Source: Candidatus Poribacteria bacterium | Lineage (GTDB): Bacteria; Poribacteria; WGA-4E; WGA-3G | Reading direction: 5' to 3' | Assembly (NCBI GenBank): GCA_022821965.1 | Contig: JAJECN010000015.1 | Coordinates: 242,785 to 306,784, forward strand | Length of the DNA: 64,000 nucleotides | In this document: piece after piece, positions 1-64,000 of the stretch | Layout: each line of letters opens with the position of its first letter | Numbering within the stretch: the first letter of the stretch is position 1 | Made by a program: the position numbers and the translations under genes | Notes under the pieces: model-generated | Databases searched by the model: none | Seen by the model: the letters and a program-made list of their open reading frames with translations, nothing else | What the model was told of the DNA's origin: nothing

Positions 1-63
1 ATCTGTTTCTTCGCACAGTAAACGTAGGAAAAAAAGGGCGCAACGGAGACATATTTTAACATA

Positions 64-642
64 ATGGAGTTTGATCAGGCTAACGTTACCCCAGAATTAA
101 CGGGACTTTTCACCAAAATTCTTGAGAGTTTAGGCGAAGATCCGAGTCGTCAAGGCTTGGTGAAAACGCCACACCGCGCCGCGAAGGCGATGGAATTTTT
201 GACAAGTGGCTACCATCAAAGCGTTGATGATATTCTGAATGGAGCTATCTTTGACGAGGACTTTGACGAAATGGTGATTGTCAGGGATATTGAATTTTAC
301 AGTCTCTGTGAACATCATATCCTCCCTTTTTGGGGCAAATGTCACGTTGGGTATCTTCCACGGAATCGAATCATCGGTCTGAGTAAGATTCCACGCCTCG
401 TGGATATGTTTTCTCGACGTTTGCAAGTTCAAGAACGTCTCACACGTGAAATTGCCGAGGCACTCGAAACCGCACTCGATCCGAGAGGTGTCGCGGTCGT
501 GATGGAGGGGCAACACCTGTGTATGATGGCACGTGGTGTCGAAAAACAAGCACCAAAGATGGCAACGAATGTCATGCGCGGTGCCTTTCGCGAGGATAGT
601 TCAACGCGGGCAGAGTTTTTGAGGTGCGTCCAAATATCCTAA
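64..642 (+). CDS. folE: GTP cyclohydrolase I
   Basis: The 192-residue protein has the full-length size of GTP cyclohydrolase I, which converts GTP to 7,8-dihydroneopterin triphosphate, the first step of folate/pterin synthesis. Visible signatures are the zinc/catalytic CEHHILPF motif (near residue 82), the stretch [20 protein letters not shown], and the C-terminal [11 protein letters not shown] motif carrying the second zinc Cys. The ATG at 64 is the only good start in frame. The next gene (an SDR) begins about 110 bp downstream on the same strand, so co-transcription is possible. The SDR might act on a pterin, but nothing in its sequence proves this. Confidence 0.97.
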
Positions 643-675
643 TACCATTTCTAATGGAACATCTTTCAATATGGG

Positions 676-700
676 TGTAGCATAAACTTTTAGTTTGTGC
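676..700 (+). repeat. dispersed repeat, family B copy 1
   Basis: A 25-bp stretch beginning TGTAGCATAAACTTTTAG closely matches one at 11366-11390, allowing a few transitions. Both lie in short gaps between genes. It is probably a dispersed intergenic repeat of this genome. Confidence 0.6.
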
Positions 701-754
701 GCTTGTACACTGGTATCATACGAATTCAAGCGTCGCGGAAATGTGGAGGTGAAC

Positions 755-1519
755 ATGGTTTCTCCGAGTCATCCTAATGCGACAGAGATAGGAAGGCTTG
801 ACGGAAAGGTCGTGGTGGTTACCGGGGCATCAAAAGGAATAGGTAAAGCAACCGCTTCCGCTTTCGCAGCGGCAGGCGCGAAGGTTGTGCTCGCTGCCCG
901 AACACGCGAGACCCTTGAACAGGTCGCAGACGACCTTAGCGTAGGAGGGGTTTCTAACCCCGATTCCATACTTGTTGTTCCTACGGATGTCACTGACGTG
1001 GATGCTGTGCAGCGACTTATTGAGCGGACACTGCATGTTTACCAGCGCGTGGATATCTTTGTCAACAACGCCGGAATCGGTCATTTCGGACCAGTTGTTG
1101 ATTTCGCTCCGGACGATTGGGACACGGTCCTCAATTCCAATTTAAAGGCGATTTACCTCTGCGCGAAGTATGCGCTTCCATCCATGTTGGCGCAAGGTGG
1201 TGGGCAAATTATCAACGTACTTTCGATCGCAGCAAAGGTAGCGTTTGAAGCCTCGGCTGCTTATTGCGCCGCAAAGGCAGGGGCGTTAGCACTCACAAAA
1301 GTTTTAGCCAGTGAAGTTCGCCAACAGAATGTTCGCGTTACCGCTGTACTACCCGGCTCGGTGCATACGCCATTTTGGGATGATGTCCCGCAACACCCGG
1401 ACTTTGACCAGATGTTAAAACCCGAACATGTCGCAGATACGATTATTTCTATCTGTCAGCAGCCGCCCGGTATGGTGACCGAGGAAATCGTTGTAATGCC
1501 GCCGCTCGGAATTCTTTAA
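755..1519 (+). CDS. SDR family NAD(P)-dependent oxidoreductase
   Basis: This is a classical short-chain dehydrogenase/reductase of 254 residues. It shows the cofactor-binding TGASKGIG motif near the N-terminus, the NNAGIG motif, and the catalytic Tyr/Lys pair in YCAAKAG. The substrate cannot be told from sequence. I place the start at the ATG at 755, because GGAGGT lies a few bases upstream. The in-frame start at 695 would add 20 residues with no SDR character that overlap a dispersed repeat. It follows folE on the same strand. Confidence 0.9.
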   Translation: MVSPSHPNATEIGRLDGKVVVVTGASKGIGKATASAFAAAGAKVVLAARTRETLEQVADDLSVGGVSNPDSILVVPTDVTDVDAVQRLIERTLHVYQRVDIFVNNAGIGHFGPVVDFAPDDWDTVLNSNLKAIYLCAKYALPSMLAQGGGQIINVLSIAAKVAFEASAAYCAAKAGALALTKVLASEVRQQNVRVTAVLPGSVHTPFWDDVPQHPDFDQMLKPEHVADTIISICQQPPGMVTEEIVVMPPLGIL

Positions 1520-1595
1520 ACGGAATGTGCCTAAATCCTGTCTAACACCGAATAGCCTAATGTTATTGAGAATTAGACCGTTGTGCCTATAAAGG

Positions 1596-2957
1596 TCAAG
1601 AGGTAAAACGTCCGAGTCGTCGCCGAATGCGAACCTTACGGATAGCACGTGGATCGGCATCTATGACTGTGATAATGGCATCATCTAAATCAAGTTCAGT
1701 GCCAGCTTTCGGAATAGTGCCGGTCCGATCCAGGATATAGCCAGCGACCGTCTCATAGTCACCTTCAGGAATTGCGAGCCCATAATGTTCTTCAAGTTGA
1801 TCTACTTCGGTTCTTCCATCGCATTCAAGGATGTTAGTAGCAATTAATCGGATAAATTCCGGAGCATCGCGTTCATCTGAAAATTCGCCAACAATTTCTT
1901 CAACCAAATCTTCGACGGTGACAAGACCAACGGTGCCACCATACTCATCAACAGCAAATACCATCGTGTGCCGAGTATGCTGGATCTCTTTGAGAAGCGC
2001 ATTGATATTTTTGGATTCAGGGACGTGCAACACCTTTCGGATGAACGGTTCAACCGTTTTGGGCAAGGTGTCCGATTCGTCGTGGGAATTTGAGGCAGTT
2101 TCGGATTCAACGTCATTGTAAATAACATCAAGGAGGTTGACGATACCAACGATATTGTAAATCTGTTCCTCGTAGACTGGGATCCTTGAAAAGCCGGAGT
2201 CAGCGGCGATTTGCAAAAAGTCTTCGCATCTTGTATTTTTTTCAATCGCAACGATATCGACGAGTGGGACCATAACTTGTTCAACTGTCCGATCTTGTAG
2301 ATTGAGCAGGCTATGAATCATCCGTCGCTGGTCTGTGTACAAGTTACCGGAACGTTCGCCCATCGTTGCGAGGAGGCGTAACTCTTCACGTTGGGCATCA
2401 GGACTTGGTCTGCTTGACCCTTTATCTACGGGTTTGACAATGAACTGCGTCAAAGTTTGCACGAAATAGATAAGCGGTGCTAAAACCCATTCAGAGAGGC
2501 GTAAGAGGTAGGCGTAGCGCAGTGCTAACGCGTCTGCCTTGACACGGAAGATAGTTTTCGGTAAAATTTCTCCAAAAATAAGGAGCAAGGTCGTTACGCC
2601 AACAGTCGCAATCGCACCTTGTAGACTTACCGTGAGGTTTGGGAATCCGCGCGAAACGAGTCCTTCACCGAATTGTGCGATAAGTACATTTGCAAGGTTG
2701 GTTCCGACGAGTGTGAGTGCGAGCATCCGCTGCGGTGATTCTACTAAACGGTGAATGATACCCGCTTTGGTATTCTCGGATTCAACAAGTTGGTTAATCC
2801 GGATTTTATTGACAGACACTAAGGCTGTTTCAGAACCGGAATAGAAAGCTGACAGGACAAGACAGATAAGAACTGCCAGCACGAACGAACTTAGCACAGC
2901 GATCTGGACTGTGCTACCCGCACCGATTAAAAAGAGCGATAATAGAAGAATTTTCAA
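1596..2957 (-). CDS. CNNM/CBS-domain transporter-like protein (HlyC/CorC family)
   Basis: The 453-residue protein has the HlyC/CorC/CNNM architecture: an N-terminal membrane domain with about four hydrophobic segments and the SGSETALVSVNK motif, a central CBS pair (roughly residues 210-340), and a C-terminal CorC_HlyC domain. Family members are linked to Mg2+ or Co2+ efflux, although many are annotated as hemolysins. The start is a TTG at 2957, only 23 bp after the stop of the paralogous gene at 2981-4327, so the two form a tandem duplicated operon. It converges with the SDR gene. Confidence 0.9.
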   Translation of the reverse strand: MKILLLSLFLIGAGSTVQIAVLSSFVLAVLICLVLSAFYSGSETALVSVNKIRINQLVESENTKAGIIHRLVESPQRMLALTLVGTNLANVLIAQFGEGLVSRGFPNLTVSLQGAIATVGVTTLLLIFGEILPKTIFRVKADALALRYAYLLRLSEWVLAPLIYFVQTLTQFIVKPVDKGSSRPSPDAQREELRLLATMGERSGNLYTDQRRMIHSLLNLQDRTVEQVMVPLVDIVAIEKNTRCEDFLQIAADSGFSRIPVYEEQIYNIVGIVNLLDVIYNDVESETASNSHDESDTLPKTVEPFIRKVLHVPESKNINALLKEIQHTRHTMVFAVDEYGGTVGLVTVEDLVEEIVGEFSDERDAPEFIRLIATNILECDGRTEVDQLEEHYGLAIPEGDYETVAGYILDRTGTIPKAGTELDLDDAIITVIDADPRAIRKVRIRRRLGRFTS

Positions 2958-2980
2958 TTGCTTGTATCCGGTATCTGTTG

Positions 2981-4327
2981 TTATACTTCCGTCTTGGCTC
3001 CGTGAGTAACCGGCATTTTGATAAACAAACCTGTGATAGCATTGCCTTCTGTAGTGGTAATTTCAAATTCGATGCCGTTCTCATCGGTATATGATTCGCC
3101 AACGGACGGAATTCGTCCGAAGAGACCAAGGACATAACCGCCAATAGTGTCAGCGTCATCTTCACTGAGTTTTAATTCAAATTGCTGATTGAGTTCCCGG
3201 ATGCTCATACGTCCGGAAGTTTCAAGTAACAACGGTTCTTCAGAGTGTTTGACAAAATCAGGCGGAGAATCGTCTCTGTCGTGTTCGTCGACAATATCCC
3301 CGACGACCTGTTCAACAATGTCTTCGGTGGTAACAATTCCTGAAACACCGCCGTACTCATCTTGAAGAATCGCCATTTTGGTTTTTTCACGTGTGAGTTG
3401 TAGTAGCAACATCCCGATTTTACGGGTCTCAAGGACGAAGAAACATTCACGGATGAGAGAGGTACTGGACGATGGTTCAGCAATCTGGTCCCGTTTTTCA
3501 AGAAAGGCATCAATCGTGAGTGAATCTATTGCGGCGTGCCGCCACAGCGCAAAATCTTTAACGTAGAAAATACCACAGATATTGTCAATTTGCTCTTGGT
3601 AAACTGGAATGCGCGAAAATCCTTGTTCCTTTGCTTGCTTTAGTGTTTCTTGAACGGTATTTGATGTCGGGACTGCGATGACTTCGGTGCGTGGCACCAT
3701 AATCTCTTTTGCCTCAATGTCACGCAATTGAAGGATATTACTCACAATTTCCCGTTCATCGGCGGGAAGAGCTTCCTCTTGATAAGTATCGAGGATTTCT
3801 TTAAGATCTGATGCTGTGAGGTGTTCTGTAGGTGATGCGTGTCCACCGAATATTGGGATGAGGAAGTCAATGATTCGGCGAAGTAAGGAACGCAACGGTG
3901 AAATGAGAATGGAGAATATCCATAGCGGTGGTGCCGCTATTTTCGCAAAAAATTCCGCATGCTTAATTGCGAAACTCTTCGGAGTCATCTCACCGAAAAT
4001 GAGCATAAGGAGGACACTGGCGGCTGTGGCTGTGGCAAATTGAAGAACCTCTGTATACCCCGGAAAAGTTCGCTTAACAAGCCATAGCATGAGGATCGCG
4101 AACGAGACATTGACAAGGTTATTACCAAGCAGAACGGTAATAAACAACCTGCGTGGGTTGTCAACAAAATTGACAATTGCAGACGCACCGCCCTTTTCAA
4201 GACGGAGCCGCTCAATTTGGACTTGAGTAAGTGCACATAAAGCCGTCTCGGAGCCGGAGAAGAAGCCTGAGAGGACAAGTAACCCTGTTAAACCGATCAG
4301 ATAAGGGAGTAGTGGAACAACTTCCAT
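2981..4327 (-). CDS. CNNM/CBS-domain transporter-like protein (HlyC/CorC family)
   Basis: The 448-residue paralogue of the downstream gene has the same order: membrane CNNM domain with SGSETALCALTQ near residue 25, the KEIMVPRTEV segment opening the CBS pair, and a C-terminal CorC_HlyC domain ending near residue 435. Adjacent paralogues in this family may form heteromers or have different ion specificity; that is inference. The gene is first in a two-gene minus-strand operon and is divergent from the aldolase gene at 4557. Confidence 0.9.
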   Translation of the reverse strand: MEVVPLLPYLIGLTGLLVLSGFFSGSETALCALTQVQIERLRLEKGGASAIVNFVDNPRRLFITVLLGNNLVNVSFAILMLWLVKRTFPGYTEVLQFATATAASVLLMLIFGEMTPKSFAIKHAEFFAKIAAPPLWIFSILISPLRSLLRRIIDFLIPIFGGHASPTEHLTASDLKEILDTYQEEALPADEREIVSNILQLRDIEAKEIMVPRTEVIAVPTSNTVQETLKQAKEQGFSRIPVYQEQIDNICGIFYVKDFALWRHAAIDSLTIDAFLEKRDQIAEPSSSTSLIRECFFVLETRKIGMLLLQLTREKTKMAILQDEYGGVSGIVTTEDIVEQVVGDIVDEHDRDDSPPDFVKHSEEPLLLETSGRMSIRELNQQFELKLSEDDADTIGGYVLGLFGRIPSVGESYTDENGIEFEITTTEGNAITGLFIKMPVTHGAKTEV

Positions 4328-4556
4328 TCTTTTTTAGAAAACAACTTTTCGCCGCGTCTCGCAAGCCGAAAAATTGTCATTGATTATACTGAATTAGCGG
4401 TAATTTGTAATCGGGGTCGCTCTATTTATTTAATGATAACATATTGACAGAAAAATCGCAAGAAAAATATATCATCTTTTTAAGCATTACTTTTTAGATG
4501 GATATTCAGAAATACCTCATAACCTCAAACAATTAAGCCGAATTTTAAGGAGGTCC

Positions 4557-5216
4557 ATGACAAAGTTAGAACAGATGCAACAGATTGAAGCGTGTGGTAT
4601 TGTCGCTATAATTCGTGCTAACAGCGCAAACGAGTTGATTGAGACGGCAGCAGCGATTCATGCTGGCGGTGTTAACGTAATTGAAGTGACGATGACGACA
4701 CCGAATGCGTTACAAGTCATTAACGATGTTTCATCGGCGTATGGAGATGCTGTTCTCGTCGGTGCAGGATCCGTACTGGATGCAGAAACAGCGCGGGCAG
4801 TGATGCTGGCTGGTGCTGAATTCATCGTCAGTCCGGTTACGAAACCAGACGTAATTGAGATCTGTAACCGCTACGGCAAAGTCGTTATTCCCGGTGCCTT
4901 TACGCCAACAGAGATTTTAGCCGCATGGGAAACAGGAGCAGATTATGTGAAGGTCTTCCCTTCAAGCAGTGTCGGTCCTGCCTATATCAAAGACGTGAAG
5001 GCACCTCTGCCTCAGATTCCCCTCGTTCCAACAGGCGGCATCAGCGCGGAAAACGCTGCTGATTTCATCACTGCCGGTGCCACCGCATTGGGCGTTGGAA
5101 GTGCGCTTGTTAATAATCAACTCATTGCAGCTGGTGAATTTGCAACGCTCACCGAGAGGGCTGAGAGGCTTGTCAAAGAGGTACAACGCGCCCGTTCAGC
5201 GGATAATCTGGCTTAA
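4557..5216 (+). CDS. eda: bifunctional KHG/KDPG-type aldolase
   Basis: The 219-residue class I aldolase has the size and layout of 2-dehydro-3-deoxy-6-phosphogluconate / 4-hydroxy-2-oxoglutarate aldolase. Seen are the GVNVIEVTMTTPNA segment with the catalytic Glu, the VGAGSVLDAE and EFIVSPVTKPDV stretches, the Schiff-base Lys in ADYVKVFPSS, and the phosphate-binding PTGGIS. The start is a strong AAGGAGGTCC-ATG. A possible promoter (TTGACA at 4444-4449 with a weak TATATC 18 bp downstream) precedes it. It may feed pyruvate from sugar-acid breakdown; it is not in an Entner-Doudoroff cluster here. Confidence 0.92.
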   Translation: MTKLEQMQQIEACGIVAIIRANSANELIETAAAIHAGGVNVIEVTMTTPNALQVINDVSSAYGDAVLVGAGSVLDAETARAVMLAGAEFIVSPVTKPDVIEICNRYGKVVIPGAFTPTEILAAWETGADYVKVFPSSSVGPAYIKDVKAPLPQIPLVPTGGISAENAADFITAGATALGVGSALVNNQLIAAGEFATLTERAERLVKEVQRARSADNLA

Positions 5217-5311
5217 ACCTGTTAAAAATGTCTTTTTGTATTGACAATTAATCCTAATTTTGTTAATTTTATTACTATAAAGTCGTATCCTGTCCCGTTT
5301 AAGCTACCATT

Positions 5312-7249
5312 ATGCAGATTGACCAATTAATCTTAGGTAAATATAGATTGCTTGAGTTTCTCAATTCGGGTGGGTTCTCGTCGGTCTTTCGCGCCCGCGA
5401 AGAGATGACAAACCGGACTGTTGCGATTAAAGCCTTAGCAAAAACTGCCTATCCTGCCAGTAGAATGAAGTTTTTGCTAACCGAGTTTCAGGCAATGTCA
5501 CAGATTTGGGGACATCCAAATATCGTCTCTATTCATACCGTTGAACCCGGGGAGGGTGACTATGTCGCGTGGATAGTAATGGAGTATGTTGAGGGCAAAA
5601 GTCTTCACGACCTCATGCAGGAAGGGGCACTCAGCTTAACAGATACGCTCAATATCGGTTTGGACATCTGTCGTGGACTGGAAGAAGCACATACGCACAA
5701 GATTATGCACCGCGACATCAAACCGCAAAATATCCTACTCACAACTGAAAAACAAGCGAAAGTCGCTGATTTCAGCATCGCTCGTATATTTGGCGAAACA
5801 ACCGAGTTTGCTGAAACTATGGCTGGCACTCGACGCTACATGGCACCCGAACAACACTATGGAGCCTATGATTACCGGGCTGATCTCTATTCCACTGCAT
5901 TAATTTTGTATCAAGCAGTAACTGGGCGCTTTCCCTTCTCAGGTGAAAACAAAGAAATTGATAAAAAGAAAGCTGCTGGGGAAATTGAGGAAATCCACAG
6001 ATGCCCGGAAGTACTCCGCAATTTCTTACAAAAGGCACTCCATCGACAACTCCAAGAACGTCATCAAAGTGCGTCTGAGATGTATGAGGAGTTAGATCGG
6101 ATCCGCCAAGATGAATACGTCAAGCAAGCTTCGCAGCTTATCAATGCAAGCGTCACTTCTAATAACTCAAGACTCATAGAAGCACTTGAGCGATACCGAA
6201 AAACGTTCCGTCTTTCGCTCGCAGATGCAGAACGGATGAATCAGAATCTCTTTTTTCAACGGCGGCAGAAGGAGGAAGGTATTAAACGCGGAAAGCTGGC
6301 AGCCGAGATTCAAAGACATTATACACTCGCCACACGCTATATCGAAAACCAAGACTACCCGAGCGCACTGGCAGAAATTCACAGAGCCAGCCACCTTTCT
6401 ATTGACGACCAAGGCGTAACCAAAACTGTGGATAATCTGTTCAAAAAACTTAGTACTGCAGGTGTTATCCTTCCAGTAAGCCCAACCGTTGAGGAGATTG
6501 CTGCGCTCATTCAGAAATTACCAGAGAATGAAAATGCTGTTCTTCGTGAATGGCTTGAACAGCCAAGATCGCTCCCAGAAGAAAAAATAACTGATGTAAC
6601 ACCCATACAACCCCGAATCAGGGCATCTGGCAGTTATCGACTCGTAATTGAAGAAGCCTCCCCGGAATACTTACTTGATCAGGTTCATAGCGATATCCAA
6701 TACCCTCATGAAGAGGAAGCACTCCGCATCTTCCGACAGATTCAAATCTACGAACAACAGGGACGGACCCGACAGTGCCACACGCTCTATAGAAGGCTCG
6801 GTAGGTTCTACCAAAAACAGGCTAACAACTTTCTCAAGAAAGACGATTTAGAGCTCGTCGCCAACTGTTATACGCGCGCCCGCTTCGCTTACACAGTCGC
6901 GGAGAAACAGCGTCTCGCCAGAAGGAGTGCCAAAAAGGGCGGGGTTTATTACACACGCCTCGCACGTCAATTTGAACTACAGCGTTCATGGGAAGAAGCC
7001 GGAAAATCTTATATTCTTGGCGGTTATAACCATGGCTATGCGAATATGCCATCTCTTGTTGAAGAATGTCACAGGATGGCAACCGTCTGCTATTTCAACG
7101 CTGCTGAAAGTGCGCACCTCAATGGGGAATTACAAACCGCTTATGATTTCTATTTGTTAATCCTCGCAATCGGTGAAAAGATGTCCGTGCCGACAAAAAT
7201 GATTAGCGAAGCACAGAAATTGATGTCGGAAATCCCAATCGAAAATTAG
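5312..7249 (+). CDS. eukaryotic-like Ser/Thr protein kinase with C-terminal TPR-like region
   Basis: The 645-residue protein has an N-terminal Hanks-type kinase domain (about 1-270): Gly-rich loop near 18-25, ATP-binding Lys40 in VAIKALAK, catalytic HRDIKPQN at 133-140, and the MAPEQ motif near 177-181. The metal-binding DFG is DFS (153-155), which still keeps the Asp. The remaining 370 residues are helical with repeated YxxAxxA-like spacing, consistent with TPR-type repeats. No transmembrane segment is evident, so it is probably cytosolic. No clear Shine-Dalgarno site precedes the ATG; TTGACA at 5241 is a possible -35. It is 14 bp upstream of the aldolase gene at 7264. Confidence 0.9.
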   Translation: MQIDQLILGKYRLLEFLNSGGFSSVFRAREEMTNRTVAIKALAKTAYPASRMKFLLTEFQAMSQIWGHPNIVSIHTVEPGEGDYVAWIVMEYVEGKSLHDLMQEGALSLTDTLNIGLDICRGLEEAHTHKIMHRDIKPQNILLTTEKQAKVADFSIARIFGETTEFAETMAGTRRYMAPEQHYGAYDYRADLYSTALILYQAVTGRFPFSGENKEIDKKKAAGEIEEIHRCPEVLRNFLQKALHRQLQERHQSASEMYEELDRIRQDEYVKQASQLINASVTSNNSRLIEALERYRKTFRLSLADAERMNQNLFFQRRQKEEGIKRGKLAAEIQRHYTLATRYIENQDYPSALAEIHRASHLSIDDQGVTKTVDNLFKKLSTAGVILPVSPTVEEIAALIQKLPENENAVLREWLEQPRSLPEEKITDVTPIQPRIRASGSYRLVIEEASPEYLLDQVHSDIQYPHEEEALRIFRQIQIYEQQGRTRQCHTLYRRLGRFYQKQANNFLKKDDLELVANCYTRARFAYTVAEKQRLARRSAKKGGVYYTRLARQFELQRSWEEAGKSYILGGYNHGYANMPSLVEECHRMATVCYFNAAESAHLNGELQTAYDFYLLILAIGEKMSVPTKMISEAQKLMSEIPIEN

Positions 7250-7263
7250 AGGAAATTATATAC

Positions 7264-8040
7264 GTGAAAGCATCTTTGAAGCGCGGAGAAGTGCTCGTTG
7301 GAACATTTGTACTTGAGTTTGGTGGTGCCACGATTGCAACACTGCTTGCGAATGCTGGTGCGGACTTTATTATCGCGGATTTAGAACATAGTTCCTTTTC
7401 CATAGAAACCATGGGGCGGATAATTCGGAACGCGCGCGGTTCAAATCTCCCTTGTATTGTGCGTGTACCCGCACTTGAACGCCATTTTGTTTCACGGGTA
7501 CTTGACGCTGGTGCGACTGGTGTTATGATTCCTCGTGTCGAGTCTCGTGAAGATATTGAAAAAATTAAAAAATGGACAAAATACGCGCCTGAAGGCGACC
7601 GAGGTGTCGCATTTGGCATCGGACACACCGATTATGGAGACTTCACAAAACTGGATACGAGAAAATACGTCCGCAACGCAAATCAGGAAATCCTCTCCAT
7701 CGGACAGATTGAAACCGTTCAAGCCGTTGAAAACTTGAATGACATCCTCACCACTGGTGAGTTAGATGTTGTATTCATCGGTCCTTATGACCTATCCACG
7801 TCTATGGGCATCTCCGGTGAGCTGGACCATCCGCTACTTTTAGACGCTATAAAACAAATCATCAGACTTGCACAGACCCACGATGTCCCTTTGGGTTGTT
7901 ATGTCAACGACTTTGAGAGCGGTGAACAGTGGCTGAGCTTGGGGATTCAACTCATCGCGTGCGGAAATGATGCTTTTCTGCTAACCCGTAAATTTGCTGA
8001 GGAGCATCAGAAATTCAAAAACGCAGCAACTTCAAAATGA
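7264..8040 (+). CDS. HpcH/HpaI-family aldolase
   Basis: The 258-residue class II (metal-dependent) aldolase belongs to the HpcH/HpaI/citrate-lyase-beta superfamily. Visible motifs are ADFIIADLEHSSFS near residue 34 with the conserved Asp-Glu-His, MIPRVES around the middle, and VFIGPYDLSTSMG with the metal/substrate Asp. It starts with GTG preceded by GAGGAAAT. Its stop overlaps the iolC start by 4 bp (ATGA), so it is translationally coupled to inositol genes. In the standard pathway iolC is followed by the DKGP aldolase IolJ, which is missing here; this aldolase may replace it (inference). Confidence 0.88.
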   Translation: MKASLKRGEVLVGTFVLEFGGATIATLLANAGADFIIADLEHSSFSIETMGRIIRNARGSNLPCIVRVPALERHFVSRVLDAGATGVMIPRVESREDIEKIKKWTKYAPEGDRGVAFGIGHTDYGDFTKLDTRKYVRNANQEILSIGQIETVQAVENLNDILTTGELDVVFIGPYDLSTSMGISGELDHPLLLDAIKQIIRLAQTHDVPLGCYVNDFESGEQWLSLGIQLIACGNDAFLLTRKFAEEHQKFKNAATSK

Positions 8041-9044
8041 AAACCTACGATATTCTCACAATCGGACGAAGTTCTTTAGACCTCTACGCGAATGACATCG
8101 GTGCCGCATTTCCAGACATTAAAAGTTTCGGTGCCTTTGTCGGAGGATGTCCTACGAACATCAGTGTCGGTATTCAGCGGCTCGGACTTCAAGCCGCACT
8201 CCTCACCGCTATCGGTGAGGATCCTGTCGGGGAGTTCCTGCTCAAATTTTTGAAGAACGAGGGCGTTGAAACCCAGTTTATTCCACAGAAACCGGGGCAC
8301 CGAACGAGTGCTGTCGTGCTCGGTATTGAACCACCAGATCGGTTTCCGTTAATCTATTACCGCGACAACTGCGCGGATATTGAACTTACCATTGACGATA
8401 TTCTCGCTGCACCGATGGCTGAAAGTCGAGCAGTGCTAATATCCGGGACAGGCTTGAGCAAAGAACCGAGTCGTAGCGCGACCCTCTATGCTGCAGAACA
8501 GGCACAAGCACTCGGCAATCGTGTCTTCCTCGACCTTGATTTCCGAGCAGATCAGTGGCACGATCCGAGAGCATTTGGTGTTGTTATGAGATCTGCCTTG
8601 CGCTATATTGACATCGCTATCGGAACAGAAGAGGAAATCAAAGCTGCCACGCTTACAAATCTTTCGCAACTCACAATTGAACACTCCCAAATCTCAAATC
8701 CAACGATTGAGGGTGATATGACAGTTGCTATTGAGACGCTTTTAGGTGCCGGTCCAGAGGCACTCATCGTAAAACGTGGTATTGAAGGCGCGGATGTTTA
8801 TCTAACGAACGGCGAGGTCATTCACGCCGAGCCGTTTCCAGTTGAGGTCTACAATACGCTCGGTGCTGGAGATGCCTTCGCGAGCGGTTTTATTTACGGT
8901 CATCTCAGCGGTTGGGATTGGAAGAAATCTGCCCGCCTTGGCAACGCAACCGGTGCAATTGTCGTAACGCGGCACGGTTGTGCCAATTTTATGCCGACAA
9001 TGCCCGAAGTTGACGAATTCGTCGCCGAGCGCGGCGGATGGTAA
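8037..9044 (+). CDS. iolC: 5-dehydro-2-deoxygluconokinase (PfkB family)
   Basis: The 335-residue PfkB sugar kinase resembles IolC, which phosphorylates 5-dehydro-2-deoxygluconate in myo-inositol catabolism. The N-terminal GRSSLDLYANDIG and GGCPTNISVGIQRLG segments are typical of IolC. The C-terminal NTLGAGDAFASGFIYG carries the catalytic Asp and anion hole. It overlaps the upstream aldolase by 4 bp and is followed by iolD, which supports the pathway assignment. Confidence 0.9.
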   Translation: MKTYDILTIGRSSLDLYANDIGAAFPDIKSFGAFVGGCPTNISVGIQRLGLQAALLTAIGEDPVGEFLLKFLKNEGVETQFIPQKPGHRTSAVVLGIEPPDRFPLIYYRDNCADIELTIDDILAAPMAESRAVLISGTGLSKEPSRSATLYAAEQAQALGNRVFLDLDFRADQWHDPRAFGVVMRSALRYIDIAIGTEEEIKAATLTNLSQLTIEHSQISNPTIEGDMTVAIETLLGAGPEALIVKRGIEGADVYLTNGEVIHAEPFPVEVYNTLGAGDAFASGFIYGHLSGWDWKKSARLGNATGAIVVTRHGCANFMPTMPEVDEFVAERGGW

Positions 9045-9169
9045 CTTATCTTATCTGGGGTCTCGGACCGCAGACATACACTACTTTAGCAAAGGAGGAG
9101 CAGTTTCCTCTACGGAAAGGAGCGTTCTCAGAAAACCCTCCTCAACGAACCGCAAGGAACATAAAAGGT

Positions 9170-11035
9170 ATGGAAACACGAAAACTCACGATGGGACAAG
9201 CCATCGTCCAATTTCTTCAACAACAATATGTTGAACGAGACGGGAACGAAACCCAATTTTTCGCCGGTATGTTCGGGATCTTCGGTCACGGAAACGTTGC
9301 CGGTATCGGACAGGCGTTACATCAGTATTCCGATTCCTTCCGTTTCTATCAGACTCGGAACGAGCAATCAATGGTGCACACAGCTGCCGCATTTGCCAAG
9401 ATGAGCAATCGCTTGCGAACTTTCGCCTGTACGAGTTCTATCGGACCAGGCGCGACGAATATGATTACTGGTGCAGCGGGGGCAACAATTAACCGCATAC
9501 CCGTCCTCTTACTACCGGGTGACATTTTCTCCACCCGTTTAGTTGCTCCAGTTTTACAACAACTGGAGTCTCCGAGTTCACAAGATTACTCGGTGAACGA
9601 TTGCTTCAAGCCAATCTCACGTTATTGGGATCGGATCAATCGGCCAGAACAGATAATCACTGCCCTGCCAGAAGCGATGCGGGTGCTGACATCACAGGCA
9701 GAAACAGGGACTGTAACTTTAGCACTTCCCCAAGATGTACAAGCTGAGGCGTTCGATTATCCCACACAACTGTTTGAAAAGCGCGTTTATACTATATCTC
9801 GTTCTCGTGCTGACGCAGATTTGTTTAACCGGGCAGTCGCATGGATTCGTGAAAGTGAACGTCCGTTAATCATCGCTGGTGGTGGCGTTATCTATAGCGA
9901 AGCCACAGCGCAACTTGCTCAGTTTGTGGAACAAACCGGCATTCCTGTCGGTGAAACCTTCGCTGGAAAAGGTTCGCTGTCATACAACCATCCGCAGAAT
10001 CTCGGCGCAATAGGCGCGACCGGAACACCAGGAGCGAACATTACCGCACGGGAGGCGGATTTGGTGATCGCAATCGGCACGCGCTTGAGCGATTTTACAA
10101 CTGCTTCTAAAACGGCTTTCCAAAACCCGAACGTCCGTTTCATCAATATCAACGTCGCTGAGTTTGATGCGTTTAAACATGCGGCTTTACCATTAGTCGC
10201 AGATGCACGTGTCACCCTTGAAGAACTTGCTGTCGCTATAGGAGACTACCGCGTTGACGCAACCTATGCCTCGCAAATTGAGAAATATCGGGACGAATGG
10301 GAAGAAGAGGTGGATCGACTCTATCATCTTGGACATACACCCTTGCCAAGCCAAAGTGAAGTGATTGGTGTGGTGAACGAATTTTCGCGTCCTGAAGATG
10401 TCATGGTCTGCGCCGCGGGCAGCCTACCCGGCGACTTGCACAAGTTGTGGCGAACCCGTAATCCGAAGCAGTACCACTTGGAATATGGATACTCATGCAT
10501 GGGCTACGAAATCGCTGGCGGCTTAGGCATCAAAATGGCTGATCCAAGTCGTGATGTCTATGTCATGGTAGGTGACGGTTCATACTTGATGCTGGCACAG
10601 GAAATCATCACGTCAATTCAGGAAGGTTACAAACTAATTGTCGTGCTCGTGAACAACGAGGGGCATAGCAGCATTGGCGGATTGTCTCGGGCGACCGGTG
10701 CCCAAGGCTTCGCTACCCGTTTTCGCTATCGCGATGAAAAAAGCGGTGAACTTGAAGGCGACTTTTTACCAGTAGATCTCGCCGCGAATGCCACAAGTCT
10801 CGGTGCCAAAGTAATTGAAGCGACAACCTTGCAAAGTTTGAAAGCCGGCCTGCATGAGGCACGCGAAGCAGCACACACAACCGTCGTGAAGATTGACGTA
10901 GACTACTACCAAGGCGTTCCGCGCTACGAATCTTGGTGGGATGTGCCTATCGCGGAAGTCTCTGAGGTAGACACGGCACAGGAGGCGTACGAAGAGTACC
11001 AATCGGACAAGAAGAAAGAACGTTACTTCCTCTAA
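9170..11035 (+). CDS. iolD: 3D-(3,5/4)-trihydroxycyclohexane-1,2-dione acylhydrolase
   Basis: This ThDP-dependent enzyme opens the inositol-derived diketone ring to give 5-deoxy-glucuronate. Starting at the ATG at 9170 gives 621 residues, the usual IolD length; the upstream in-frame start at 9038 would add 44 unrelated residues overlapping iolC. Seen are the N-terminal pyrimidine-binding domain (GHGNVAGIGQAL, then the Glu in TRNEQSM), a central domain, and the C-terminal ThDP motif beginning GDGSYLMLAQE and ending with VNNEGHSSIG. It follows iolC on the same strand with a gap of about 125 bp. Confidence 0.93.
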   Translation: METRKLTMGQAIVQFLQQQYVERDGNETQFFAGMFGIFGHGNVAGIGQALHQYSDSFRFYQTRNEQSMVHTAAAFAKMSNRLRTFACTSSIGPGATNMITGAAGATINRIPVLLLPGDIFSTRLVAPVLQQLESPSSQDYSVNDCFKPISRYWDRINRPEQIITALPEAMRVLTSQAETGTVTLALPQDVQAEAFDYPTQLFEKRVYTISRSRADADLFNRAVAWIRESERPLIIAGGGVIYSEATAQLAQFVEQTGIPVGETFAGKGSLSYNHPQNLGAIGATGTPGANITAREADLVIAIGTRLSDFTTASKTAFQNPNVRFININVAEFDAFKHAALPLVADARVTLEELAVAIGDYRVDATYASQIEKYRDEWEEEVDRLYHLGHTPLPSQSEVIGVVNEFSRPEDVMVCAAGSLPGDLHKLWRTRNPKQYHLEYGYSCMGYEIAGGLGIKMADPSRDVYVMVGDGSYLMLAQEIITSIQEGYKLIVVLVNNEGHSSIGGLSRATGAQGFATRFRYRDEKSGELEGDFLPVDLAANATSLGAKVIEATTLQSLKAGLHEAREAAHTTVVKIDVDYYQGVPRYESWWDVPIAEVSEVDTAQEAYEEYQSDKKKERYFL

Positions 11036-11061
11036 TCAATTTTGTGAACGAGAGGTAAGCC

Positions 11062-11301
11062 ATGAGAGCATCAGAACTTTTAGCGAAAGTCAAATCGAGG
11101 GAAGCCATTCCCTGCGGTTCATGTGATGAGAAAATCCCAGCGGATGACATCTTAGGGTTTGTGTTTAAGTTGGGGAAACTCGCACCGCGCATGGAGAATG
11201 CAAATGTCGGCGACATCACCTGTGTCGGATGTCAAACCGCAGACCCAGATATCAAAATCACGCCTCGTGGTCCAGATATTAAATTCTTCCGTGGGGACTA
11301 A
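11062..11301 (+). CDS. small four-cysteine protein, possible zinc ribbon
   Basis: This 79-residue protein has a good ribosome site (GAGAGGT) 26 bp after iolD. It has two Cys pairs, CGSC near residue 18 and CVGC near residue 54, spaced as in a small zinc ribbon. I do not recognise the family. Its position at the end of the iol run suggests co-expression, but no function can be stated. The clear Shine-Dalgarno site and the paired cysteines argue that it is real. Confidence 0.6.
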   Translation: MRASELLAKVKSREAIPCGSCDEKIPADDILGFVFKLGKLAPRMENANVGDITCVGCQTADPDIKITPRGPDIKFFRGD

Positions 11302-11424
11302 CCTGTAGGGGCGGATAATCCTATTCGCCCATACTCCAATATCAGGGTCATTTAGTTTTCTCTTTTGTAGCGTAAATTTTTAGTTTGCGCCCTATACACG
11401 CACAGACTAACAGTCTATGCTACA
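11302..11424. repeat. intergenic repeat segment (family B copy 2 and a GC-rich hairpin)
   Basis: The gap holds two elements. First is a GTAGGGGCG...CGCCC hairpin near 11306-11330, resembling the one at 22606-22629. Second is a 59-bp element at 11366-11424 starting TGTAGC and ending with its inverse GCTACA. Its first 25 bp match 676-700. No gene is seen in this stretch. Confidence 0.55.
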
Positions 11425-11463
11425 AGGGTTCTCAGTATACAGGCAGCAGGGCAGCTATTGAAA

Positions 11464-12249
11464 ATGAGTTCCCAAACTATAAAACTAAATAGTCCTGACT
11501 CCAATATGTCCGAATACATTGTTGGCAGAAACCCAGTTATAGAGCACCTACAGCACGAGGCTCAAGAGATAGAAAAAATCTGGATTGCTGAAGGCACAAC
11601 CCATTCCCGTATTCGCCGTATTATTGCAATGGCAGGAGAAGCAGGGGTCCCTATAAAACGCTGCACCCGACGCGAGTTGGATAGGATCGAGCCCTCTTTA
11701 CCACATCAAGGGGTCATTGCCCTCGTCAACCCGACGCGCTATAACGACTTGCAATCAATACTCGCGAAAATAGAGCGCAGTAAGCACAACGCGCTGTTGG
11801 TTATGTTAGACAACATTCAAGACCCCAGGAACCTTGGGGCGATCCTCCGGACTGCCGATGCCGTGAATGCTGATGCTGTTCTCATCCCAAAAAACCGTGC
11901 TGCTGGTATTACACCCGCTGTGCACAAAGCATCAGCAGGCGCATCCACACATATCCCCATCGTTAGAGTGACAAACGTTGCGCACACCTTAGACACGCTT
12001 AAAAACGCTGGTATCTGGGTTGCTGGTGCTGCTACCGGGGATGCCTCTGGTCCGTATACAGATGCGGATTTTCGGGTGCCGTTGTGCCTTGTCTTAGGAA
12101 GTGAAGGTAAAGGCATTCGGCGGTTAGTCAAGCAAAAGTGCGACTATCTTGTTTATTTACCGATGTTAGGAAAGATTGAATCCCTCAACGTGTCAGTCGC
12201 TGCCGGTGTTCTGTTATACGAAGTGATCCGACAACGGGGTGAGTCTTAA
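11464..12249 (+). CDS. rlmB: 23S rRNA (guanosine-2'-O-)-methyltransferase, TrmH/SpoU family
   Basis: The protein has the RlmB architecture: an N-terminal substrate-binding domain (VGRNPVIEHL; HSRIRRI) and a C-terminal SpoU/TrmH knot. The knot shows LDNIQDPRNLGAILRTADA, then LVLGSEGKGIRRLV and the final SLNVSVAAGVLLYE. It methylates the ribose of G2251 in 23S rRNA in E. coli; some family members act on other sites. I use the ATG at 11464 (261 residues); the core similarity begins at the Met at 11506, so that start is also possible. No strong Shine-Dalgarno site is seen for either. Confidence 0.88.
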   Translation: MSSQTIKLNSPDSNMSEYIVGRNPVIEHLQHEAQEIEKIWIAEGTTHSRIRRIIAMAGEAGVPIKRCTRRELDRIEPSLPHQGVIALVNPTRYNDLQSILAKIERSKHNALLVMLDNIQDPRNLGAILRTADAVNADAVLIPKNRAAGITPAVHKASAGASTHIPIVRVTNVAHTLDTLKNAGIWVAGAATGDASGPYTDADFRVPLCLVLGSEGKGIRRLVKQKCDYLVYLPMLGKIESLNVSVAAGVLLYEVIRQRGES

Positions 12250-12260
12250 ATCCTCGTCTG

Positions 12261-13004
12261 TCAAATGAGATTTTCCTCTTTCAGACTCACAAAAATCCCG
12301 TCGCCAATGATGATGTGATCCAGCACCTTAATCCCAATCTGATTTCCAGCCTCAATCAACTGCTTTGTCGCTCGAATATCCTCTTGACTCGGTTGTGGGT
12401 CGCCAGAAGGATGATTGTGCACAAGGACGATTGAGTTCGCTGACTCCTCAATTGCAAATCGGAAGATTTCGCGTGGGTGGAAAACACTCGCGTTTAGAGT
12501 GCCTTCAAAAACTGTTCCTTCTGACAATCTTTTCCCCCAAGTCAAATCGCCGCCCAGGTCACCAGCGACACCTTTGGTTGTTACACCACCTTTGGTATCA
12601 AGGCACAAGACACAAACGATTTCTTTTTGCAGGTACCGCATTTTAGACATCATCAGGTCTGCAACATCAGCTGGAGATGTAATCTTGTCGCGATCGGCGT
12701 GGAAACGTGCTAACCGTTTTCCGAGTTCAAACGCCGCGACGATCTGTGCTGCCTTCGCTTCACCAACGCCTTTAATTTTCTCAAATTGCTTGAGTCTGTT
12801 ATCAGCCATCCGCTTCAAATCGCCTTCAAACGCCGTGAGAATCTGTTCGCCAAGTTGAACAGCTGTCGTCCCTTTGAAGCCACTTTTGAGAATGAGTGCT
12901 AAGAGATCGGAGTCTCTCAGACTCTCCGGTCCATATTTACGGAGTCTTTCACGAGGACGTTCATCCTCGGGAAGATCCTTAATTCGAGGGTTCGCTTTGT
13001 ACAT
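12261..13004 (-). CDS. radC: RadC family JAB/MPN-domain protein
   Basis: The 247-residue protein has an N-terminal helix-hairpin-helix region (KGVGEAKAAQIVAAFELGKR) and a C-terminal JAMM metalloprotein motif, LVHNHPSGDPQPSQED. That is the RadC signature. The biological role remains unclear despite the name. The ORF extends upstream through a TTG at 13547, but that part only reads antisense to the STAS gene. The ATG at 13004, preceded by AGAAAGGA, is the convincing start. It converges with rlmB. Confidence 0.93.
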   Translation of the reverse strand: MYKANPRIKDLPEDERPRERLRKYGPESLRDSDLLALILKSGFKGTTAVQLGEQILTAFEGDLKRMADNRLKQFEKIKGVGEAKAAQIVAAFELGKRLARFHADRDKITSPADVADLMMSKMRYLQKEIVCVLCLDTKGGVTTKGVAGDLGGDLTWGKRLSEGTVFEGTLNASVFHPREIFRFAIEESANSIVLVHNHPSGDPQPSQEDIRATKQLIEAGNQIGIKVLDHIIIGDGIFVSLKEENLI

Positions 13005-13200
13005 TGTTTTCCTTTCTGGTAATATAAAGTCGCCACTATTATATTCTGTTTTGGTGTTAAAAACAAGCAAAATCTGACGGCATGAGCGTCTAAAGTTTTT
13101 GTGTGCAATCCGTGTAATCAGAAATTCAGACAAAAAAGGATAATCTGTCCCAATCCTAACGCTTGACAAGATATTTGTGCACTTGCATCTAAATTGGATA

Positions 13201-13229
13201 TTGACAAATAGTTTGAAATAGTGTAGAAT
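13201..13229 (+). promoter_or_regulatory. sigma70-type promoter for the STAS gene
   Basis: TTGACA at 13201-13206 and TAGAAT at 13224-13229 are separated by 17 bp. They lie about 60 bp ahead of the STAS gene ATG at 13291, between divergent radC and the signalling block. Confidence 0.7.
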
Positions 13230-13290
13230 TTTAAAAAAGCGGGTTGACATTAACATTTCAGTTTCTAAGCAAACGAAGAAGGAGAGAATC

Positions 13291-13638
13291 ATGGCAACTA
13301 CGATTCGCCAGAGAGATGGTGTTGCGATTTTGGAACCGAGTGGGAAAATAATGGGAGCTTCAGTATCCGAATTACGAGAAGCAATCACTTCACAGATAGA
13401 TGCTTCCGAAGCACCACGCATCCTCATTAATTTTGACCGGGTCAATATGATGGACAGTTCTGGTCTCGGTACGCTAATGGGTGCCCATGTCGCTGCAACG
13501 CGAAAGAAAGGTCGTATCGGGGTCATCAACGTCGGAACAAATATCAAAAACCTGATAGTTCGTAGCCGACTCGTCAGTATCTTTGAACACTTCGATACCG
13601 AGGATGCTGCAATTTCGGCACTGTCAAACGAAGGTTAA
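13291..13638 (+). CDS. STAS-domain anti-anti-sigma factor
   Basis: The 115-residue single STAS domain is of the SpoIIAA/RsbV type that binds a RsbW-like kinase when unphosphorylated. The phosphorylatable Ser lies in VNMMDSSGLGTLM near residue 55. The ribosome site is GAAGGAGAG. A clean promoter lies upstream. It is a close paralogue of the STAS protein at 28857-29207: both share the pattern ILEPxGKIxGxxxSELRE, and both end with IKNL..SRLV.IFEHF.(T/S)ED.AISAL. It opens the signalling block that also encodes an RsbU-like phosphatase. Confidence 0.92.
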   Translation: MATTIRQRDGVAILEPSGKIMGASVSELREAITSQIDASEAPRILINFDRVNMMDSSGLGTLMGAHVAATRKKGRIGVINVGTNIKNLIVRSRLVSIFEHFDTEDAAISALSNEG

Positions 13639-13698
13639 GTGTTGTGATCGGGAAACCCACCTAACAATTAAAATGGGCAGTAGCGTTAGGAGTATACT

Positions 13699-14049
13699 AT
13701 GCCAATCACCGTGTCTGAGAAGGAAGGGATCGTTATTTTCAGGCTGAGCGGTAGGATTATCACCCCAGGTGTCAAGGAGTTTTCGGAAACTATAGAAGAC
13801 GCACTTGGCGGTGATGCCTCACCTCCGAAACTACTCTTTGACTTTAAAGAAGTAACTGGGATGGATAGTTCCGGGCTCGGCGCACTCATGAAAATCTATT
13901 CCGATATCCATCCGCGTGGCGGGCAGATAGCAGTGATTAATGTAAACAAGCATGTCAAAAATCTCATTGTCATGGCGCGATTAATCACCGTTTTCAAAAG
14001 TTTTGAAAGCGAAGAGGATGCTGTTGCTGCCTTGCTACAGCACCCCTAA
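13699..14049 (+). CDS. STAS-domain anti-anti-sigma factor
   Basis: The second single STAS domain protein has 116 residues, with the Ser site in EVTGMDSSGLGALM and the family end HVKNLIVMARLITVFKSF. It is more diverged than the first, so the two copies may serve different anti-sigma partners. The Shine-Dalgarno site TTAGGAG lies just upstream of the ATG. It sits 60 bp after the previous STAS gene on the same strand. Confidence 0.92.
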   Translation: MPITVSEKEGIVIFRLSGRIITPGVKEFSETIEDALGGDASPPKLLFDFKEVTGMDSSGLGALMKIYSDIHPRGGQIAVINVNKHVKNLIVMARLITVFKSFESEEDAVAALLQHP

Positions 14050-14154
14050 TGAGATTCAGGCTAACTTCAGTTTTGTTGTAGCGCAGGCAGTCTTACGAAT
14101 ATCGGAAACTTGTGGGGAACGTCCTACTGCCTTGCGCTTATAAGGGGATGTCTC

Positions 14155-14916
14155 ATGATAAAAAATATCCTCGTTGCCATCGGCGATACGGATTATGAAA
14201 AAAATGCCTTTGAATATGCTGGACAATTGGCGGTGCTTTTAGGAACGCACTTGTCGTGTGTTTTCTTCCAAGACAGCCAGCACGGCGGAAACGCTGATGT
14301 CGCAGCGACTGTTCTACGTCGGACAGAAGCGGAATGTTCGCTCTACGATTTTTTGGACTACCACGTTGAGGCTGTCGCTGGTAACCCACGACAGATGATC
14401 TGCGAAAAAGCGCACTCCGCTGATCTCGTTGTTGTCGGGCTCCCTGAAGATATAAGGAAACGTCGCCTTAAGCTTATTCAGAACCAAATTGACGATGTAC
14501 TCTTGCATATCACGAGACCTATTATTGTGGTGCACGAACAATGCACACTACTGCGGAAGATTCTCGCTGTCCATCACGGCGACACTTATTCTGACCATGC
14601 CTTAGGGATTGTCGCCGAAATCGGTGAATTGACAAAAGCTGGGATTCTTGGACTTGCCCTTTCAAGCACACAGCCTGAAGCAACGCAGATTCAGCAACAG
14701 ATGGAAGCCTACTTGAAATATTATGACGTTCAAGCCGATTTCCTTACGGCTCGCGGCTTTACAGTAGCAAATATCTTAGAGAACGCAGAAGAAAATGACT
14801 GTGATCTCATCGCGCTGAGCGCAAGTCATCACGGAAGATTATATGAACTCGTTTTCCAAAGCACCACCCAAACCGTTGTAAAATTAGCAAGTCGGGCAGT
14901 ACTCGTGACAAAGTAA
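14155..14916 (+). CDS. universal stress protein-like protein
   Basis: The 253-residue protein starts MIKNILVAIGDTDYEKNAFEYAGQLA, typical of a UspA fold. A second half from about residue 140 (LRKILAVHHGDTYSDHALGIVAE) repeats the pattern, so it looks like a tandem Usp protein. The C-terminus (LIALSASHHGRLYELVFQSTT) keeps a degenerate version of the GxxGxxxxxxxGS nucleotide motif. The start at the internal ATG 14155 is preferred over 14110. It lies among stress-signalling genes, consistent with a general stress role (inference). Confidence 0.8.
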   Translation: MIKNILVAIGDTDYEKNAFEYAGQLAVLLGTHLSCVFFQDSQHGGNADVAATVLRRTEAECSLYDFLDYHVEAVAGNPRQMICEKAHSADLVVVGLPEDIRKRRLKLIQNQIDDVLLHITRPIIVVHEQCTLLRKILAVHHGDTYSDHALGIVAEIGELTKAGILGLALSSTQPEATQIQQQMEAYLKYYDVQADFLTARGFTVANILENAEENDCDLIALSASHHGRLYELVFQSTTQTVVKLASRAVLVTK

Positions 14917-14967
14917 AACTGCCCAACGCATAAAGGTGCTCCTACCTCGCACCGGGTGGAGGTAAAT

Positions 14968-17301
14968 ATGGAACCTAAGGATGAAGTTCGCAAACATATA
15001 TTAACGGATGAAATTGTTGATCCTAACTGTTTTTTGGAAATTTCCACGGATATGTTTGGGTGTATCAATTCTGATGGCAGCTTCGTTCCTCTCAATTCGG
15101 TATGGGAAGAAACTCTCGGATTTACCAAATTGGAACTCCAAAGTCCAGAATGGTACATGTTCGTACATCCGGCAGACCGGCAGGAAATGCACGCCGAGAT
15201 TGAGAAGGTAGAAACAGGAAAACACCCCACTGTTACCTTTGAGAGCCGATTTCAGTGCAAAGACGAGTCTTACAAGTGGTTAAGATGGCGTGTAACAAAG
15301 AATTCCAAAAAACAACGCTGTTACGTCGTCGTAACAGACATCACTCCGCAAAAGCGACTGGAAGCCAAGTTGAAAGAGAGTGAAACCCGCTTTCAGCAAT
15401 TGGCGGCGAAGCGCGCACAAGAGGGGGACCTGCTGCATACCCTCATGGAGAATACACCCGATCACATCTACTTCAAGGATATGGAGAGCCGGTTCATACG
15501 AATCAATCGTTCTTTGGCGGACAGGTTCGGTTTAAAAAATCCCGCGGAGGCAGTCAATAAAACGGATTTTGATTTCTTTACCCGTGAACATGCCCAACAA
15601 GCGTATCAGGATGAGCAAGATGTTATCCAATCTGGAAAACCAATCGAAGGCAAGCAGGAAAAAGAGACCTGGCCCAACGAACAGGATACGTGGGTATCAA
15701 CGACGAAAGTTCCAATTCGAGATAGAGATGGACGTATAAATGGAACATGCGGCATTTCACGCGACATAACTGAGTACTATCGCGCGCAACAAGCGGTTGG
15801 AGACTCTGAAGCGAACTGGCGTTCCCTTGTCGAAAGCGTACCCGACATCATCTCAACGATGACCCTTGACTATCGCCTCGAATTTATCAATAGACTCCCC
15901 CCCACCCTCGGATTGAAACCTCAAGACATCGTCGGAAAAAGTGTCTTTGAATTTCTCACTGAAGAGCATCATGACGGATTCAAGGAAGCCTGCGCCCAGG
16001 TAATCAAAACTGGCGAAGTTGCTACCTATGAAGTTCAAGGACTGATAAGTGGATATTGGTACGCATCCTGCATCGGTCCAATTCAACGCGATGGAGGATT
16101 GGTCGGGTTTGTGATGGCATCAACGAATATCACGGATCGAAAGCGCGCTGAAATTGAATTGCAGCACAGTGAAGAACGTTTTCGTCGGGCAGTCCTGAAC
16201 GCACCCCTACCTATCATGATTCATGCTGAGGATGGCGAAGTTTTACAAATTAGCCGGGCGTGGACAGAATTAACAGAGTACACCCTTGAAGATATACCTA
16301 CAGTTTCAAAATGGTTGGAGCAAGCGAATAATCAGGAAGCTGAGAAGATCAAAGCACATCTTGCGCAATTGTATAGTTCCACAGAACGCGTGGCAGAGGG
16401 CGAGTACGAAATTTTTACCAAGTCTGGTAAAAAGCAGATTTGGGAGTTTAGTTCATCGTTGCTTGGCGAACTTCCGGGTAAAAGACACTTGGGTATTAGT
16501 ATGGCACTCGATATTACAGAGCGAATAAAAACCCAAGAAGCGATGCAACGTGCCAAGGAAACCGCTGAATACGCAAGCCGCGCAAAAAGTGACTTCCTCG
16601 CAAATATGAGTCACGAATTGCGGACCCCCTTAAATGCAATTATTGGATTCGCTGAGATTCTGCGGGATGAACTCGTCGGGAGTATCAACGCTGAGCAGCG
16701 GGAATGTGTCAATGACATCCATATTAGTGGTCAACATCTACTTGAGATGATTAACGACATCCTCGACCTGTCAAAAATCGAGGCTGGAAAGATGGCACTA
16801 CAACTGGAAACATTCTCTATTGTTGAGGCGGTCGAGGAAGTGAACGCTATTATCACTGCGCTTGCTGTAAAGAAAGATTTGGATCTCACTTTGAACTATA
16901 ATCGGAACGGTATGGTTGAGGCGGACCGGGTTAAATTCAAACAGATCTTCTACAATTTACTCTCCAACGCAGTGAAATTCACACCAGAAGGCGGTAAGGT
17001 GGCAACGGAAGTAGAAGTTACCGACACAGAACTACGTGCCCAAGTTATTGATACCGGTATAGGTATCGCTGAGGAAGATCAGGCGAAACTCTTCGCTCCG
17101 TTCACACAGATTGATACGTCTAAATCTCGACGGTATGGCGGAACCGGGCTTGGGTTAGCATTGACACATAGACTCATTGAACTGCATGGCGGTGAAATTA
17201 GTGTGAAAAGCGAAGAAGGGAAAGGGAGCAATTTCGCTCTGAAAATTCCCTTACAACACTTAAAAAGCAAAGTCGGTACCGAATCTGATAAGGCGGCATA
17301 G
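14968..17301 (+). CDS. multi-PAS sensor histidine kinase
   Basis: The 777-residue kinase has about four PAS domains in its first 530 residues; recognisable pieces include VHPADRQEMHAEIEK, ENTPDHIYFKDMESRF and NAPLPIMIHAEDGEV. A HisKA domain with the phospho-accepting His in SHELRTPLNAIIGFAEIL follows. The C-terminal HATPase_c domain shows NLLSNAVKFTPEGG, DTGIGI and GGTGLGLALT. There is no transmembrane segment, so it should sense an internal signal. GGAGGT precedes the ATG at 14968; a GTG at 14956 is an alternative. It probably partners the CheY-like and RsbU-like genes downstream. Confidence 0.93.
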   Translation: MEPKDEVRKHILTDEIVDPNCFLEISTDMFGCINSDGSFVPLNSVWEETLGFTKLELQSPEWYMFVHPADRQEMHAEIEKVETGKHPTVTFESRFQCKDESYKWLRWRVTKNSKKQRCYVVVTDITPQKRLEAKLKESETRFQQLAAKRAQEGDLLHTLMENTPDHIYFKDMESRFIRINRSLADRFGLKNPAEAVNKTDFDFFTREHAQQAYQDEQDVIQSGKPIEGKQEKETWPNEQDTWVSTTKVPIRDRDGRINGTCGISRDITEYYRAQQAVGDSEANWRSLVESVPDIISTMTLDYRLEFINRLPPTLGLKPQDIVGKSVFEFLTEEHHDGFKEACAQVIKTGEVATYEVQGLISGYWYASCIGPIQRDGGLVGFVMASTNITDRKRAEIELQHSEERFRRAVLNAPLPIMIHAEDGEVLQISRAWTELTEYTLEDIPTVSKWLEQANNQEAEKIKAHLAQLYSSTERVAEGEYEIFTKSGKKQIWEFSSSLLGELPGKRHLGISMALDITERIKTQEAMQRAKETAEYASRAKSDFLANMSHELRTPLNAIIGFAEILRDELVGSINAEQRECVNDIHISGQHLLEMINDILDLSKIEAGKMALQLETFSIVEAVEEVNAIITALAVKKDLDLTLNYNRNGMVEADRVKFKQIFYNLLSNAVKFTPEGGKVATEVEVTDTELRAQVIDTGIGIAEEDQAKLFAPFTQIDTSKSRRYGGTGLGLALTHRLIELHGGEISVKSEEGKGSNFALKIPLQHLKSKVGTESDKAA

Positions 17302-17320
17302 AGAAACCGCAGCCGCTTCG

Positions 17321-17345
17321 CTGGCGAGGTTTGTAACCTCGCCAG
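17321..17345. repeat. palindromic repeat, family A copy 1
   Basis: A perfect 11-bp inverted repeat with a 3-bp loop (arm CTGGCGAGGTT) lies just after the histidine kinase stop. The same palindrome recurs at 25476-25496, 41278-41298 and 41348-41379, always between genes. Confidence 0.75.
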
Positions 17346-17440
17346 CTGCACGTAATATGTAGGGATTCATTGAAAATTGCGTAAGTCCTAAGTATATTCC
17401 GTCCTACTTTAAAATTGCTGGCTTGAACAAAGGACGACCC

Positions 17441-17878
17441 GTGAAAACTGAAAACCCACTTCCACTCGAAGCACAGGCAGAACCCCCAAAGCGTATCTTG
17501 GTGATTGAAGACCAGGAGTTGAACCGTAAAGTTGTTCGGATAGTCCTGCAATCAAAAGGATATACAGTGGTGGAGGCGACTGACGCTGTGGAAGCGATCG
17601 CCAGTTTAGAAAAAGCAATCCCGCAACTCATTCTTATGGATATTGCTTTACCCGGACAAAGCGGTGAAGATCTAACGAGACGGATTAAAGCCAATCTGGC
17701 GTGGGTACATATACCGATTATCGCCCTAACAGCTGCAGCGATGTCTGGCGACAAGGAACGTATCCTCAAGGCAGGCTGCGACGATTATCTTAGCAAGCCT
17801 ATTGACATTAAGGTTCTGGTGGAGTGTGTAGAAACTCACATCAAAGGACAGAGACATGAACACGGAAGCAACTCCTGA
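17441..17878 (+). CDS. single-domain response regulator (CheY/DivK-like)
   Basis: A receiver domain with the conserved acidic pair in VIEDQELN, the phospho-acceptor Asp in LILMDIALPG, Thr in ALTAAAM and Lys in YLSKPIDIK. There is no output domain. The LSKP ending and ALTA motif resemble DivK-like regulators. I use the GTG at 17441, preceded by AAAGGA (145 residues); a TTG at 17423 is in frame. It overlaps the next gene by 23 bp, so the two are translationally coupled, and the histidine kinase is immediately upstream. Confidence 0.88.
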   Translation: MKTENPLPLEAQAEPPKRILVIEDQELNRKVVRIVLQSKGYTVVEATDAVEAIASLEKAIPQLILMDIALPGQSGEDLTRRIKANLAWVHIPIIALTAAAMSGDKERILKAGCDDYLSKPIDIKVLVECVETHIKGQRHEHGSNS

Positions 17879-19046
17879 ACCGCAAGAAACCGCGAAAATC
17901 CTTGTTGTTGATGATGAACCGAGAAATGTCAGAATTCTCCAAATTCAACTCAACGCACGGGGATACACAGTCTATACAGCCGCTGACGGACTTCAAGCAC
18001 TTGAGGTCGTCAAGGAAGAGATGCCGGATCTTATCTTGTTGGACATTAATATGCCAAAAATGGATGGGTTTGAAGTTGTCAAACAGGTCCGAGCGAATGA
18101 AGCAACCGAATTTATCCCGATTGTAATGATAACCGCGCTGCGGGATACACGCGAAAATCGAATCAAGTCTATTGAAGCAGGTGCCGATGACTTTATTGAA
18201 AAGCCTTTCGATAGCTTGGAGGTACTCGCGCGGGTTCGTTCACTCTTACGAATCAAGCACTACCAAGATACCCTCGCAAAATACAACACCCGTTTGCAAG
18301 AAGAACTCCAAATGGCACGCAGCATTCAGGAGATCCTGATCCCTCAGGATGGCGTGCAGGAATTATCAGGGTTTCGTGTCGCTTCCCACTGTTGTCCTGA
18401 AATGGCAGTTGGCGGCGATTTTTTTGATGTCTGGGAAATTGCCCCGAACCGACTGGGTGTTTTTATCTCTGATGTTATGGGGCACGGTGTTTCAGCTGCT
18501 TTCGTAACGGTTTTCATTAAAACAATTTTGGCGGAATTTCAACAACAAATTGAGAATAATCCAGGACACCTGCTTGAAATACTGAATACTCGTTTTAACG
18601 ATCTTATTAGTTCAAGGCTTTTTATGTTTGCTACCGCCTTTTGCGGTATCATTGACCTCGATAAAGGCGAATTCGTCTGTGCAAATGCCGGACATTCATT
18701 TCCATTCTTGTACAATGCACAGGAAAAAACATACCATCTTGTCGGTGACAAAAATACAGGAAACGGGCTGGGCATTTGGCGAGATTCGGTGTATGAAACA
18801 ACGCATTATCCATTTGACCAGTTAAGCAAAATATTTCTCTATACCGACGGTGTTTACGAAGCCAAAAATCCGAAAGGTGAGGAATTTACTATAGATCGAC
18901 TTCGACGATTGGTAGACACGTGGACGGATCAATCCGTAGCGGAACTCGTCACTAGCGTCTCTGAGGCTGTTGATACCTTCACCGATAACTGCCCAAAAGA
19001 TGACGACCTAACGCTTATTGCTATTGAAGTTTCAGGGGAAGATTAA
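17856..19046 (+). CDS. response regulator with PP2C-type (RsbU/SpoIIE) phosphatase domain
   Basis: The 396-residue protein joins a receiver domain (LVVDDEPRN; Asp in LILLDINMPKMDGFE; FIEKPFD) through a helical linker to a PPM/SpoIIE phosphatase. The phosphatase shows ARSIQEILIP, the metal-binding GGDFFDVWE, ISDVMGHGVSAAF and LYTDGVYEAKN. In partner switching such proteins dephosphorylate STAS anti-anti-sigma factors and so release sigma factors. It overlaps the CheY gene start-to-stop and converges with the RsbW-like gene, overlapping its stop by 4 bp. Confidence 0.93.
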   Translation: MNTEATPEPQETAKILVVDDEPRNVRILQIQLNARGYTVYTAADGLQALEVVKEEMPDLILLDINMPKMDGFEVVKQVRANEATEFIPIVMITALRDTRENRIKSIEAGADDFIEKPFDSLEVLARVRSLLRIKHYQDTLAKYNTRLQEELQMARSIQEILIPQDGVQELSGFRVASHCCPEMAVGGDFFDVWEIAPNRLGVFISDVMGHGVSAAFVTVFIKTILAEFQQQIENNPGHLLEILNTRFNDLISSRLFMFATAFCGIIDLDKGEFVCANAGHSFPFLYNAQEKTYHLVGDKNTGNGLGIWRDSVYETTHYPFDQLSKIFLYTDGVYEAKNPKGEEFTIDRLRRLVDTWTDQSVAELVTSVSEAVDTFTDNCPKDDDLTLIAIEVSGED

Positions 19047-19498
19047 ATTCTAATATCGCTCGGTTTCGGAAAGCGAAAAACAACTCGCACATCTGTCCCA
19101 CCTGCCGCGTTTGGTTGCATTTCATGCGTATCCGAGAGAGATTTCACGATAAAGATACCGTGTCCCCTCTCATTGCTTGGGGAACGGTTCGTTTCAATCT
19201 CTGAAAGTCTTTCATCTGTCAGCCAACTCTTTTCCCCTGCCTGCTGTGTACCGGTATCCTGTACTAAAATTTCAAGCGCGTGTGTATCAATACCGATATG
19301 CAATTTAACGCTATCTGTAGGATCCACCGAACCGTGATGGACTGCGTTGCTACAGATTTCATCAAGCACAAGTTGAATATCTGCCACACGTTTCCGTGAA
19401 AATCCGAGACTGCGCGCGAGATTACCAACAAATGCTCGAACAGGTTCTATGTAAAAGACAGCACTCGGAATCTGAAGTTGAATATCTGCTTGCGCCAT
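19043..19498 (-). CDS. anti-sigma regulatory factor, RsbW-like serine kinase
   Basis: The 151-residue protein has a single HATPase_c fold of the RsbW/SpoIIAB type. The N-box is visible as LVLDEICSNAVHHG and the ATP lid/G2 box as ERGHGIFIVKSLSD. Such proteins bind a sigma factor or phosphorylate the Ser of a STAS partner. It lies 19 bp after the STAS gene at 19518-19862 on the minus strand, the usual antagonist/kinase pair. The phosphatase needed to reverse its action is encoded on the opposite strand next door. Confidence 0.9.
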   Translation of the reverse strand: MAQADIQLQIPSAVFYIEPVRAFVGNLARSLGFSRKRVADIQLVLDEICSNAVHHGSVDPTDSVKLHIGIDTHALEILVQDTGTQQAGEKSWLTDERLSEIETNRSPSNERGHGIFIVKSLSDTHEMQPNAAGGTDVRVVFRFPKPSDIRI

Positions 19499-19517
19499 GT
19501 GTTAAAATCTGTTTTGT

Positions 19518-19862
19518 TTAAAATGCAGCGAGGGCACTGTTTTCTGACTCATAGATTTCAACGACACTGGATGCCCCGATAAGATTGAAGGTACGCGTCA
19601 AGTTGTCCGCAAGCGCGCAAATCTTAAGGTCACCACCGCTTTGGCGAAGTCGTTTGGCAACACCCACCAACGCACCTACAGCCGTACTGTTGATATGACT
19701 CACCTGACTCAGGTTGACAACAACTTTCTCGACTTTCTCTGCTAAGAGCCCCTCAAGCACCTTCCGTAAATCAGATGCTGCGTAACTACTCAAGTCTGTT
19801 TTTATTTCAATTATTTTAATACCGGATTCTTCCCGGAGGTTCATTAATTTTGTTGAATCCAT
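19518..19862 (-). CDS. STAS-domain anti-anti-sigma factor
   Basis: A 114-residue STAS protein with the Ser-containing motif HINSTAVGALVGVAKRL. It pairs with the RsbW-like gene 19 bp downstream. AGAGGTG precedes the ATG at 19862; an upstream GTG (19871) would add three residues. It is clearly different from the two plus-strand STAS genes, lacking the IKNL/IFEHF ending, so it likely serves its own kinase. Confidence 0.9.
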   Translation of the reverse strand: MDSTKLMNLREESGIKIIEIKTDLSSYAASDLRKVLEGLLAEKVEKVVVNLSQVSHINSTAVGALVGVAKRLRQSGGDLKICALADNLTRTFNLIGASSVVEIYESENSALAAF

Positions 19863-20039
19863 ACAAAGCACCTCTTAAAAATTAAAACGAGTTACGACTT
19901 TAGGAACCATTTTTAAATTCTATCTTAAGTGAACAAAAAAATCAAACAAAATTCTGCACCTGAATCGCAAATTATATGCGAGGTTTTCCAAAACAGAGTA
20001 TTCTTTTAAAACTCAAATCGCACGAATAAAAAATTGTTG

Positions 20040-20069
20040 TTGCTTTTCTTTATATATTTGTGATATACT
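20040..20069 (+). promoter_or_regulatory. probable rpsA promoter
   Basis: TTGCTT at 20040-20045 and TATACT at 20064-20069 are 18 bp apart, about 100 bp ahead of the rpsA ATG. The AT-rich gap between the divergent STAS gene and rpsA (19863-20168) holds no other gene. Confidence 0.5.
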
Positions 20070-20168
20070 ATTAGGTAACCGATTTGAAAGTGCTAAAAGC
20101 ACTTTGAATATAAGGAGGAACTGGCGGATTAACGCCGTTGTGCGTTTTTAAATGGACCAGGTATCTTA

Positions 20169-22505
20169 ATGAACAACGAACAGGCAAATACAAATGTGTC
20201 CACTGTTAATGTGGAAGAAGAAAAACAGTCAACTGAAGGCTCAGTTGAAGTGAATCAGGAAGTAGCGAGCGAGACAGAGGCAGAGGTAACTTCGGCAACC
20301 GACGCAGACGTTGAAGAGCATGAAGAAGTCACAGACAGCGAGATGGAAGGCACCGCTGATGACACCGATTCTGAAGATGCAACGCTTACCAATGAAAATG
20401 CCTCCGAGGCGGCGATAGAAGTTGCTGATACAGACACTGATTCTGAGCAAGCCGACCAAACTGCATCAGAAGAAACGGTAGAAATAACTGATAGCGAGGC
20501 TGATGAAGATGAAGCAGCAGCGCCGACGGATGAAACCATTTCTGAGGAAGCAGCGGCAGCACCGGAAGAACCACCGGAGCCAATGAGCCCGGAATCCCTT
20601 GAAGAAGCGTATGATAATTCGATCAAAGCATTTACGGATGGCGAAATTGTTAAAGGGGTCGTCGTAGATGTCAACCGTGATGAAGTCATGATCGATATCG
20701 GCTTTAAGTCGGAAGGCTATATCCCGGCATCAGAGTTTGACGTTGGACAAGATGATTTACCTGCTGTACAGGCAGGCGATGAAATTGATGTCTATATCGT
20801 CCGGCGTGAGGATTCAGAAGGGCAAATAGTCCTTTCGAAGAAGATTGCCGATCAGACACTTATTTGGGATGAGATAGCGACTGCGCATGAGAGCGGTACA
20901 CCTGTGAAGGGGCGTATCACCGAGCGGATTAAAGGCGGATTAAGGGTAAACGTCGGTTCACTGCGAGGCTTTTTACCGGCTTCACAAGTTGAGTTGCGTC
21001 CCATTCAGAACCTTGAGCAGTATGTGGGACAGACGCTTGACATGAAGGTTATCAGCCTCAGCAAGCGGCGGCATAACATCGTCTTATCGCGGCGTGCATG
21101 GTTGGAAACCGAACTTCTCCAAAAGCGCTCAGAGGTACTCAATACACTTGAAGTCGATCAACTCATAACCGGGGTAGTGAAAAATATTACTGCTTTTGGT
21201 GCTTTTGTTGACCTCGGTGGTGTTGATGGGTTACTTCATAAGACGGATATGGCATGGAAGCGGATCCATCATCCATCTGATGTCGTCTCCGTCGGCGAAG
21301 AAATTGAAGTCCAAGTTATCGGCATCAACCAAGAAAACGAGAAAATCTCTCTCGGCTTGAAACAGAAGACACCGGATCCATGGGCGGACATTGAAGGGAA
21401 ATATCCTGTCGGTGCCACGGTCCGAGGTGTTGTTGTCAATATCGTCAACTATGGGGCGTTCTTACAACTCGAAGAGGGCGTTGAAGGCTTGATTCATGTC
21501 TCTGAGATGGCGTGGACTCGCCGTAACGTCGCACCGTCGCGAATCGTCAATAAGGGTGATGAGATTGAAGCTGTTGTGCTTGAAATCTCAAGAGAAGACA
21601 AACGGATTTCGCTCGGACTGAAGCAGCTGCAACAAAATCCTTGGGAACTCTTGGCGGAAAGATCACCTGTCGGTAGCAAGATCATTGGACGTATCCGAAA
21701 CTTAACGAGTTTTGGCGCGTTTGTTGAAATCGAACCGGGGATTGACGGTTTAATTCATACCTCAGATCTCTCGTGGACCAAACGGGGGACTGCAGCCAAC
21801 GAGGCACTTAAGGAAGGCAGCGAGATTGAAGTCGTCGTGCTCCAGATTGATGCCTCTGAACGTCGAGTCTCATTGGGGCTTAAGCAGACACAACCTGACC
21901 CCTGGGCAGAAGTCCCCGAAAAGTACAAGGTTGGTTCTGTCGTTCGAGGCACAGTTGTCAATCTCACCAGTTTTGGAGCGTTCACCAAACTTGAGGAAGG
22001 CATTGAAGGCTTAATCCACATTTCTGAACTTGCAGACCGGCGAATCGAAAAGCCGGAGGAAATCGTCTCTGTAGGCGACGAGTTAGACTTAAAAGTGATT
22101 AACTTGTCTCCAAAAGATCGACGGATCGGACTGAGCTTGAAAGCACTCCTTGCCGAACAGGAACGCGCCGCGACACCTGAAGAGGAGCGGCCAGCAAGAA
22201 CGCGAACCGAACGGCCATCTCGTCCACGACGGGAACGCGAACCACGACGGCAAGCACCCGCACATGAAGAGACTGTCACTACATTGGGAGCTTTGCTCAA
22301 AGAGGAAATGGGTAAGTCGAACGCGGAGACCGCCGAGAACGTTGAGAGTGTAGAAAACTCTGAGAGCGTCGAAAATGTGGAGACTTCTGAGAGGGTCGAA
22401 AGTGCAGAAAGCTCTGCGAATGTTGAGAGGGCAGAGACTTCCGAAAACGTTGAGGATACAGAAAATTCCGAAAACGCTGAGAGTGTAGAGAACTCTGAAC
22501 AATAA
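20169..22505 (+). CDS. rpsA: 30S ribosomal protein S1 with long acidic N-terminus and repetitive C-tail
   Basis: The 778-residue protein has six S1 (OB-fold) domains between about residues 155 and 670; the last four show the repeated FGAF/YGAF...GLIH...SE pattern. S1 binds mRNA on the 30S subunit. About 140 N-terminal residues are extremely acidic (Glu/Asp/Thr/Ser/Ala), and the last 60 are a degenerate ENVE/SVENSE repeat. Before that tail is an Arg-rich stretch. Ordinary S1 is 400-570 residues, so both ends are unusual. No strong Shine-Dalgarno site is close to the ATG, which is common for rpsA. Confidence 0.92.
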   Translation: MNNEQANTNVSTVNVEEEKQSTEGSVEVNQEVASETEAEVTSATDADVEEHEEVTDSEMEGTADDTDSEDATLTNENASEAAIEVADTDTDSEQADQTASEETVEITDSEADEDEAAAPTDETISEEAAAAPEEPPEPMSPESLEEAYDNSIKAFTDGEIVKGVVVDVNRDEVMIDIGFKSEGYIPASEFDVGQDDLPAVQAGDEIDVYIVRREDSEGQIVLSKKIADQTLIWDEIATAHESGTPVKGRITERIKGGLRVNVGSLRGFLPASQVELRPIQNLEQYVGQTLDMKVISLSKRRHNIVLSRRAWLETELLQKRSEVLNTLEVDQLITGVVKNITAFGAFVDLGGVDGLLHKTDMAWKRIHHPSDVVSVGEEIEVQVIGINQENEKISLGLKQKTPDPWADIEGKYPVGATVRGVVVNIVNYGAFLQLEEGVEGLIHVSEMAWTRRNVAPSRIVNKGDEIEAVVLEISREDKRISLGLKQLQQNPWELLAERSPVGSKIIGRIRNLTSFGAFVEIEPGIDGLIHTSDLSWTKRGTAANEALKEGSEIEVVVLQIDASERRVSLGLKQTQPDPWAEVPEKYKVGSVVRGTVVNLTSFGAFTKLEEGIEGLIHISELADRRIEKPEEIVSVGDELDLKVINLSPKDRRIGLSLKALLAEQERAATPEEERPARTRTERPSRPRREREPRRQAPAHEETVTTLGALLKEEMGKSNAETAENVESVENSESVENVETSERVESAESSANVERAETSENVEDTENSENAESVENSEQ

Positions 22506-22608
22506 TGTTTCTTGTATCTTCGTTCCAGATCAGCTCTAAACTTTCGGAACAGAGGCAGAGATACAAAACGAAAACCTCGCCACAAGGTGTGTCTACGTTT
22601 GAGATGTA

Positions 22609-22636
22609 GGGGCGCGTTTTTGCGCGCCCGTTTTCG
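22609..22636 (+). terminator. GC-rich hairpin after rpsA
   Basis: The arm GGGCGCG (22610-22616) pairs with CGCGCCC (22623-22629), followed by GTTTTC. It lies about 100 bp after the rpsA stop. It could be a terminator or another member of the GTAGGGGCG repeat seen near 11306. Confidence 0.5.
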
Positions 22637-22743
22637 TTATCTCATATATCTGGGTGGGTGGCATGTTCATCCACTCTCTTTTTCATGGAAACCTTGATTT
22701 ACAAACAGAATAAAAATAGATACGTAGACTGGGAGACGCTGAA

Positions 22744-23868
22744 TTGAGCAAAAATTTTTTGTTTACGTCCGAATCTGTCACTGAAGGGCATCCAGACAAA
22801 ATCGCAGACCAGATATCCGACGCGGTGCTTGATACCATATTCAGAACCGACCCAATGGGTAGGGTCGCTTGTGAAACATTGGTCACAACTGGACTTGCTA
22901 TCATTACCGGTGAAATCACAACGACTGCAAATTACGACGCACAACAAATCGCACGAAAGGTAATAGCCGATATCGGCTACACCGATATTGAATACGGCTT
23001 TGATGCTGAACGCAGTGCTGTACTGAGTGTTATTGATAAGCAGTCACCTGATATTGCAATGGGTGTAAACCCCGGAGGCGCGGGCGACCAAGGATTAATG
23101 TTTGGATACGCATGCACTGAAACGCCAGAATTGATGCCACTACCGATTACCCTCGCCCATCAACTAACACGGCGTTTAGCAAAAGTTCGCAAAGATCATA
23201 CCCTCCCCTTTATCCGACCGGATGGAAAGTCTCAGGTAACCGTTGAATATGTTGACAGTAAACCCAAGGCTGTCACCACAGTTGTTATTGCCTCACAACA
23301 CGACCCTGATGTTGCGGATACCGAACTGCGCGAAGCAATTATTGAAGAGGTTATCAAAAAGATTATTCCCGAAGATCTCCAAAGTCCAGACATTAAATAT
23401 CACATTAATCCAACTGGACGTTTTGTGACCGGTGGACCCCAAGGTGATGCCGGGTTAACGGGACGAAAAATTATTGTCGATACTTATGGTGGGATGGGAC
23501 GGCACGGCGGAGGCGCGCTTTCTGGGAAAGATCCAACCAAAGTAGACCGAAGTGCAACTTATGCTGCACGACACGTTGCTAAAAACCTCGTTGCCGCCGG
23601 ACTCGCGGAACGGTGTGAAATTCAAATCTCCTATGCAATCGGTAGAAAAGATCCCATCTCTGTTATGGTAGATACGTTTGGCACTGGCGATGACGAAGCA
23701 CTCACCGAACTTGTTAACACACACTTTGATTTAACACCCGCGGGTATTATAGAACGCCTCGAACTACGTCAACCTATCTATCAGAATACTGCCGCGTATG
23801 GACATTTTGGGCGCGAGGAACCCGGTTTCACGTGGGAAGAAACCGATTACGTCGAAAAACTCCGGTAG
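22744..23868 (+). CDS. metK: S-adenosylmethionine synthase
   Basis: The 374-residue protein makes SAM from methionine and ATP. Signatures are [20 protein letters not shown] at the N-terminus, the [12 protein letters not shown] hexapeptide region and [16 protein letters not shown]. It starts with TTG at 22744 behind a GGGAGA ribosome site. It is followed after 41 bp by ahcY, a logical SAM-cycle pair. I looked for a SAM or SAH riboswitch in the leader and between the genes and saw no match to the known cores. Confidence 0.96.
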
Positions 23869-23909
23869 GTTGAAAAAACTGAAAACACCAGTGAATAAAA
23901 AGGAAATTG

Positions 23910-25172
23910 ATGAACTACGACATTAAAACAACAGAACTCGCATCGGATGGTAAACAACGGATTGACTGGGCAAACCGATTTATGCCCGTTTTAGATTCTA
24001 TCCGCGTACGGTTTCAAGAAGAACGTCCATTGGATGGGTTAAAGGTAGCCGCATGTCTGCATGTCACGACTGAAACCGCAAACTTGATGAAAACACTAAA
24101 GGCAGGTGGCGCGGAAGCCGTTGTCTGTGCGTCAAACCCGCTCAGCACACAGGATGATGTTGCAGCGTCTCTCGTCGTTGACGAGGAGATCGGTGTCTTC
24201 GCGATTAACGGAGAAGATACAGAAACCTATTATAACCATATTGATGCCGCACTCGATTTACAACCTGCTATTACTATGGATGACGGTGCCGACCTCGTCT
24301 CAAGACTCCATTCTGAAGAGACAAACCCAGCTTTAGTTGAACAAGTCGTGGCAGGAACGGAAGAAACAACCACTGGGGTCATCCGACTCAAGAGTATGGC
24401 AAAAGAAGGCGTACTGAAGTATCCGATTATCGCTGTGAACGACGCACGGACGAAGCATTTTTTTGACAACCGGTACGGAACCGGACAAAGCACACTGGAC
24501 GGTATTATCAGAGCGACGAATCTACTCATCGCAGGAACAACGGTTGTCGTCGCGGGTTATGGATGGTGTGGTAGAGGTGTTGCTAACCGCGCACGCGGTT
24601 TAGGGGCGAACGTTATTGTCACCGAGGTCACCGCCTTAAAAGCGTTGGAAGCTGTAATGGACGGATTTCGAGTCATGCCCATGCAGAAGGCAGCGCAGGA
24701 AGCCGATCTATTTGTGACGCTCACCGGAGATATTCATGTTCTACGTCAGGAGCATTTTGAAGTGATGAAGGACGGCGCGATTATTGCGAATTCCGGTCAT
24801 TTCAACGTTGAAATTGATATTCCCGCGCTTGAGAAATTGAGCGTCGATAAAGGGAGTGCGCGTCCCTACGTAGACGTATACACTCTTGAAGACGGTAGGA
24901 AACTCTATCTTGTCGGTGAAGGCAGATTGGTAAACCTTGCCGCTGCTGAAGGTCATCCAGCGAGTGTTATGGATATGAGTTTTGCGAACCAAGCACTCTC
25001 TCTTGAATACATTGCTAAAAATCATGATCAATTTGAGAATCGCGTGTACGATGTTCCCGAATCCATTGATGAGACCGTAGCACAACTTAAGTTGGAAGCA
25101 TTCGGTGTTGAGATTGACACGCTCACAGCAGAGCAGGAGAAGTATCTCAACTCGTGGGAGATGGGAACCTAA
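23910..25172 (+). CDS. ahcY: adenosylhomocysteinase
   Basis: The 420-residue enzyme hydrolyses S-adenosylhomocysteine to adenosine and homocysteine. Seen are [20 protein letters not shown], the substrate region [22 protein letters not shown], and the NAD-binding [24 protein letters not shown] precedes the ATG at 23910 (an in-frame TTG lies one codon before). It forms a SAM-recycling operon with metK. Adenosine made here may be the substrate of the PfkB kinase at 25556. Confidence 0.96.
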
Positions 25173-25236
25173 CACCATTCTTCTTTCAATTATCCGATAT
25201 ATCCTCTTCGATATCATCCCTTTGTGAGGGAATTTT

Positions 25237-25455
25237 ATGAAGAAATCAGAGATTGTAGAAGGTGTGATATTACTCTTGTCAGCGGTGCTATTGTTAGTAA
25301 TCATGGTACCTTCTGACGTGATACAACTCCCGCCGACGTTGGTAAAAGGACTGAGTTATTTATTAGTTATTGTACTCGGTGTAATTTTCGCTCGCCGATT
25401 GCGACGGGTTATCCGCGCGTTTCGTGAAAATAAAAATAGACCCGGTCCTTTTTGA
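25237..25455 (+). CDS. small membrane protein, unknown function
   Basis: This 72-residue protein has two hydrophobic segments: VILLLSAVLLLVIMVP near residue 12, and a second around LSYLLVIVLGVIFA. It ends in a basic tail rich in Arg and Lys. GAGGGA precedes the ATG. It lies in the metK-ahcY-PfkB run, 64 bp after ahcY. I do not recognise a family. Confidence 0.6.
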   Translation: MKKSEIVEGVILLLSAVLLLVIMVPSDVIQLPPTLVKGLSYLLVIVLGVIFARRLRRVIRAFRENKNRPGPF

Positions 25456-25475
25456 TTTCGCGCCTTTCCTTCGCT

Positions 25476-25496
25476 GGCGAGGATTGTATCCTCGCC
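25476..25496. repeat. palindromic repeat, family A copy 2
   Basis: A 9-bp perfect inverted repeat with a TGT loop, GGCGAGGAT and its complement, preceded by TTCGCT as in copy 1. The arm carries a compensated base change (T to A with its partner A to T), showing that pairing is conserved. Confidence 0.75.
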
Positions 25497-25555
25497 TCCC
25501 CGCAAAAAGTTAGCGCACTTACAAAGTACTTCATAGAAGGAGATAAGATTTTAGA

Positions 25556-26461
25556 ATGGGAGTTTTGGTCGTCGGCACGGTGACTTTAGATACAGTAGAA
25601 ACGCCAAGCGAACGGGTTGAAGACGTGCTTGGTGGTTCTGGAGTCTATGCTGCTGTCGCCGCGAGTTTTTTTAACGGGACTGTCCAACTAATTGGCGTTA
25701 TTGGTGCCGATTTTCCCCAGACCTACACGGATTTCCTTGAAACCCAAGGCATTGATCTCCAAGGTCTAAAGCGGGTTGATAACGGCAAATCATTCCGATG
25801 GGGTGGTCGTTATGCCGAAGACTTTAACGTGCGAGATACACTTTTTACAGAATTAAATGTCGTTGCCGATTTCCAACCTGTTTTGCCTGAGACTTACAAA
25901 GAGACACCCTATCTTTTTTTGGCAAATAACGCACCAGCATTACAGTTGAGCATCATTGAACAAGCGACACATCCAAAACTTATTGTTTGTGATACGATGG
26001 ACTTTTGGATTAACGAGGAACGAGAGGCATTAGAAGCACTCTTAGCACGCGTAGATATTCTCATTTTGAACGATAGCGAGGCACTCCTGTTCACTGGCGA
26101 TTCCAATTTGATGCGGGCAGCACAGGCAATTTTACGCTACGGTCCAAAGCGGGTTATCATTAAAAAAGGGGAACACGGCGCAATCAGCGTCACGGAATCA
26201 TCTTTTTTTAGTGCTCCGGCATACCCACTCACACAAGTAACGGATCCTACGGGCGCGGGTGATAGTTTTGCTGGTGGGATGATGGGATACCTCGCCTCTG
26301 TTGGAGATATATCTGAAGAAACGATACGCAGTGCTATGGTATATGGAGCGGTCGTCGCCTCTTTTAATATTGAAGATTTCAGTATCAATCGACAAAAAGA
26401 TGTGCAATTTTCCGAAATCTCATCCCGTTATCGTGAACTTCAGAAGGCTGTCCGTTTCTAA
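25556..26461 (+). CDS. PfkB-family kinase, possible adenosine/nucleoside kinase
   Basis: The 301-residue ribokinase-fold enzyme has the N-terminal GGSGVYAAVAASFF and the C-terminal PfkB signature DPTGAGDSFAGGMMGYL with the catalytic Asp. The exact substrate is not readable. Its position behind metK and ahcY suggests that it phosphorylates adenosine released by AhcY; that is inference. AAGGAG lies 12 bp upstream of the ATG. Its stop overlaps that of lpdA by 4 bp (convergent). Confidence 0.85.
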   Translation: MGVLVVGTVTLDTVETPSERVEDVLGGSGVYAAVAASFFNGTVQLIGVIGADFPQTYTDFLETQGIDLQGLKRVDNGKSFRWGGRYAEDFNVRDTLFTELNVVADFQPVLPETYKETPYLFLANNAPALQLSIIEQATHPKLIVCDTMDFWINEEREALEALLARVDILILNDSEALLFTGDSNLMRAAQAILRYGPKRVIIKKGEHGAISVTESSFFSAPAYPLTQVTDPTGAGDSFAGGMMGYLASVGDISEETIRSAMVYGAVVASFNIEDFSINRQKDVQFSEISSRYRELQKAVRF

Positions 26462-27846
26462 TGTAAACTGTGAATCGCCCTACCGGACGCTGCTTCAGCA
26501 GACTCCATCACCATTTCTGAAAGAGTCGGATGCGCGTGAACAGTGTGTGCTATATCTTCAGCAGAAGCACCTAAACGCACCGCGATCGCTGCTTCATGAA
26601 TCAGCGTTGAAGCTTGTACGCCGACAATATGGACACCGAGGATATCCCCACTATCCACATCGGAAACAGTTTTAACAAACCCATCCGTTTCACCTAATCC
26701 CAATGCCTTCCCGTTTGCAGCATAAGGGAATCGTCCTATCTTTACCTCGTAGCCCTCATCTGTTGCCTCTTTTTCTGTCATACCGACATGTCCAATTTCC
26801 GGTAAGGTAAAAACACACCACGGAATGACCTGATAATCCATCTCAACGCTGTCACCGAGGCAATTCTGTGCCGCAATCTTTCCCTCTGCTGATGCGACAT
26901 GTGCCAACAGGTACCGACTCGCGACATCTCCAACCGCGTAGATGCCCGGAACATTCGTCTGCATCTGTGCATCCACAACGATTTTTCCACTGTCGGTGTG
27001 AACACCAACCGCTTCCAATCCGATGTTTTCTGTATTGTAGCGTCTCCCAATCGAGACGAGCATCTTTTCTGCCGCAAGTTCTTCACCAGATTCAAGCACT
27101 GCAGTAACACTTGCTTCCGATTTTTTGACGTGAGTAAGTTTCGCCCCGGTGTGGATCGTGATACCTTTTCGCTTCATAAAGAGTTGGATATGGCGAATAA
27201 CCTGGACGTCTTCAGTCGCCAAAATTGTCGGAAGGAGTTCCAGCACGGTCACCTGACATCCGAGGGCACTAAAAATGGAAGCGAACTCACAACCTGAAAC
27301 ACCACCGCCAACAATCAAAAGACTCTCAGGAAGTTCTGTAAGGTTGAGAATCCCTGTCGTTGTCAAGACCTGTTCCTCGTCAATGTCAAAAACTGGTGGC
27401 TCCGCAGGTTCAGACCCCGTAGCAATGATAATATTTTTCGCGTGCAATTGCTCGGTTGTCCCATCAGATTTGCTGACGACAATGCTGTTTCTATCAGTAA
27501 GTGTCGCTGTTCCATTAAAGGTATCAACCCCATTCGCCTTCAGTAGTTGCGCAATACCGCCTGTCAGTTGTTTGATGACAGAGGTTTTGTGGTCTAATAC
27601 CTGCGCGTAGTCAATTGTTGCTTCACCGCTGATATGTATACCGAAGGCAGGTGCTTCCTGAACCTGTGTCGCAAGGTTGGCAACCGCAAAAAGCGTTTTT
27701 GTTGGGATGCACCCGCGATTCAAGCAGGTCCCACCCCACTCCCCTTTTTCTATCAAGCAGACGCTGCCACCGAGTTGTGCTGCTTTAATAGCTGCAACGT
27801 ACCCCCCTGGTCCCCCGCCGATAATTCCGACATCATACATAGACAT
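26458..27846 (-). CDS. lpdA: dihydrolipoyl dehydrogenase
   Basis: The flavoprotein disulfide reductase has the N-terminal FAD motif GIIGGGPGGYVAAIKAAQLG, the redox pair in GGTCLNRGCIPTK, an NAD motif (IVGGGVSGCEFASIF), and the C-terminal catalytic His-Glu region in HAHPTLSEMVMESAE. This is the E3 component of 2-oxo-acid dehydrogenase or glycine-cleavage complexes. I choose the ATG at 27846 (462 residues), with GGGAG six bases before; the frame stays open for 13 more codons. No E1 or E2 genes are nearby. Confidence 0.93.
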   Translation of the reverse strand: MSMYDVGIIGGGPGGYVAAIKAAQLGGSVCLIEKGEWGGTCLNRGCIPTKTLFAVANLATQVQEAPAFGIHISGEATIDYAQVLDHKTSVIKQLTGGIAQLLKANGVDTFNGTATLTDRNSIVVSKSDGTTEQLHAKNIIIATGSEPAEPPVFDIDEEQVLTTTGILNLTELPESLLIVGGGVSGCEFASIFSALGCQVTVLELLPTILATEDVQVIRHIQLFMKRKGITIHTGAKLTHVKKSEASVTAVLESGEELAAEKMLVSIGRRYNTENIGLEAVGVHTDSGKIVVDAQMQTNVPGIYAVGDVASRYLLAHVASAEGKIAAQNCLGDSVEMDYQVIPWCVFTLPEIGHVGMTEKEATDEGYEVKIGRFPYAANGKALGLGETDGFVKTVSDVDSGDILGVHIVGVQASTLIHEAAIAVRLGASAEDIAHTVHAHPTLSEMVMESAEAASGRAIHSLH

Positions 27847-27940
27847 AGCTGCTCCCATTTTGTGAGATAAATTGAATTTTATCATAAAGACTGGAGATTG
27901 TCAAAGAGTGTGTAAAGAGATTCAGTCTTCAGTCAGCGAG

Positions 27941-27993
27941 AAAATAAAAAAGGCGATTGCAATCCGGTATCACTACCGGTATCTACAATCGCC
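27941..27993 (-). terminator. rho-independent terminator of the sigma-factor gene
   Basis: On the minus strand, GGCGATTG pairs with CAATCGCC, with an inner CCGGTA/TACCGG pairing. The hairpin is followed by a run of six T. It sits about 50 bp past the stop of the gene at 28042. Confidence 0.85.
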
Positions 27994-28041
27994 GCTACAT
28001 TTGAAGTGTGGTTATTTCCAAAATGCTGCCTCCAAAAATAG

Positions 28042-28692
28042 TTAGTCTGCCAAACCGAGTCTTTGTGCTGCGCCTGTCAGTTTCTGTGTCACCAGTGTCA
28101 CCAGTTGGCTGACGCGAGATTTAGAAAGATTCAACACTTCGGCAATCTCACAATTTCGCTGATCCTCGCGAAGGCAGGCGAAAACTTCACGTTCGCGGGG
28201 TGTTAAGGTTTTCAGGAGTTTAGGCAAAGCATCCTCAAAACTAATGTTTCGCACGAGTGCCTCCTCAAATTCAGTGTAAGGCTCTGGAATCTTCCCCAGC
28301 CCTCCGAAGTCTTGTTTCACTTCCACATCTGGGTCTTCGGACGGATCCCATGCTCCATTAAAACTACGGAGTTCTCGGTTCCTCTGGGTAAGTTCATTCC
28401 TTTTTGCGTTCATCAAAGCCCCACAGATTCGTGGGCGGATGAACGTGCCGAAATTCGCACCACTATGGTGTGTCGGATTGAACTGAGGACCTTTTTCGAT
28501 AAGCACCATGGCAGCGATTTGCTGCAAATCGTCTCGAATTTCCGGACACTTCGGTGAAGCAAACGCTATACACCCTGCACACTGTTTCAAATCCGGCAAT
28601 AGACGTGTTATTGTTGTGTTATCAGGACTAAAAAACCCCTGATGCTTGTAACGCGGACATTTTACACCTTTCAATTGGCATCTCAATTTCAT
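28042..28692 (-). CDS. sigma-70 family sigma factor with Cys-rich N-terminus
   Basis: The 216-residue protein ends in a sigma region-4 helix-turn-helix: LTPREREVFACLRE followed by CEIAEVLNLSKSRVSQL. Region 2-like features (FGTFIRPRICGALMNAKR) occupy the centre. The first 50 residues hold five cysteines (about positions 5, 12, 38, 41 and 49), resembling a zinc-binding or redox cluster not normal for sigma factors. Start: the ATG at 28692 with GGAGGG seven bases before; a Met five codons upstream contains that Shine-Dalgarno site. It has its own terminator. The STAS gene at 28857 is upstream on the same strand, so it may be controlled by partner switching. Confidence 0.8.
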   Translation of the reverse strand: MKLRCQLKGVKCPRYKHQGFFSPDNTTITRLLPDLKQCAGCIAFASPKCPEIRDDLQQIAAMVLIEKGPQFNPTHHSGANFGTFIRPRICGALMNAKRNELTQRNRELRSFNGAWDPSEDPDVEVKQDFGGLGKIPEPYTEFEEALVRNISFEDALPKLLKTLTPREREVFACLREDQRNCEIAEVLNLSKSRVSQLVTLVTQKLTGAAQRLGLAD

Positions 28693-28856
28693 GAATTTGC
28701 CCTCCATGAAAGAAAGTCCTTGACTTGCGATATGCTACTTTGACGGCAGGTATTTGTCATGCCGCTACCCAAAATCCGCTTACTATTCTTTATTTTACAA
28801 TTTTAAAACAAAAAAAACAATGCGAAACTTCAAACGGGTTCAACCGCTGATCGTCC

Positions 28857-29207
28857 TTAGTCATCACTGGTGAGGGCAGAAATCGCATCATCCTCGCTCT
28901 CGAAATGTTCAAAAATATTCACGAGCCGACTGAGGACGAGTAAATTCTTGATGTGTCGCCCAACATTGATAATACCGATACGACTTTTCATCCGCGCCGC
29001 GATAACATGCACATTTACCAGCATGCCCAGTGCCGAACTATCTATCTTGTGAACGTGCTCGAAATTGATGATAAAACAAGGCGTATTGGTAGCATCTAAT
29101 AACTCCAACGCGAGTTGCTCTCGCAATTCCGATATTGCAGTGCCGACAATTTTACCGTGGGGTTCCAAAATTGGAACGCCCCCTTTCAGACGTGTCATCA
29201 TTATCAT
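28857..29207 (-). CDS. STAS-domain anti-anti-sigma factor
   Basis: The 116-residue STAS protein has the Ser site in VHKIDSSALGMLVNVH. It is a near copy of the STAS protein at 13291: they share the ILEP-GKI start, the SELRE helix and a C-terminal IFEHF-ED-AISAL ending. AAAGGAG lies ahead of the ATG. It lies about 165 bp upstream of the sigma-factor gene on the same strand, suggesting that its target pathway involves that sigma factor (inference). Confidence 0.9.
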   Translation of the reverse strand: MIMMTRLKGGVPILEPHGKIVGTAISELREQLALELLDATNTPCFIINFEHVHKIDSSALGMLVNVHVIAARMKSRIGIINVGRHIKNLLVLSRLVNIFEHFESEDDAISALTSDD

Positions 29208-29529
29208 CGGTTTTCTCCTTTATTATTTTTCTCGAGATCCCATCAACTGTGAGATGACCCTCGATTTCTGTCAGAGGCGAGACATGAGACTGTAGTTAGC
29301 ATAATGATACATAAAATAGTCGCTATATTACTTATAAACATGAAACGGAAAAAGTTTAGGGTAAATTTACATTTTTTTGCAATTTAAGAAAAAATAATAT
29401 GTGCTACAGCCAATTATATGCCAATTTTCTTAAAAAACGCAGTTTCTGTGCCAAGGCAAGCATAAAATCGGAATCCGAGCTCCAATCGCGGTAGACTTTT
29501 GATGGAACTCGCCCAGAACAAAAGCGGAT

Positions 29530-29715
29530 CGGACTGCAGCACAGAAAACAGATTTGTCATGTCTCGTTGAACAGATATTAGCAGATCCACGAAGCAATGG
29601 TGTACGTGATATTGAGCGGGAGATAGACGAGTTGGTGTATCAATTGTATGGACTAACAGATGCAGAGATTGAACTGATTAAACAAACCTATCGCGATGCA
29701 GGCATGGTGAAGTGA
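29530..29715 (+). pseudogene. C-terminal remnant of an Eco57I-type DNA methyltransferase
   Basis: Reading in frame to the TGA at 29713 gives a peptide of about 60 residues. It contains LADPRSNGVRDIEREIDELV followed by YQLYGLTDAEIELI. An REIDELVYxLYGLT motif is the standard last helix pair of class I DNA methylases of type IIG/BREX PglX-like restriction systems. There is no start codon with a ribosome site and no upstream methylase domain; the frame closes at a TGA around 29500. It is therefore a decayed end of a restriction-modification gene, marking an old defence locus. Confidence 0.75.
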
Positions 29716-29761
29716 GTGAGAAAATTGAATTCAATTAAGCTTCTTGGTTTCTGGTTTCTTT

Positions 29762-32161
29762 CTATGAGTGAACCACAGATGTGGATCGTTTAGGTGTGAG
29801 CTTAGGTTCTTTTGTTTCCAAAAATGCTTGAAAGGCTTTATGTATCTGTAGACGTTCTTCTAGTCCTTTTCTCCGTGCAAATTTTTCTGCCAATTTTTCT
29901 TTTTTTCGAGATTCTTCCAGTGTATCGGGAAAAACAAACTCATTTTCTTCTACTTCTAGCCCAAGGAATGTTAAATCCTGAAGAACCTTAATCGTAGGTT
30001 CTATCATTTCCTCTGAGATTTTTGAAAGTTCTAAAACTTTTATCACTTCACTCTTGGTTAAAGTTGCAGGCATTTCTGCGAATTCTAAAATTACGTCTTC
30101 AAGATTAATATCAAATAAAGTGTTTTCTATATTAACGATCCCAAGAGCGTACAGGCAATACTCCAACTCTGCTTCAAATATATCTTCCTCCTCTATCCTG
30201 ATGTGCCTTTTATTGATGGCACTTCTCACCGCTTCATTTACGAAATAAATGATATCTCTGGGTCTTTTCAAGATAGCACTTGTTATATACTCTTTTATAG
30301 GAATACCATTAACGGTTGGACAAAAATATCGTTCCCACAAAACATTTGGGTCTAAAATTTTTTTGAAAGTGGAGAGAAATCGTTCCTCTATTATGCGGCA
30401 TAACAACTTGTCGTCCCATTTTAGTGAAAAGCAAGTTATTTTATCAGGCTCAGGGGTGACTTTTCTGATTTTATGAAAGATGTCAGATCTCAGAAATATA
30501 GAAAGATTGAGTTGTATTCTTTGTCTTCTACTATCTTGTCTTTGAAGTTCCATAGGAAGTCCTTGTGCTACCTCTAGCAAACCCCACAAAATTTCAGACA
30601 AAACCTCTATATCATTTCGCTGTTCCCAAGCTTTGTCGAGATTATCAACTAGAATAGCGACTCGTTGATCTTTTGAAAGGAATTGTGCTAGTTCTATCCG
30701 CAATTGCTTCAAAATACCACTGTGAAGTACCTCGGAGACAGGCAGGGAGGGATTCTTATCCTTAGATTTTCCGATTGCCCCCTCGAGATCTTGAATGCAG
30801 TTCTCTAATCTGATGGAGAAATCTTTACAAATTAGTTCCTTGTTTTTTTCGACAAATTTGAAGAAACGCTCTTGAACATCATTGCTCTGGTCAGCTGGAG
30901 GACTATTGTAGACGGTATTTGCAATTTCAGTAAGAAGCAAAAATTTCCATAAACTTTCTATAGCATATGCCTTAACATTCCGATGTTGGTACTGTTTTAG
31001 TAGGTCTACTATCCCTAGCATTTGATAACGCTGTGGTTTTATTACACAAACCACGTTTTGCTTACGCCGACTAAGTTCATCTTCTAATTTTATCAGGTTC
31101 GCAGTTTTTCCTGATCCTTTACGTCCTATAAATACGGTTTGCCTGCCTTTTAAAGCAGCATGGTATGCAGCCGTTGGAATAAAATATTGATCTGTTAGGT
31201 CTCCCGTCTCATTTTCGGCGATATGCTCACCAAAATGCAAATTTTTAAGATCGGTTGCTAATTTCGCAGCCCGTTGAACCTCCATTGCTGTTTGTTTAAC
31301 TTTTAAAGTTTGCTCAACAGGAGGTAACCATTCTTCTAAATATCCAATTGCATCAGGAACTGTACGATAATGTTTAAGACGATCTCGATAATCAATCGGA
31401 GCTAGAAAATCATTTTCAGCAAGCATTAGTAAAGGTATTCCAGAACCATGTGCCAGCCCACAAATTAATGCGTGTCGTGCCGTTTGGAGGTCTGCTCCTT
31501 CTGTTTCGGGATCTGCAAAATGGCAAACTAAACCATTGCAGCCAAAGACACGAGTTCCATACCACTTTAAAGACTGAATCGATTCACTAGGGTCATCAAA
31601 AATAATGCTACTAGGTAATCTTTTATCAAGTAGTTGGGACACCCGCATAGCAGCTTGGTTTTCGTGCAGACTTTTCAAATACAAAATGCTGTTATAGCCC
31701 CCCGGTTTTAGATTTGGTTCTATTGCGGTCTTAAAAATTGTCTTTTCTATATCTTCAACCGGATTATTGCTATAGAACCCTGAGACAATATGGCGTGAAT
31801 TGCTGTAAGAGACGTATCCAATTGAAGATAAAATTTTCAACTCGTTGAACATATTTTTTTCTTTTTTATATGATGTGTCAAATATCAACCATATTCGCTT
31901 ATCATGAGCTATTGCATAGCCCAATTCAAACATCACGTTTGGATTCAATCCTGTTAAGTCAGCAAAAAAGAGTTCAGATTCGTCAATTGCGTCACAAATG
32001 GTATTGATAACGAACTTTCCACCAATATTACATTTTTCCCATATCTGAATGTTTACTTGTCTTCCCGCATTTAGTTCGTTGACAGCGTCCCGAATGGCCT
32101 CTGTTAAAATTGGTCGGCTTGATGGATACGCAAAAAATGCTTTTGGGATTGTGTCTTCCAT
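29762..32161 (-). CDS. TIR/deoxyribosyltransferase-like domain fused to P-loop ATPase, candidate defence protein
   Basis: The 799-residue protein has three parts. Residues 1-150 are a TIR- or nucleoside-2-deoxyribosyltransferase-like Rossmann domain with FFADLTGLNPNVMFELGYA, where Glu79 sits at the position of the catalytic Glu. Residues about 155-290 look like a second, degenerate copy (ALICGLAHGSGIPLLMLAE). Residues about 335-799 are a STAND/AAA-like ATPase with Walker A GRKGSGKT (346-353) and Walker B VAILVDNLD (501-510). Such effector-ATPase fusions are common in antiphage systems, where NAD or nucleotide cleavage follows ATPase activation. Neighbours are a methylase remnant and repeats. 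Composition is more AT-rich than the flanks, which suggests transfer. No partner gene is obvious. Confidence 0.75.
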   Translation of the reverse strand: MEDTIPKAFFAYPSSRPILTEAIRDAVNELNAGRQVNIQIWEKCNIGGKFVINTICDAIDESELFFADLTGLNPNVMFELGYAIAHDKRIWLIFDTSYKKEKNMFNELKILSSIGYVSYSNSRHIVSGFYSNNPVEDIEKTIFKTAIEPNLKPGGYNSILYLKSLHENQAAMRVSQLLDKRLPSSIIFDDPSESIQSLKWYGTRVFGCNGLVCHFADPETEGADLQTARHALICGLAHGSGIPLLMLAENDFLAPIDYRDRLKHYRTVPDAIGYLEEWLPPVEQTLKVKQTAMEVQRAAKLATDLKNLHFGEHIAENETGDLTDQYFIPTAAYHAALKGRQTVFIGRKGSGKTANLIKLEDELSRRKQNVVCVIKPQRYQMLGIVDLLKQYQHRNVKAYAIESLWKFLLLTEIANTVYNSPPADQSNDVQERFFKFVEKNKELICKDFSIRLENCIQDLEGAIGKSKDKNPSLPVSEVLHSGILKQLRIELAQFLSKDQRVAILVDNLDKAWEQRNDIEVLSEILWGLLEVAQGLPMELQRQDSRRQRIQLNLSIFLRSDIFHKIRKVTPEPDKITCFSLKWDDKLLCRIIEERFLSTFKKILDPNVLWERYFCPTVNGIPIKEYITSAILKRPRDIIYFVNEAVRSAINKRHIRIEEEDIFEAELEYCLYALGIVNIENTLFDINLEDVILEFAEMPATLTKSEVIKVLELSKISEEMIEPTIKVLQDLTFLGLEVEENEFVFPDTLEESRKKEKLAEKFARRKGLEERLQIHKAFQAFLETKEPKLTPKRSTSVVHS

Positions 32162-32631
32162 TGTATCTATGTCCTTTTTTCACAGTTTGCCTTGTTAATC
32201 TTATTGGTTAGGGATGGAGCAGAAGATCGTCTATGAAATGTTCTAAACAACAACACATATCAATATAGACAGTATATCGCATGTGGCAACAAAATCAAGT
32301 TAATTTTCAGAATGGGTGTGTAAAGTTTCGTTGCCGCAAACTATGGTAGATCTTAAAATTAATGGGACACTTTGCACCAGCACGGTTAGGAAACCGTGCC
32401 TGCTGTGAGAGGGCGGAAGTGGTTATTTATTTCTAAGCTTTACTATAATTTCATGAACCACATACTGCTCTGCTGGAGCGGGAACACCGGAAATCGAGCA
32501 TCCTATAGACATATCGCTCCGCTGGAGCGGGGAACTCTGAATGCACGGGTTTGCGGTATGAAGGTTTCGCTCTGTGAATAGGTCGAAAACCCTTTTTCTT
32601 TTTGTAAAAGGAAAACGAAAAAATTCAAAAA
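32162..32631. repeat. AT-rich gap with short palindromic repeats
   Basis: No gene is seen. At 32380-32399 GCACGGTT pairs with AACCGTGC around a four-base loop. At 32470-32535 two related elements occur around GGAGCGG; the second is the palindrome CGCTCCGCTGGAGCG, the first a diverged copy. A possible promoter for the minus-strand ATPase gene may lie at 32200-32300, but I cannot define it. Confidence 0.55.
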
Positions 32632-32943
32632 CTAAGACGTGCCACGCCGTTGCTTCTTTTCCCATTCCCTCGCACCTTCTCGCGTTGTACGGTTTCCAAT
32701 CTGTTGAACGTGGACATCTTTACCGTAATTCCGCTGGTGCTCCTTTTCACGGCGGTCTAAGTCGTTAGTAATCCCGCTGCGGATAACTTTATTACCGCGC
32801 TTCAGATGATATTTATAGGTGTCACGTTTAGACTCTATAGGGACCCCTCTCGCCTCAAGAACCTCTCTCACTGCCCGCTTGACTTTTGATCTGGGGATAT
32901 GTCCCCGTTTGGGGGGATATTTGACAATTCTTTGTCCTGTCAT
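32632..32943 (-). CDS. small GIY-YIG-like protein
   Basis: The 103-residue protein has a basic N-terminus (VKYPPKRGHIPRSKVKRAV) followed by YKYHLKRGNKVIRSGITNDL, then a DRREKEHQ helix. This is the usual start of a GIY-YIG nuclease module (Y-x-L-K...GITxDxxRRxxEH), but the classic GIY is weak and the domain is short. The start at 32943 has GAGGT seven bases before; the longer ORF to 33186 has no support. It may be an orphan nuclease-like gene spread with repeats; catalytic ability is unclear. Confidence 0.6.
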   Translation of the reverse strand: MTGQRIVKYPPKRGHIPRSKVKRAVREVLEARGVPIESKRDTYKYHLKRGNKVIRSGITNDLDRREKEHQRNYGKDVHVQQIGNRTTREGAREWEKKQRRGTS

Positions 32944-33233
32944 TCTAATTACCTCGAGGTTTTTTGAAAACAATGAAAGTACACCATAAATTCTATGAGA
33001 TGTCAATTGGATGTGTAAAGTTTTTGGTATTTCACTTATAGAAGCGGTTGCTAACCCCAATTGCTCTGGAATATCCCGCACGTATAAGGCGTTGCGTTGA
33101 CAGTCGGTTTCCCCAAAATCCGCGTCAATCCGTGTCCTCCGCGTCATCCGCGATTTGCGGCGTACTCGCCCAAATGCGATCTGCATTCAGACAGAAAAAA
33201 TGCAACCAAACCTCTAATAACCCCTTCAGTTCT

Positions 33234-33297
33234 ACACTTTTGGCAAAATATTTACACCTCCTTATTCCTAAATCCTGTAAATCTCAGTTTAGACAAT
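33234..33297. repeat. dispersed repeat, family D copy 1
   Basis: Two segments here, ACTTTTGGCAAAATATTTAC and AATCCTGTAAATCTCAG followed by AGACAAT, recur in similar form at 34501-34531 and 34375-34402. The upstream stretch 33115-33160 (a CGCGTC/CCGCG run) also recurs in weaker form near 34410-34440. Confidence 0.6.
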
Positions 33298-33299
33298 CA

Positions 33300-33653
33300 T
33301 CAAAGCACGTGGCCGTCTCCAATAATCCCCTTCTCCTCCAAACCAGCGAGCGCATTCTCAGCAACTCCGGGCGGGATGCGGAATTTCCTGCTGAGATCTG
33401 CGGAATCCATCGGTCCCCCATAGGAGAGGTGGAGCCAGATGAGTATCTCGTTGCGGGTTAGGTCCTCTTGCTTGGCGATGGGCACAAAATGTGACATCTT
33501 CTCGATGGCATCGTGTGTGCTGGTGGCGATGATCTCGAGGTAAATCAAGATCTGCTCTTTGTTGAGATTGTTTCGGACCGCCGCACGGACAAAGGCGGGG
33601 ATGTCAAGGTTATACCGGAGTCGTATGATTTCTTTCGTAGCTAAAGCTGGCAT
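33300..33653 (-). CDS. winged-helix-like small protein
   Basis: The 117-residue protein looks helical. Its second half (LTRNEILIWLHLSYGGPMDS and RKFRIPPGVAENALAGLEEK) fits a winged helix-turn-helix of the MarR/transcriptional-regulator type. The N-terminal half is a coiled helical region without a recognised family. No good Shine-Dalgarno site precedes the ATG. It could regulate nearby island genes, but there is no direct evidence. Confidence 0.5.
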   Translation of the reverse strand: MPALATKEIIRLRYNLDIPAFVRAAVRNNLNKEQILIYLEIIATSTHDAIEKMSHFVPIAKQEDLTRNEILIWLHLSYGGPMDSADLSRKFRIPPGVAENALAGLEEKGIIGDGHVL

Positions 33654-33691
33654 AAGAAAAATAAAATCCTTTGGATTGGTTATCAGAGGGA

Positions 33692-33820
33692 ATGGTTATC
33701 AGTTTTCAGTTTTCAGTTTTCAGTTAAAGAGTTGTGGCGGTGAAAAACACGATAACTGCCATAAGTAACCTCTTAACCGATAACCGACAACCGACAACCG
33801 ACAACTGACAACTGATAACT
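33692..33820. repeat. short tandem repeats in opposite orientation
   Basis: About four units of TCAGTTT at 33698-33725 are followed, after about 50 bp, by an array of ACCGACA/ACTGACA units at 33776-33820. The second array is roughly the reverse complement type of the first, so the segment could fold back on itself. No coding potential. Confidence 0.7.
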
Positions 33821-34543
33821 ATTTATTATTGTGGTGTCTGGGGCTTGTGAATTCTCAGACGCATACCCATATTGCCAGAGGGCGGAGACGGGAGGTAGCG
33901 GGACTACCCCGGCAATCCGTCTCCTACGTCCACTCGTAACCCTACCCGATTCCCCGAAGGAAACCAAATAGAATCACGACGCTGCTTAAAAATATCAGAC
34001 ACATCAACCGATATATATGATATAATTAAAACCGCACTGGCAATTCATTCTTGGCAGTGCCACGGTTGGGGAGTCTGATACACTTGCCCAACCATTCAAT
34101 CCATAATAGGACTTTACGGATGCCAAAAATAGTATACCAAAAATCGAAACAAATTACAACAATTTTTTTCATATCAACCCAATTTTTGCGCTAAACCCAC
34201 GCCCATCCAACAAATTTTGATCTTTCGTAGACATTCCCTCTGATAAGGGGGTTATTCTCTTACCTCTGTAAGGTATTTTTGCTTGGGGTGTTTCTGCGGA
34301 TTTCTGCGGATTTTCCTGGCTCTTGTGGCTGCCCACCATCCAATCTTCCCATCTTTCAATCCTGCAAATCCTAAAATCCTGTAAATCCTGATTCAGACAA
34401 TTAACCCCCATCATCCGTCTCATCGGCGATAATCCGAGATTCAGACCGGAAAAATACTCAAAAAATACGCCCTAACGTCTCTTACAATCACCTTAGTTTT
34501 AAACTTTTGACAAAATATTTACACACCCTCCCTGTCGCTAAAT
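33821..34543. other. repeat-rich intergenic region without genes
   Basis: This stretch carries repeat copies (34375-34402, 34501-34531) and the reading frames are short and follow repeats. A frame at 34169-34423 reads only repeat sequence. I see no convincing gene, RNA or mobile-element ends. Confidence 0.6.
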
Positions 34544-34572
34544 TTGACAAAAGCAATCGCTTATGCTATAGT
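34544..34572 (+). promoter_or_regulatory. promoter of the gamma-glutamyltransferase gene
   Basis: TTGACA (34544-34549) and TATAGT (34567-34572) are 17 bp apart, with an extended -10 TG one base before the TATAGT. It lies about 35 bp ahead of the ATG at 34605. Confidence 0.8.
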
Positions 34573-34604
34573 AGGTTGCACGGTTTTAAGCGAGGAGATA
34601 AAGC

Positions 34605-36215
34605 ATGTTTGATGGGTACTTCCCAAACCAATTTGGACCTGGACGTTCTGCTGTTATCTGCCAACATGGGGCAGTCGCAACGAGCCAACCACTTGCTGCG
34701 CAAAGCGGATTACAAATCTTACGCGAGGGTGGAAATGCTATTGACGCTGCGGTCGCGATGGCAGCGATACTCAACGTCGTTGAGCCGATGTCAACCGGTA
34801 TTGGTGGCGATGCCTTTATGCTCGTTTACCAATCCAAAGACGGCGTTCTTCGCGGCTTAAACGCAAGTGGTCGGGCACCCTACGCGGCAGAACTGGAATT
34901 CTTTACCAAGCAAGGGTTAACCAGTATCCCTTCTTTCGGGAGTATGTATCCGGTTACAGTCCCGGGCACAATTGATGGGTGGTCAACACTTCTTGAAGCG
35001 TGTGGAACCATGTCATTAGCAGAGGTGCTGCAACCTGCTATTAATTATGCCGAAAAAGGGTTTCCAGTCAGTCCACAGATTGGTCTCGCGTGGCAAGAAA
35101 GCGCGGCAATGTTGGCACAGCATCCCGATACGGCGCGGACATACCTCAACAATGGAAAAGCACCAGCACCCGGAGAAATCTTTCACCAACCGAATCTTGC
35201 ACGGACCTTTCGACTGATTGCAGAAGGCGGTCGAGATGCCTTCTATCAAGGCGAGATCGCTGATAAAATTGTGAAATTCTCTGATGAAAATGGAGGTCTG
35301 TTTACAAAACAGGACTTCGCTGAACACAGATCGGATTGGGTTGAACCGATTTCTACGAATTATCGGGGTTACGATGTCTATGAAATTCCACCAAATGGAC
35401 AGGGCATCGCTGCACTGCTCGCACTCAATATCGTTGAAGGATTCGATCTTGGAACGATGGGGCACAACAGCTCTGAACATCTACACTGCGCAATTGAGGC
35501 CATGAAATTAGGCTTCTCCGATCTTTACCAATACGTGACAGATCCGACGTTTGTAGATGTCCCGGTAACTGGGCTGCTTTCCGATGATTATACGGAAACT
35601 CAGCGAAAGCGTATCTCGCCGGAACGGGCGAACCTGACACCAACGCCCGGTGTTCCGTCAATGGGAAGTGATACGGTGTATCTCTGTGCAGTTGACAGCG
35701 ATCGAAACGTCGTTTCCTTCATCAACAGCATCTTCGCGGGTTTCGGTTCAGGTTTGGTTGCTGGTGATACAGGTATCATGTTACAAAATCGGGGTGCAGG
35801 TTTTTCACTTAACCCCGACCATGCAAATTGTATTGCGCCGCATAAACGGACGCTGCATACGATTATCCCAGGTATGATCGGGCGAAATGGCGTTCCCTTA
35901 GTGACTTTCGGGGTCATGGGTGGGCAAATGCAAGCGCAAGGGCACCTCCAATTTGTGTCCAATCTCGTAGATTTCAATATGGACGTACAAAACGCGTTGG
36001 ATGCACCTCGATTCCGAGTGATGGATGACTCGCGGGTTATGCTGGAGGCAGGCATTCCGATGAATGTCCAAGCCACGTTGGCACAGAAAGGACATCGTAT
36101 TATACCGGGGAACACGTTCTTTGGCGGCGGGCAAGCGATCTTTATCAACCCATCCTTTGACACGCTTGCCGCCGGTTCAGATCCAAGACGAGATGGATGC
36201 GCAGTGGGTTATTGA
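34605..36215 (+). CDS. ggt: gamma-glutamyltransferase family protein
   Basis: The 536-residue Ntn hydrolase resembles GGT. Seen are the N-terminal GGNAIDAAVAMAAILNVVEP and GIGGDAFMLVY, the centre GQGIAALLALNI, and the autoprocessing Thr in MGSDTVYLCAVDS, followed by GIMLQNRGAGFSLNP. Family members split into two chains and transfer or hydrolyse gamma-glutamyl groups; some act on cephalosporins or other amides. No signal peptide is seen, so it may be cytosolic. GAGGAG lies seven bases before the ATG. Confidence 0.9.
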   Translation: MFDGYFPNQFGPGRSAVICQHGAVATSQPLAAQSGLQILREGGNAIDAAVAMAAILNVVEPMSTGIGGDAFMLVYQSKDGVLRGLNASGRAPYAAELEFFTKQGLTSIPSFGSMYPVTVPGTIDGWSTLLEACGTMSLAEVLQPAINYAEKGFPVSPQIGLAWQESAAMLAQHPDTARTYLNNGKAPAPGEIFHQPNLARTFRLIAEGGRDAFYQGEIADKIVKFSDENGGLFTKQDFAEHRSDWVEPISTNYRGYDVYEIPPNGQGIAALLALNIVEGFDLGTMGHNSSEHLHCAIEAMKLGFSDLYQYVTDPTFVDVPVTGLLSDDYTETQRKRISPERANLTPTPGVPSMGSDTVYLCAVDSDRNVVSFINSIFAGFGSGLVAGDTGIMLQNRGAGFSLNPDHANCIAPHKRTLHTIIPGMIGRNGVPLVTFGVMGGQMQAQGHLQFVSNLVDFNMDVQNALDAPRFRVMDDSRVMLEAGIPMNVQATLAQKGHRIIPGNTFFGGGQAIFINPSFDTLAAGSDPRRDGCAVGY

Positions 36216-36219
36216 ATTT

Positions 36220-36281
36220 TTGGTAGGAGGGAACTCCGATTCCCGACTCTTCTTGGTAGGAGGGAACTCCGATTTCCGACT
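36220..36281. repeat. two tandem copies of a 29-bp repeat, family C
   Basis: TTGGTAGGAGGGAACTCCGA starts at 36220 and again at 36253, period 33 bp, each followed by a CCGACT end. The core AGGGAACTCC is partly palindromic (GGAG...CTCC). It follows the ggt stop directly. Confidence 0.8.
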
Positions 36282-36342
36282 TACCCCGTATAACCCGTGG
36301 AAAACCGAAAACTGAATGGCTCTGAGGAGAAAGGGAAATTTT

Positions 36343-36371
36343 TTGACTTTTGGCTTGAATTAAGGTATAAT
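36343..36371 (+). promoter_or_regulatory. strong sigma70-type promoter upstream of gltB
   Basis: TTGACT (36343-36348) and TATAAT (36366-36371) are spaced by exactly 17 bp. Transcription should start near 36378, about 370 bp before the gltB start, so a long leader or a separate small RNA is made. Confidence 0.85.
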
Positions 36372-36377
36372 ATTAAA

Positions 36378-36560
36378 ACGCACAAACGGTTTTGATTCAA
36401 AAATTGAGAACCAAACCGAAGCATGTAAGCCCGCCAAACCGGTCGCGAATCATCAGTGACGCGATCGCTGATCGCCGTTGATTCCAAAGGCTCTCTTGCC
36501 TTGGGGCGCGCTACCTCTGGCAGGATACAAGTGGTCAGCGTCCGATGTAAACCGTGCGAA
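36378..36560 (+). ncRNA. candidate structured small RNA or leader of gltB
   Basis: A promoter at 36343 starts this segment. The 5' CGCA (36379-36382) and CGGTTT (36387-36392) pair with AAACCG-TGCG at 36549-36558, closing a structure of about 180 nt. Inside are GAATCA/TGATTC enclosing GCGATC-GCT-GATCGC (36447-36484), AAGGC/GCCTT (36487-36502), and CGCT-ACC/GGT-AGCG (36509-36540). A further hairpin at 36609-36625 lies downstream. Size and closed-end shape resemble 6S RNA, but I do not recognise its sequence. It could also be a regulatory leader of glutamate synthase. Confidence 0.45.
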
Positions 36561-36749
36561 ACACCCTATCCAACCCTTGAAAGCGAAGTCCGTTTTTTGG
36601 TTGTTTGTACCCTTAAGAAAAGGGTGGGGTTAAGGCACGCAAACCTCGCTCGGCAGATTAAATATGGAATCATCTGGAATTGAGCGGCCGCTCTACAATG
36701 CCAATGCAAAAGAAATTATAGAAGGAATGTATGGAGAGTCAATTTACAA

Positions 36750-39700
36750 ATGTATAGTGATTTAAAAGAAAAAGATGCCTGTGGCGTTGGTTTTGTTGCG
36801 AACCGTTTCGGAAATCGGAGCCATGAGATTATTAAAATGGCAACACAAGCGGTCACAAACCTGACGCACCGAGGTGCCGTAGCCGCTGATGCAAAGACAG
36901 GCGACGGCGCAGGTATTCTAACACAAATTCCGGAGAAAATATTTCAAAAAGCACTTGAGAAACTTGGCGTACACCTGAATTCCATAAATGACATGGGCGT
37001 CGGAATGATTTTCCTGCCAAGGCACGACCAGGATGCTCAGACGCAAGGACGCGAAATCGTTGAAAAGATACTACAGCAATACGGTGTTCCCCTCCTCGGG
37101 TGGCGTTCAGTCCCTCAGGATCTTTCCGCACTCGGTGCTAAGGCACTCGAAACACTGCCGGAGATTCAACAGGTATTGGTAGGACGGCCAGAGCAACTTA
37201 CCGATGACGCTTTTGAACAACGCTTGTATCTGATATGCAAAGAATTAGAACACCGTGTCGCGGCGACCGAACTCGATGAATTCCATATCGCCTCTTTTTC
37301 GCATCGAACCGTTGTCTATAAAGGATTATTGGTCGCACCCCAACTTGACCACTTTTATCCAGATCTAAAAGATCCTGATTTTCAAGCAGCACTTGCTGTT
37401 TTCCACCAACGCTACAGCACGAATACCTCGTCCACGTGGATGCTTGCTCAACCCTTTCATACGCTTGCGCACAACGGTGAAATCAACACCTTGATGGGCA
37501 ATCGCAATTGGATGCGCGCGCGCGAAGCCGACTTGCAGTCCCCCCTCTGGAACGAAGATATTCAGAAACTTGTCCCAATTATCAACCAACACGGAAGTGA
37601 TTCAATGAGCTTGGATAACGTCTTGGAGTTGCTAACACACTCTGGACGTGATATCTTACATGCTATGATGTGTCTAATTCCTGAAGCGTATGAGCAGATT
37701 CCAGATATGCCGGACGTGTTGAAAAACTGCTATGAGTACCTTTCATGTGTCAGTGAACCTTGGGATGGACCAGCAGCGGTCGCCTTTACAGACGGCGTTA
37801 TCGTCGGCGCAAGTCTGGATAGAAACGGACTACGACCGGCACGCTATAAAGTCACAGAAGACGGAACCGTTGTCATGGGATCCGAAGTTGGTATCATTGG
37901 ACTTGATGATGATAGGGTCGTGGAGAAGGGGCGTTTGGGACCCGGGCAGATGATTGCTGTTGATACAGCGCAAGGGGAATTGATAAAAGATTCGGAGATT
38001 AAACATAATATTGCCAAGCGGAAACCCTATGCCGAATGGGTAAAAAAGGGCATTGTGACGCTCCCAACGCGAAAGACCGATCCGAACACAACGATGGATA
38101 CCGCATCTGAGCAGCTGGCGACATGCCAGAAGGCTTTCGGCTATATGATTGAGGATATCGAGCGATTTATCAAACCAATGGTAACCGAGGCTAAGGAAGC
38201 TGTCGGTTCAATGGGCGATGACACACCGCCTGCTGTGATTTCTCAGCATCCCCGTTCGCTCTACAGTTATTTCAAGCAACGTTTCGCACAGGTTACAAAT
38301 CCACCTATTGACTCAATCCGTGAACGTTTGGTGATGTCGCTCACGACCTACCTCGGACGACAGTACAGTTTACTCACAGAGACATCCGCACATGCGCGAC
38401 TCATCCGATTATCTTCACCCGTCTTGACAAATGACGATTTACAAGCGTTACGAAATCTTGATATACCCGATTTTCAAGTAGCAACACTCTCTGCTTGTTT
38501 TCCGGTAGCCTCTGGTAAACAAGGCTTAGGAGCCGCGTTGGAGGAATTGTGCCAGCAGGCTTCCGAGGCAGTCGAGGCTGGGAAAACCCTGCTTGTGCTA
38601 AGCGACAAGGATGTCGCCCCTGATACCGCACCAATTCCGATGGCACTTGCTGTCGGTGCTGTCCATCACCATCTGATTCGAGAAGGCAAGCGAATGCGCG
38701 CAAGTCTCATCGCTGAAACTGGTGATGCAAGGGAAGAACACCATTTTGCTGTTCTCCTCGGTTACGGGGCAGCTGCAATCAATCCTTATCTCGCTTTCTC
38801 AACCATCGCTCACCTTGCTGAGGATGGTGAATTTGAAGAGCTCACAGCACTGAAAGCCATTGAAACTTATAAAGAAACTGTCGAGAAAGGGCTCCTAAAG
38901 ATTATGGCAAAGATGGGGATCTCGACGGTGTCGAGTTACCGCGGTGCCCAGATTTTTGAGGCACTGGGGATCAATGCAACGGTCATTGATAAGTGCTTTA
39001 CAGGGACCACTTCGCGCCTAAGCGGCATCGGGTTTGATGAAATTGCCGCCGAAACGCTCCATTTTCACGCAAAAGCGTTTTCCGGGAGCGATGGTGACCC
39101 ATCGTTAGAAGAGGCAGGCTATTTCCGATTCCGTAAAAACGGCGAATTCCATGCGTTCAATCCAGCAGTGTTTAAATCGCTTCACAAATTTGTCAAGGGC
39201 GGTGAATCGGAGGATTATGAGAAATACGTTGCTGCTATTGAGGAAGGAGAACCCTCCAGTCTACGAGACCTCCTCGTTTTCAAGCCGAGCACGCCCATCC
39301 CGATTGACGAGGTTGAACCAGCAGAAGATATTGTTCGACGTTTTACAACCGGTAGTATGTCGTTCGGAGCGTTAAGTCGTGAGACACATGAGACCTTAGC
39401 AGTAGCGATGAATCGCCTCGGGGCGAAATCAGGAAGTGGAGAAGGCGGTGAGAGTAGCGCGCGCTTCAAACCACAACCCAACGGAGACCTCGCCTCCAGT
39501 GCTATCAAACAGGTCGCATCTGGACGTTTCGGTGTGACACCGACCTACCTCGCCTCGGCACGGGAATTGGAAATCAAGATGGCGCAAGGCTCGAAACCCG
39601 GAGAGGGTGGACAGATCCCCGGACATAAGGTAACAGCCGAGATTGCTTCTATTCGACACTCTGTCCCCGGTGTACCACTCATTTCACCACCGCCGCATCA

Positions 39701-41243
39701 CGATATCTATTCCATTGAGGATTTGGCACAACTCATCTACGATCTGAAGCAAGCAAACCCGCGAGCAAAAGTCGCTGTGAAACTGGTATCTGAGTTTCTG
39801 GTTGGAACGATTGCATCAGGCGTAGCAAAGGGGTATGCTGATGTGATACAGGTAAGCGGGCATGAAGGAGGCACCGGTGCCTCTCCGCTTAGTTCCATTA
39901 AGAACGCAGGCACGCCGTGGGAACTTGGAATTGCGGAAACACAGCGCTCGCTTGTAACGAATGAGTTGCGGGATCGCGTGGTATTACGAGCGGACGGTGG
40001 CATGCGTTCAGGGCGTGATATTGTCATCGCCGCGATGTTGGGGGCAGAAGAATACGGCTTTGGGACAATAGCAATGGTTGCAACGGGATGTGTGATGGCA
40101 CGTCAGTGCCACTTAAATACCTGTCCAGTCGGTGTCGCTACCCAAGATCCAGCACTCCGTGCGAAATATCCCGGCACCCCTGAAATGGTTGTGAATTTCA
40201 TGCTCGGTGTCGCAAACGAGGTCCGAGCCATTCTCGCTAATCTTGGACACCGAAGTTTGAACGACATTATTGGGCGTCCAGAGTTGCTTCAACCTGTCGA
40301 TTTAGCAGATTATCCGAAGGCGGACACACTGGACTTGAGTGAAATCCTGACACCTGCGGATCCAACCGGCACACAACCACGTTATCACCTACAGGAGCGA
40401 AATGATCGCGATGGTGTTTCTCTTGATGATCAGATTTTAGTGGATGCAAAGGACGCAATCGCGCAGAAAACATCAATTCAACTCTCCTATCCTATCCAAA
40501 ATACGCACCGCACAGTGGGAGCGAAGTTATCCGGTGAAATCGCAGCCTGCTATGGGGATGCTGGCTTGCCTGACAGAACGATTCAGGGCAACTTTAAGGG
40601 CAGCGCAGGGCAAAGTTTCGGTGCTTTCTGTATCAGCGGTGTGCAATTTGTGCTGACCGGAGAAGCCAACGATTATGTTGGTAAAGGTCTGGCGGGTGGA
40701 GAACTTATTATCAAACCCACATCAACTGCTCCGTTCCGAACTTATGAGAATACAATTATTGGAAATACAGTCTTGTACGGTGCTACAAGTGGGGCACTTT
40801 ATTCAGCAGGCAGAGCCGGTGAACGGTTCTGTGTCCGGAATAGTGGTGCCACTGCTGTTGTGGAAGGTGTTGGCGACCACGCATGCGAGTACATGACCGC
40901 AGGAACCGTTGTAATCCTGGGTGAAACAGGTAGGAACTTTGGAGCAGGGATGACGGGCGGTACCGCGTATATCCTTGACAAGGAAGAGCAATTCGAGAAA
41001 AAGTACAACTCCGATTGGGTAAAGCTGGAAAAAGTGACCGGTGAAACCGATATTAAAAACTTACTGGCACTTATACAGAATCATGCGGCGTACACCGGCA
41101 GTGAACACGCTGAAGACATCCTCACCAATTGGGAAGATTTCCTGCCACACTTTTGGAAAGTTGTGACACCGCCGCCGCCACCTCTTCCCGCACCCGTTAA
41201 ACTTAAACGGAGAGCTGCATCGCGGAGAACACGAAAACGTTAA
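36750..41243 (+). CDS. gltB: glutamate synthase large subunit
   Basis: The 1497-residue enzyme has an N-terminal class II glutamine amidotransferase domain; the catalytic Cys is in KDACGVGFVANR just after a short propeptide. Also seen are NTSSTWMLAQPF and HNGEIN, the central and FMN-binding domain (KSGSGEGGESSARF, SGHEGGTGASPLSSIK, LNTCPVGVATQDP), and the C-terminal beta-helix (GGELIIKP, GMTGGTAYILD). It makes glutamate from glutamine and 2-oxoglutarate. No small subunit gene is adjacent. The C-tail is Pro/Arg-rich. The ribosome site (GGAGAG) is weak and about ten bases before the ATG. Confidence 0.96.
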   Translation: MYSDLKEKDACGVGFVANRFGNRSHEIIKMATQAVTNLTHRGAVAADAKTGDGAGILTQIPEKIFQKALEKLGVHLNSINDMGVGMIFLPRHDQDAQTQGREIVEKILQQYGVPLLGWRSVPQDLSALGAKALETLPEIQQVLVGRPEQLTDDAFEQRLYLICKELEHRVAATELDEFHIASFSHRTVVYKGLLVAPQLDHFYPDLKDPDFQAALAVFHQRYSTNTSSTWMLAQPFHTLAHNGEINTLMGNRNWMRAREADLQSPLWNEDIQKLVPIINQHGSDSMSLDNVLELLTHSGRDILHAMMCLIPEAYEQIPDMPDVLKNCYEYLSCVSEPWDGPAAVAFTDGVIVGASLDRNGLRPARYKVTEDGTVVMGSEVGIIGLDDDRVVEKGRLGPGQMIAVDTAQGELIKDSEIKHNIAKRKPYAEWVKKGIVTLPTRKTDPNTTMDTASEQLATCQKAFGYMIEDIERFIKPMVTEAKEAVGSMGDDTPPAVISQHPRSLYSYFKQRFAQVTNPPIDSIRERLVMSLTTYLGRQYSLLTETSAHARLIRLSSPVLTNDDLQALRNLDIPDFQVATLSACFPVASGKQGLGAALEELCQQASEAVEAGKTLLVLSDKDVAPDTAPIPMALAVGAVHHHLIREGKRMRASLIAETGDAREEHHFAVLLGYGAAAINPYLAFSTIAHLAEDGEFEELTALKAIETYKETVEKGLLKIMAKMGISTVSSYRGAQIFEALGINATVIDKCFTGTTSRLSGIGFDEIAAETLHFHAKAFSGSDGDPSLEEAGYFRFRKNGEFHAFNPAVFKSLHKFVKGGESEDYEKYVAAIEEGEPSSLRDLLVFKPSTPIPIDEVEPAEDIVRRFTTGSMSFGALSRETHETLAVAMNRLGAKSGSGEGGESSARFKPQPNGDLASSAIKQVASGRFGVTPTYLASARELEIKMAQGSKPGEGGQIPGHKVTAEIASIRHSVPGVPLISPPPHHDIYSIEDLAQLIYDLKQANPRAKVAVKLVSEFLVGTIASGVAKGYADVIQVSGHEGGTGASPLSSIKNAGTPWELGIAETQRSLVTNELRDRVVLRADGGMRSGRDIVIAAMLGAEEYGFGTIAMVATGCVMARQCHLNTCPVGVATQDPALRAKYPGTPEMVVNFMLGVANEVRAILANLGHRSLNDIIGRPELLQPVDLADYPKADTLDLSEILTPADPTGTQPRYHLQERNDRDGVSLDDQILVDAKDAIAQKTSIQLSYPIQNTHRTVGAKLSGEIAACYGDAGLPDRTIQGNFKGSAGQSFGAFCISGVQFVLTGEANDYVGKGLAGGELIIKPTSTAPFRTYENTIIGNTVLYGATSGALYSAGRAGERFCVRNSGATAVVEGVGDHACEYMTAGTVVILGETGRNFGAGMTGGTAYILDKEEQFEKKYNSDWVKLEKVTGETDIKNLLALIQNHAAYTGSEHAEDILTNWEDFLPHFWKVVTPPPPPLPAPVKLKRRAASRRTRKR

Positions 41244-41277
41244 AGACTTTTATGTCAACGCCCTTCCCACTACCGCT

Positions 41278-41379
41278 GGCGAGGTTTGTAACCTCGCCTC
41301 GTCCTTCCCACTACCACTTTCTACCACTTTCTCTGTCAGATACCGCTGGCGAGGTTTGTACGAGGTTTGTAACCTCGCC
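41278..41379. repeat. palindromic repeats, family A copies 3 and 4
   Basis: GGCGAGGTT-TGT-AACCTCGCC occurs at 41278-41298, and again at 41348-41379 where part of one arm is duplicated (GAGGTTTGTACGAGGTTTGT). The same palindrome lies at 17321 and 25476. Both copies follow the gltB stop. Confidence 0.75.
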
Positions 41380-41400
41380 CTTCCGTGTGAAACAAAAAAA

Positions 41401-41422
41401 GGCAGCCGAAGCTGCCTTTTTT
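41401..41422. terminator. bidirectional rho-independent terminator
   Basis: GGCAGC pairs with GCTGCC around a CGAA tetraloop, with T6 on the plus side and A7 before it. It serves both gltB and the convergent exbD gene. Confidence 0.92.
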
Positions 41423-41441
41423 GTTAACTGCATTGCAGTCC

Positions 41442-41864
41442 TCAGTCTTCTTCCGAGACCGCGAAAGCGATTTCAAGCCCCTCCGTTTTACTGGAGCGCT
41501 GTTTCGCTCGTTCTACTATGTCAATGACGATACCGTGTTTTGCACGCTTATCTGCCTTGATAATTAGGGTGCTAATCTGGTTTTCATGGGCTGAAATGAA
41601 CATCTCCAAATCTGCCAGGGTCAACATTTCCTGATCATCAATCGAAAACCGTCCGTCAGGACTAATGAAAAGATTGAACTTCTTCCGTGTGAATTCGTGC
41701 TTTGTTGCGGAATCCGGTAAGGTGATGGTGAAAGGCGGTTGAGCTTTCATGACAGCAGACACCATGAAGAAGATGAGCAACAAAAACACGCAATCAATCA
41801 TTGGTGCCATCGGAATGTCATCATCATCGCCTGTTTTCTTCCGCCGAGACATGTTCAAAGCCAT
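41442..41864 (-). CDS. exbD: ExbD/TolR-family biopolymer transport protein
   Basis: The 140-residue protein has one transmembrane helix, MIDCVFLLLIFFMVSAVMKA, whose Asp (MIDCVF) is the conserved proton-path residue, and a periplasmic C-terminal domain. It works with an ExbB/TolQ channel to turn proton flow into outer-membrane energy. Shine-Dalgarno AAGGAG. It is the third gene of a minus-strand ExbB-ExbD-ExbD operon; the terminator at 41401 lies just past the stop. Confidence 0.92.
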   Translation of the reverse strand: MALNMSRRKKTGDDDDIPMAPMIDCVFLLLIFFMVSAVMKAQPPFTITLPDSATKHEFTRKKFNLFISPDGRFSIDDQEMLTLADLEMFISAHENQISTLIIKADKRAKHGIVIDIVERAKQRSSKTEGLEIAFAVSEED

Positions 41865-41917
41865 CTGAATTCTCCTTTTATAGAGAGTGAAGGGTTATTA
41901 CCATCGCGCGAGATACG

Positions 41918-42370
41918 TCAGTCTCTCGCAACAATAGCGAACCCAATTTTATCTATACCTGCCTGTTTCGCGATATCCATCACTTGCACAATCTGCTCAT
42001 GAAGCACGTCTCGCTCGGATTGGATAATCAGCATGCTTGTCGCTTCCTCAGGTGCATTGATAAACCTGTTAAACATTTCATCAAGTTGAACAACCTCATC
42101 ATTTAGCACCATAGTGCCTCTGTCATCGCCAGGTTCTGGGTTCGCAATTCGGACGGTTAATCCTTTCGGTTTATCGGGCGATGGTTTCCCCGGTGGGGGT
42201 AGCTGCACCCGAAGACCTGGAATCGGCGAGAAGGTTGTTGAGACCATGAAGAAGATCAAGAGCAAAAACACACAATCAATCATAGGAGCCATACTGAGCG
42301 TTGGTGGTTTGCGTTCCCGAATCTTGGTCGCAAGCAGAGTCAATTTCTGCTCTCCGTTGACTTGTGCCAT
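41918..42370 (-). CDS. exbD: ExbD/TolR-family biopolymer transport protein
   Basis: The 150-residue second ExbD has the same helix with MIDCVFLLLIFFMV and the conserved Asp, then a Pro-rich linker (PPPGKPSPDKPKG) and a periplasmic domain. Two diverged ExbD genes behind one ExbB suggest a heteromeric rotor. Shine-Dalgarno AAAGGAG. The gap to the ExbB gene is about 75 bp. Confidence 0.92.
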   Translation of the reverse strand: MAQVNGEQKLTLLATKIRERKPPTLSMAPMIDCVFLLLIFFMVSTTFSPIPGLRVQLPPPGKPSPDKPKGLTVRIANPEPGDDRGTMVLNDEVVQLDEMFNRFINAPEEATSMLIIQSERDVLHEQIVQVMDIAKQAGIDKIGFAIVARD

Positions 42371-42445
42371 TCGGAATCTCCTTTCTCATTAATAAGACTT
42401 AGGAGGGGCGAGTGAAACACTCACCCGTTCCATTCCAAGAATAGA

Positions 42446-43441
42446 CTAAGCTTCGCCACCTTCACCAACAATCAGCTGGTTCACGATCTCGGTAGAAACC
42501 TGAGAGATCTCAACCATGTGTCTGTTAACCCAGCTATCGAAGAGTTGGAAGAAAATCAGGCAAGGAATAGCAACCGTCAAGCCAGCAGCAGTTGTGAGAA
42601 GTGCCTGTGAGATACCACCGGCGAGCTGCTGCGGGTCACCAGTACCCTCAAGCGCGATTGTTGTAAACGCACTAATCATACCTGTAACTGTTCCAAGCAA
42701 ACCAAACAGCGGAGAAACGACTGCAACTGTACCAAGAACCGGTAGGTTCCTTTCCAGTTCAGGAATTTCAAGGAGGCTTGCTTCCTCAATGGCTTCCTGA
42801 ATTTCTTCTTTGCTAATATCGCGTTCCTCAATTTGGGCTTGGCTGTATCGCAACAATCCTGCCTTAAGCACATTCGCAAGCGGTCCACCAGCTTCTTCAC
42901 ACGTAGAAACGGCTTCCATAATGTTCTCTTTACGTAATGAATCAGCAATACTGGCGATAAACTGTTCGGTTCCAATTCGAGAGCGGTTCCGAACAAAGGT
43001 GAAAAGCCTTTCAATAATGAAGGTCAATGCCGTGATAGAACAAAGCGCGAGCGGCCAGAACACAAATCCGAACTTCTGGAAAAAAGTAATGATATTGTCT
43101 TTCTTGGTCATCTTCAGTGGCACGAAGTGGTCGCCGCCATTAACAACTGTAACGGGTTTACCAAGCCGGTCACCGTATCCTTCTCTATAGATACTGATAA
43201 GGTAACGACCTGCGGGGATACCGGAGCGTTCATAATCACCGTTCGCATCCGTTGTCGCTTCATATTCCTCGCTGCCTTGGCCAACAATCTTGACTTGAAC
43301 GCCGTCGATTGGAGCCTGTGCCGTGGTTGTATCAACGATTTGACCTCGGACAGTTCCACCGCTTGCGTCTTGTGCGTAGGCAACACCAACAGACATGCTG
43401 ACACAAGCAATTAGTATTAACACCAAACTTAAACGAGTCAT
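42446..43441 (-). CDS. exbB: ExbB/TolQ/MotA-type proton channel with N-terminal carboxypeptidase-regulatory-like domain
   Basis: The 331-residue protein starts with a Sec signal peptide (to about residue 23, ending AYAQ). Next is a domain of about 85 residues resembling CarboxypepD_reg (GQIVDTTTAQAPIDGVQVKI, then YERSGIPAGRYLISIYREGY). The channel part starts near residue 120: a transmembrane helix (FWPLALCSITALTFIIERLF), then helices with VSPLFGLLGTVTGMISAF and a third at TTAAGLTVAIPCLIFF. The extra exported N-terminal domain is unusual and may bind a periplasmic partner. AAGGAGG Shine-Dalgarno. Confidence 0.9.
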   Translation of the reverse strand: MTRLSLVLILIACVSMSVGVAYAQDASGGTVRGQIVDTTTAQAPIDGVQVKIVGQGSEEYEATTDANGDYERSGIPAGRYLISIYREGYGDRLGKPVTVVNGGDHFVPLKMTKKDNIITFFQKFGFVFWPLALCSITALTFIIERLFTFVRNRSRIGTEQFIASIADSLRKENIMEAVSTCEEAGGPLANVLKAGLLRYSQAQIEERDISKEEIQEAIEEASLLEIPELERNLPVLGTVAVVSPLFGLLGTVTGMISAFTTIALEGTGDPQQLAGGISQALLTTAAGLTVAIPCLIFFQLFDSWVNRHMVEISQVSTEIVNQLIVGEGGEA

Positions 43442-43722
43442 TCGTTCTGATCCTCCTTAGGGTAACTTGCCGAACACGTTGGCAAGTCTCTACAAATCAT
43501 CTCATAAAGTGTTGTGGGAACCTCGCCCAACAACTCAATTTGGCTAACATTTGAGTGTTTCAAAACTACACAAATTTTCAGGTCGGATAGGTCCTGATCT
43601 CGGGACTGTTCCTTCCACTTACAACGCCATTTTCATTAAAAAACACCTGAGTGCTTAAGAAGTTACGCGTTTTGTTCAGGCATTACAGAAAATGGCAGCA
43701 GGGGTAATATTGCGAGACATAA

Positions 43723-43757
43723 GATCACTGGACACGAAGAGATCGTGTCCAGTGATC
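43723..43757 (-). terminator. perfect 14-bp hairpin after the large lipoprotein gene
   Basis: GATCACTGGACACG and its complement CGTGTCCAGTGATC are separated by a 7-bp loop, just past the stop at 43768 on the minus strand. The following T-run is short, so it may be a processing or attenuating hairpin. The rest of 43442-43722 holds the exbB upstream region with no gene. Confidence 0.7.
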
Positions 43758-43767
43758 CAAATATCAT

Positions 43768-46700
43768 CTAGAAACCCATCATTGCTCGGACAAACGTCGT
43801 ATTACTCGTCGTATGGTCAAGCAGGATGGTGGTTCGCCGGTAACCAGCGAGGATAACAATGTTAAACCCAAGCCATTCACCGCGGTTGATTGCTTGGACT
43901 TCAAATATCCGTGTTCGCAGGTCCGGTCGGAAGAGGATTGGGACATCCTCATCTTCTGGGAAGTTTGTCAAATAGTTCTTGAAATTATTATCCCGGTTGG
44001 TGAACTTTCTGTATTGGAAACCACCGAGAATGTTCATTCGTTGCGTGAACTGATAGTCAAGCCGTACGCCGAGCACATCCTCACGACTTCTACGGTTGAA
44101 GCGCAAGTATTCGACGGGTTCGTCATCAGTCGGAACAAACAGACGTGGGTTAAGAGCATCCCCAATTTCCTCCGCACCGCGATCGAAAGCACGATCCCAG
44201 ATATATTTGACCATCGGTGTCAGCGTTAAATCTTCACCGATTCTGTCAACGAAGGGGAGGTCACCGAGCGGAATCTCATATCTCGCCTTGAGAATTGTCT
44301 GCTGGTTGCGAATATCCCGTTCTGGATAACGACGCTTCTTCCAGTTTTCAGAATCATAAATTAAGCCCGGGTCCTCAGGGTTAAGAGCGTTAATCCCGTG
44401 GTCTGGATAGAACGGGAATTCACGCCTTTCACCGGCGGCTCGAACCTGCTCAACGGGTACCATAAAGTCAACGCGCTGATCAGCATTCAGCGGATCATCT
44501 TCGTCTCCTGAGCCCTCAACATCCAAGAAAATCGCGCCTTCCTCATCTTGTTCAAACTGCTTTTGCAGCACAACGAGGAACTTCGCTTCAAGCGTGAGGT
44601 TGGGAACAGCAGTATAGAGGAACTGCAGCGTTGTCGTGTTCACACGAGCATTGTAGAAGTCAAGTTCGTCAGAAATTTGAACAGGCTCTAACTCGCCAAC
44701 ACGAAGGGTAATGGTGTAATCTGGAATATCGTCGCGAACTCGGACGAAACGGTTTTGGAAAAGTACAGTTCCGAAGTCCGGAATGTCACGTTGATAAGTG
44801 ACGTGTAGGTATTTGGAGTCGTTCTGCCGGCGGCTGGAAACTTCGTTTTCATTGAGCCACCCAACCTTGAGTGAAAGGTTATCAAGGAGGTCATATTCGG
44901 CGAAAACATGGTAGCCTTCTCTGTCTACTCCATACTCATATTGTGGTTCAAAATCATCCTCAAGAGAGTCAATCGTACCGTTGTTGTTCAGATCAACGAG
45001 ATCGGTAAACACTGGTGGATCGGCATCAAAGATGAGAAAGTCTTCTTGGAAGTCCAAAACGCCGTTTTGGTCTCTGTCATCGGCACGCGGTAAGACTCCA
45101 TCAAAGTCAATGTCATCTGGCCAATCGTCGTCATCATCATCATCTTCAATGAGAGCGTAATTAACTTCATCCCACGGATCTTGTTCAGACTGAGATTCCG
45201 GGGTCCGCTCCAGTGAGTACGGCTGGTCTCTATCGGTGTTAGAACCAAAGTTGAGGTAAGTTGTCGTGTAACCCGGATCGATGTGGTAGTAGACACCTTC
45301 AAGGTACAACTTCCCGAAACGAGATTTGAGTTGGACGAACCATGCGGTCTCTCTTGCCATTTCTCCGTCACCGCTTTCATCAGTTCCACCGCCGCCCAAT
45401 CTGGCTTCAAAGCGTTCACCTTCGGTTTCCGAATAGGTGGGTATGCCATTTCCATCTAACGGCAAACCTGTTGCCGGATCAATGGAAATACCAGTTTCTT
45501 CTTCACCATCTTCACCTACGATAGTCGGTTTAAGTCTACTAAATCCAATCTGATCTTTGGGGATCGTCGGATACTGCTTATATTTACCATTAATAGAGTA
45601 GTGAGCACGGACGAAAACATTGCCGACAGTACCTTCTAAATCAAGACCATAGAGGAGTGCTGCGCGTCCCGCACCATAGCGATAACGGACTTTGCGGGGC
45701 CTGCCTTCGCCTTCCCAGTCGCTCGGATTGTCTATGAGGTTGGAGCGGTTACTGGTGTAATCTGAGGATTGACCATAGTTGCCAGGTGCTTGAATAACAT
45801 CACGATATGGCATCTGGATATGACCATCTTCGGTCTTAATCCACTCTTGGATTTCCGGGTCTGATTCGGCTTTGTTCGCATCACTGAATCCGATGATAGC
45901 AATGTTATAATCACCGGCTACAATTATATCAAAAACGACCGATTGAACGGTACGTGGATCAATATCGTGATCGGCAAAAACAAGATCATATTTCATTTTG
46001 TTGAAGCCGTCCACAATCTTCCACTCTCCATCAACAGAATCACGAATTTCAGATGGGAGCCCACCGACATCAATCGGAGTGATATCGTCAACAAAAATAT
46101 CAATCTTTTGGGTTTCTGCAGGTTGTGCTTTAGGTTCAACACCTTCTTCAATGTCTTCCGGTGTTAACTCTTCCAACGCTTGCGTAACCACTGTGGCTGT
46201 CATGCTTTTGAAAGCTGCGCCGACACCACCTTGAATATTTCCACTGTGTTGATCTGGATTGTAGCCGTTGAATACCGTAACGGCTCCGTGATTGTCTTCA
46301 GGTGAATCATCGCGGAAAACAACGGAAATCACTTCCGGCGGTGTATTCGCGACAGTACCCATGATCGGGTTTTCAACCCGTTCCGGGTGTTCTTTATGAA
46401 GGTTAACGTAAGTAAACCCAACGCGGAAAATGTCACCCAAAAGTCCTTGGGCTCGGAAACCCATCAATCGTGCGTTTTCAATATGCCGGACCCCAGCGTC
46501 TTCATTCAAACCATTTCGACGACCAAGCGTCGGTGCAAGGTTTGCCGCTGCGTCTGTCAATTGAACAGGGTTCGAGATACGCGAATTGATGAGCGTGAAA
46601 AGGTGTCGTTCTTGGGCAAAAGAAATGTCCCAACGAAGTCCGTCAAACTCTGTTTTATAGAGGATGTAACGGTTCGGGAACAATGTAGACGGTTTGAAAC

Positions 46701-47088
46701 GCATACTATCACCGATAGCAAACTCGGTGTATCTACCGCGGAAACTGTCTTCAGTCAAGACAGTTCTATCCAGCTGCGCCGAGAACCTTTCACTATCCAA
46801 CTGACCCGTCCAACCAACGAACAATTCGCCGTTCTGGTCAAACTCTTTCTGCTCGCGATAGTTATAGACCTCGTTACCCTCAAGCAGCTCTTTTCCAAAC
46901 AGGTCATAGAAGAATTGCGGTTCTTCTTCCAATTGGAACCGTGCTGAAAATTTAGAACTCCCCTCAATTGTTGGTAATAGGGGTTCTTGTGGACCAAGGC
47001 TCTGTGCACCACAACCGTAAAGCACAAAAGCGCTCAGGATACAGGTCGCTACAAGTAAAACATCAATTGATTGTTTTAGCCTGTTCAT
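43768..47088 (-). CDS. large exported lipoprotein/beta-barrel-like protein
   Basis: Starting at the ATG at 47088 (Shine-Dalgarno AAGGAGG, 11 bases away), the protein is 1106 residues. It opens with a signal peptide and lipobox-like VLYGC (Cys at about residue 26). The rest alternates short beta strands and Asp/Glu-rich loops, ending in an aromatic residue (FVRAMMGF), like outer-membrane barrels. A central acidic block carries two Ca2+-type loops, DRDQNGVLDFQED and DLNNNGTIDSLEDD. A lipobox and a barrel end together are unusual. The ExbBD operon is downstream. Function unknown. Confidence 0.7.
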   Translation of the reverse strand: MNRLKQSIDVLLVATCILSAFVLYGCGAQSLGPQEPLLPTIEGSSKFSARFQLEEEPQFFYDLFGKELLEGNEVYNYREQKEFDQNGELFVGWTGQLDSERFSAQLDRTVLTEDSFRGRYTEFAIGDSMRFKPSTLFPNRYILYKTEFDGLRWDISFAQERHLFTLINSRISNPVQLTDAAANLAPTLGRRNGLNEDAGVRHIENARLMGFRAQGLLGDIFRVGFTYVNLHKEHPERVENPIMGTVANTPPEVISVVFRDDSPEDNHGAVTVFNGYNPDQHSGNIQGGVGAAFKSMTATVVTQALEELTPEDIEEGVEPKAQPAETQKIDIFVDDITPIDVGGLPSEIRDSVDGEWKIVDGFNKMKYDLVFADHDIDPRTVQSVVFDIIVAGDYNIAIIGFSDANKAESDPEIQEWIKTEDGHIQMPYRDVIQAPGNYGQSSDYTSNRSNLIDNPSDWEGEGRPRKVRYRYGAGRAALLYGLDLEGTVGNVFVRAHYSINGKYKQYPTIPKDQIGFSRLKPTIVGEDGEEETGISIDPATGLPLDGNGIPTYSETEGERFEARLGGGGTDESGDGEMARETAWFVQLKSRFGKLYLEGVYYHIDPGYTTTYLNFGSNTDRDQPYSLERTPESQSEQDPWDEVNYALIEDDDDDDDWPDDIDFDGVLPRADDRDQNGVLDFQEDFLIFDADPPVFTDLVDLNNNGTIDSLEDDFEPQYEYGVDREGYHVFAEYDLLDNLSLKVGWLNENEVSSRRQNDSKYLHVTYQRDIPDFGTVLFQNRFVRVRDDIPDYTITLRVGELEPVQISDELDFYNARVNTTTLQFLYTAVPNLTLEAKFLVVLQKQFEQDEEGAIFLDVEGSGDEDDPLNADQRVDFMVPVEQVRAAGERREFPFYPDHGINALNPEDPGLIYDSENWKKRRYPERDIRNQQTILKARYEIPLGDLPFVDRIGEDLTLTPMVKYIWDRAFDRGAEEIGDALNPRLFVPTDDEPVEYLRFNRRSREDVLGVRLDYQFTQRMNILGGFQYRKFTNRDNNFKNYLTNFPEDEDVPILFRPDLRTRIFEVQAINRGEWLGFNIVILAGYRRTTILLDHTTSNTTFVRAMMGF

Positions 47089-47935
47089 TATTTTGTTTTT
47101 CCTCCTTGGAAATAATGAATCGGATATTTGGGCAACGGAACTGCGATATGAATATTCACTTTTCGCTCTCCCCACCCCGGTCTCCGACGAAAAACCTTAA
47201 AAATGGATGAAAACTGCTTTACGTGTAAACGGAAAGTTCCAAAATTTCGTTACTGAAACCAATACCACTTCAATTTCGTTACTTTTCAGTTACTGCCAAA
47301 CTCGCGTCCGAAAATCGGAAATATCGCGCGAAAGACCTAAAAGCGAGTCTCCTTCCAACAAATTAAGGGTTTGTTTTGCGGGAATTCTCAACACAAGAAA
47401 TATGTGGTAAACTTCCACAAAACTGTTCTTGGCATTTAAAATAGCACTGAACCAATTTTCTGTCAAGTCTTTAACAGAAAAAACGCATGCATTGGGGTAG
47501 CAATTTTCCATAATCATACCACAAATGCCATATATTTTTCAAGTTTAATTATCAGTACCATTTCAATTTCGATTTTTTCGCTCTTTTAATTAAAGGTGAG
47601 TCGCGATCTGCCAATCGCCACGCACCCCAAAATTTGTCCTACAGAATGCTGTGCAAGATAGATGTGTCCTTGATATGAAGAGGGTTTCAACTGCTACTGC
47701 TTCCCTGAAGACAATAAAAAACGGACAACAAAATTGTCTCGCCCTAGGACTCCAGCCAAAAATATGTAATTTATGAATATCCTCACAATGGCAACGAACG
47801 AGGAACGCTGCATATTAGACATACTATATATTATACTACATTATAAGAAAAATTGACATTTTTTTTTCATTCTTCTGTCAATTTAGAGTTTCAGAACCTG
47901 AAAATTAAGATTACAAACGCTTTAGAACAAGGTAT
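47089..47935. other. long AT-rich upstream region of the large lipoprotein gene
   Basis: About 850 bp without a convincing gene. It must hold the promoter of the minus-strand gene at 47088. On the minus strand, TTGACA and several TATAAT-like boxes cluster around 47825-47880, but none pairs with a standard spacing. Some six-base runs such as TTTCGTTACT recur in the 47250-47290 part. Confidence 0.5.
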
Positions 47936-49351
47936 TTAGTCCGTTAGGTTCTTAGTACTTCCACCCAAGTATTCGGTAAACAGCGCAATCGTAATACCTA
48001 AGGCTACACCAGTGATCCCCGCAATGAGCAAAACAAATTTCAGCCGAGGACTGATAGGAATCTTTCTTGGAATGGCGCGGTCGATGATTTCAATACCACC
48101 CATCTGGTTCCGAGAGGCGGTGAACTTGGATTCAGCATATAATATTTCAACTTCAAGTAAACGTTTTGCAATCTCTTCAGCAAGCGCATTGGTTTTCTGA
48201 ATCTTGGCTACCATTTCTGTGAGGATCATCTGGTTTTCCGGGATTTGTTCCAGCACTTGTGCTAATTCAGTTTCCAACGTACTGAGTTCCTGTTTGAGGC
48301 GTTCAGCAGTATTTTCATACTGTGAGAGGTTCGGAACAAATGTCAGCAATTGATTCTTTATATAGGTATGATGAGCGGAGGGACCGGAGGTAATCGTGGT
48401 AGTCGTAGGAGGGATTTGCTCGTTTTTTTCGCGGATTGTGGCAATTTGTGCATCAAGGCCTTTCAACTCTGATGCCGTTTTACCAATTCTTTCTGCATCT
48501 GCGACACGCTGGGATTCAAGGTTGAAGAGTTTTTCCTGTTGAAAAAGCCAAATAGGATCGTGAGAGGTGGTTTCTGATAGTTTCGTCTGTTCCGGTAAAA
48601 GTTCTAATTGTTCATGTAGGTAGGCTATGTGAGCGCGGGTTGCGTAAAGCTGCTGTTGATTCGTTTCGAGTCTTTCCCGAACATTGGCGTGGCGTTCAAG
48701 CAAGTTAGTGAGCGTCGGCACCCATATTTCTGGGCTGCCATTTTCGCGGGCAAATAGGAGGAGTGCTTCTAAATCTTGCTCTCTTTCCGCTTCGATTTCC
48801 TGTTGTATATTTTGGCGGAGTTCTATGCGTTTTCTAAGTTCTGTTTCTTCATCTCCGCGCCGCAACGTTTTCATATCTTGGGCAAGCTGGTTAACAAGCA
48901 GTGCTGCATTGCGCTCCCCACCTTCTGCCTCTGTTAAAGCAACCGAAAGATTAATATAGTCGGAATCTGGATTTAGTTGAGCCTTTAGGATTCGTTTGAG
49001 CTTGCCTATTGGTGGGAAAAGTGCAACGGCTTTCGCGTTGCCGCTCTCTTCAAGGTTTTCGATTGCTGTTTTTAGCATTGACTCTGTCGAGAATCGGGCA
49101 CTAATTGTCTCCATTTCCCGCCGATTGGCACCACCAGAGAGCACATTTTGAAATAGGTTCGCGGAAGGTAAGGAAGACGTTGCGCTCGGTTGGACGAGTA
49201 ACATTAGAGTAGAGGCAGCATACGTTTTAGGTAAGCGGAGCGAGATAACCAGGGCAGTTCCTAATACCAGTAAGACGCTCAGGCAGAGTGTAAAATCATG
49301 CTTTCGTATAAGTTGAAGGTAATCACGTAGGTGTCCCTCCGGTTGCGACAT
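47936..49351 (-). CDS. Wzz-like polysaccharide chain-length determinant
   Basis: The 471-residue protein has an N-terminal membrane helix (FTLCLSVLLVLGTALVISL), a large mostly coiled-coil periplasmic domain, and a C-terminal membrane helix (FVLLIAGITGVALGITIALF). Between them the IPRKIPISPR motif resembles the Pro-rich segment before the second helix of Wzz/GNVR proteins. It would set the length of a surface polysaccharide. No kinase domain is fused. It is the last gene of a minus-strand group. Confidence 0.8.
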   Translation of the reverse strand: MSQPEGHLRDYLQLIRKHDFTLCLSVLLVLGTALVISLRLPKTYAASTLMLLVQPSATSSLPSANLFQNVLSGGANRREMETISARFSTESMLKTAIENLEESGNAKAVALFPPIGKLKRILKAQLNPDSDYINLSVALTEAEGGERNAALLVNQLAQDMKTLRRGDEETELRKRIELRQNIQQEIEAEREQDLEALLLFARENGSPEIWVPTLTNLLERHANVRERLETNQQQLYATRAHIAYLHEQLELLPEQTKLSETTSHDPIWLFQQEKLFNLESQRVADAERIGKTASELKGLDAQIATIREKNEQIPPTTTTITSGPSAHHTYIKNQLLTFVPNLSQYENTAERLKQELSTLETELAQVLEQIPENQMILTEMVAKIQKTNALAEEIAKRLLEVEILYAESKFTASRNQMGGIEIIDRAIPRKIPISPRLKFVLLIAGITGVALGITIALFTEYLGGSTKNLTD

Positions 49352-49410
49352 GAATGTACAGAATTCCCACCCAGTCTCTGGGTTAGAAATTGCCCCTCCG
49401 TTTCTCAGAC

Positions 49411-49971
49411 TTATAGGTTATTGGCGATGCGAATCTCTTCCTCGTTATAGGCTTCGTCATGCCACTCAGCGATGCGCCATTCATTATTTCTTTTTTCAAA
49501 GATAAAGAGGTTGTCACCTTCAGCGTATACGCCACTAAATCCACCCTCAAGTGAGTGTCCATCCGATATAAACAGTTGGATTCTATAGTGATTCCGCACT
49601 TCTGCTTGTGTGCCGTCCTCATTCATAGAAATCTCCGGTGGAACAGAGAGTTCTATCTCAATATCCTGATACTTCTCAAAGACTCGGATAGCGGCATCCC
49701 GTTCTTGTCGAATGTCATCAAACTCCAGGTCGTCTGTCTTGTCCCCATCTGTTCCCCAATCGGAAACATAGAGGAAACCTTCTTCCCAGAAGGTTTCGAT
49801 GTAAGCGTTAACATCCTCTGTCTCATACCCTTGCCGCCATCGATCTAAGACTTTATTAATTTGAAGGAGTTCTTCAGGTGGAACCTGGCCAACCTTGTCA
49901 GCGTCTCCACACCCCATAAAACTTAGGAGTAAGGCGAATACGCCAATGACTTTCGCAAAAGTCCTGAACAT
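49411..49971 (-). CDS. lipoprotein with NTF2/SnoaL-like domain
   Basis: The 186-residue protein has a signal peptide ending in the lipobox SFMGC. The rest (ILLQINKVLDRWRQGYETED-like start, then YIETFWEEGFLYV, YRIQLFISDG, and FEKRNNEWRIAEWHDE) matches the NTF2/SnoaL fold used for small-molecule or nuclear-transport-type domains. It is likely anchored in an inner or outer membrane. GGGGGAA precedes the ATG. Exact function unknown. Confidence 0.65.
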   Translation of the reverse strand: MFRTFAKVIGVFALLLSFMGCGDADKVGQVPPEELLQINKVLDRWRQGYETEDVNAYIETFWEEGFLYVSDWGTDGDKTDDLEFDDIRQERDAAIRVFEKYQDIEIELSVPPEISMNEDGTQAEVRNHYRIQLFISDGHSLEGGFSGVYAEGDNLFIFEKRNNEWRIAEWHDEAYNEEEIRIANNL

Positions 49972-49992
49972 AATTAAGTATTCCCCCTTATT

Positions 49993-50556
49993 TTAAAAGG
50001 TTTTAACAATACCCAAATACAGACGCGACGGGGTCGCCCCGACTTCAATCCCCAATTTTTCAATATCTTGTGCATCTTTCTCAATAGACTGAATCAATGT
50101 AGTCGCGTTGTAAAAATTTGCATTGACATAAGAATCAATGAGGCTATAAACCCAAATACCAATGCCAGTATACATAAAAAATGTCCTGAGTTTATAACGC
50201 TGATTTGCGTACTCGTAGCGCTCCAACACGCCTGCTTCATCGTTAGGAGCTAAACTCGCATACGTCGCATAGGCATTGTAACGATTCTCAAAAGAATTCT
50301 GTGCTAATAAGGCACCGACAACAGAACCGCCTATTCCCAAAACAGTGAGACTGCCACGGAAATAACCACGGCTATAAAATTGCCCCCACCCGGGAAAAAT
50401 GGCGGAACGCACCATAGCACCAACTGGTGAAACAAGTCTCTCTTGTTCCGCCGGTTCAGGTGTTTGCTGTTCAGTATCTGCACCGTTTTCAACCTCCTGC
50501 GCGAAACTCGCGTGGAGGCTCAACAGCAGTAGTGATATAATTAGCAAAAATCGCAT
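49993..50556 (-). CDS. DUF5683-like membrane protein
   Basis: The 187-residue protein has a signal peptide (ending SFAQE), an acidic Pro/Glu linker, and two or three membrane segments. The characteristic motif IFPGWGQFYSRGYFRG is followed by a Gly-rich hydrophobic helix. This is the DUF5683 type, seen in envelope gene clusters of several phyla; function unknown. It is 21 bp upstream of the lipoprotein gene, so they are probably co-transcribed. Confidence 0.7.
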   Translation of the reverse strand: MRFLLIISLLLLSLHASFAQEVENGADTEQQTPEPAEQERLVSPVGAMVRSAIFPGWGQFYSRGYFRGSLTVLGIGGSVVGALLAQNSFENRYNAYATYASLAPNDEAGVLERYEYANQRYKLRTFFMYTGIGIWVYSLIDSYVNANFYNATTLIQSIEKDAQDIEKLGIEVGATPSRLYLGIVKTF

Positions 50557-50618
50557 CTGATATTAGGCTTTACGCGTCCAAGAGGTCGCGCAAAGCCTAT
50601 ACTGCTCCTATAAATGTA

Positions 50619-52253
50619 TTAACGTCTCCGTTTCGTCCGTTCCGTTGTCCGACTCCGATTCTTGTCATCGTCATCACTACTACTACTACTTGAGCTACTA
50701 CGCGATGAACTCGAACTTGAAGTCGTCGGACGTGTCCGAGTTTTTGTCGTCGAACTTGAACGACTTACACTTGTGCGTGAGCGCGTCGAACTTGAGCGGC
50801 TTACACGGGACCTCTCAGTCGAGCGGCTTACGCTTGTGCGCGAGCGTGTTGAACTCGAATTTGAAGTCGTGCTTCTATACTGCGGACGCGAGTCACTACT
50901 TGAACTGGACGAGTATGACCTTCTCGTTGAATTAGACGAGTATGACCTTCTTGAAGTTGAAGAAGAGGTCGAAGGTCTATAAAGTGGTGTCGTCCGCTGT
51001 CTATCAACTACGGAACTTCTATAACGACGCACGTCTTGTGTCGCAGTCGGATAACGCCGCTGCTTGCTATCCGCATTTCCAGCGTATGTACTCCGTCTTA
51101 TGCTGCTTTGCCGGAGTGTTGATCTGGAGGCAAGAGCGCGTTGTTTTTCCGAAATAATTGACTGGCGTGCAACCCGCTCCGTTGTTGCTGGAGTCTGCCT
51201 TCGATGATTTTCGAGTGTAGTGCGAACACTTCGCCGAACCGCCGTCCGTTCTACCTGACGACTGTTCGCAGACAGTCGACTACGACTATACTGCCGACGC
51301 GTTGTTTCATGCTGCGTACTCCACCGATTCAGCTGCGTCCGCCGCTGGTAAACCTTCGGTGTCCCTCGGTAGTAGCCACGGTAAGAGCCATAATACGGCG
51401 AGTAATAGCGATAGTAGGCACTCGGATAATAGCTGCGGTAACGTCCAAGATACCCGCCATAATATGAGCGGATCGAGAGATAGTGGTGATCGTAGATCGG
51501 ATAACTCCATCGGAGATAGTAGTCGTAGTCCGTCGCGTAGTAGACGGGACCATCGTAGAAGTAGAGATAGGTGTAACGGTGCCACGGACGCCAACGATAA
51601 GAAGGTGTATACCGTTGAACCACTTTAACCTTCGGTTGTCTCCGATAGGTGGATACCTCAAGGTATTCCACGTCAAGCTGTTCACCACCCTCTGCTACAA
51701 CATGAAGTTCCATCCATCCATCTTTAACTCGACCTGCTGCAGGAATCTTAATCCGTTCGGAACGATTTTTTGATCGAAGGACAAAGGTATCACCATAACG
51801 TGTTTCTTTTGCATTTTCGTCGTAGTAGCCACGACGTGTTGCCTCGCGCTTGGTATTGCGAATCCAAACGCGTCCTGCAATGGGTTCTTCGTAGTCCTCG
51901 ATCTCTAAGCGATGTGGTTCCCCTCGATATCGCACCAAAATTTCGATGTACTGTGTCCCTACTGGAATTTCAAAGAGATATACCGCGCTGGCAATCGCAA
52001 ATTCGTAATCATTTGCATTCTCCGCACCGTTCGCCCAAGCAGTGAGACGAACACCATCTTCAAAACGCGGACTGGCGGTAATTGTTGCACTCCCACGTTC
52101 TATCCATTCATCGACATCGTTTGCAATGCGATGCTCTCGACTCAACCGATCCGCGTAGTAATCGTAATTCGCGGCGGCGGGTGCCAACACCCCAGCGATT
52201 GCAAAACAGCTGATGAGGCATACTGCGCTTAAAACAGAAATCCGGGTTTTCAT
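50619..52253 (-). CDS. exported protein with Tyr-rich middle and Ser/Arg/Thr-rich C-terminal half
   Basis: The 544-residue protein has a signal peptide (ends ANYDYY). Next is a beta-rich domain (roughly 40-220) with YIEILVRYRGEPHRL. A Tyr-rich middle (about 230-300, YYSPYYGSYRGYYRG) follows, and the last 250 residues are low-complexity Ser, Arg and Thr ending in an Asp then Arg/Lys cluster. Composition explains the long antisense frames here. It may be a surface or matrix protein; I do not recognise a family. The strong AGGAGGAGG before the ATG suggests high translation. Confidence 0.65.
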   Translation of the reverse strand: MKTRISVLSAVCLISCFAIAGVLAPAAANYDYYADRLSREHRIANDVDEWIERGSATITASPRFEDGVRLTAWANGAENANDYEFAIASAVYLFEIPVGTQYIEILVRYRGEPHRLEIEDYEEPIAGRVWIRNTKREATRRGYYDENAKETRYGDTFVLRSKNRSERIKIPAAGRVKDGWMELHVVAEGGEQLDVEYLEVSTYRRQPKVKVVQRYTPSYRWRPWHRYTYLYFYDGPVYYATDYDYYLRWSYPIYDHHYLSIRSYYGGYLGRYRSYYPSAYYRYYSPYYGSYRGYYRGTPKVYQRRTQLNRWSTQHETTRRQYSRSRLSANSRQVERTAVRRSVRTTLENHRRQTPATTERVARQSIISEKQRALASRSTLRQSSIRRSTYAGNADSKQRRYPTATQDVRRYRSSVVDRQRTTPLYRPSTSSSTSRRSYSSNSTRRSYSSSSSSDSRPQYRSTTSNSSSTRSRTSVSRSTERSRVSRSSSTRSRTSVSRSSSTTKTRTRPTTSSSSSSRSSSSSSSSDDDDKNRSRTTERTKRRR

Positions 52254-52481
52254 GAGAATCCTCCTCCTATGTTCCTATGTTCATGTCCTTCATTTGGTAT
52301 TGCCAATGGGCTTTTAACCATCGAGCGCGGTGATGCGTGAGTATTAGAGATAAACTGTCTTACATTAGTAAAGTTTCATCGAAATGATACAATTTTTCTC
52401 AAGAATTGTCAAGGGTTAATCAATACTATCCAACAATTCGGATCCCCGCATCACGATTCACCCTTTGAGAACGAACAAATC

Positions 52482-53228
52482 TTAGTCTTTGGGTACCAGT
52501 TCAATACCTCTTTTTTTTGCGTGCTCACGGGCAAGTGGTGTAATAATTGCCGGGTTTACATAAACTAATTCTCGCACGTCCGCATCCAGATTGGAAATGG
52601 TCGCTGCGCTAATTAAAGTTTTTTCTATAACAGCACGTGAATTGCTTGTTCTCTCCATAATTGACTCAGCAATTCGGGGCATTGGTACTAATTGAACGCC
52701 GAGTTCGGACAAAACGTTTACATAATCGCCTTTAAGTTTACTCAAAATAGGATTCCCTTTTATGGAAGCTTCACTTTGATTGAGTGCATCAGAGGCTGCT
52801 ATAACCTTCTTTCCCTTAGAGAGTGCCTCAAACACGAGATAAGTACACGGCGTGTCCACCAATCCTAACGCGAGTTTTGCAGCCATTGGATAAGAAAAGG
52901 CGGGAAGCACAATCTGCTGGTAAGCATCCACAAAAGTTCTTATATCAATTAGAGTATTCTCTTGTAAAATATTATCTTCGCCAAATGCAGCATGGATCGG
53001 TTCAAGATTTATAACTTTAGTTGCGAGATCGGACAAAATTATTGTAATTTTCCATCCGTCTTGCCTACAGGTATGAAGCTGCTGGATCGGTTCATCCAAT
53101 TCAACTTGTGTTGCACCGAAAATAACGAGCAGTCGCTTTTCCTGGGCATCTTGTGTGGGGACCGGTGTTTGTTCTTGCAGTACCCGCTCCACGATTTTCC
53201 TAATCTGGTCAATCAGTTCCTGATTCAT
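52482..53228 (-). CDS. BMC-associated flavoprotein
   Basis: The protein starts at ATG 53228 (GAGG Shine-Dalgarno) with MNQELIDQIRKIVERVLQEQ, an amphipathic helix of the kind that targets cargo to microcompartments, followed by a Pro/Thr linker. The rest (about 220 residues) has a flavoprotein/phosphopantothenoylcysteine-decarboxylase-like fold: LLVIFGATQVELDEP and VLPAFSYPMAAKLALGLVD, ending ITPLAREHAKKRGIEL. This type is a recurrent BMC companion; its reaction is unknown. It is third in the shell protein-PduL-flavoprotein operon. Confidence 0.75.
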   Translation of the reverse strand: MNQELIDQIRKIVERVLQEQTPVPTQDAQEKRLLVIFGATQVELDEPIQQLHTCRQDGWKITIILSDLATKVINLEPIHAAFGEDNILQENTLIDIRTFVDAYQQIVLPAFSYPMAAKLALGLVDTPCTYLVFEALSKGKKVIAASDALNQSEASIKGNPILSKLKGDYVNVLSELGVQLVPMPRIAESIMERTSNSRAVIEKTLISAATISNLDADVRELVYVNPAIITPLAREHAKKRGIELVPKD

Positions 53229-53260
53229 GCTGCCTCGCAATATTAGGAAGCCTGCTCGTC

Positions 53261-53974
53261 TCAACCGGCATCGCGGACAATTTCAACGGGTTCGCCACCC
53301 TGTAGACCTGCTGCATTGGCATCGTCAGTGTCTAAGTGCATCTGAAGCACATAATCTGCGGAAATTTTGGGACGAACGTTTTCAAACGTTAAAGCACGCT
53401 CGCCACGGAAATGTACTTTTAAAAGATCGCTCTCACGGATATTAAGCGCGTCAGCATCTGTGGGAGTCATGTGAATGTGCCGTGTCGCACAGATTGCGCC
53501 TTCCTCTAAATAGATACTTCCGGCGGGTCCAACGAGCGTTATAGGTTCTGCACCGGCAAGGTCCCCTGAGTCTCGAATAGGCGGGTCTAATCCGAGCCGA
53601 ATCGCTTCTGTTTGTGCGACTTCGACTTGGGAGTAGTCCCGTACGGGACCAAGGATACGAACGGCTTCAATAGCACGCATTCGTTTACCAACGATCGTCA
53701 GCGTCTCATTTGCGGCAAACGCTTCTGGTTGATAGAGCGGTGCATAGACCGTAAGTTGGTGACCAGCACCGTAGAGGATTTCAAGGTGCTCCTGCGTCAC
53801 ATGCGCATGTCGTGCTGAAACTCCAACCGGAATCTGTTGTTGCTGCGTGATAGCATCACACGCGCGGTTTCCGGCATCACAAGACCTCAAAGCACAACCG
53901 CTACACGCCTGCTCTGTTGTCAATCTATTGACAACGCGCTGGGTAATCAATTCAACAAGGGCACGATCTGGCAT
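53261..53974 (-). CDS. pduL: PduL-type phosphate propanoyltransferase
   Basis: The 237-residue enzyme converts acyl-CoA and phosphate to acyl-phosphate inside microcompartments. Zinc-binding HxH sites are visible in VSARHAHVTQEHLE (His56/His58) and ATRHIHMTP (His166/His168), one in each PTAC lobe. The N-terminus has an amphipathic helix (LVELITQRVVNRL) likely serving as encapsulation signal, then four Cys (24, 27, 32, 39) in a short linker not standard for PduL. It starts 64 bp after the shell gene. Confidence 0.9.
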   Translation of the reverse strand: MPDRALVELITQRVVNRLTTEQACSGCALRSCDAGNRACDAITQQQQIPVGVSARHAHVTQEHLEILYGAGHQLTVYAPLYQPEAFAANETLTIVGKRMRAIEAVRILGPVRDYSQVEVAQTEAIRLGLDPPIRDSGDLAGAEPITLVGPAGSIYLEEGAICATRHIHMTPTDADALNIRESDLLKVHFRGERALTFENVRPKISADYVLQMHLDTDDANAAGLQGGEPVEIVRDAG

Positions 53975-54038
53975 CTATGATTCGCCTTTTTGGTTAAAAT
54001 AGCTTGGACGTTCCTCAAGAGTGGACGGTTAATCTAAT

Positions 54039-54314
54039 TTACGATTTTTGCAGCATGGTTTCGACTTCAGTGTGCGGGCGCGGAATCACGTGAACAGAAA
54101 CAACTTCACCAACGCGCGCGGCAGCCTCAGCACCGACATCTGTTGCGGCTTTCACCGCACCGACATCGCCACGAACCATGACAGTCACATAACCAGCACC
54201 AATCTGCTCGTAACCGATGAGTCGGACATTTGCCGCCTTCACCATAGCATCGGCAGCTTCAATGCTCCCGACCAAGCCTCTCGTTTCAACCAAACCTAAT
54301 GCTTCTCCGGTCAT
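54039..54314 (-). CDS. bacterial microcompartment hexameric shell protein (BMC-H)
   Basis: The 91-residue BMC-H protein of the PduA/EutM/CcmK type carries [20 protein letters not shown] at the N-terminus and [20 protein letters not shown] in the middle. It should form the facets of a protein shell. AGGAGG precedes the ATG at 54314. It is the first gene of the local BMC operon. Only one BMC-H, and no pentameric vertex (BMC-P) or trimer gene, is seen in this window. Confidence 0.95.
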
Positions 54315-54449
54315 ATTAATTCTAATTGCCTCCTATTCAAAATTAATTCTAAGGATAAGATCAATTTCTTTAACTTGTGAGTCGTGCAGTAGAAGCAGTT
54401 TCTTGACAGCGAATCAGCGTGCAAAAGTAGAAGAAAGTCAAGCGAAATG

Positions 54450-55361
54450 CTAAAACGTCACCCTTATAAATATATCACAATTTTTTACTTTTTTCAAGAA
54501 AAAACTAAAAATACGTTTATTCGTTTCGTTCAGATCGTTTTGTGCCTCGTCAGTTTTCCCCAATTTTTGGTAAGCGAAGGCGCGCCAAAGGTAAACCTGT
54601 GTGAGATCATTTGATTCACCTTGCCATGTCTCAATTGCTTCGGTGAGAAGTTCTACGGCGTTCGTATAATCGGCGGTTGCTGATGCCTGTTCTCCAGCGC
54701 GAGCGTAAATTCGGGCACGGTTGATGTAGGCACTCGCGAAGCGCGGTTCTAAAGCAATCGCTTGGTCCAGATCTGCCAATCCAAGTTTTAAATAACTCGT
54801 GTCGCCTTTGATGGAGAGTTGAAGGTAAGCATTGCCGCGGATGTAGTAAGCCATGGCACTCGGCTGTCGTTTAATCACGGTGTTGTAGTCCGTGAGGGCA
54901 TTCTGAATGTCGCCCTGTTCGAGATAGGTCTGTGCCCGCCTTCGCAGGACACGGGCATCCCATCTTTTTTTTAGCGAGGCGGAGTAATCTGCAAGGGCAT
55001 GTTGTGTTTCATTTAACGCTCGATAAGCATCACCACGGCTCGCGTACGCATCGGCGTGGTATCGTTTGAGGTCCAAGGTTCGTGTATAGTCTACGATGGC
55101 TGCTTTGTACTGCTCCATACGGTAATAGGCGAGACCGCGTTTCACGTAAGCTTCAGCATATTTGGATTCAATTTCAATCGCTCGTGTAAACGCTGCTATT
55201 GCGTGTGGAATCTTCCATTCCCTTAACGACAGAGTTCCCTGCTGCACGTTCGCTTGTGCTTGTGGTTTTGCACCTTTGATTGCGTCCCACGTTACAAAAC
55301 GGGAGGCGAGAACGATAGTAAGAATCAGGACCGGGGTCATGATGTAAATGAGTGGTCGCAT
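54450..55361 (-). CDS. TPR-repeat protein
   Basis: The 303-residue protein has an N-terminal hydrophobic helix (LIYIMTPVLILTIVLASRFV), probably a membrane anchor, then about six TPR units (for example AYVKRGLAYYRMEQYKAAIV, then ADAYASRGDAYRAL). It likely scaffolds protein contacts on the periplasmic side. The last 25 residues (RIFSFFLKKVKNCDIFIRVT) do not fit the repeat and look like read-through of AT-rich DNA, so a late frameshift is possible. Not clearly part of the BMC operon. Confidence 0.75.
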   Translation of the reverse strand: MRPLIYIMTPVLILTIVLASRFVTWDAIKGAKPQAQANVQQGTLSLREWKIPHAIAAFTRAIEIESKYAEAYVKRGLAYYRMEQYKAAIVDYTRTLDLKRYHADAYASRGDAYRALNETQHALADYSASLKKRWDARVLRRRAQTYLEQGDIQNALTDYNTVIKRQPSAMAYYIRGNAYLQLSIKGDTSYLKLGLADLDQAIALEPRFASAYINRARIYARAGEQASATADYTNAVELLTEAIETWQGESNDLTQVYLWRAFAYQKLGKTDEAQNDLNETNKRIFSFFLKKVKNCDIFIRVTF

Positions 55362-55391
55362 GATGAGCGTCTTTCTCGCAGAAGTGCCTCT

Positions 55392-56390
55392 CTAATCAGG
55401 TTTTGATTTTCCAGTCTCATCATAAAGGTGATGGATATTCACACCTAATTTCAGGGCACTTACAGAAGAATAGGTCTCTGCCAAGTCAATTTCGATATAT
55501 GCCGGAACGCCGGGTTTGCCGCTATAGCCTGTCGAGAAAATGAGTTGGCTTTTGCCGAATGTTGCTATACCGTCTCTCACGTTTTGCAACGGAAAATAAC
55601 TGATTGGGGTATGCCCAACGACAAGGAGGTTTCCGTGGATATTTTCAAGAAAATTTTTAATGTGGGTTAAAGTGTATCCACCACTATAGGCAATGGTAGG
55701 ACGATGCCAGAGGAGTTCTTCAAGGGTTTTCGGATTTGGATCAACAAGGTCAGCAAGACCCCTGACAAAACGCGCGGGACCCGCATGAATGCCAACAAAG
55801 CCGTTTTTTCCAATAACGACTGTGGGTAAGTTCATCAAAAATTCATAGTGCGTGTCCGTCATTCTTTCAATAAAATTGAACTGCTCATAATACGACCCAA
55901 GAGGGCTGTCATATAAGGTACGAATAAAGTGGGGGCGGTTCTGTATCGTCATGCCCTGCTTCTTCAGCATTGCGTATGCATCTGCGGCAGCGAATTCGTG
56001 ATTCCCTCGGATATAGATAAGCCTTTTTCCCTTCTCACCAAGCTGTCTTTGGAGTTCCATAACTCGGTCAATGATGAGTATATCTCCATAAGGCGGGTGT
56101 CTCGGTTCATCGGGCTTGTAGTCAATGGCATCACCGAGTATCAATCCATAAACATCTTCACCTGCTTGAAGTCGCTCAACGAGTTTTGTGAGTCGCAACC
56201 ATTGATTAAAATCGTCCCAATGTGCATGGAGGTCGGAAACCATATAGACGGTACCGTGGTCAGGTAGGACAACGATATGCCCGTCGCGGGTCAACTGATT
56301 GGGATACTGTGAGAGTTGTTTCGATTGCGCTGTCGCTATGGAAGTTAAACAAACAAGGCAGAGCGCAATGTAAATGAGATATGCGTTCAT
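55392..56390 (-). CDS. exported calcineurin-like metallophosphoesterase
   Basis: Starting at ATG 56390 gives 332 residues with a signal peptide (ends SIATAQ). Metal-binding motifs are in the usual order: MVSDLHAHWDD, LILGDAID, YIRGNHEFA and VGHTPISYF. It probably dephosphorylates an exported substrate. The upstream frame to 56516 only reads the end of the previous gene. The start lies 5 bp after that gene's stop, so the two are likely translated together. Confidence 0.8.
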   Translation of the reverse strand: MNAYLIYIALCLVCLTSIATAQSKQLSQYPNQLTRDGHIVVLPDHGTVYMVSDLHAHWDDFNQWLRLTKLVERLQAGEDVYGLILGDAIDYKPDEPRHPPYGDILIIDRVMELQRQLGEKGKRLIYIRGNHEFAAADAYAMLKKQGMTIQNRPHFIRTLYDSPLGSYYEQFNFIERMTDTHYEFLMNLPTVVIGKNGFVGIHAGPARFVRGLADLVDPNPKTLEELLWHRPTIAYSGGYTLTHIKNFLENIHGNLLVVGHTPISYFPLQNVRDGIATFGKSQLIFSTGYSGKPGVPAYIEIDLAETYSSVSALKLGVNIHHLYDETGKSKPD

Positions 56391-56395
56391 AGTTT

Positions 56396-57307
56396 TTAGG
56401 TTTTGAAGAATGTATCCACAGTGTCTTCCTGCTGCGCGAGTTTGTTCAGATGGCGGCGTCTGCGATGCAAACAAACGAGATAACCAAGGAGGGCAAGTCC
56501 TCCAGTACCACCCCACAAAATGTAGGAATTAGAAAAGAGGGATGCCCACCGGTAACGTTCCGTCAACGATTCGCGCCAGCGTTCATCGAACATCGCGAGG
56601 TTCCACCCCACTGTTGCTTTAAACGCACTACTGAAGTTATTGCCAGCGTGGAGTTCCGTAATAAGTGCAAACAGGACATCTCTCCCTTTGATTTCGACCA
56701 GCCAACGGACGGCATCCTGACTCTCAGCATACGCCAAGTCCGCTCCCGCTTGTGAACGTGGAAAACCGCGCGCCAACTCGTGAAGCGGTAGAATAGATTT
56801 CGAGAAGATATGTTTTAGCAACGTTTCATGGCGACCCGGCACCCATTCATCCGCGAAGTAGATCGCAATGCCTTCTATAAACCACAACGGAATTTCTTTG
56901 ACTGCTTTGCGTGTACACTGACCAAAGAGGACATGTGCGATCTCGTGCCGGAGAACTTGCGCTAACTGAAGTTTCGCAAGGGCGATGTGTTTCGGGTTTT
57001 GGATAACGATGCGCCGACTTAACGGAAAGGCACATCCAACCGCCCAATCCTGGATCGGAGCATGAACGGACTTCTGAAACGCCTTTTGTGTGTCACAGAC
57101 CCAGATGTCAATTATCCCTGCTGGAATACGACTTGTCAACTCCGGCATTTCGGCGTAAAAGTCCTCCGCAATCTGGAGAATTGACATCGGGTCTACCGTC
57201 CCCTCTTGGTAGTAGACCCGAAAGTGTAAACTTTCAACGGACTCCCATGTGACAGCTGCTGAAAATATGGGCAGCATGAATAATAAAACGAAAACAAGGC
57301 TTTTCAT
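56396..57307 (-). CDS. exported zinc metallopeptidase (peptidase MA-like)
   Basis: The 303-residue protein has a signal peptide and the zinc motif RHEIAHVLFGQ (HExxH), followed 20-odd residues later by WFIEGIAIYFADEW, the Glu-containing second half typical of gluzincins of the MA type. A C-terminal transmembrane helix (LGGTGGLALLGYLVCLH region) anchors it. I choose ATG 57307 over a TTG at 57325. It is followed by the metallophosphoesterase and TPR genes. Confidence 0.8.
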   Translation of the reverse strand: MKSLVFVLLFMLPIFSAAVTWESVESLHFRVYYQEGTVDPMSILQIAEDFYAEMPELTSRIPAGIIDIWVCDTQKAFQKSVHAPIQDWAVGCAFPLSRRIVIQNPKHIALAKLQLAQVLRHEIAHVLFGQCTRKAVKEIPLWFIEGIAIYFADEWVPGRHETLLKHIFSKSILPLHELARGFPRSQAGADLAYAESQDAVRWLVEIKGRDVLFALITELHAGNNFSSAFKATVGWNLAMFDERWRESLTERYRWASLFSNSYILWGGTGGLALLGYLVCLHRRRRHLNKLAQQEDTVDTFFKT

Positions 57308-57326
57308 AATCTTTGCAGGTCGCAAA

Positions 57327-57836
57327 TTATTCCCTATTTAGTACCTTAAAGCGAGTTGCTTGATTCACGAGAATCATTAGTTCATCCACTGAAGCGTTCG
57401 GAATTTGAGGCGCAATACCTTTGATACTTTGCGATACTGCCGCCAAACTTCCTTCTCGTGCCCAATAACTTTCACGCAGGATTTCTGCGAATTCTGCTAC
57501 AGTGGCGGCGAGTTGAAATTCAGAGGATGCCTCCTCAAATGTTCGTTTCAACTCTGCTGAGAAAATCTCTTCGTTGATTTCTGACACATGACGGGTGTCC
57601 GGGTCTTCATGGCGGATAAAAACATTCGCCAATTTTCCGGTAACACCTTCATGGAGTTTAATTTCATAGAGAGCGGTGACACTGTGCCCTGAACCAAGTT
57701 CTCCACCGTCTGCGTCGTCATCACGAAAATCTTCATGATCAAGGCGACGGTTTTCATAGCCGAGCAGGCGGAAGCGACTGACAACTTGAGCGTTGAAATC
57801 GACCAGGACCTTCGCATCTTTAGCAATGAGTTGTAA
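57327..57836 (-). pseudogene. C-terminal remnant of a vWA/DUF3520 (YfbK-like) protein
   Basis: Reading the minus strand from 57836 to the stop at 57327 gives about 170 residues beginning LIAKDAKVLVDFNAQVVSRF, then LLGYENRRLDHEDFRDDDAD and HSVTALYEIKLHEGV, ending in VNQATRFKVLN. This is the DUF3520 end of vWA-domain YfbK-like proteins. The vWA domain that should precede it is absent. The frame meets a TAG inside the last codons of the serpin gene, so the fragment starts exactly at the serpin stop. No start codon has a ribosome site. Confidence 0.8.
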
Positions 57837-57837
57837 T

Positions 57838-59094
57838 CTATGGATCTACCACAATGCCCATAAATAGGACAGTTTTTGTCTCGTTATCGCGAATCGCAAA
57901 GAAAAAGGGGTGGTCTGCAATAAACGCAGGTGGTGCACTGGTTGCGCGAACCCCGATACTGGTGACTGCTGCGGCTTCGGTACCCTCTTCATTAACTTCA
58001 ACAACAGCTTTATGAAGCACTTCCCCGATATACAAGTTTTTACCCAAAACCTCTAAATCTGCCATCCGACTGAAATCTGCAAGTCCTGACGCAAACGCGA
58101 TGCCCATACCGAGTGATTGCAGCGGGGTGTTAAGCGTTTTTTCATATTCCAACTTAAATTTGGGCATGCTGAGGAACACCTCTTGCTCGCGAAACTGCGA
58201 TATCCAATTCTCCCAATTCTCAGTGTTTAAACCATCTAAAAAGGTACTGAGGTCGGATTCACGGTAGGGCAGAAAAATGTACATGCTGATTCGCCCATCA
58301 CCATAGGGGAGACCAATTGCTTGAAACTTTTCCTCATAATTTTCATAGTATGAGTAATCACCCGTTCTTCTCATCATCGGGACCTGCTTTTCACCGCCAG
58401 TTGCGAGATGGAAGATTCCATCGCGTGTGTGCGATGAATCAAATTCTTTTGCCCATGTCCCTTTAAAATAGATAGCGTTGATAAGAAATAACACTGCATC
58501 GGGGTTGATTTCGTCAAGGATTTTTGGAATTTTGCCGTTGGTATTCGTGTTCACCCACTGATTAATTGTTTTCAGAGCACTTGGGTCCACAAAATCTAAG
58601 GTTGAAATCTCTGCTCCGAAAAATTGGGTGTTTCGCTGCAAAAAATCCTGTTTGAACGGGATACCTTGACGTGCCCAAAGTGAATTTGCAATCGTGAGTG
58701 TTACTTTCGGGTCTGATGTTAAAAGTGTTTGGCGCAATCCTGCATAACCAGCGTTAATCGATTCGGAACTTAATCCTTGCAGTTGCAACGTTTGAATCAT
58801 CGCCTGCTCGGTTTCGCCGGATGCACCGTTCAGTGCCATTGCCAAGGCAATAGAAACACTAAAAGGTGAGATAAAAATATTTTTCGCCTGTTCAGTCTTT
58901 CGGATCTCGTTGAATAGGTTAAAGCCAAATTTAGCATTCGCTCTGACCACACTACCATCAACGGGAGCGATCTCGGATTCTACTTCTTTCTTCTCAAACA
59001 TGTCAGGACGAAAATCATCGCATCCGGCGAATAGTAATAAAACTGGGCATAACAATCCAAGAAAAATTCTTGTGAATGTATGTTTTCTATCCAT
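57838..59094 (-). CDS. serpin-family lipoprotein
   Basis: The 418-residue serine protease inhibitor has a signal peptide with lipobox LLFAGC (Cys25), so it is a surface or periplasmic lipoprotein. Full serpin core: FNLFNEIRKTEQAKNIFISP, NAIYFKGTWAKEFD, and the hinge VEVNEEGTEAAAVTS, then the reactive loop ending in PPAFIADHPFFFAI. By spacing from the hinge, P1 is likely the Thr of ATS, with an Arg two residues before. The hinge keeps small residues, so it is probably inhibitory. It ends exactly where the vWA remnant begins. Confidence 0.9.
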   Translation of the reverse strand: MDRKHTFTRIFLGLLCPVLLLFAGCDDFRPDMFEKKEVESEIAPVDGSVVRANAKFGFNLFNEIRKTEQAKNIFISPFSVSIALAMALNGASGETEQAMIQTLQLQGLSSESINAGYAGLRQTLLTSDPKVTLTIANSLWARQGIPFKQDFLQRNTQFFGAEISTLDFVDPSALKTINQWVNTNTNGKIPKILDEINPDAVLFLINAIYFKGTWAKEFDSSHTRDGIFHLATGGEKQVPMMRRTGDYSYYENYEEKFQAIGLPYGDGRISMYIFLPYRESDLSTFLDGLNTENWENWISQFREQEVFLSMPKFKLEYEKTLNTPLQSLGMGIAFASGLADFSRMADLEVLGKNLYIGEVLHKAVVEVNEEGTEAAAVTSIGVRATSAPPAFIADHPFFFAIRDNETKTVLFMGIVVDP

Positions 59095-59131
59095 TTGTTC
59101 CTGCTTGTTTTGTCACTTTGGAAAACTTACC

Positions 59132-60091
59132 TTAGTAGAGATGCGCGACTGAATTGCCGTAACCGTTATAAATAACGGTTTTGTGAATGTCGCCGCTTCC
59201 AATCATCCACTCCTTGGCTTGCGACCAGCGGGGATGTGGCACGTTGGGATTGACGTTTGCTTCAAAGTCATACTCTCTGGGTCCAAGCGTATTCCAAAAA
59301 GTGCGCGGTTTTTGATCCGTTAATTCAATACTCACAATGGATTTGATGCTTTTAAAGCCATACTTCCAAGGAACGATGAGTCTGATGGGGGCACCGTGTT
59401 GTGGTGGTAGAACATGTCCATAGATACCGACAACCAGCAGTGTTAGGTCGTTCATGGCTTCCGCGAGTGTCAACCCTTCAAAATAGGGCCACGGCATGCG
59501 AACATTGTGTTGTTCTGGTGCCATATCCGGATCCAAAAATGTGAGCATTCGGACATATTTGGCTTCAGCAGTGGGTTGAACTTTTTCAAGCAACGCTTTC
59601 ATCGGGAACCCTATCCAAGGCACCACCATTGCCCATCTTTCAACACAACGGAACCGGTAGATCCGCTCTTCAATAGGCATCTGCTTGATTAAGTCGTCCA
59701 CATCTAAGGTCATCGGCTTTTCGACCAACCCCGATATTTCAATCTCCCACGGACGCGTTATGAATTTATCTACTCTCTTCCAAACAGTGCTTTTGGATGA
59801 GGTGAATTCATAGTAATTGTTGTAGGTAGCCGCAACAACTTCGTCTGTTATCGGTCTTTCTACAGTGAAACGTGTGTTATTTTCGACCGCAAGTTTTTGT
59901 GCCTGGAAGGGCTCTAACTGCTTTTCAACCCCTTTCTTTTGCGCACAAGCGGTTGAACTAGAGAGCAGCAAAGCACTGGCACTCGCAATACCTAAATCTT
60001 TGATGAACTTCCGGCGGTCTATATAGTCGGACTCAGGTGTCACTTGACTTTCAGGGATTTCCCATTCCTGTGGAGTCTTGATATACGGCAT
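59132..60091 (-). CDS. msrP: protein-methionine-sulfoxide reductase catalytic subunit (MsrP/YedY-like)
   Basis: The 319-residue molybdoenzyme has a twin-Arg signal (DRRKFIKDLGIASASALLLS), so it is folded before export. The sulfite-oxidase fold shows the Mo-ligand Cys in YRFRCVERWAMVVPWIGFPM, then the GYGNSV end. MsrP repairs oxidised Met in periplasmic proteins. Its usual haem partner MsrQ is not next to it. GGAGGAAGA precedes the ATG. It is transcribed away from the metal operon. Confidence 0.9.
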   Translation of the reverse strand: MPYIKTPQEWEIPESQVTPESDYIDRRKFIKDLGIASASALLLSSSTACAQKKGVEKQLEPFQAQKLAVENNTRFTVERPITDEVVAATYNNYYEFTSSKSTVWKRVDKFITRPWEIEISGLVEKPMTLDVDDLIKQMPIEERIYRFRCVERWAMVVPWIGFPMKALLEKVQPTAEAKYVRMLTFLDPDMAPEQHNVRMPWPYFEGLTLAEAMNDLTLLVVGIYGHVLPPQHGAPIRLIVPWKYGFKSIKSIVSIELTDQKPRTFWNTLGPREYDFEANVNPNVPHPRWSQAKEWMIGSGDIHKTVIYNGYGNSVAHLY

Positions 60092-60431
60092 GAGATCTTC
60101 CTCCGTTTATAATTTAAACTACAGCGGCTTGATTTGGTTATCTTCTTTATATTTTAGGCAGAATAAAGTGAGCAATACTTCAGAATACTCATGAATCAGG
60201 CACTTGTCACATAGTATATCCAATTCACATCTACAATGCAACTTAAATTGAGTGTGCTGCCACTACGACGCAACAGGATTTCCGCTCTTTCTGCCTACTG
60301 TTCTGCCGAATTTCTGATTTGTAATGACGTTTCATCAGCAAGTATAGAATTGAGATATGTGTTTGATATACCCGTTTTTTTAAACTCATTCCGTTCTTTT
60401 TCAACAAAAAATTAAGTGCTCTAAACTGCAT
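60092..60431. other. divergent intergenic region before the metal operon
   Basis: About 340 bp between msrP (minus) and the operon at 60579. It is AT-rich, and a 66-codon minus frame in it (60243-60443) has no ribosome site or domain and I do not accept it. It should hold the msrP promoter. Confidence 0.45.
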
Positions 60432-60518
60432 TTTTTCTTGCAACTTTTTGAGGTTTTTAGTGTATAGTTATGGAAACATCGATTTTTCTTGCAACTTTTT
60501 GAGATTTTGGTGTATAAT
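60432..60518 (+). promoter_or_regulatory. tandem duplicated promoter of the metal operon
   Basis: A sequence of about 35 bp containing CTTGCAACTTTTTGAG occurs at 60432-60466 and again at 60483-60516. Each copy has TTGCAA and a TATAGT or TATAAT box (copy 1: 60438-60443 and 60463-60468, 19 bp; copy 2: 60489-60494 and 60513-60518, 18 bp). The repeat may be two promoters, or a regulator-binding repeat overlapping them. Confidence 0.7.
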
Positions 60519-60578
60519 GCTTTTAAAGTGTATGATTCGATTTCCACTTTCTGACGAAACAGCGGAGTTTATTGAACA

Positions 60579-61010
60579 ATGTTGCAAAAACATCGACAGG
60601 TTCTCATCTTACTCGTAGGGCTATTGTATGTCTATTCGGTATGCCCTTTCCTCTGTGCAGCCTTTGAACAAAACTTCTGCCACGACACGTCTCAAAAAGT
60701 CCAGAGCAGCGTTACCGAAACGCACTTAACCTGTTGTCAAAGCACTAAAACGGACACGGCGGGTGCAGCTAAAAGCCCATCTGAAAGTGGTAAATCGTGC
60801 TGTTCAAAAGATTTAGAACTTGTTCTTCCGGACGATAGATACGACACGCACGAGTCCCGTGAATCAATGGATCAATCTCTCGTCTCAATTCTTCCTGTCT
60901 CGGTAACTTTACCTGTTGCCACATGGGAATCGTTTAAGGTTCCTCCCACTCTCTTTTCTACACTTTTTCCCGACCATTTTCTGACCCGTAGGGGTCCTCC
61001 ATCTGCCTAA
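60579..61010 (+). CDS. Cys-rich exported protein of the metal operon
   Basis: The 143-residue protein has a signal-like hydrophobic start (VLILLVGLLYVYSVCPFLCA). It has eight Cys, including two CC pairs (THLTCCQ, GKSCCSKD). Such layouts bind soft metals such as Cu or Zn. It opens the gene run 60579-64000, which ends in a TolC-family protein. No known family name fits. A GGAG lies about ten bases before the ATG. Confidence 0.6.
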   Translation: MLQKHRQVLILLVGLLYVYSVCPFLCAAFEQNFCHDTSQKVQSSVTETHLTCCQSTKTDTAGAAKSPSESGKSCCSKDLELVLPDDRYDTHESRESMDQSLVSILPVSVTLPVATWESFKVPPTLFSTLFPDHFLTRRGPPSA

Positions 61011-61198
61011 GGCACGATGAGTTCCACAAGGAACGCTTCGGGTACTCACTTATTCTTTACTTCCAATACTTTTACATATTGTTTCTTGGGTTTTCTTTTT
61101 ATGTTCTCCTGGGAAACTGCCAATAGATCTGTGGCGCGAGGCCGTATGGCTCGCTGCGCTGCGATACTTTTGGATGACATAAATTATAGGATATAAAA

Positions 61199-62242
61199 AT
61201 GCGTTTATTTTTACACGTGATACTGTTCAGTTGGGTTTTTACCTCTTTCGGATTCGCACAAGAAAGTTGTCCTGCGTGAAGCAATCCTGTCTTACCGCCC
61301 AGCGGTATGATGAGTGAAGTCAGTTTGGCTTCAAAAGAGATAGATCAATTTCAAGTAAATGTCAATATGTTAATGTCCCCTGATGCCCAAGGTGGACATC
61401 TTGAAACAAGAGGGCTTTTACCAACAGGAGAAGTCGTAGACGCTCCTTTGCATAGGCATCATGTAGCGTTGAGTACTTACCGTGTTGATGTCGGATTACA
61501 ATACTTGTTTAACGATCGATGGACGTTACAGGCAAACATTCCGTATGCTGTGAAAAACCAAGAAGCAAGCATTGAATGGATTGATCCAGTGAGTCCTGAA
61601 GATAAGGATGCGATTTTGCGGAGTAGGGACATTCATCATCGGAGTGAAACCTATACCGGACTCTCGGATTCAGATTTGTTCTTAGGCTATAGAATGCGTG
61701 GACTCTTTAAAACCAGTGATGTCCTATTTGCTCGGTTAGGCACGACGATTCCAATCGGCAAAACCGAGGAAAACCCGTGGAAACTTGGAGATGCGGGTGT
61801 CGAACATCTTCATATTCAGTTCGGGACCGGCACCTTTAACCCGCTTGCCAGTTTGCGGTACAGTTTATCTCTCTACCGAGGTTTGCTGATCACTGCTTCC
61901 GCACGTGGGATGTTTCCTTTCTACCAAAATAGCAAAACTTATCGAGGTCCGGTAGAGCTAAGTTATACAGCTGGCTTTACGTATCGCCTCTTTGATTGGC
62001 TCTCATTTAACGGAAACTATCTCGGATTTTATCAATCTGCTGCCGCTTGGGCTGGAGAGCGGGATATTAATACCGGGCTACGTTATAGCATGGCAGCACT
62101 CGGTATGTCTTTGGCAACATTAGAAGGTGTTTCTGTGTCTGCCAATGTCATGTTTCCACTAACGCAAGAGACGCTTTATGATGAAGGCGATGCAATTGAA
62201 TTCGGCACTTTAGTTTCTTTGACTACGTCCTATTCATTTTAA
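61199..62242 (+). CDS. outer-membrane beta-barrel-like protein, with in-frame TGA after the signal peptide
   Basis: An ATG at 61199 (AGGA eight bases before) reads MRLFLHVILFSWVFTSFGFA, a signal peptide, then QESCPA, a TGA (61277-61279), then SNPVLPPSG in the same frame into the long open part that otherwise starts at 61307 (311 residues). The long part has alternating strands with YLFNDRWTLQANIPYA and ends LTTSYSF, a barrel-type end. A Cys at the TGA position would give CPAC. Without recoding, only the internal ATG start could give the barrel, but then it would lack an export signal. The operon context is metal handling. Confidence 0.6.
61277..61279 (+). other. in-frame TGA in a CxxC-like position (possible Sec codon)
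   Basis: The codon order AGT TGT CCT GCG TGA AGC AAT puts TGA at the second Cys position of a CxxC. A short hairpin (TACCGC-CCA-GCGGTA, with four more weaker pairs) starts about 13 nt downstream, which is where a bacterial SECIS would lie, but its CCA loop is unlike the usual G/U loop. Alternatives are a nonsense mutation or sequence error. Confidence 0.4.
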
Positions 62243-62381
62243 TTTAATGGATAGATAACATGACAATCCCAAAGTTGGCATATTATGCGAACTAACAAGT
62301 GTCATTTGAGTTATGTTGTGGGGTATGTTGCCTCTGTTTGTCAACACACCGTCCAAATTCAAAATAAAAAAGGAGAAAAAC

Positions 62382-63011
62382 ATGAAAACGAAATTGACGC
62401 GGCGAATCGTCGCAGCTTTCATGGCAATCACAGCCGTGCTACTTTCCTCAATTTTCTCGCTTAATGCAGAGGAGGCGCACAAAGAGCATAAAGCCCATCA
62501 TCACGGCGAGCACACGGCTCCTGATGAAAAAGTGCGTTGCGTAGTTGTTGGCATGATGATGAAGCCTTCAGCAATGGTCAAGGTCGAACAGGATGGAAAA
62601 GTCTACTATTGCTGCAACGATATGCAGGCAGAAATGTTCAAGGCGAATCCGAATAAGTTCCTCCAAACGATTTCAGTGGGGAATTTGACATTCGACTTTA
62701 ATGTATTAACCACCGATGTCTACAACGGAATGATGTCTCACATGGGAATGGCGGGCATGATAAAAACCGGCGAGATTAAAGGGAAAACGCACTATATTAG
62801 TGTGTATCCCACCGAAGATCACGGAGAGATTACGTTAGGTGATGTTAAACTCGCTGTTCAAGTTACCAATACCGAAGGCGAAACGAGGATGGCATTGCTG
62901 AAATACAGCAAAATGATGCACACCTACGAGGGATTCATTGTTATGCCAAAAGGTAAAGAACATGAGGTTCGCATTCGCGTAACAAGTCCAGCGGTCAAGA
63001 TTTCACTTTAA
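62382..63011 (+). CDS. exported Met/His/Cys metal-binding protein
   Basis: Starting at ATG 62382 (AAGGAG seven bases before) gives 209 residues with a signal peptide ending FSLNAEE. A His-rich stretch (HKEHKAHHHGEH) follows, then a TRASH/YHS-like part with Cys53, MMMKP, and CCND (77-80), and a Met-rich segment (NGMMSHMGMAGM). This fits a periplasmic copper- or silver-binding protein. It sits between the barrel gene and the TolC gene on the same strand. Confidence 0.7.
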   Translation: MKTKLTRRIVAAFMAITAVLLSSIFSLNAEEAHKEHKAHHHGEHTAPDEKVRCVVVGMMMKPSAMVKVEQDGKVYYCCNDMQAEMFKANPNKFLQTISVGNLTFDFNVLTTDVYNGMMSHMGMAGMIKTGEIKGKTHYISVYPTEDHGEITLGDVKLAVQVTNTEGETRMALLKYSKMMHTYEGFIVMPKGKEHEVRIRVTSPAVKISL

Positions 63012-63037
63012 TGTGGCTATCGGTGTCGGCTATCAGC

Positions 63038-63070
63038 AAAGAGGGCTCCTGATAAACCAGAGTCCTCTTT
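63038..63070 (+). terminator. hairpin between metal-operon genes
   Basis: AAAGAGGGCTC pairs with GAGTCCTCTTT over 11 bp (one G-T wobble) with an 11-base loop. It lies 26 bp after the stop at 63011. There is no long T-run, so it may reduce, rather than stop, expression of the TolC gene. Confidence 0.5.
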
Positions 63071-63144
63071 CTGACGGCTGACCGCTGATTTCTGACGGTT
63101 ATTCTTCTGAGAACTAAATTGCCCATCCTGTCAAGGAGACGATA

Positions 63145-64000
63145 ATGCGTAGCATTAATTCACTATATCAATTAGCGGTTATTGTTATCGGAAGCATGAT
63201 GGTGTTCCATGTTCTGGTGCCAACGAAAGCTTATGGGATGACTCAGACAGAGGCACCCCCGGAAAAAACCGATATAGCAGCTTTATTTTCTGAAACGCTT
63301 GAGTTGCCGAATTTAATTCAGGTTGCGGTTGCGCGGAATCCAAAAGTTAAAGCCGCAAAGGCACGATGGCAAGCGACAATTGAACAGTACCCGCAAGTGA
63401 CAGCATTGCCTGATCCGATGTTCATGTATGGCTATTTCTTGCGAAGCGTGGAGACGCGAGTCGGACCTCAACGCCATCGGGTTAGTTTTTCACAAGCGTT
63501 TCCATATCCCGGCACCCTTGATGCAGCTGGGGAGGTCGTCAAAAAGGCGATTGAGATTGAACGTGTGAAGCACGAGCAAGTGATACGCGATCTTATTGTT
63601 CAACTGAAACTGAGTTACCACGAATTGGCATATCTCCAACGCGCAGTCGAGTTGACACGACAAAATCATGAACTGGTAGCCTCTATTCTCACGATTGCCA
63701 CAGCCCGTTATGCCGAAGGAAAGGTAGCACTCAATGATGTCCTGAAGGCACAAAGTCAACTCGCGCAGTTGGAATACGATCTCGTGCTGTTGGAAGAATT
63801 GCAGCGCGTTGAGCATGCCAACATCAAGGGTATCCTATCTGTCTCTTCAACAACGCAGCTTGGGGCGACAGTGTCTGTTCCGTACGAGCCGCTCGATGCG
63901 ACGTTAGCCGATGTGGAAAAGCAGGCATTAGCAAAACGACAGGAATTGCGAATCGCGGAGTTAACCATCGAAAAAGCCACCGAGGGGATCGCCCTTGCAG
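63145..64000 (+). CDS. TolC-family outer membrane efflux protein (partial)
   Basis: From the ATG at 63145 (AAGGAG six bases before) the frame stays open for 285 codons to the window end. It shows a signal-like helix (LAVIVIGSMMVFHVLVPTKA), then the TolC/CusC-type pattern: LPNLIQVAVARNPKVKAAKA, the tip region ALPDPMFMYGYFLRSVETRV, VSFSQAFPYPGTLDAAGEVV, and helices such as ARYAEGKVALNDVLKAQSQL. It is the outer-membrane channel of a tripartite efflux pump. RND pump and adaptor genes are expected beyond the window. Confidence 0.88.
   Translation, partial: MRSINSLYQLAVIVIGSMMVFHVLVPTKAYGMTQTEAPPEKTDIAALFSETLELPNLIQVAVARNPKVKAAKARWQATIEQYPQVTALPDPMFMYGYFLRSVETRVGPQRHRVSFSQAFPYPGTLDAAGEVVKKAIEIERVKHEQVIRDLIVQLKLSYHELAYLQRAVELTRQNHELVASILTIATARYAEGKVALNDVLKAQSQLAQLEYDLVLLEELQRVEHANIKGILSVSSTTQLGATVSVPYEPLDATLADVEKQALAKRQELRIAELTIEKATEGIALA

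Follow-up and report, generated by a model that had tools for sequence, protein, structure and literature searches.

The upstream region of gltB

In the 64,000-nucleotide stretch of a Candidatus Poribacteria contig analysed here (the window), an ORF that we take to be gltB, a name that comes from the original prediction and from general knowledge, is preceded by a long noncoding region with a sigma-70-type promoter at its upstream end (Table 1). The near-consensus promoter claimed in the original prediction is present, matching the consensus at 11 of 12 positions, and 378 bases separate the end of its -10 box from the gltB ATG codon at 36750. Scanning returned four promoter-like sites, as compared to 0.8 +/- 0.9 in shuffled sequences, and no further site on the plus strand ahead of gltB. 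The promoter has accumulated 1.86 changes per site among 35 sequences, against 6.65 at four-fold degenerate gltB sites, and is visible in all 35 aligned loci, a count to be read in the knowledge that extraction of the loci itself required the promoter pattern.

On the opposite strand, the sequence TTGACT-16-TATAAT (36715-36742; 11 of 12 consensus positions) overlaps the gltB ribosome-binding site (RBS), and is probably a chance occurrence because its -10 part differs in most relatives. Immediately 5' of the promoter, some 25 bases at 36300-36328 (GGAAAACCGAAAACTGA...) belong to a dispersed repeat, found by nucleotide search at many unrelated sites in congeners.

Table 1. Features of the gltB upstream region in the window, and of the corresponding leader in a sister genus
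Feature	Position	Strand	Remarks
Sigma-70-type promoter, TTGACT-17-TATAAT	36343..36371	+	TTGACT 36343-36348, 17-base spacer, TATAAT 36366-36371
Predicted 5' leader of gltB, ~372 nt	36378..36749	+	start inferred from the -10 box
Conserved noncoding element, ~280 bases	36378..36655	+	low substitution rate; in 38/38 genomes of the genus
Hairpin P1 (CGGUUU/AAACCG, inner UUCAA/UUGAG), 5' hairpin	36387..36418	+	88.0% of outer and 71.8% of inner cells paired
Conserved block 1 (GAAGCATGTAAGCCCGCCAA.CCGGTCGCGAATCA)	36418..36452	+	2.0 changes per site; alignment A2
Hairpin P3 (GAAUCA/UGAUUC)	36447..36484	+	95.2% of cells paired; nearly invariant
Conserved block 2, core	36478..36552	+	1.9 changes per site (36493-36552: 1.58); codon periodicity absent
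Alternative hairpin P4 (CCAAAGGC/GCCUUGG, loop UCUCUU)	36485..36504	+	88.9% of cells paired in main part
Hairpin S1 (UCUUGCC/GGCAGGA)	36494..36525	+	98.0% of cells paired; 4/7 pairs never vary
Helix S2 (GGGCGC.GCUA with UAGU..GCGUCC)	36504..36543	+	90.5% of cells paired
Conserved block 3	36568..36612	+	2.33 changes per site; 3' of the end at 36560 first proposed
Hairpin P5 (AAAGCG/CGUUUU)	36580..36596	+	92.9% of cells paired
Variable spacer	36656..36732	+	6.53 changes per site from 36673 on; inserts in four relatives
gltB RBS, GGAGAG	36733..36738	+	also in the relatives' alignment (partial view)
gltB, glutamate synthase large subunit, 1497 aa	36750..41243	+	ORF list; relatives by tblastn
Sister-genus gltB leader	L069:2856-2988, L080:2844-2976, L083:2844-2976 and 11 further rows		alignment A4

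Extent and conservation of the leader element

The roughly 280 bases that begin the predicted leader are a genus-wide conserved noncoding element, evolving at less than half the rate of four-fold degenerate sites. Substitution rates were first computed for 35 sequences on a tree made from the leader itself, giving 2.73 changes per site for the element (223 columns with few gaps), 6.65 for 60 four-fold degenerate gltB sites, and 0.96 for the first and second codon positions of gltB (element versus four-fold sites, Mann-Whitney p = 4e-17). Repeating the calculation on the gltB tree gave 2.96, 6.18 and 0.86, respectively (p = 1e-13). The tightest segment, 36493-36552, is constrained to an extent comparable to that of the promoter (1.58 versus 1.86), and constraint persists to 36612 (2.33), weakens by 36655 (3.79), and is absent after 36673. 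The original prediction had named conservation in close relatives as a check, and the sequence is strongly conserved; the 3' end that it placed at 36560, however, corresponds to no natural boundary, and the conserved element is longer than the 180 nt or so that it envisaged. For the control interval 34150-34604, upstream of a neighbouring ggt-like gene, no comparable conservation was found in the 37 other congeners among the matches listed, which were partial and mostly dispersed repeats. This interval is rich in dispersed repeats that have many copies in the genus.

These comparisons draw on two alignments of 36 rows each (A2 and A3), which include the window itself and one further Poribacteria record (L067). 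Removed before any counts were the second copy in one genome (L026), a sequence equal to another (L021, equal to L020), the two halves of a locus in genome G014 (L038 and L039), a locus missed by the extraction pattern but where promoter and element were present on later inspection (L090), a sequence that does not differ from L035 in the 330 bases compared (L074), and 26 other duplicates.

In four relatives (L010, L018, L024 and L030), inserts lie between the element and the gltB start codon, an arrangement that argues against a mechanism requiring fixed spacing. Inserts of that size are not found inside the element in the aligned rows, the alignment ending at 36606. The four inserts are short and differ in kind; those of L010, L024 and L030 contain GGACTTACGCA or GCGTAAGTCC-like ends, and resemble small mobile elements.

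The presence of indels in the alignment and the lack of codon periodicity in the core indicate that the element is noncoding. It is highly improbable that the stretch encodes a small protein or leader peptide: a 75-aa frame with a GTG start does span the core in the window, but changes per site are spread evenly over the three codon phases of 36478-36552 (2.04, 1.84 and 1.96), with no three-base periodicity, relatives differ by 2 bases in length within the stretch, and frame ends are scattered over the 37 translated sequences. A coding frame in the leader was accordingly rejected.

Distribution and linkage to gltB

The element is essentially single copy, lies ahead of gltB, and is restricted to one genus. 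A covariance model, R1, was built from 36 sequences of the core and run on 84 Poribacteria genomes. It matches every one of the 38 that belong to the genus, with best E values between 7e-46 and 2e-4; the weakest of these matches, in G014, is truncated where a contig ends. Among the 46 other genomes of the phylum no match fell below E = 0.02, and three genomes outside the genus (G039, G040 and G053) gave matches at E between 0.02 and 0.1, the one in G039 sitting in a 4.5-kb stretch that has no GltB match. A nucleotide search of 60 genomes likewise matched 36, namely the window's own genome and all 35 congeners searched, and none outside the genus.

The window's genome holds a single copy. The N-terminus of GltB is found 3' of the element at 37 of 39 loci (L002-L040), and also in genomes G082 and G083. 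One of the two loci where it is absent, L038, is at the contig end of G014, the other half of which (L039) has gltB; the other, L026, is a second copy in genome G034. Additional copies are otherwise limited to G024, where copies on two contigs (L020 and L036) are each followed by a GltB match, and to a weak second R1 match in G006 (E = 0.026). In the case of G034, the second copy (minus strand, within 1200-1760) is a degraded leader in front of a truncated gene, presumably sugar-kinase-like from a reading of its translation. It retains a promoter-like sequence with the -35 box altered to TCGACT, and from its sequence looks like a segmental duplication in decay; for this reason it was rejected as proof of a free-standing RNA.

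The arrangement found throughout is that expected of a cis leader, with a conserved noncoding element between a promoter and one gene. In two records, L093 and L068, a comparable promoter-like stretch is present and gltB lacks the leader, which implies that the element is dispensable for gltB in general. In L068, repeats of the CAGGATTTTCACGATT or AATCCTG type occupy the gltB leader (about 2520-2990).

Alternatively, the promoter may drive a discrete trans-acting small RNA of about 180-290 nt that is ended or processed before gltB, with gltB itself reached by read-through. Such an RNA would be consistent with the loss of constraint near 36655, some 80 nt 5' of the RBS, where relatives tolerate inserts, and with the occurrence in G034 of a copy that has promoter-like sequence away from gltB. 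However, a scan of 36378-36749 detected no terminator-like or intrinsic terminator sites, every one of the 38 genomes has the element in front of gltB, there is no other plus-strand promoter-like site from which gltB might be transcribed, and the G034 copy, with its altered -35 box and truncated downstream gene, resembles a decaying duplication. A separate small RNA is thus rather unlikely.

Folding of the leader

The sequence of the element is too conserved to settle its fold. The covariation signal is weak, with a single hairpin, S1, being suggestive. The original prediction was of a structured RNA closed by pairing of its two ends (36379-36392 with 36549-36558), within which lay three hairpins, two of them with perfect arms. 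The perfect-arm hairpins exist, as CGGTTT/AAACCG (36387-36392 with 36413-36418) and GCGATC/GATCGC (36461-36466 with 36470-36475). The end pairing can be drawn in the window, and is partly present in the minimum-energy fold, but it is not conserved: only 43.2% of cells in the outer four pairs of the closing stem are paired over 36 rows, and five of them (L024, L025, L027, L028 and L030) have lost the 3' arm. The ends-joined fold was rejected on these grounds.

Nor do folding energies distinguish the leader from shuffled sequences. The fold energy of 36378-36560 is not beyond chance (z = -1.37; 14 of the 200 shuffled sequences are equally stable), that of the whole 372-nt leader has a z of -0.10, and the means over 36 sequences are +0.21 for the core and -0.56 for a 231-nt segment, neither set of energies lying below those of the shuffles. 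The consensus energy computed on the alignment is matched by 31 of 100 column shuffles for the core, and by 16 of 100 for the 231 nt. Testing all column pairs for covariation against a phylogenetic null yielded no pair that beats the null (best E = 2.2), and the absence of any significant pair points to low power of the test. For compensatory changes in relatives, which the original prediction had suggested looking for, the measures point in different directions. Pairs with changes on both sides lean upwards (9 versus 5.7 +/- 1.7 in shuffles, with 26 of 500 shuffles as high), whereas pairing in the chosen whole structure is close to neutral (90.2% of cells versus 89.7% shuffled), as are the energies.

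Individual helices differ in how they vary. S1 with a short extension is the only helix kept by RNAalifold on alignment A2, and one of its pairs is seen as G-C, G-U and A-U. P4 and S1 are mutually exclusive. S2 would be a pseudoknot if S1 forms; one of its pairs has a two-sided change, and it is broken in several rows. In P1, three of six outer pairs show changes on both sides, in a region that is less conserved (4.09 changes per site). The inner palindromic arm of P3 (36461-36475) is gapped in 14 of 36 rows, and has been lost in several lineages.

Conservation of sequence combined with a weak structural signal is also what would be seen if the stretch were a control region at the level of DNA, with the blocks being binding sites for regulators 3' of the promoter and RNA structure being irrelevant; DNA-level conservation would look identical to that observed. 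Against this, constraint is near-continuous over some 240 bases and reaches to +280, which is long for operators, and the cells of S1 are 98% paired with one pair varying in the manner described above. A DNA-level region is for these reasons improbable, more so than a discrete small RNA.

Comparison with known RNAs

The size and position of the stretch had pointed to a known RNA, with a 6S-like RNA or a glutamine-sensing leader being suggested in the original prediction. A covariance search with Rfam, proposed at the same time, matched no family, either in the window at gathering thresholds or in 36000-36900 at E <= 5. The 6S family (RF00013) has no match in the whole of the window's genome, and is positive in 5 of 14 control genomes; the RNase P RNA and tmRNA genes are located on other contigs. 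Consequently, 6S RNA, RNase P RNA, tmRNA and Rfam families in general were rejected as identities of the element; of the explanations weighed here, the least probable is that it is one of the three named RNAs or a glutamine riboswitch.

6S RNA binds the RNA polymerase holoenzyme, and has a conserved closing helix that brings its ends together and encloses a large, open bubble at its centre. The likeness to the gltB element lay in the proposed size and in ends for which a pairing can be drawn on the window sequence. In contrast to 6S RNA, the element has no conserved closing helix and is confined to one genus, so that the 6S-like interpretation does not hold. Glutamine riboswitches (the glnA and downstream-peptide RNAs) bind L-glutamine and, like the gltB element, are noncoding leaders ahead of nitrogen-assimilation genes. 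The element differs from them in being longer, in having no Rfam match to either type, and in having no established aptamer core or ligand, and assignment to these riboswitches fails as well. A further parallel is provided by the attenuators and protein-binding leaders of biosynthetic operons, which are gene-specific cis leaders; the gltB element shares with them a single locus, a narrow phylogenetic range and a position adjoining one biosynthetic gene, but differs in that the leader has no detected terminator or leader peptide.

An unrelated gltB leader in a sister genus

In a sister poribacterial genus, the region between promoter and RBS of gltB is occupied by a leader of unrelated sequence. 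It comprises two hairpins plus a long stem (GGUAUCCG/CGGAUACC), the latter a short distance 5' of a GGAGU RBS. The two leaders are alike in being specific to the same gene and in their placement; unlike the element in the window, however, the sister-genus leader has clear covarying helices, and is the better candidate for a structured RNA. Its alifold energy over 14 sequences is -31.9, as compared to -11.9 +/- 2.9 in column shuffles, none of 100 being as low. In a separate 14-row alignment, 91.9% of cells are paired versus 87.1% in shuffles, and two-sided cells number 11 versus 3.0, with none of 500 shuffles as high. These scores, obtained from more diverged sequences, indicate that the structure tests can detect structure where it is present.

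A model of this leader (R2) matches 14 of 18 sister-genus genomes at E <= 4.3e-17 and a fifteenth weakly (E = 0.04). In the window's genus it gives one weak match (G032, E = 0.03), and in the window's own genome none. Searching three sister-genus leader loci (L069, L078 and L085) against Rfam gave no match. The possession by the sister genus of a gltB leader of its own makes gene-specific leader control of gltB in the family more plausible.

Possible role of the element

Evolution has kept a noncoding stretch nearly unchanged, and the element therefore probably controls gltB. Of the original prediction, what stands is a promoter driving a conserved noncoding leader of gltB, as seen in the purifying selection on the element, its single-copy linkage to gltB, and the core without codon periodicity. 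The reading that we favour, and consider somewhat probable, is that this stretch forms the 5' portion of the gltB transcript, in which the first 280 nt or so of a leader of about 372 nt constitute a genus-specific regulatory element dedicated to gltB. Judged by its sequence features, the element is best regarded as a predicted new, lineage-specific, cis-acting leader RNA.

Position, length, gene specificity and the S1 signal together suggest that the element acts as RNA and in cis, in which case it would act after the start of transcription. The leader may fold around a core at 36484-36545, with S1 possibly alternating with P4, and S2 forming as a pseudoknot. A core folded in this manner could bind a metabolite or protein indicative of nitrogen state, and binding would then adjust gltB output. 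It is possible, if doubtful, that the element represents a new class of regulatory RNA for glutamate synthase, in which a pseudoknotted core (S1, S2 and the competing P4) senses a nitrogen signal.

The expression platform of a cis leader is commonly a terminator or sequestration of the RBS, although not every cis leader requires one. In 36 folded leaders that included the gltB start, no consistent partner of the gltB RBS was found. Pairing of the UCUCUU loop of P4 with GGAGAG was considered and rejected, as the loop is the top partner in only three of 36 folds (L028, L030 and L034). Given that neither a terminator nor a consistent RBS partner is found, control through RNA stability or factor-dependent termination, platforms that cannot be seen in sequence, is somewhat likelier than simple attenuation.

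The assimilation of nitrogen has a central place in sponge symbiosis, and searches of an open-access library turned up no report of a regulatory RNA from Poribacteria. An element of 280 nt that is present in 38 genomes, with a core nearly as constrained as the promoter, offers a clear target for metatranscriptomes. Were the predicted control by RNA to hold, then together with the structured leader of the sister genus it would mean that gltB has gained different RNA controls in different lineages of the family. If the element senses the state of glutamine, 2-oxoglutarate or ammonium, it would constitute a new sensor; if it is not a sensor, it still defines the control region of gltB in an uncultured lineage, a genus of sponge-associated Poribacteria.
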